This document shows positions 1 through 25,383 of a stretch of 25,383 bases of DNA, one piece after another. Source of the DNA: Syncephalis plumigaleata (lineage: Eukaryota; Zoopagomycota; Zoopagomycetes; Zoopagales; Piptocephalidaceae). The notes beneath the pieces are model-generated. The model had not been told where the DNA came from and ran no database searches. It was given only the letters and a program-made list of their open reading frames with translations. The stretch spans positions 1 through 25,383 of the forward strand of contig JAIXMF010000189.1 of NCBI GenBank assembly GCA_025201365.1, written 5' to 3'. A program made the translations under genes and the position numbers. How positions within the stretch are numbered: the first letter of the stretch is position 1; every line of letters begins with the position of its first letter.

Positions 1-14
1 ATCATAATGACTAT

Positions 15-1333
15 TTAGGCACCATAAAAACCACCAACATAACCATACGAAGAGGAAGCTGAAGAAGTCAAAGAAGGGAAGGCACGCATACCATTATTGG
101 TTTGTGTTGATCGTTGCTGTACAACATTCCAATCAATATTATTCCAGAATGCATTGATATAAGCATTACGGCCAGCGATACCATGATCCAACACGTAGGC
201 ATGCTCCCATAGATTCAAGCATAAAAGTGGATGTATAACATCTGTAACACCAGCACTCGCTAATGAAGATAGTGATGGCGTACCATCAGTGGAAGATGCC
301 AACTCTTGTGTATTAGCATCGGTTGTTTGCATACGATACGAGACTAATGGTGATCCTATATGATATTAACCGACTGATTAGGTAATAGGATATATATATT
401 TGCTAGATTACTTTATTCATTACCTGCGTTGAATGTGTTGATAATACGTAAGCGTGACATGTTATCCTCGACTAGCCTAGTAGGATTATATATATACATA
501 CATTTAGTGAATGTAGTTTACTAATCATAATGATCATTGTAATGTAATCTATACCTACCAAATCCATCCACTACCAAACATTGTCAAGGCTTGATTCGTA
601 AACTAAATAGACATGTTAATGATTGATATGGAATATCCTGTGTATTTAATAGTTTTCTATTTGTTGTTCATGCTTACATGTTCCTTAAATAGCTCGATCG
701 TGTCAAAGTGTTCCTTGATTCTTTGCTCTAAAGCTGATGGAATAGGCACAACACTAGGTGTCTAATGAACAGATACAGTTAATATGACATAATCTACCAG
801 ATAAATGACTAGACTACTACGATTACTGTAATACTTGCCAATGATTTTAAAAAGAACTCCTCATTCCATAGCTGTGAGGCATGATTGAAAATGACCGCAT
901 CAGTTGGTTGATTCGCCGTCTTCGTGATAATCTCTCTAAGCGATGATGTCTCATAGATAGTACCTAGTAATATCATATTATATTCGCGATTAATATCACG
1001 ACTATATCTATACAGTAATGATTATTTTACCTCTTGTAAATGCAGCCAAGTGTTTACGCAATTTAGCATGGTGATCTTCATAGTAGGTAGCCAGCGTGGT
1101 CGGTTTGAAAAGTGGTGCTAAACCACCTTCTACACTATAGGGAAGTGGTTCCACTTCTGTAGTGATACTGCGTCGTGCTACTAGCATGGAAGTTGCGCTT
1201 AATCTTGGTAAATAACGACGCGACTAAATAGCGACGGTTATTGATTGGTGTAAAATTTGATTGCACAACTTGTCGGATCACTTACCAGACGTGTCGACTG
1301 TCCAGCGACGCGTAATACATTGAATCCGTGCAT
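15..1333 (-). CDS. Mitochondrial small-subunit ribosomal protein of the SOD-fold type (mS42/mS43-like)
   Basis: Seven exons join in phase (1333-1286, 1223-1031, 963-839, 761-678, 602-559, 476-424, 355-15) to a 295-residue protein. The Fe/Mn superoxide dismutase fold is clear: PLPYSVEGG near residue 42, HHAKLRKHL near 67, FTNQALTMFGSGWIWLV at 151-167, and LNLWEHAYVLD near 229. A basic, Ser/Arg-rich N-terminus suggests mitochondrial import. Aligned with bacterial MnSOD, three of four metal ligands are replaced (His26 to Tyr63, His81 to Glu115, Asp167 to Asn230); only His234 remains. Loss of metal binding is what is known of the fungal mitoribosomal proteins Mrp1 (mS43) and Rsm26 (mS42), so a structural ribosomal role is inferred rather than dismutase activity. 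I cannot decide between mS42 and mS43. Intron 3 has a GC donor. Confidence 0.85.
762..838 (-). other. GC-AG intron in the SOD-like ribosomal protein gene
   Basis: The exon ending TTC TTT TTA AAA TCA TTG is followed by GCAAGT and the intron ends TTCATTAG. Splicing here joins FFLKSL to TPSVVPIPS in phase, matching the FW..L.P region of the SOD fold. No GT donor nearby gives an in-frame join. GCAAGT is the usual consensus for GC donors. Confidence 0.8.
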
Positions 1334-1515
1334 TATTATAAACGTGTAATCAAACAATATAGACGTAAACCAGTGTCTTATTCTTTTCAACAGTTAATTC
1401 CTCTAGTAGTTTGAGAGAAATCAAGATTGCACGCTTACTAGAAGAAGACGACAACAGCAGTATGTGTAAGATTCAAAGAGAAGCGGACTTGCTCGATAAA
1501 ATCGCCTCGACGTAA
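1186..1515 (+). CDS. Candidate small two-exon gene, antisense to the SOD-like gene (speculative)
   Basis: Exon 1186-1207 (ATG GAA GTT GCG CTT AAT CTT G) with donor GTAAAT can be joined in phase to 1394-1515, which follows a pyrimidine-rich acceptor TTCTTTTCAACAG. The product is 47 residues: MEVALNLVNSSSS, then a charged, possibly helical stretch (LREIKIARLLEED, IQREADLLDKIAST). An A/T-rich sequence with AATAATG follows the stop. The first exon is antisense to exon 2 of the gene at 15-1333, and the intron spans that gene's start. I recognise no family. The open frame could be chance; the second exon is the better-looking part. Confidence 0.22.
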
Positions 1516-1871
1516 AAACAAAATAATGATCACATCCGTTGATCACATTATTAAAACTACACGTTTGTATAAACTGGTATTGCTTGCATCAAACTGAAAA
1601 CACGCATCATTTACATGATTACAGAATGCTTGTCTATTTATCACAAGTGTTGTTGAATAGGTGAAATAAATGACTTTCATATTTAATGGATAGTGTTATA
1701 GAATGAATTACCGCAAACGACATACATATGTATATTTGTATAATGCAAATGGAAAAGACAAGGGAGTGGAGGGAGGAAGCTAAACTGAATCCAGAACTGC
1801 CGTATCATCATTGTCATCATAAAAAGAAAAGACAGTTGAATAGTGCAGTTCCATGATAGTTCCTACTATTT
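1516..1871. other. Intergenic region, no gene seen
   Basis: AT-rich sequence between the candidate small gene and the velvet stop codon. It contains an interrupted palindrome at 1522-1552. The part next to 1872 is the likely 3' untranslated region of the velvet gene. No open frame with family similarity was found. Confidence 0.5.
1522..1552. repeat. Interrupted inverted repeat with paired TGATCAC
   Basis: AATAA-TGATCAC-atccgt-TGATCAC-ATTATT: the palindromic TGATCA occurs twice, flanked by complementary AATAA and TTATT. It lies just after the stop of the candidate small plus-strand gene, so a 3'-end or termination role is possible but unproven. Confidence 0.4.
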
Positions 1872-3063
1872 TTACGTTTCAGATGGTGATGCGCGTGATG
1901 GTGATTCAACTTCATGACTGTCATCGCCACCATTGTCGTCGCTAGCTTCATCGCCGGTACCTCCACGTCGAATACGTAGCTCTTTGCGAATTGGTATTTT
2001 AATGCCTTGTTTTGCTAAGCATTTGGAGATATTCGTCGATTCTAAATGTTATTTGTTAACGAAAGATCATGTAATGTGAATGATAGACATTAATGGACCT
2101 ACCAGTCATACCAGGGAATTTCTTTGGTGGATACACGGTGAAAGACCGAGAGAATACATCCATTTCAACGCGTGATTCACCATTTTGCGAGCTATCACAA
2201 CCAATATCGATAGATACGTTAATGTTGAACTATTTCTTATACTAGTAGCACACTGCTAAACCTACCAGTTAAGATTGGTAAAGGCAAACTTTAGACTAAA
2301 AGTGCCTTCGGTACGTACAGATAGATCTTGGAATACAAAGTAAATACCCGGTTTCCCGTCTAATCCTTGTAGATGATACGCGGATGATACAACACTACCC
2401 AAGAGATTTCTAGTCTGAGGAGGTGCATTCAAACGCATTACAGAAGCATTTAAACCACCGGGTTGCATGGATGAGGCCGGTGTCATGTAGGATGGATTCA
2501 CGACTAGATTACGCTCTTGAGTGCCAGACGCGCACCATAGGTCAGCATGCACGACAAACATGGTAGAGTCGATACTGGTAAGAGAGACAGAGACAGAGAG
2601 AGGGAGAGAGGAAGAGGAAGGGACATTTGTAGCAGGAACAGCACGTGTATTCATTAGTTGCCAGAAGGGGAAATGCCATGAATGGTATAGTAGAAAGGTA
2701 TGTATAACTCTCTTTCTCTTCTTTCTAAGCAGGATAAAGATAGTGCGCACTTACTCATTATCAGGCTCTCCATTATCATCGACAACATGTAGTCGCACGA
2801 CAGGAGGCGGATCAATCGGTCGTCTGTCCTTTTCACCGAAACCACACATTCGTGCACGTAACGGATGCTGTACAATCTCCAACCACATTCTGATGATTAA
2901 AAGAGAAATAAAGAAATAAGGTAAAGTGTTAAATTAATTAGCTATCGATGATGATGATGGTGATGCTAATGCTGATACTACGTGAATGGTATGTATAATC
3001 GTATAGCATCAGTATTTACCTTCGTCCCTCGACTGTAACCGTACTACTGATGGATGGTTTCAT
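1872..3063 (-). CDS. Velvet-domain transcription regulator (VosA/VelB type)
   Basis: Five exons (3063-3020, 2889-2755, 2574-2266, 2191-2103, 2041-1872) give 248 residues, nearly all velvet domain. Family blocks in order: EIVQHPLRARMCGFGEKDRRPIDPPP, split here as EIVQHPLRAR and MCGFGEKDRRPIDPPP; FVVHADLW; TRNLLGSVVSSA; IYFVFQDLSVRTEGTFSLKF; FTVYPPKKFPGMTEST; and SKCLAKQGIKIPIRKELRIR. The tail is acidic and Ser-rich. Velvet proteins are fungal NF-kappaB-like DNA-binding regulators of sporulation and secondary metabolism. The lack of long extensions fits VosA or VelB better than VeA; I cannot separate those two. Introns are 130, 180, 74 and 61 nt. In intron 3 a nearer acceptor (AG at 2231-2230) would break the frame, and the acceptor at 2193-2192 restores it. 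The 180-nt intron 2 carries a long CT-rich tract before its acceptor. Confidence 0.92.
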
Positions 3064-5294
3064 TGTAATGACACAAGCGGATATGTTGCAGAAAAGCAAG
3101 AGAAAAAGAAACTAGGGCTTGAAATAAATAATGCTTCGCTAATAGTGACAATTACGCGAATAACGATATAATGATATGAATATACAAATGGATGTACATA
3201 CGTATCTAGTTGTTAGTAAGGTTATTCCGTTGTTTAGTTAAAGGAACACAGCCAATATTTATCACCAGAAAAAAGAGCAGGACATACTTGAAACAAAATA
3301 GAGAGCACCGACACGCTTATAGCAAACAATAGGGTATCCAGCCAAGGAAAGAAAGAAGAGCAATAAAGGCACGGTTAACAAAGAAAACTGCCGCCTATTG
3401 ACTATAGGTGTCCAACTGGACAAGAGTATTTCGAGAAACAAACAAACAAACAAGTATATGGATATATACACGCAACCGAACGTTAACTGCTTCTCTGTTT
3501 AACGTCATGAATACACCGTAATTATTGTCACTTACAAGTTAGCGAATACAACTGGGATTGTAAAGACTACTGATGAAGGTGTAGTGACTAAAAGAAGCAG
3601 TTGGAATTGCGCTAGTGTGTTAGCAACACGCAATCAGTAGAATAAATAGCCGGTTAGTTAGTTCGAGGAAGAGAGGGAGAGAGAGAGAAAAAGGACAAAA
3701 CTACGGAGGAATGGTATCCAAGTGAGTAAACAGATACAAATCGTAGTGACAAGGTGTAGGAAAGAGTACGACAAGGAATTGAGGCGCGATAGCTTTATAA
3801 TTGGTTCCTTTTTTCCCGTAAAGCGTGGTAGATAGAAGCACGTTAAGAATCCATGGAACATTATTATACAATCGACTTCCCTTATATAAACGACACCGAT
3901 GCCATGTCTATGGAGTAGAGGTCGAACTACTCGGGTCGGTCTTTCAACCATAGATTTATGCCATAATAATTTTTCGCTCCCACTCTCACATGTGTATTAT
4001 GAAACACATGTCGTTCTACAGTCGGTGTTACTCGTGATTTAACCGCGTAAACCGCAACGCCAATCTCAAGTTCACGACGGCTTGTCCACCACTTCACCCA
4101 CACGCTTTCTTAGAGATCACAGAATAAACGGTCATATCCAGATGAACAATAAAGAAGAAGAGGTAGTAGTAGTAGTAGTAGAAGAAGAAGAGTAATAGAC
4201 ATCACGTATGTATATATTGTGTATTTCACCAAGTAAAGCGAGTCTTTTATCCGTAAGGTACTTTTCGCATGTTTGTTTACATCTCCCCATTTATCGGAGT
4301 TAAGCGAGAAAAGAAATGTCCACATACCTGAGAACAATTCACGGTAAATAGATGGCAAAAATGACTACGATGCGGATAAACAAGAACTACAACAATGGCA
4401 ACGGTAAAAGTAGCGAGTAACGTGCAATAGCGCAGGAAATGAAAGAAAACAGAGAAAAGATTGTGGCAGCTTCATGATATTAGGATACTTTATATATCTA
4501 ATGCCTAGCAAAATACTAATGTGCGTTTATGGAAGAACATGTGGATAAGCATAAACTGGCAGGCTGTCTAATCGGACGGGTTCGGCCTTAAGCGACCACC
4601 TTGTAGAAAGTTACCATGACAAATTAGTAATTATTGATATTGGAAACATGATTCCTGCTGCAAGTATGAAAGAAGAAGCAAAAGAAGAACGACGGGAATA
4701 GTGTGGTAGTACATTATTATGCTTCCCTGTGACTAACATCAGGAACTGAAAGACAATAGAAACATGCTACTTAGTACGTAGTTCGATATGTATTACATTC
4801 GTTTGAAACACTCGTGGTTTCGAGTTGGTCCGAGGTTGCTTAATTAGGTTTACATATGTTTGTTATCATTGAACATGAGGATAGCCGCATTAATATCAAC
4901 ATCATTATCAACTACAAGTACTATTCCAATCAGAATAATCTTAATTCTATCATATACTTATAGCAATCCATAACATAAATACTATACTAGAGTAGCAATG
5001 CTATAGATACAATGTTTTATTCCGTTACTAATTGTTTACATACATGTTCCTAACAAGTAAATGGAAAAAAGTAGAAACACACAATGACAAGTTGATCTAA
5101 GGAACGAGTATGAAACTGACAGTTTTAGAGCCAAGGTTATTATTAGGTATAATGGGCATGATGATGATTCACCAATTCTCGCTCCCTTTCCTCGAAGAGA
5201 GACAGAGGAAGTGAGAAGGATTGCCTCCTTATTTGCACAAACACACACTTGCTCATTCATATACTCACTCTCCTACTCCAGACACACGTATATT
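3064..5294. other. 2.2 kb gene-poor region between divergent velvet and mitochondrial-protein genes
   Basis: No spliced or unspliced reading frame with family similarity was found on either strand. On the velvet side (3064 to about 4400) there are purine-rich runs, for example near 3661-3695, that are CT-rich on the velvet strand. GTAAGT-like and GTATGT-like donors are also present on that strand (near 3534 and 4326), compatible with a long, possibly spliced 5' leader. Short pyrimidine-biased open frames there look like low-complexity translations. The stretch 4400-5200 is AT-rich with nothing recognised. Confidence 0.5.
4163..4191. repeat. Trinucleotide microsatellite (GTA)n then (GAA)n
   Basis: Six to seven GTA/AGT units are followed directly by GAA units. 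It lies in the gene-poor region upstream of the velvet gene. Confidence 0.85.
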
Positions 5295-5677
5295 ATGGTC
5301 TCATCGGTCTTTTCGTATACGGCCAGCTATGCTGCCATTGGTGTTGCTGCACGCTTAATGCAACTAGGCATTCAGAAACGTCCACTAACTACTGGTAAGT
5401 GTTTACACGAGTAAACGTACTTATTATACGTGTCATTCTACGTGGATCAAGGAGAGAAAACACTAATAACTAATAATAATAATTGTTATGATAAGATCCC
5501 TTATGGTGTCTAGTAAGTGGCGCGGCATTTGGCACGGTGGGTTACTGGTTGGCTGGTGTGGACGAACGCAACAGCGCACTATTACAGGAGAGAAAACGTT
5601 TATTGTTGGAGAATCGCGCTCGTGCTGAAGAGATTTATGCTCGTCGTCAAGCTGAACAACAACAACAGCAACAATAA
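5295..5677 (+). CDS. Small mitochondrial membrane protein, possibly complex I subunit NDUFC2/NUXM-like
   Basis: Two exons (5295-5394, 5496-5677) give 93 residues. Two hydrophobic segments (about residues 5-24, and 34-52 with LVSGAAFGTVGYWL) flank a basic turn, GIQKRPLTT. The C-terminal third is charged and helical (ERKRLLLENRARAEEIYARR) and ends in a glutamine run encoded by CAA/CAG. The order of hydrophobic helix, R/K-R-P-(I/L)-x-T turn, second helix ending GYWL, then charged helix resembles NDUFC2 (B14.5b) and its fungal counterpart NUXM of respiratory complex I. That match is by pattern only. An alternative is another small inner-membrane protein. The intron is 101 nt. The exons join as TTD-PLWCLV. 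Confidence 0.72.
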
Positions 5678-6105
5678 TAGTAGTAGCAATGGTCCTTTAT
5701 CGCAACAATTCATCAATCATATTCCAATAGCTTGATGATTCATACGCGCTTGCGTGCGTCTGTGTGTTTATTTTATAAGATGCTATCCATTGTGTTGATG
5801 TCGTCGTTCTAACGCGTGCACACGATTTAATTCAGTCGCGATGCACATTATAGTAGTCTTAGCAGTAGCAATAATAATAAATTGATTGGTATTATTATTA
5901 CTACTATTATCATATTTATTCTACTTTCATTTGTCTATGAGCAAGTATTATTTACATCAACAAAAATATACAGCCATATCGTATCAGATTCCTCGCTTTC
6001 TTTGCTTATATACCGAACTTTTCCAGCCAATTAACGCATTCTTTTGTTTTTACTAATAAATAGTAGCTATGCTAATACGTATTTAGATGCGAGTAGCAAT
6101 AACCA
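5678..6105. other. Intergenic region, no gene seen
   Basis: AT-rich sequence with TAG/AAT-rich short repeats just after the stop at 5677, covering the 3' side of the small membrane-protein gene and the downstream side of the Fanzor remnant. No terminal inverted repeat or other transposon end was recognised. Confidence 0.5.
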
Positions 6106-6483
6106 TCACGGATAAGTTGCTATTTGTTGTCCTTCATTTCTTGAGCGTTTAGAAGTAATGACACTTTGGTGAAATTGTGCTGGAACACCATTTCCATTGC
6201 AAAGACTGAGAATAATCTGAATAACATTCAGACATGCTGCCATATCCCGATTCCATACATGATACTCAAATCCTTTACCATTCATGTCATCTTTACACTT
6301 CTGATGTGTGCATCTAATAGAATAATGAATTAGTATATTGTTATAGATTGTACTCATATTAAGAAGGCATGACAAGTGACAGTAGGATATCTCGTCAATT
6401 AGAAATACTTGAACACCATGCTTCATTGTTATCCTCACTTGCGTATGATTTATTTGTGTGTTCTTGATTAAAATAACGTCATC
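6106..6483 (-). pseudogene. C-terminal remnant of a Fanzor/TnpB-like RNA-guided nuclease
   Basis: An open frame of about 125 codons bounded by a TAG at 6486-6484 contains only the end of the protein. Visible are FLIDEISYCHLSC (the usual I-D-E-x-x-T-S-x-x-C-x-x-C region), a second cysteine pair CTHQKC, then VWNRDMAACLNVIQI, matching the W-N-R-D-x-N-A-x-x-N-I RuvC-III motif of TnpB and Fanzor, and a tail GNGVPAQFHQ resembling the R-P-x-x-F ending of fungal copies. RuvC-I, RuvC-II and the N-terminal half are absent. Upstream lies, within 41 bases, the start of a plus-strand F-box gene. The Asn usually after NRD-x is Ala here. There is no convincing ATG start. Fanzors are transposon-associated eukaryotic relatives of Cas12/TnpB. 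I infer a decayed 5'-truncated insertion. Confidence 0.68.
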
Positions 6484-6524
6484 CTATTTCTCTACCCATA
6501 TCGCCTTTCTTATTCCATTCCACT

Positions 6525-8285
6525 ATGTCTACTACTGCTGCTACTACTGCTACTACTGGCAATACTACGACAACCACTAGTACTGCTACCACTGGCAATA
6601 CTACGACTACTACTATTACTAGTATTACTACTACTGCAACCACTAGGACTACTACGACTACGACTACTACTACTACTACAGAGATATTGAGTAATCCCAA
6701 CTTGTCTTGTAGATTACTAGAGTGTCTGAATAGTCTTCCATTTCATGACCAGCGTGTCTTCCGTAGTCTACTTGGTCATATCGAATTAGTGCGTTTATCA
6801 GCATGCTGTCACTCGTTAAGAAGCAGTATTCGAAATGACCAATTATTATGGCAAGCACTATATCATAGGGATTTCCTATCGGGAGCCCATTACGATAAAG
6901 AAATGGAATTCGTACTATGGTGTATACGCACGGATGTCAACAATCCATGTACATCGGATAAACGAGTCGATCTACTAGAGAATGTGGACTGGTACAACAC
7001 ATATCGTCGACGAGTGAGCACCGAGAATAATTGGCGATATGGACGATGCAAGACCACGCGTATCGATATGGAATATGACAAGGATGGAATATATTATCGC
7101 AGATATGTTAGTGCTAATCGTGTATTTATAACGCAGCAAGGTCGTCCAGACAGAGTATCAGGTCATAGTTACACTGTAGAACATTTGCCACATTCAAATC
7201 TTAGATCAACCAACAGCATTGAATATAACAGTACGCTATCTACATCTTCCAATATCATTTCACTGGATACTGGTAATGAAACCAAATATTTTTATGTCAC
7301 GGGTGATCATTACATAGCCGTATATCCTAAGGAAATCAGAAACAGTACCAACCATAATGTAAAAATACTTTCTTGCAAACATGGCGGTGTTATCACTACA
7401 TTCGACGTTCCAGCACGATATAAAGTGGAGATAATCGAGGGGAAATGGATATTATTAGTGAATAGATTACAAGAGTTAATCAATGATTTGCGAATTTGGA
7501 AAAGTAAGTGTACTAATTGTATAATGATGTAATCTAACTAGTACTAATAATCAATGGATTTAGTCAATGTAATGGTATTCGATATAGATAATAGTATCAT
7601 GTGTCCAGGAAGCATAGATGGTACATGGGAGATATCATGTTTCTACAAAACAACCAATGATACAGCAATAGTATACACGGCAAGACTAGTCAAAGATGAT
7701 GTGGATCGTATTGAATGGGCATTATACCAGTTCTCGAGCAATAATCCTGCTATACAATTGCGAAATGGCTGGTTTCATCTACCTGAGAGAACAGCGAGTG
7801 CGGGATTAGTGGCGTATAATTCATACAATTCGCATATGATAATTGAATTATATGGTGATCCTGATTATATTTCATGCATAATGCATAGTGTAGCATCCAG
7901 TGGTCAAAGCCACATTCCACGTAATTGCTACACTATGACTGACCAACATATACCTATTCCATTGTTAAGGGCTGGATACAAGTATTCAATATATGGTTCC
8001 AGACCAACAAAAGTATGGACAGACTTATCATACAATGATGATCAAGTATTGCAAATACCAGGTACAACTTTCATTGAGCATATTATAGGAGATCTCTATA
8101 TTTTTATTACGGATCACAATCAAACATACAATCGATTGCTTGTAGACATCAATACAAAGGAAATAATACGCAAATTGGAAGCACCTAACATTAGTGGGCA
8201 TTTAAAAATTGATGCAATGTTTGGTACGATATGTAATCCATCTGACAGTGATGAGCTAGTGATAGAAGAATATGGCGAATTGTAA
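6525..8285 (+). CDS. F-box protein with a poly-threonine N-terminus
   Basis: Two exons (6525-7503, 7564-8285) give 566 residues. Residues 2-52 are almost entirely Thr with some Ala, Ser and Asn, encoded by an ACT/ACG microsatellite. An F-box-like segment follows at about 64-118 (FRSLLGHIELVRLSACCHSLR, quoted in parts: FRSLLGHIELVRLSACC then HSLRSSI, ending LLWQALYHRDF). F-box proteins bring substrates to SCF ubiquitin ligases through Skp1. The remaining 450 residues are rich in beta-like, aromatic and polar repeats and may be a propeller-type substrate domain, but no WD or kelch signature is clear. The 60-nt intron (GTAAGT, branch-like TACTAAT, TTTAG) joins IWK to INVMVFD. An ATG at 7554 lies inside this intron and is not a start. 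AATAAA occurs at 8294. Confidence 0.75.
6526..6680 (+). repeat. Imperfect (ACT)n microsatellite inside the F-box coding region
   Basis: About fifty ACT-type triplets, with ACG/ACC/GCT variants and two copies of a CTGGCAATACTACGAC unit, encode the poly-threonine leader. Unit length of three keeps the frame open under expansion or contraction. Confidence 0.9.
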
Positions 8286-8783
8286 CAAGTATCAATAAAC
8301 CATACTATATTAGTTAGTAAGAGTAGTGTTTATACATCATTGAACCATAACACATGCTAATGCTTTCCATGAACTGAATGATTAATCGAATGAATCAACT
8401 ATAGTAGCAATTGAGACATCAAGCTGTACAAACTGATGAATGCTTCTCAATGCATAGAGAATGTTACTCGGTAGCACATGTACTGCGTCATCATTTCATT
8501 CTGCTTGATTGAAGCTTGCTATCTGAATCCTCTCGAATGCCATTATAACAATGCACTGAATAAAGCAAGCATCCATGTTGTCCTTTACTAAATGTTCCTG
8601 TCAATTCATCATAGCTTGTTAGAACTATTGTAATGTATGATATCGCGATCATTAACATCTCCCTCAACTGCTAGGACAATGACAACTACTCAATAATAGT
8701 AGCAATGCGATAGTGATGTTAACAATCATAACTATTTATTAATAAATACAAAAGACTAGCTGCGTTAATTGGTTGGAAAAACC
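8286..8783. other. Intergenic region between convergent genes
   Basis: Holds the 3' ends of the F-box gene (AATAAA at 8294) and of the POLD4-like gene. Short AT-rich tandem-like words such as AATAGTAGCAAT recur. No gene or RNA was recognised. Confidence 0.5.
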
Positions 8784-9425
8784 CTATATAGGACGATCAA
8801 TATTGGCATTTTCTTGAACCCCACGTAGCTTACGCCATTCCATTGCCTTAACATCGAGTAAATCGCCTAAATACGCTGGTGGATGAAGACTATGTCGCAT
8901 GGCACGTTGCCATCGTTGAGCACGACTAATACCAATACAGGGACCGTAGCTTAAATCAAGATCAAACTGACGCAATAGTCGTTCTGCCGAGGTGACTTTT
9001 TCCTTGTCATTATGTACAACTAGTCAATAATAACAGTCAGCTATTTATTCTTTCATACCTCTTCCTCTTCTTAACTTACTCATACGTGGCATATGCATAT
9101 CAGATGACCAAGCATTCGCTACCGTTTGATCAAGTCGTTTAATGTCACTATCACTTAGCGGAACGGGTACGTGACTATCCTGTGCCGCGGTAATATAGCT
9201 ATAACCAGTGGTGACTGCTCGTTTAGATTTATCATCAGTTGCATCCTCTTGTAATGCTCGCTTTGGTATGGTAGGACGATAGTTCTGACGGATTTGAGGT
9301 TGGTCAAGCACTGTCTTCCCTGTACGCTTGCCTCGTCCTCGTGTTGTGGTGGGGGTGGTAGTCCTACGCTTTGTAGACCCTCGATGCTGTTGAGCAGTAC
9401 GTGAACTAGCACGTTTAGGTGGCAT
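8784..9425 (-). CDS. DNA polymerase delta subunit 4 (POLD4/Cdm1-like)
   Basis: Two exons (9425-9059, 9019-8784) give 200 residues. The C-terminal domain is diagnostic: LLRQFDLDLSYGPCIGISR followed by AQRWQRAMRHSLHPP (about 137-170), the conserved block of the small, non-essential fourth subunit of replicative polymerase delta. The N-terminal 120 residues are basic and disordered (MPPKRASSRT, TKRRTTTPTTTRGRGKR) and include QPQIRQNY at 42-49. This has the Ile and Tyr spacing of the PCNA-binding box near the start of animal POLD4, though it lacks the full aromatic pair. The family usually has 107-160 residues, so this one is long, owing to the basic leader. The start at 9425 is chosen because the frame upstream (to 9458) lacks the basic character. 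The intron is 39 nt, the shortest in the window. Confidence 0.88.
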
Positions 9426-9702
9426 ATCGAATAAATCTAAATGAAATAATAGTGGCAAGTACTTGTGAATAGAAGTATAGTAAAGAAAGAAAGGAAGAAG
9501 TCAAAGTTGTCATTGTTACCGTTTAACGGTGACTCCATCTATTAATCTGCAAGACATTGGTTTCATTCGATGATGTTCATTGGTTACAACAATGCAGCAC
9601 GAATCATTCCATCAATAGAACACATTGCTATTTATAATAAATGGTTTAGAACAAATAAGACAGCAATTATTATTAATATGATAATGTCAATAGGAAGGTG
9701 AA

Positions 9703-10849
9703 CTAAAGTGTTCGTAGACTTGACTCTTCCTCAGTTACTGCATCATGTGCAAGTTTACCACGTTCTAATTCCTCTTGTATAGATGCAACGATGTCAGGAT
9801 GTAACAAGTCACATTGAATACACTTGTTGTCTAGACGAGCAAATCGATCAACGCCATAATGATGCTGTGCTTCTTGAAGTTTGGCTATTGCACCATCAAG
9901 TTGATCCAGTTCACGTTTATAGCGCGTTTGAATGTAATCAATAGCGGGCCATACCGATTTCTGCATAATACCCATTGCATGTAGATAACATGTAAGCGAT
10001 AGTTTACGCAATGCCATTGCTTGTTCCTCTATCAAAGTCGACATTGCTAAACTGCCGAGACATTCACCGATATGTCGCCATGACGTATAATCCTGCGAAC
10101 GCATACCGATAAAACGTAAATAAGCAGTAATAGCATCTATATGACGTAGATATGATCCATTAATGACATAGCTATAGATAAATGTATTTTGATTTGTTTT
10201 TCCTTCTTGTTTGCAATAGCTCACCTGCATATTGACCGATAAACTGATTAGCTAGCCCTAAGGCCAACATTACGCCTGGTTCATTTGAAGCTGACATTGA
10301 CTATGGAAAATAAACATCATATCAATACATTGCGTATATATATACAAGTGTGTATGAACATGTTGATCCACCTACCAAACGTTTTATACAATTACGAACT
10401 GTATCTTTGTCATTAATACGAATGGCCGCTCTACATGTAATCTCGACCATTTCCCGCATACTCGACGAGGTAACACGCATTTCTTGCGCTACCAATTGAG
10501 CATCAAATACATCAAGTACGCGTTGTGCTAATACTACAACTTTATCATATTGACGCGTATAGTAGAGATATTCGATGGCACTCTTTACATGATTGGGCCC
10601 GTGTCTTTCCTTTACTGCCGATACAAATGCCGTATCATCGTCGACCATCGATAAAAGCCACTAGTGTATGTATGTGTATGCGTTAATAAAGCTCAATAAC
10701 TTTCTGTATAAACATTGTCACAATAAACGTACTCCTGTGGTATCTTGCTTAGGCGTGTAATCGGGCAGTGGTCCCAGTTCTGGTCGTTCCCTTTTAGTTG
10801 ATTCATTGGCGAACGCTTCAACGTCCAAGTCACCGAACGGCAAGTCCAT
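9703..10849 (-). CDS. TPR-like helical repeat protein of unknown function
   Basis: Four exons (10849-10733, 10660-10376, 10300-10225, 10136-9703) give 303 residues. After an acidic start (MDLPFGDLDVEAF) come helical repeat units: HVKSAIEYLYYTRQYDKVVV at about 60-80, then NDKDTVRNCIKRL, LGLANQFIGQYADAITAYLR, and YTSWRHIGECLGSLA, with the small-large pattern of tetratricopeptide repeats. The C-terminal part contains the heptad-like ELDQLDGAIAKLQEAQHHY and a CIQC pair. No catalytic motif is seen. A protein scaffold role is inferred from the fold only. Exon 4 was placed at 10136 because the nearer acceptor at about 10170 leads to a stop. It is divergent from TRM11, with 128 bp between the two start codons. 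Confidence 0.75.
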
Positions 10850-10977
10850 AGTGGTCAAGTGAGAATAAAGTGAAAGCGTGCGGTGTTTTTTCTTCTTTTT
10901 TTCGCCACTTACTATTTGCATTCTACTTATTTGTTGACGTGTACGTGTGTGCATTTTCTTTCTTTCTTTCTAATACG
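10850..10977. promoter_or_regulatory. Bidirectional promoter between the TPR-like gene and TRM11
   Basis: Only 128 bp separate the two divergent start codons. The TRM11 side carries TTTCTTTCTTTCTTTC just before TAATACGATG, and the other side a TTTTTTCTTCTTTTTTT run. Pyrimidine tracts of this kind precede starts elsewhere in the window (Hikeshi). No TATA box is evident. Confidence 0.6.
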
Positions 10978-13134
10978 ATGCCGCGTTATTTACTTCAACT
11001 GGCTCAGGTGCACGATCAGTTTCGTCTACCGGAACTGGAATCACTTGCACGCCTATACAATATTGATTTCGCTTTCGATAGAAACAGTTATGCTGATGAT
11101 GCAAGTAGACAAAGCAAAGAATGCCAACTAGTTTGTGAATACAGCAAGTGATTAACAGGAAACGCAGAGTCCTTTTCTCTTTATAGAGTTGGAAAATGAT
11201 AGTCAAGCTAAAAAGCTTATTGAACGCTCGATACTTGCAAAGTAAGTTGGAATAGATGTATCACTGGCATGCAATACAAGTATGCTGATATAGACGGCTA
11301 TACCATCCATTAGGGCCATCTACGAGCCATGGGCATGTCAGGATAATTACGCGGCGTTACATGAAGAAATAAAAGCACATCCTGAACGATGGGTAATCAC
11401 GATAACTAAGCATGTTAAGAATATTAATGCTAATGGCATGTATGTATATAGCCGATGTATAAAACGACATCGTTCAAGTTTAGTGTTACAGTATTTGGCG
11501 GGACATTACCGCAGGAGGATCAACTCGATATCATCAATAGCTTTGCTTATTTGCCATTTGAAGGAAAGATTGATTTGAAAAATGTAAATATACATATATA
11601 TATAATGATAGACTAGAGTTGTACACATGAATAGCAGTAGCTCATTCGAATGGTATATTTTGATATTATGAAATAGCCACAAGTAGAATTTGTCGTCATT
11701 GCAGATTACGGACTTGATTTTACGCGTAATAATCTACCAGAAGTCCCGCAAAAGGTGTATATGGGACGACTTGTAAGTTTAGTCAGTATCAGCTAATATC
11801 ATGAGTTGCATTAACCATTATAGTGCAATTGATCAGGTTGCCCATAGTAATCGGGATATTGTTAATCGATACGATTTGAAGAAAAGAAAATATCTGAGTA
11901 ATACAAGTATGGATGCTGAACTATCCTTGATCATGGCCAATCAAGCATTAGTAAGGAATATATATATATATGCAGCTTGAATAATTCCATTCTTACCTTT
12001 TGTGTTCTAGGCAGCACCGGGTAAATTGATCTATGATCCATTTGTCGGTTCAGGTATTAGAATAGTATAGAATGCAAATAATCAGTAGATTGACTGAGTA
12101 AGTATATATGATTATTAGGTAGTTTCCTATATACATGTAGTCATTTCGGTGCATATACAATGGGATCCGACATTGATGGACGACAATTTCGTGGTCGAGG
12201 TAATCCCGTAATAGATGTAGGATTGATGACTACACGCCCTACTAATGATGGATGTGTTATGTAGATGGTAAAAGTGTAAACACTAATATCGAGCAATATG
12301 GACTACATGGAAAAGTACTTGATGTGTTGACACTTGATATTAAACATCATGCATGGCGACGTACACCGCTATTTGATGGCATTGTAACAGGTAGATGATA
12401 ATGCTGATGCAGTTACATTACCCTATTATTAATATTGTTATTGTAATATAGATCGTAGGTGACAAACTTGTTATTAGTACTATTATACATGTATCTGATA
12501 TACTTATTACATTGATAGCTCCTTATGGTGTTCGTGCTGGTGCCAAACAGCTTGGTCGTAAAAATGGACAAGTTAGACCTATTCATATGGTGGATGGAAA
12601 GCCTGCTCATTTGTAAGTTACGGCATGATGTTTTATTTATATACGATATGACTGACGTGTACCATTAAACTTGATGATATGGATAGACAAGAAAACTACT
12701 ATCCACCTACGCGTCCTTACGAGATGGACGATGTAATACGAGATTTACATGAATTCGCCGCTCAGAATCTAGTATTAGGAGGTCGTCTTGTTTATTGGTT
12801 ACCCACCATTACTGATGAGTAAGTGGATTTGCGGAAATAACAAATGCGTATATGTATAAAAGAAAAGGAAAAGAGAGATTGAAGGCTAATCAATCACGAT
12901 ACTAGATATGAACCAAAGGATATTCCTGAACATCCGTGTCTTACGGTTATTGCTAATAGCGAGCAGTCATTCGGTCTTTGGAGTCGACGACTTATCACAC
13001 TAGAGAAGACACGATCCTACAACTTTGTAGAGGAGGAGGACACGGACAATCCATCTAACGAGCATGTACCGGCTCATTCCAAATTCCGTACGCGGTATTT
13101 TCAGCCTAATGACGATCATGTAGCTGACGAGTAA
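10978..13134 (+). CDS. TRM11: tRNA (guanine10-N2)-methyltransferase catalytic subunit Trm11
   Basis: Thirteen exons: 10978-11100, 11168-11241, 11314-11392, 11452-11583, 11677-11772, 11837-11950, 12011-12053, 12119-12199, 12265-12390, 12452-12454, 12519-12612, 12687-12818, 12906-13134. They total 1326 nt and encode 441 residues. The N-terminus MPRYLLQLAQVHDQFRLPEL and the SPFLFIELEND...SILAKAIYEPW region fit the THUMP-type RNA-binding half. The methyltransferase half has motif I DPFVGSG (215-221), MGSDIDGR, the catalytic DPPYG (290-294) and VLGGRLVYWLP. Trm11 acts with Trm112 to methylate G10 of tRNAs in the cytoplasm. The Asp and the first base of the first Pro of DPPYG come from a 3-nt exon; skipping it keeps the frame but yields APYG. 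Intron 1 is GC-AG. Length matches the family (about 430-460). Confidence 0.95.
11101..11167 (+). other. GC-AG intron 1 of TRM11
   Basis: The exon ends SYADD (GAT GAT) and is followed by GCAAGT. The intron ends GATTAACAGGAAACGCAG, with a branch-like TTAAC. The join gives SYADD-SPFLFIELEND, restoring the family pattern in which S-P-F follows the variable loop. The nearest GT donors do not keep phase. Confidence 0.8.
12452..12454 (+). other. TRM11: Three-nucleotide micro-exon of TRM11
   Basis: The upstream exon ends ACA G at 12390 and the downstream exon starts CT CCT TAT GGT at 12519. Between them lies TATAG-ATC-GTAGGT, so ATC is preceded by an acceptor and followed by a strong donor. Including it gives GAT CCT CCT TAT GGT, that is DPPYG, the family's catalytic motif. 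Leaving it out gives GCT CCT TAT GGT, losing the Asp. The two flanking introns are then 61 and 64 nt, typical here, whereas one undivided intron would be 128 nt. Confidence 0.85.
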
Positions 13135-13432
13135 TGATACTTGTCATCTGACTATACATATATCCTAAGTTTAATAATAATACACGTTATTTATCAATGA
13201 ATGTCATTCAATTTAGTAATAGTGGATTAAAGTGTATCAGTTAAAACAGAAAAGAAAAACACAGAATTATCTAGAAACATCTTGTTGAACAATCACGTCA
13301 CAATTTCTTAAATAGACAATGGCATCTTCTTTCTTTCTTTCCTCTGCTTCTATCGTTCCTTTTATTACGCTTGTTTGTTTTCTTTGTTCATTTAACGTGC
13401 CACCTATCACTCTCTATTTATTCTTCTACAAA
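13135..13432 (+). promoter_or_regulatory. Intergenic region with pyrimidine-rich Hikeshi promoter
   Basis: Contains the 3' end of TRM11 and, from 13328 to about 13430, CT-rich runs (TTCTTTCTTTCTTTCCTCTGC and TTTATTACGCTTG nearby) leading to the Hikeshi ATG in context ACAAAATG. No other gene was seen. Confidence 0.5.
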
Positions 13433-14323
13433 ATGTTCGGTTGTTTAGCTGCAGGTCGTTTGGTGGGTGATTAGAGAGTGTAGTAGTTAAAGGTGGTGAA
13501 TCTGACTAAATTACAGGTACAAGCAGCACCTCAACAAGTAGACGTTAATCGATTTGTTTTCGAGTTACAAGATGCGGCACGTATCAATCATTTAGTTGTA
13601 TTTCTTACGGGTGCCATACCATTCGACGAGGGTTACGGCGCTTCTGTTCATTTGTTGTGGCCAGGTGCTGATTGGCAACTGTTAGGCATGTAAGTAAACG
13701 GTGAACGGTACACGCTATTGAACAGTTTGTAGTAATAATCTATCTATTGCGACGTGTTTAGGCTAAGTAACGACAAACCAAGTGCTATCTTTCGTCTACG
13801 TGATCTAGCGAATGCACGTCCTGCACCGACAGCATCGGATGCAGCGATCACAGCGATGGTTGGTCTTTCGGTGGAGCCATTAACGATCATTCAACAGCAA
13901 CTTGAGAATTCATTACCGCCTACTATGCCAGCACTTTCTGGTCAATTTACTGGAATGACATCAATAGGAGCAGGAGCAGGAGGTAGTGCAAGTACACCCA
14001 ATGCACTCATTGTTGCCAATAGTAAAAGTAGTAATGATGTAAATGATACGAAATCAATACCGGTAGAGCGTGTCATGGCCATTGGTAAACGATTACTAAG
14101 TTTCATGAATAGCTATGTTACATCTTATGCAAAACCATTACCAGGAAATCAACCAGGCATGGTACAACTACCGAATCAAACAATGATGATGGGCGATGCA
14201 AATGCACCTGCCTCCAATGCCGAAGGAGGACTCTACATTAATGTTAAAGTATTTGACGATTGGTGGCGTACGACTGAACGACGACTTCGTACTGATCCGG
14301 GCTTTTTAACACGCGAAGAATAA
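13433..14323 (+). CDS. Hikeshi/OPI10 family protein
   Basis: Three exons (13433-13462, 13517-13689, 13762-14323) give 254 residues. Family landmarks: the start MFGCLAAGRLVQ, then QQVDVNRFVFEL, RINHLVVFLTGAIPFDEGYG, WQLLGMLSNDKPSAIFRL, and VGLSVEPLTIIQQQLE. Animal Hikeshi carries ATP-bound Hsp70 into the nucleus under heat stress; the yeast member OPI10 affects inositol-linked transcription. Compared with animal Hikeshi this protein has a Gly/Ala/Ser-rich insert (TGMTSIGAGAGGSAS) and a fungal-type tail (DDWWRTTERRLRTDPGFL). The first exon is only 30 nt and uses a GTGGGT donor; it was chosen because it restores the invariant MFG..AGRLVQ start, which the ATG at 13493, inside the intron, does not. 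AATAAA occurs at 14394. Confidence 0.93.
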
Positions 14324-14360
14324 TTTATGGCCTATGATTACATTCATAAATGAACTAGAT

Positions 14361-14392
<32 letters not shown>
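14361..14392. repeat. (TAG)10 microsatellite
   Basis: Ten perfect TAG units plus TA, in the 3' untranslated region of the Hikeshi gene, just before its AATAAA signal. Confidence 0.95.
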
Positions 14393-14512
14393 AAATAAAG
14401 GAAAAGAAAGCATTATTGTAATAAAATTAGTCAGTCGCTAAGTTAAGGTAATCAATCTTTAATGATAAGACTGCTGGAAGTAATCACGTTTATTACGATA
14501 AATTGAATAGAT

Positions 14513-15108
14513 TTAGTAACGAGGTAGACCAGGCGCCGGCGCCTTCTTAAAAAATTGTGTTTGTTCATTTGCATTGCATGGAAGTCTGATGGCATGTCCA
14601 TCGAAGAATGCTGTTTTATCATGAACGAGGCAATCGTACTCTCCGTTATTCTTATCATCGCTAACCTTTGTAATGGCTTTGATTTCATCTCTAATACAAT
14701 GGTTAGATGAGTATGTATACATACTACGCATTATAAAAGCATTGCTTACTGTTTGTATTGATCGCCATGGTAATAACGCCAAAGTACGTTAACATCATCT
14801 TTATTGCAGTCCTTCAGGTATAAGGGTCGTTCTTGCGCGAGACATTTGTCGGTCTGAACACTTCGTATCATGATATAGTCGCCCACTTGTTCATCCTTCC
14901 AAAGTACGTCGAAATTCAATGGATCATCCCAACTGCAATCGCGAAACCATGGATCATTACCATTTATTAGTCGCAAACATTTAGTATCCTGAAAAGTAAG
15001 ACGATACGATCCTGCACCTGGATATCCCTCGGGATCAGCCGCGACACCAAGCGACATAGCTAGTATGACACTTGCGATAGCAGCAGCAATAAGCATAATT
15101 GGAGTCAT
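14513..15108 (-). CDS. Secreted six-cysteine beta-trefoil-like protein, paralogue A
   Basis: Two exons (15108-14750, 14690-14513) give 178 residues. A hydrophobic signal peptide (residues 1-24, MTPIMLIAAAIASVILAMSL, ending GVAA) precedes the mature start DPEGYPG. Three similar lobes follow, each with a cysteine pair: KCLRL...RDC (44, 58), KCLAQ...KDC (89, 101), DCLVH...LPC (140, 158). Each lobe ends in an aromatic Q-x-W-like position (FDVLW, NVLWRYY, TQFFKK). This is how ricin-B-type beta-trefoils look, though no sugar-binding motif is certain. The C-terminus is LPRY. It is one of three tandem paralogues (14513-15108, 15546-16167, 17177-17710). An extracellular or cell-surface role is inferred; function is unknown. 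The start was chosen to give the signal peptide. Confidence 0.85.
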
Positions 15109-15147
15109 GTTGAATAAGCATAAATCAATATTGTAGTAGTTGATTGT

Positions 15148-15162
15148 TATAAGCACCGGGCT
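15148..15162 (-). promoter_or_regulatory. Shared upstream motif, copy A
   Basis: AGCCCGGTGCTTATA, 39 nt before the start codon of paralogue A. The core GCCyGGTGCTT recurs upstream of paralogues B and C. It could be a transcription-factor site, an initiator or a 5' leader element. Confidence 0.5.
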
Positions 15163-15545
15163 ATAGATATGAATGAGTAAGGGAAAGCGGAATAACAGTT
15201 AACGAGCATTGAAATGACGGGAATTCCAGGCAATAAATATATCGACAATTGAGTTTCTAACAATTTAAACACAGCCTTATTACATCTATTTTTGGTCATT
15301 ATCATTCTTATTTTAGTATACCGAAAGAGTAAAAGCAGCTGATAATAAGCTATCGCTACGTTACCTTGGAATTAGTTGTTTTCCTTATTACATTGATTTT
15401 GTTTAGATGCATTTGAGCAACAGTAATGTAGCGAGTATTGCGTAAATTTGATTTGATCATATGATTACATCATGTTATTACTGATATTTACGCAATAATT
15501 AAATACTATATCAGTGACAATTTATTAAGTTTGATTGGATGGATA
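15163..15545. other. Intergenic region between paralogues A and B
   Basis: AT-rich spacer holding the promoter of A and the 3' end of B. No further gene was seen. Confidence 0.5.
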
Positions 15546-16167
15546 TTAATAGCGAGGTAGAGTGGCAGGTGCTGGCACCTTCTTGAAGAATTGTGTTCGC
15601 TCACTTGCATTGCATTGCATGTTAACGGCATGTCCCTTGAAAAATGCCGTCTCATCGTGTACGAAACAGTTGTACTCTCCGTTCTTCTTATCATCGCTAG
15701 CCTTTGAGATGGCTTTGATTTCATCACTAATGATAGAGTCATACATGTAAATACTTGGTAATGATAATAATAATAATAATAGCATTAGTAATAATGACTT
15801 ACGCTGCATATTTCTCGTTGTCGCGATAATAACGCCATAGGTGTGTGCTGTCATCTTTATTGCAATCCTTTAATGTCATGGGTCGACCCTCAACCAGGCA
15901 TTGGTTAGTCTGAACACTTCGTATCATGATATAGTCGCCGACTTGCTCATCCTTCCAAAGTACGTCGAAATCCAATGGATCTTCAAAGTTGCAGTCACGA
16001 AACCATGGATCATTACCATTCACTAGTCGTAAACATTTGTTATCTTGGTATGTAAGACGATAGGCACCTGCGCCTGGATATCCCTCGGGATCAGCCGCGA
16101 CACCAAGCGACATAGCTAGTATGACACTTGTGGCGGTGGCAGCAGCAGTAAGCATAATTGATTTCAT
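15546..16167 (-). CDS. Secreted six-cysteine beta-trefoil-like protein, paralogue B
   Basis: Two exons (16167-15803, 15726-15546) give 181 residues. The signal peptide (1-25, ending SLGVAA) and the mature start DPEGYPGAGAYRLTY are close to paralogue A. Cysteines at 45, 59, 90, 102, 142 and 160 keep the same spacing. Lobe ends are FDVLW, THLWRYY and TQFFKK, with C-terminal LPRY. The intron (76 nt) sits at the same place as in A, between the second lobe and DEIKAI. Protein identity with A is high, and a stretch of about 50 bases across the signal-peptide cleavage region (about 16079-16130) is identical to A, indicating recent duplication or gene conversion. Confidence 0.86.
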
Positions 16168-16220
16168 ATTGAATAAACGTAAAGCGTAGAGAGTTGATCG
16201 ATATTGTGGTAGAACAATGC

Positions 16221-16235
16221 AATAAGCACCAGGCT
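16221..16235 (-). promoter_or_regulatory. Shared upstream motif, copy B
   Basis: AGCCTGGTGCTTATT, 53 nt before the start codon of paralogue B. It differs from copy A at two of 15 positions. Confidence 0.5.
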
Positions 16236-17176
16236 GTAAATACGAGGAAAGAGTGTAATAGTCTCGAATAGCATCCGAGAATGACGGCAGTTTTTAAATT
16301 GTTGTCAACATCGAATGTTGTGCAGCATATCTTCAAACGATACTATCATCGTTTCATATCCATATAGACAAATGATCACAATGAGCGTGTTTGCTGGCTA
16401 AAACCTAGCCCTATTTCCTTTCTAGCACGTTGAAGGGAAACTATCCCTCCTATGCGTGTACCAGTGAGGCGTGCCGTGGCGCAGGCCAATTGTACAATTT
16501 CACAGTAATAATCATTATTTGTATGATGAAGTATTCTGACATGGATGCACTTCCTCCTAGTAGCGTTGCTTTAGATTGTTTCATATACGAAACGGCCTCA
16601 GCTGTCACGACACTTGTTGTTCCCCTTTTTTATATGTGCTAAAGGCAAACGGAAAAACGGGTGGGGCGCAACACATTCTTCCTCCGTAGCGAAACGTGTT
16701 AAAACAGGAGTAATACTGCGTTTAATGATGATAATAAGCTGATATTAGCATCATAGTGATATTGAAAAAAAGAGTTGAATCATCTCTGTTGTACTATTAC
16801 TTTAGTTGATTGAGCATGAGAATAAACGTATACACGCACGTCATTCATATCATACTTGTGTGAATTGGTACTTTATTTTTATTGTGGTTATTGTTATCAT
16901 ATAAATGGAAAAGCGGTTGATGTCATTAATTGTGTATCTGATAGATAATCGAACTTGCAACGACGTCAAGCACAGCTAATATTCTGTATCCCTGTGTTCA
17001 ACTTGTCACGATCTATGATTTGATAGCATGCAATCGTTTATCGTTATAGTTATTATATATAGCATATAAATCAAAGCAATCCCGGCATATGTTAATGTCG
17101 TGGATTGCTTAAACGAATAGATAATGATTAAAGGCGACAAACGATGCTGCTATTCTACGCGTATGGTCGTAATTCA
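16236..17176. other. Intergenic region between paralogues B and C
   Basis: About 0.9 kb with the B promoter and the 3' end of C. Open frames on both strands are short and without coding character. No repeat or RNA gene was recognised. Confidence 0.5.
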
Positions 17177-17710
17177 TTAGTATCGTGGTAGTGCTGCAAC
17201 TGGGTTTTTCTTAAAGAACTGGTTGCGATCATTCCTGTTGCATGCGAATGTGACAGTGTGACCCTCAAAGAAAACCGTTTTGTCATAGGAGATACAGGTA
17301 TACCCGCCGTTATTTCTGTCATCACTTGATTTGGTAATGATCTTCTGCTCATCGGCATCGTAGTCATCGCCATGGAAGAAGCGCCATAGATTGTTACCGT
17401 CGCTATCGCTACAATCCTTCATGGTTGTCGGACGACCTTCGTACAAGCATTTACCGCTTTCGACACTTTTGATGTTGAAATATTCGCCGACCTGTACTGC
17501 CGTCCACATTGCGGCAAAATCAAGCGAATCCTCATAGTTGCAGGTCTCGAACCACGGGTCGTTACCCTTCCTTAGTTTCATACACTTGCCTCCGTGATCA
17601 ATACGGAAGGCATCCTGGCCGGGATAGCCAGTTGGATCGGCTGTCGCCGTGGAAAGTGTCGAGATTATGAGCGAGGCTACAAAAGCGATTGCCGTTAGAT
17701 AGGAACGCAT
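17177..17710 (-). CDS. Secreted six-cysteine beta-trefoil-like protein, paralogue C (intronless)
   Basis: A single exon encodes 177 residues. The signal peptide MRSYLTAIAFVASLIISTLS ends TATA, and the mature start DPTGYPGQ matches A and B. Cysteines at 43, 57, 88, 100, 139 and 157 have the A/B spacing. Lobe ends are AAMW, NNLWRFF and NQFFKK, and the C-terminus is ALPRY. It is clearly more diverged than A is from B, with more basic and glycine residues, and the intron of A and B is missing exactly between HGDDYDA and DEQKIITK. Function is unknown; secretion is inferred. Confidence 0.87.
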   Translation of the reverse strand: MRSYLTAIAFVASLIISTLSTATADPTGYPGQDAFRIDHGGKCMKLRKGNDPWFETCNYEDSLDFAAMWTAVQVGEYFNIKSVESGKCLYEGRPTTMKDCSDSDGNNLWRFFHGDDYDADEQKIITKSSDDRNNGGYTCISYDKTVFFEGHTVTFACNRNDRNQFFKKNPVAALPRY

Positions 17711-17812
17711 GTTTGCTTAGTTGTTGGTTGTTTGATTGAGTTTGCTAGAACAATCAATAGGTAATAGGAGTGAGCGAGAGAAAGAGTGGAATAGATAGAT
17801 AGGTAGATAGAC

Positions 17813-17827
17813 GTAAAGCACCAGGCC
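17813..17827 (-). promoter_or_regulatory. Shared upstream motif, copy C
   Basis: GGCCTGGTGCTTTAC, 102 nt before the start codon of paralogue C. Its core GCCTGGTGCTT is identical to copy B although the surrounding sequence is not alignable. Confidence 0.45.
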
Positions 17828-18985
17828 AACAGCAAAAAAAGACGTACGAGGAATAAGGAAAACACTGCGTAGTCTGTCCTTGCGTCTTAGTTTAAATAGC
17901 TTCATAATAGACGATATAAGCGAGCAACTCGACGAAGGCCCGAATTAGTTTAGATGTCGGTAACGAAACATAACGGTAATACAGTGTTTCATAAGCGTAC
18001 ACAAGACTGTGCGGGTATGTAGTTTGGTCTTTCGGAGGGGAGTCGATGTCGCCAACTATACGCCAGCGTATTAATTGCCGTATGCCCTTATTTGGAATAA
18101 GAAATGTCTATGATGTGCGCCTCATTCATTTGGACAATTGCTATAGGCTATGGAAAATCCCAGTCAAATACGCGTGATTCAAGGCATACAATACGAGCTC
18201 GAGCAAATCTACGAGGGAAAAAATGGCTGATTGGTAACAATGAATGAATGTGTCGCCTTTTCTTTCCTTCTTTCTTTTCTTTTCTTTTTACTTCACCTTT
18301 ACCTCATCCTCCTCATCCTCATCATCATTTAACTTTGATTGGATGTTTCAGTATAGGGAGTGTGCACTAAAATGTACACAGTATAAATATATGTATCAAT
18401 GTTTTAATTACGCATGTCCTCATTTATCTAGTGCATACGGTGTATTTACAGTCTTATAATGGTTATTGTAATATTTACCAGTTTAACATTATGCTCAAGT
18501 TACGCTTTATTGAGCACGAGCAATTCCTGTGAAACCTTCCATTAACGCGCTAGACATTACTACTCCAGTTTTATTCTTTGTTTATCTACATTTGACCATA
18601 TATGGATTCTCCACATTTTTATCATTGGGCATAACAAAGCTGGTACCAAAAATGGATCTGCGTAACATTTTTTTATTCCATATCTGTTGGCCGTACACCA
18701 CCTGCAATCATGGATATTGGGGCATTCACTAAATACTATTTAAATGGCGTAGCATTCCATGTTCGCATACATGTTATTCCATACACACACGTTCCAATTG
18801 CTCAACGGTTATCTCTCGTAGCACTGCTTATCCGGTTCCCCCCCTCAACGACACCACGCTTTTATACATTGATTTTTTAACGATTTCCTCCTAACTACTA
18901 CTACTACTACTGCTACTCCTATAACGTCCACCTCTTTATTGTTTTGTTTTCTAGTGAATTTACAATTAGAACCACTGGTGTTATC
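17828..18985. other. Intergenic region between divergent secreted-protein genes
   Basis: Holds the promoters of paralogue C (-) and the secreted kinase (+). A CT-rich run (about 18256-18325) and a short ACT repeat (18896-18916) are present. TTTTGTTTTCTAG at 18943-18955 looks like a splice acceptor and suggests a 5' leader intron for the kinase. No protein-coding gene was recognised. Confidence 0.5.
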
Positions 18986-20201
18986 ATGAAGTACGGGGCA
19001 GCCATTTACGTTTCAGTAGCATGCTCGCTTATTCAACATGTTTCGGCTGTACCGGCCGGAAACAAACCAATATCAGGTTTGTAGCTAGACCTGTTTATGT
19101 CATTTGAGCTAATCAACCAAAAAATACGCATAGATGATAATCCAGTGCCTGCACATCTGAATTTACCCATCAAGAGTAGATCTCCCTACAATCGTCATGA
19201 TCTATACATCTACGATATCATTACCACTGGTCTAGACTCAGTGGTGGGTGCCGCCGTCTTCAAGAACACTCCTGCAGCTATCAAATGCGGTCATGATCCT
19301 AATGAAAACATGAACGAGATGCGAGTATACAATGTAAGATGATTGCTTGTACCCTACTCATGAACACGACTAAGCATTCCATTATGTAGAAAATCATGGA
19401 GGCGCAAAGGCAAATCCAAAGGACGGCAAATACGTTGTCGAACTACTCGATGCATTTCCTATAAACACATTGAACAATGATGGAAATTCGTTGTTATACT
19501 CACTGCCTCCACAGGTACAAAATGATCCGGAACTTATGAAAAGTTGTTGCTTTATCACTAGGCTTGCTGGCCGTAAAAACCTACTACAGTATAATGAAGA
19601 GCTACCGGTGCAGAACAAGAATCTACGCTTGCTTTCCGTAATGATTCAAGTGCTTAAGGGTACAAAGTTCCTTAATGACGCGGGTGTAATCCATGGCGAT
19701 CTTCGCCCGGAGAATATAATGATAGAGACTATGGAGAACGGTGCGCCAAAGGCTACGCTTATTGACTTTGACAGCAGTATGGTCTTTGACGTCAATTCGA
19801 AAGTGACACCCACCAGTGACAGGATCATTGGATCGAGTGAATACGCACCGTTCGAGGCGTTGGCTTCGCAAACCTATGACCTGCTTAGAGGCGAGACCTG
19901 GAAGATCGGTGCCGCATTCTACCATTCATTGGCTGGAATGACCTTGTACAAGAAGGTAACTAATGGCGCTTACTTTTTATCGATGACGAAACGTGCCAAA
20001 CACTTTGCCGCTATTCTACGCGATTCATCCTTCACCTTACCGCCAGTGACTAATGACCAAGCATTGATGCAGCAATGTAGATTGCTACTGCAACAACTTG
20101 GCATTCTTCTCACAGTTGGTCAGCATAGGATGACACCAAAGGAAGCCCTAGCAGCCATTGCCAAAAACTTGATTAATGCCAAGTTGGGCCATTTGCTTTA
20201 A
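18986..20201 (+). CDS. Secretory-pathway protein kinase-like protein
   Basis: Three exons (18986-19076, 19134-19333, 19410-20201) give 360 residues. The N-terminus MKYGAAIYVSVACSLIQHVS with cleavage near A-VPAGN is a signal peptide, with no second membrane segment. The kinase fold follows: weak glycine loop (TTGLDSVVGAAVF), lysine in AAIKCG (Lys81), helix-C glutamate in NENMNEMRVY, catalytic loop VIHGDLRPENIMI (His192, Asp194, Asn199), metal-binding LIDFD (Asp216), YAPFEAL in place of APE, and the WKIGAAFYHSL helix. Catalytic Lys, Asp, Asn and the metal Asp are all present; HRD is HGD and DFG is DFD. Activity is therefore plausible, in the secretory pathway or outside the cell. The exon 2-3 junction is the least certain: a nearer acceptor at 19388 breaks the frame, so 19409 was used. 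AATAAA occurs at 20273. Confidence 0.82.
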
Positions 20202-20900
20202 AATCTAATATTGATAGTATGAATTCTAATGTCTGTCTCGTTAAGCACCTGTACTTGACAAGCTCAATAATGAATAAATGTTAAACTCTATCGACTAGTT
20301 GCCTATATCCATGTATCATTTCTATGTGTATTCTATTAGATTATGTCGATGTTTTCCATAGTTAATTGTGTTAGTACATGTTTGGACATTAACCATTTAT
20401 TCTGACAATTATGTTATTTATATAGCAGTATGGAATAAACGAACACGCATAATCATGTTAATAGACAAATAGGCAGAGGAAGACAGATAGAATGGGCATA
20501 TTGCTTGGCTGTATACCCGAGGAATAACGGAGAGAACATAGTTAGAGCGATGATAGCCAGAAAGAGTGAAAGTGAGATAGAGAGAGAAATCAAAAAAACT
20601 AGCTAGCTAAGGAAAGGAAACACATTTCTTAGTGTGGAGTAGTAGCGCTGTTGTAGCATCATGATAATGATGATGATAAAGATGATAACAATCAAGTAGG
20701 ATATAATCGAAAGATCATCCATCATCAATAGTGCGCGTATTACTACTAAACAACCTATCGAGAAATGACGAATCAGTAATATAACGAGAGACAGGGTGGA
20801 ATATGAAGGTAAACATAATGACAAATGAAAATAGAAATTATACGGATTGTGTGCACTTATGTGTAGGACGCGAACTCAAATGACATTAGAAGACTGATAT
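20202..20900. other. Intergenic region between convergent genes
   Basis: Covers the 3' ends of the kinase and the RasGAP. It is AT-rich with a GAGA-type stretch near 20560-20590 and ATG/ATA-rich short repeats at 20660-20690. No gene was seen. Confidence 0.5.
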
Positions 20901-23900
20901 TTAAGTCTTCATAAATGTCTTGTTGAGTAGTGTGAGTAGACGTGCAACATTCAATTGAACGTATTCCAAGTCCAAGAGTTGCACATTATCTTGTTGCTTC
21001 TCCAAAAGATCATCAAGCTTCAGATCCATCTCTAGGATGGCCTTCTCACGACCCTTGTAGTGCAGGGAAATGACAAAGGTACCAGTGGATGGTGACGTGA
21101 TATTGAAGTATATATTACTACGTCTATATATATATATATATATCGATAGAATTATACCAAAAACATGATAATGTTAATTCCAATTACATAATAGTAACAC
21201 GTAGGTTGAACTTACCGATTCTCGGGCACGTTACTTTCAATGATGACGCCATCCTTCTCCAGTTGCATGTGCGTAAACTTGACGGGACCTGTGACACGGG
21301 TGGATTTACTCTTCTTCTTAAGATCAAGTCCACTCGATTGTAAGCGTACATTTTGCAAATACGCTTTGTACGAGTCGAGCTGTGAGCGAAGATAGCTGTT
21401 ATGGTCGCAAATGGTCTTGTATACACTCTCAAGAGAGGCAATCTCTCGACACACTTTATCGCGAAGATTACCCAAGTGAACAAGTTCTTGTTTGACCTCA
21501 TCGGTCAGCAACTTGTAGTTATCCATGCGATTGACCACGCCTAATTCCTCTAGTTCACGTAGCATGTCCGCCACCTTGATACCTTTACGTACCAGCGTGG
21601 CATCCTTGCTAGTTGCGGCAGCCTCCGCTACTGCCGACAAAACAATGGTCTTTCGCGCCATCTGTGGTAAGCTACGCAGCAATTGCACAAAGATCGACTT
21701 TGTTTCCATGAATAAAATGTCATTCTGACTAAGATTGTTATCACCGATAAGGTTCATATCTAATTGAAATCAGTCATTGTTAATACTGTTACAACTATGA
21801 AGTATACATTGTCAGATTGGCTATTTACCATTGATCGGTGTCTCCCATCGACTGAACAATGCGAGTTCAATTGTTTTGTTCTCGGAACGTGATACTTGCA
21901 CGGGTGCAGAGCCGAGCTCATTCAGAATAATACGAAGATGCTCCGATTCACCGGGTGACTATAATGTACATTAGATATCGTCGAGGAGATCGTTCCTTGT
22001 CATTACCGCTACTTACCAGTTCATCTAAATGTTGTTCAAGTAGAGCATGCGTATTATACACCTCATTCAAGGTAATACTCAGGGAAATGTCCTTTTTCGA
22101 TAGGCCATGTATTGATCCATCTATTGTGATTGTCATAAACAGAGTGAGCAATGCAAGTTTACAAGATATATACGTATGTATCCCTATCTATACTCACCTC
22201 TAATGACTCGTAGAAATCGCCCACTTCACATAATTCGTTTAAGAATTTGTTAATACGTTGTTTGTTGTTGTCCACGAATGGATTCAACTTGATCATGTAC
22301 ACTCCTTCGAGTAGGATGGCTTATTGGCCAAATTTTGCAACATTTTAGCCATCTAGTCGATCATTCACATTAGTATAACGTGTGCACAATGCTTATTATC
22401 GTGAATACTCACCAGAGTAAGCGTACGACGTGGATTCTTCTCTGGAGTACCGTCGACTAACATGTACGCATTCGGTGTAACAATGGCCGGATTAATGAAA
22501 CGCAGGAAGAAGAACCCGCCAATAAGTGAGCACACGCTGTATTCGGTTGCATTCGGATATCGACGCTATTCAGTATAATGCACAGACACACACTTGTTAG
22601 TAAGTGATGTAATTGTATACTATGCAATCCTTAGTAGTCGTAGTATCAATAGTTACCTTGGTTAATGATCGAATCTGTTTGCATATCCATCGAATACCGT
22701 AGGGGACCTGACCAATGGATGCCAGGATGGTGTCGAGGAATGAATTCGCAATGTCCATGAGTTTATCCAAACGTGGTGCAATAATCTTCTGAACATCTTC
22801 ATTCTCTGCCGCCATATCGCCCGATACACCGCGTGGCAAATCGCACGGTTCACCACGATCCTCCATGTCCTTGACCATACGTTCGTATACCTAAAAGCGC
22901 GCGTATCATTCATTCGATTAGATCCTCGTCATGAATAGCTGTGACTCGTTAATGAGTAATCTCGAAGAGTACCTTAAGTGGATTGATTTCTAAATCCGTG
23001 TCACGGTCTTCTATAAGCTTATTAATGGAATCGGATAGAACGTGTTTTAGATAAGTCTGACCAGGACCACGACTAATGGTGATAATACGTATTAGTAATG
23101 CATTTTTGTTAGTACAGTTGAGAGTACAATTAGAACATACCGAGTATAAGTGGTCATCATACGAGATACAGGTGTGTTGGCACGTAGTAAACTACCGAAA
23201 TCGGTAGCCATTTCGAATTGTGCTGATAATACACCCTGGAACATCGTCAATAGCAAGTGTTCCTCACGGGATTCATATTGATTTCCGTATAGCGTGAACA
23301 TAACCGTTTGCAGTAACGTGTCGATTTCCGAGAGAGTACCAAGCGTGTCAAGTGTGCAATATGACGTGGCTCGGCTTGCAACAAGAAACAAGTTACCATA
23401 ATGCTATTGCACAACGAGGGAGTATTAACAAGGAGTCTCGTTCAAGTGTTGTCATCATCATCTAGTATAAATACCTGTTTCTTACGATCATCAGGAAATC
23501 TCCTTCAACGTGTTCCGATTCTTCCAAATGACTAGCTACTTCTTGTTGCTATAATGCAATTCAAATGTTAATCGACATCATCATCATCAATGACTAATAC
23601 GAGCATTACTATTATTTACCTCGTGCAATGCCATACGATTCTGAATAAGTAGAGCAATACGACTGTCAAGATAGCGGACATCACGTTCTAGAATGAAATT
23701 ACGTTTTGATTGTGATGAAATTCGAGATTTCAAATCGCGTAGACTACGCTGTTCCCGTGCCAATTCATCCTCCACCTCTTCATCCTGTTCGGCAGCCATT
23801 GAATAGAGTGCGCTAACCGAGTAGCGCTTACTGGTGCGGTCATCATGCTGAAGGGAGGCCTTTAGCGGCAGCGATGGTAGCGGTACGTGCCAAGACGGAA

Positions 23901-23919
23901 TTGGGACCAGGTGCAGCAT
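20901..23919 (-). CDS. Ras GTPase-activating protein, Gap1/Sar1 (IQGAP-related) type, with broken frame
   Basis: Eleven exons: 23919-23620, 23548-23475, 23403-23141, 23072-22973, 22890-22657, 22565-22413, 22352-22198, 22120-22017, 21958-21829, 21759-21216, 21123-20901. Conserved blocks: [48 protein letters not shown], the arginine-finger region [46 protein letters not shown], and the RasGAP C-terminal domain ending [20 protein letters not shown]. This family switches off Ras in fungi. If the frame were intact the length would be about 760, as in fission yeast Gap1. Exons 2, 7 and 8 are each one base short (near 23495, 22307 and 22098), so the sequence as given does not translate through. An upstream ATG at 23995 opens a plausible N-terminus in another frame. 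It is either a recent pseudogene or has local assembly errors. Confidence 0.88.
21125..21143. repeat. (TA)n microsatellite at an intron 3' end
   Basis: About nine TA units directly before the acceptor of the last RasGAP exon, where a pyrimidine tract would be expected. Confidence 0.85.
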
Positions 23920-23995
23920 CAGTGGTACTTAATCCGCCTGCGCCAAAATCAAGCGTCTGCGTCATGTTGATTGGTGCTGCTTGTGCATCAACCAT

Positions 23996-25383
23996 TAGTG
24001 ATTTTGTATTAGGATAGTGTTTCGGTAGATGGTGAAAGATGAACGTATAATTATTGTGTCGGATTACGCACGCACGATTTAGTTGTGTGTGCTGCTACTA
24101 TAAGGAAGGATGTATCAATGGGTAATGCGTAGTAGCGTAACCTAAATTCTAAGGATAAAGTATGGGCGGAATTGATGCGCACACCACACACACGGCTAGA
24201 AGAGAACAGTAATATAGTTAGTATTAATGAGTGAATAACGAAAGAGAGGATATAGCTGACATTCATAAGACGAAAGCGAATGATAGGAATACTAGATATA
24301 ACCAAGTATTGCTTGGCATTTACTAGTGTTACAACACTTGTCTATCCACATGGCATTCACACATCCTATTGTGTCACTAATGATGTCCACGTGGTATGAA
24401 CGCAGTATCAAAATGCGGAAACGATAAACCGGTAGCATTATTGCCACCATCAAAATAGTAATATAGAGCAATAAGGTTGTCTCCTCTCACATCACACACG
24501 CACACACACATAAAGAAATGCCATGCAAAATAGCATAATGATCAAGTCTACTCGTCATATATATATTGTCGAGTATGGATCGTCCTCATTCAATCATCCA
24601 CTTACTCTCTTTGGAAATAAGTGGATAAACGACTGAGAAGTAGTGAGTTCAAAGAAGTAAGTGCCATAACCATAAAGGTCTTCTTTTACTAATGCCAAAC
24701 ATAATAAGCTTTATACACGAAGTAGAAATATATGCATATCGTAACTAAATAAGTCGTCTCTTACGAAGCAATAGAAATAGGTCGTAAAGACAACACTATT
24801 TATGAGTCAAGGCCGCGAATAATTCCTTAAATGCGATATGCGTGACATCCAGTGCATATTGGCTAGTTTCTTAAGCTTTACCGCTGTTACTTACCGTGTG
24901 CTTACAAACAAGATGTTAATTTATAGTCGTGACAATAGTACTTGACCAATCACAAAGACTTCTTGTAAACTATGAAGGAGAGTTTGGAGAAGGATTAGAG
25001 TAATGGAGAGAAGAGAAAGAGAAAGAGAGAAGAGAGAGAGAGGTAGTCAACGATGAGCGTTGAGTTTAGAGAATATAGGGTCGCACTACCCGCACAAACA
25101 GGAATAATAGCAAGAGCAGCACCAGCAGCAATAGTAGTAGAATGAGTAAACCGATAGTAGTAGATAGTAATGTTTGCTCGTAGACAATAAGATGGCAAAC
25201 GATAAAAAGAAGGCGAGACAGAAGCCAGTAGAAGAATCGACCCTTCTCGACTGTCTTTTAATAAATGGTAGTGGAAGTGATAGTAGTAGTATAATAGGAT
25301 AACTAATAGAGTAGAAGAGAGGAGAGAGAAAAGGTCGTTTTCTTTAGAAGAAAGGTAAGGTTCAGTAATGGATGATGAGAGTA
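23996..25383. other. Right-edge region without a supported gene
   Basis: The part near 24000 is the RasGAP promoter. The rest is AT-rich with CA-repeat traces (24185-24192, 24495-24510), a purine-only run and AGT-type repeats. A plus-strand 36-codon frame starts at 25191 (MANDKKKARQK) and a further ATG lies at 25368. Either might open a gene beyond the window, but neither has a recognisable domain. Confidence 0.4.
25005..25043. repeat. 39-nt purine-only (GA-rich) tract
   Basis: An uninterrupted run of G and A, mostly GA and GAAA units, preceding ATAGTAGTAG-type repeats at 25125-25165. Confidence 0.85.

Follow-up and report, generated by a model that had tools for sequence, protein, structure and literature searches.

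A predicted three-nucleotide exon, most likely constitutive, supplies the DPPYG aspartate of a TRM11 gene in the fungus Syncephalis plumigaleata

Introduction

Exons of 1–8 nt have already been published, also in fungi (PMC12940212, PMC4674806, PMC7392893), and the accessible portions of these papers describe several that can be set beside the exon reported here. The 1-nt exon of the Fusarium P450 CYP621A lies within a conserved motif that the neighbouring exons failed to rebuild; it contributes a single base to the codon of a glycine in a structural motif, its skipping breaks the frame, and it was backed by RNA reads from two species and by 20 orthologues (PMC12940212). The 8-nt exon of Phanerochaete chrysosporium CYP5141A1 forms part of the highly conserved I-helix motif, and its skipping also breaks the frame (PMC12940212). 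In Arabidopsis, the 1-nt exon of APC11 is constitutive, is located 333 nt into a 422-nt stretch and was tested by reporter constructs (PMC4674806). Exons of exactly 3 nt are described for Drosophila homothorax, Drosophila troponin T and rodent NCAM; those of homothorax and NCAM are alternatively spliced, and that of homothorax sits between two domains (PMC7392893).

In this study, a stretch of 25,383 nt from S. plumigaleata (contig JAIXMF010000189.1, hereafter the window) was analysed, and exon 10 of its putative TRM11 gene was predicted to consist of the three bases ATC. Like the two P450 exons, this exon is fungal and falls within a highly conserved motif, and as with CYP621A the motif could not be rebuilt from the neighbouring exons. 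Unlike them, it can be skipped without loss of frame, being 3 nt long rather than 1 or 8. It provides an active-site Asp instead of a base of a structural glycine codon, and it is predicted from the sequence, whereas the CYP621A exon has transcripts and orthologues behind it. As for APC11, intron definition with sequential removal is proposed, although the APC11 exon belongs to a plant and its upstream intron is far longer. In length the exon equals the three animal exons, but it differs from those of homothorax and NCAM in being most likely constitutive and from that of homothorax in lying in an active-site motif. No micro-exon of TRM11 was found among the best literature matches listed. The TRM11 exon joins the known ultra-small exons, and what is special about it is the active-site Asp that it carries together with the frame-silent nature of its skipping. 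To our knowledge, it is among the smallest exons proposed in a fungus.

Materials and methods

Splice signals were evaluated with a small self-trained gene finder, for which 200 kb of contig C223 and the window were used with tandem arrays masked and no minimum exon length. Its starting tables were seeded with the nine other TRM11 introns (introns 9 and 10 were excluded), and TRM11 was omitted from every retraining. The interior of the 128-nt stretch between exons 9 and 11 was subjected to 20,000 dinucleotide-preserving shuffles as a control for chance. C223 was compared with the window over 24.4 kb, and the match may extend further. Other small exons were judged by the motifs HRDxKxxN, ENGKPLxEA, DLNRNW and HAGGN, which we take to be the expected forms.

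Results

Gene model and identity of TRM11

The coordinates of the gene and of the features discussed below are given in Table 1. On splicing the 13 exons, no internal stop codon was encountered. The Pfam methyltransferase domain UPF0020 was matched at 38.7 bits over residues 184-301 (cut-off 22.3) when ATC was included, and at 25.3 bits over residues 184-235 when it was left out. The protein combined a Rossmann-type methyltransferase domain with the SAM motif DPFVGSG and the DPPY-type motif DPPYG, the features by which TRM11 was recognised. A search of the PDB matched three sequences (5e71, 6zxw and 6zxv), all of Trm11-type tRNA methyltransferases. Opposite DPPYG, 5e71 reads TDPPYG while 6zxw and 6zxv read TDYPY, the Asp thus being present in 3/3 and the first Pro in 1/3. 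We take 5e71 and 6zxv to be archaeal Trm11-type tRNA methyltransferases. The structure 6zxw is archaeal (PMC9957541), and a passage on a catalytic Asp was not found in the accessible portion of the yeast Trm11 paper (PMC8999500). As the match to NCBIfam TIGR01177 (64 bits, E 1.4e-17) stayed below its cut-off of 316.55, in a library built for bacterial and archaeal genomes, and as no Pfam THUMP match was obtained in the 441-aa protein at E 0.001, the name TRM11 (putative tRNA m2G10 methyltransferase) is based on the methyltransferase domain, the structures and the reading of the sequence.

Table 1. Positions of the TRM11 gene and of selected exons and introns in the window
Feature	Positions	Strand	Basis
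TRM11 gene, 13 exons, 441 aa, ATG to TAA	10978..13134	+	open frame, UPF0020 match, Trm11-type structures
Intron 1, inferred GC-AG (GCAAGT...ACGCAG), 67 nt	11101..11167	+	likewise in second copy
Exon 7, bears most of SAM-binding motif DPFVGSG	12011..12053	+	gene model and structure alignment
Exon 9, 3' end ...ATT GTA ACA G	12265..12390	+	gene model
Intron 9, 61 nt, GTAGAT...ATATAG, phase 1	12391..12451	+	gene model, site scores
Exon 10, predicted micro-exon ATC; G-ATC-CT = GAT CCT, Asp-Pro of DPPYG	12452..12454	+	gene model, Pfam, gene finder, scans, second copy
Intron 10, 64 nt, GTAGGT...TGATAG, phase 1	12455..12518	+	gene model, site scores
Exon 11, 5' start CT CCT TAT GGT	12519..12612	+	gene model

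The homology-based model, which for introns 1 and 3 rests on the protein reading, was discordant with the gene finder at both of them, and thus the gene finder does not serve as an independent check of the entire gene. Intron 1 is the least supported intron of the model; the gene finder preferred 11105-11186. The GCAAGT donor is also found directly after a 12-nt exon in a C223 gene for an aldehyde dehydrogenase, and because of this recurrence GC-AG introns may not be rare in the genome.

At the DNA level, a query of 12300-12700 matched only the window and C223, with no further TRM11 copy. A diverged paralogue may exist elsewhere in the genome; an exon-by-exon search with PF01170 gave a single place, C1:1044905, and missed the exons of TRM11 itself. 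That place was read by eye as a METTL5-like methyltransferase gene with an NPPFG motif, likely another Trm112 partner. A pattern scan of genome contigs for relatives matched 10 stretches, none of which was confirmed.

The micro-exon and the DPPYG motif

The initial annotation had proposed that a 3-nt exon supplies the Asp of the TRM11 DPPYG motif, and on rereading the sequence its coordinates, sizes and residue numbers were found to be exact. Exons 9, 10 and 11 spliced together read GAT CCT CCT TAT GGT, i.e., DPPYG at residues 290-294, with the exon set as AG-ATC-GTAGGT, internal, coding, well inside a 15-nt limit for micro-exons and needed for the motif. On joining 12390 straight to 12519, the frame stayed open over 440 residues and read ...IVTAPYG, in line with the statement that the flanking exons by themselves lack DPPYG. 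The accompanying claim of a frame-neutral, full-length skip form without the Asp also held, with the addition that Asp-Pro is replaced by Ala, so that one Pro is lost along with the Asp.

None of the single excisions tested (at least 10 nt, with a start in 12331-12560, an end no later than 12639 and no constraint on the end dinucleotides) restored DPPYG, because exon 9 can add a single base behind ACA and exon 11 can add two in front of CCT, which leaves exactly A[CT]C missing. In the case of paired introns (donors GT or GC and acceptors AG, each intron 35 nt or longer and the middle exon no longer than 90 nt), two solutions gave DPPYG, and each contained 12452-12454. The second solution, with a GC donor at 12379, was rejected as it deletes residues GIVT. 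Accordingly, the check for other splice sites that yield DPPYG without 12452-12454 returned none within the tested bounds. DPPYG needs ATC under all splicing tested, and with ATC the whole gene reads as TRM11.

The shuffles produced AG-A[CT]C-GT in any form in 66/20,000 cases and with both introns of at least 45 nt in 12. Moreover, an AG-NNN-GT of equal strength was present in 0 of the 41 gene-finder introns of at least 100 nt.

Splice sites and intron lengths

The 5th, 50th and 95th percentiles of intron length were 50, 70 and 130 nt (n=314). Introns 9 and 10 were placed at the 24th and 31st percentiles, respectively, which agrees with their description as introns of normal size, while the 128-nt intron that would result from skipping was placed at the 94.6th. 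The donor scores of introns 9 and 10 corresponded to the 52nd and 35th percentiles and the acceptor scores to the 45th and 80th, respectively. GTAGGT was the fourth commonest donor (14/308), and GTAGAT was seen five times. Branch-site-like motifs were located about 19 nt (TTAAT) from the 3' end of intron 9 and about 20 nt (CTGAT) from that of intron 10. Both were weak and neither was of the CTAAC/CTAAT form, which was present in 110/314 sample introns compared with 39/314 after shuffling.

The gene finder kept the micro-exon at intron penalties of 10, 12.3 and 14 by 5.2, 2.9 and 1.2 bits, respectively, and dropped it at 16. Earlier runs, disturbed by a satellite array and not used for the percentiles above, had selected the micro-exon at penalties as high as 16, and one of them lost it at 18. 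Splice signals alone mildly favour the micro-exon; it is the protein evidence that decides. A tandem array of roughly 5.5 kb with units of ~83 nt lies at about 611900-618100 of C223; its repeats resemble introns separated by exons of 3 to 6 nt and led the gene finder astray.

Second copy of the locus

The window (contig C100) matched C223 at 97.5% over about 23 kb, and judging from the sequence C223 looks like the other haplotype of the window contig. The divergence was highly uneven, the number of differences per 600 nt ranging from 1 to 26 over 717-24502 of the window. The TRM11 copy on C223 showed an identical exon-intron structure, micro-exon and splice dinucleotides. Since the second copy has the same structure, a sequencing slip is an unlikely source of the arrangement. 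Introns 9 and 10 differed between the copies at one position, 12448 (A to G), position -4 of the intron 9 acceptor site. The coding differences comprised 7 synonymous and 3 non-synonymous codons; by a rough count, pS was 0.024 and pN was 0.003 (pN/pS ~0.12), and thus the protein appears to be constrained. A conserved island near the micro-exon (one difference in 12002-12626) was also considered and then dropped, because other 600-nt stretches have 1-3 differences.

Other small exons and neighbouring genes

In the 275 kb sampled, motif-supported small exons of 8, 12 and 18 nt were found besides that of TRM11. The 8-nt exon ACATTAAG of a kinase gene (C223:300001-350000) gives D-I-K of HRDIKPGN, a motif that none of the single excisions tested there rebuilt; the Pkinase score was 116.8 bits with the exon and 35.6 bits without it, the latter for the piece before the frameshift. 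The 12-nt exon of the aldehyde dehydrogenase gene (C223:100001-150000), which uses a GC donor, gives PYKE of ENGKPYKEA and replaced the 6-nt exon called by the program; the scores were 224.2 bits with 12 nt, 211.8 bits with 6 nt and 208.2 bits when skipped. An 18-nt exon of a carboxypeptidase-like gene (C1:200001-250000), read by eye only, gives DLNENW.

The raw output of the gene finder contained 15/264 internal exons of at most 15 nt, that of TRM11 included, of which four had length 0 and were artefacts and most others were unconfirmed. An additional 50 kb, the source of the 18-nt exon above, yielded 78 internal exons, four of them of at most 15 nt and none confirmed as called. Two further calls were not accepted, one of 14 nt in a glyoxalase-II-like gene, where the expected HAGGN reading continues through the proposed donor, and one of 3 nt (ATG) in a saccharopine-reductase-like gene. 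It seems that conserved motifs in this genome contain small exons over a range of lengths, the TRM11 exon marking the lower end. The initial remark that exons this small are rare is true in general and perhaps less so here, given the three other motif-supported exons.

Elsewhere in the window, three adjacent related gene-finder genes on the minus strand (14513-15096, 15546-16167 and 17177-17710) encode small secreted-looking proteins of about 175-185 aa that have DPxGYPG and FFKK motifs in common. The minus-strand model at 20901-23799, with ten introns, was named RasGAP/IQGAP-like by reading. Chitin synthase 1 (PF01644) was matched four times in the 32.6-Mb genome and not once in the 14 prokaryotes used as controls, on which basis the host was classed as a fungus.

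Discussion

Taken from the sequence, ATC at 12452-12454 is very probably a real exon of this fungal TRM11 gene, and most likely a constitutive one. The two flanking introns would each be recognised across the intron, as suggested by their shortness. Since two spliceosomes hardly fit on either side of three bases, introns 9 and 10 would likely be removed sequentially, perhaps the downstream one first, and the tiny exon would never be bridged by two spliceosomes simultaneously. For the Arabidopsis 1-nt exon, intron definition with removal of one intron after the other was proposed by its authors (PMC4674806), and a tendency for the downstream intron to leave first is described for plants (PMC8831610), according to the accessible portions of both papers. 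The initial annotation had added that exon-definition models poorly explain such exons; this is true in general and irrelevant here, where introns are short (50-130 nt between the 5th and 95th percentiles). As for the origin, two phase-1 introns probably came to sit three bases apart within a conserved motif, and selection on the protein would keep all three bases.

A different proposal of the initial annotation was a built-in on/off splice choice. Taken as a regulated switch, condition-dependent inclusion or skipping would yield an active or a catalytically dead, near-full-length TRM11. Skipping does preserve the frame and take out the motif Asp, and a regulated micro-exon is known from Trichoderma virens, another fungus (PMC11121469, as far as its accessible portion goes). 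However, no sequence mark of regulation was seen, the four splice sites being of ordinary strength and both intron lengths ordinary, and frame-neutral skipping is no evidence of regulation because it follows from the length of 3. Moreover, skipping demands an intron near the upper end of the length range and must bypass a closer acceptor that is similarly strong (5.5 vs 7.1 bits). A switch would also be without evident use, since the loss of trm11 leaves the laboratory growth of yeast comparable to that of wild type, although the trm1 trm11 double deletion has a growth defect (both from the accessible portion of PMC9957541). We therefore regard such a regulated choice as unlikely. The broader idea that frame-neutral skipping of this 3-nt exon acts as a one-amino-acid kill switch of TRM11, and that catalytic residues of several enzymes are more generally placed on removable micro-exons (the TRM11 Asp, the Asp and Lys of the kinase HRD loop), is likewise held to be quite unlikely.

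It is very improbable that the whole of 12391-12518 is a single 128-nt intron, with a protein that truly reads TAPYG and a degenerate or repurposed TRM11 gene. A protein that appears constrained (pN/pS about 0.12) and retains DPFVGSG speaks against this, as does the fact that an AG-A[CT]C-GT with sites as strong as those observed arose by chance in 0/20,000 shuffles; the DNA-level search showed no TRM11 copy apart from the haplotype-like one, although a diverged copy may exist. These points are weighed against outer sites that are both good, a frame that stays open and the choice of the gene finder at penalty 16. A stwintron, i.e., an intron nested in an intron whose splice signal it interrupts, the two being excised stepwise so that nothing is left, would account for two introns adjacent in a row, and the accessible portion of PMC6616335 describes stwintrons from Aspergillus and connects them with exon skipping. 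Introns 9 and 10 are, however, each complete GT-AG units, and a product with nothing retained reads TAPYG, while DPPYG demands exactly three retained bases; we consider this arrangement scarcely conceivable here. Compared with these alternatives, the constitutive exon is the preferred reading, and the micro-exon looks like the short end of the small-exon range of this genome and not like a switch.

Conclusions

As a residue from the active-site motif of a conserved enzyme lies on this exon, an annotation that misses ATC would file TRM11 as a dead enzyme. The other small exons in the sample hint that such exons may be systematically missed in this genome. Because skipping is frame-neutral and would leave a countable mRNA, the TRM11 locus offers a clean test of the way in which two introns separated by three bases are removed in short-intron genomes.
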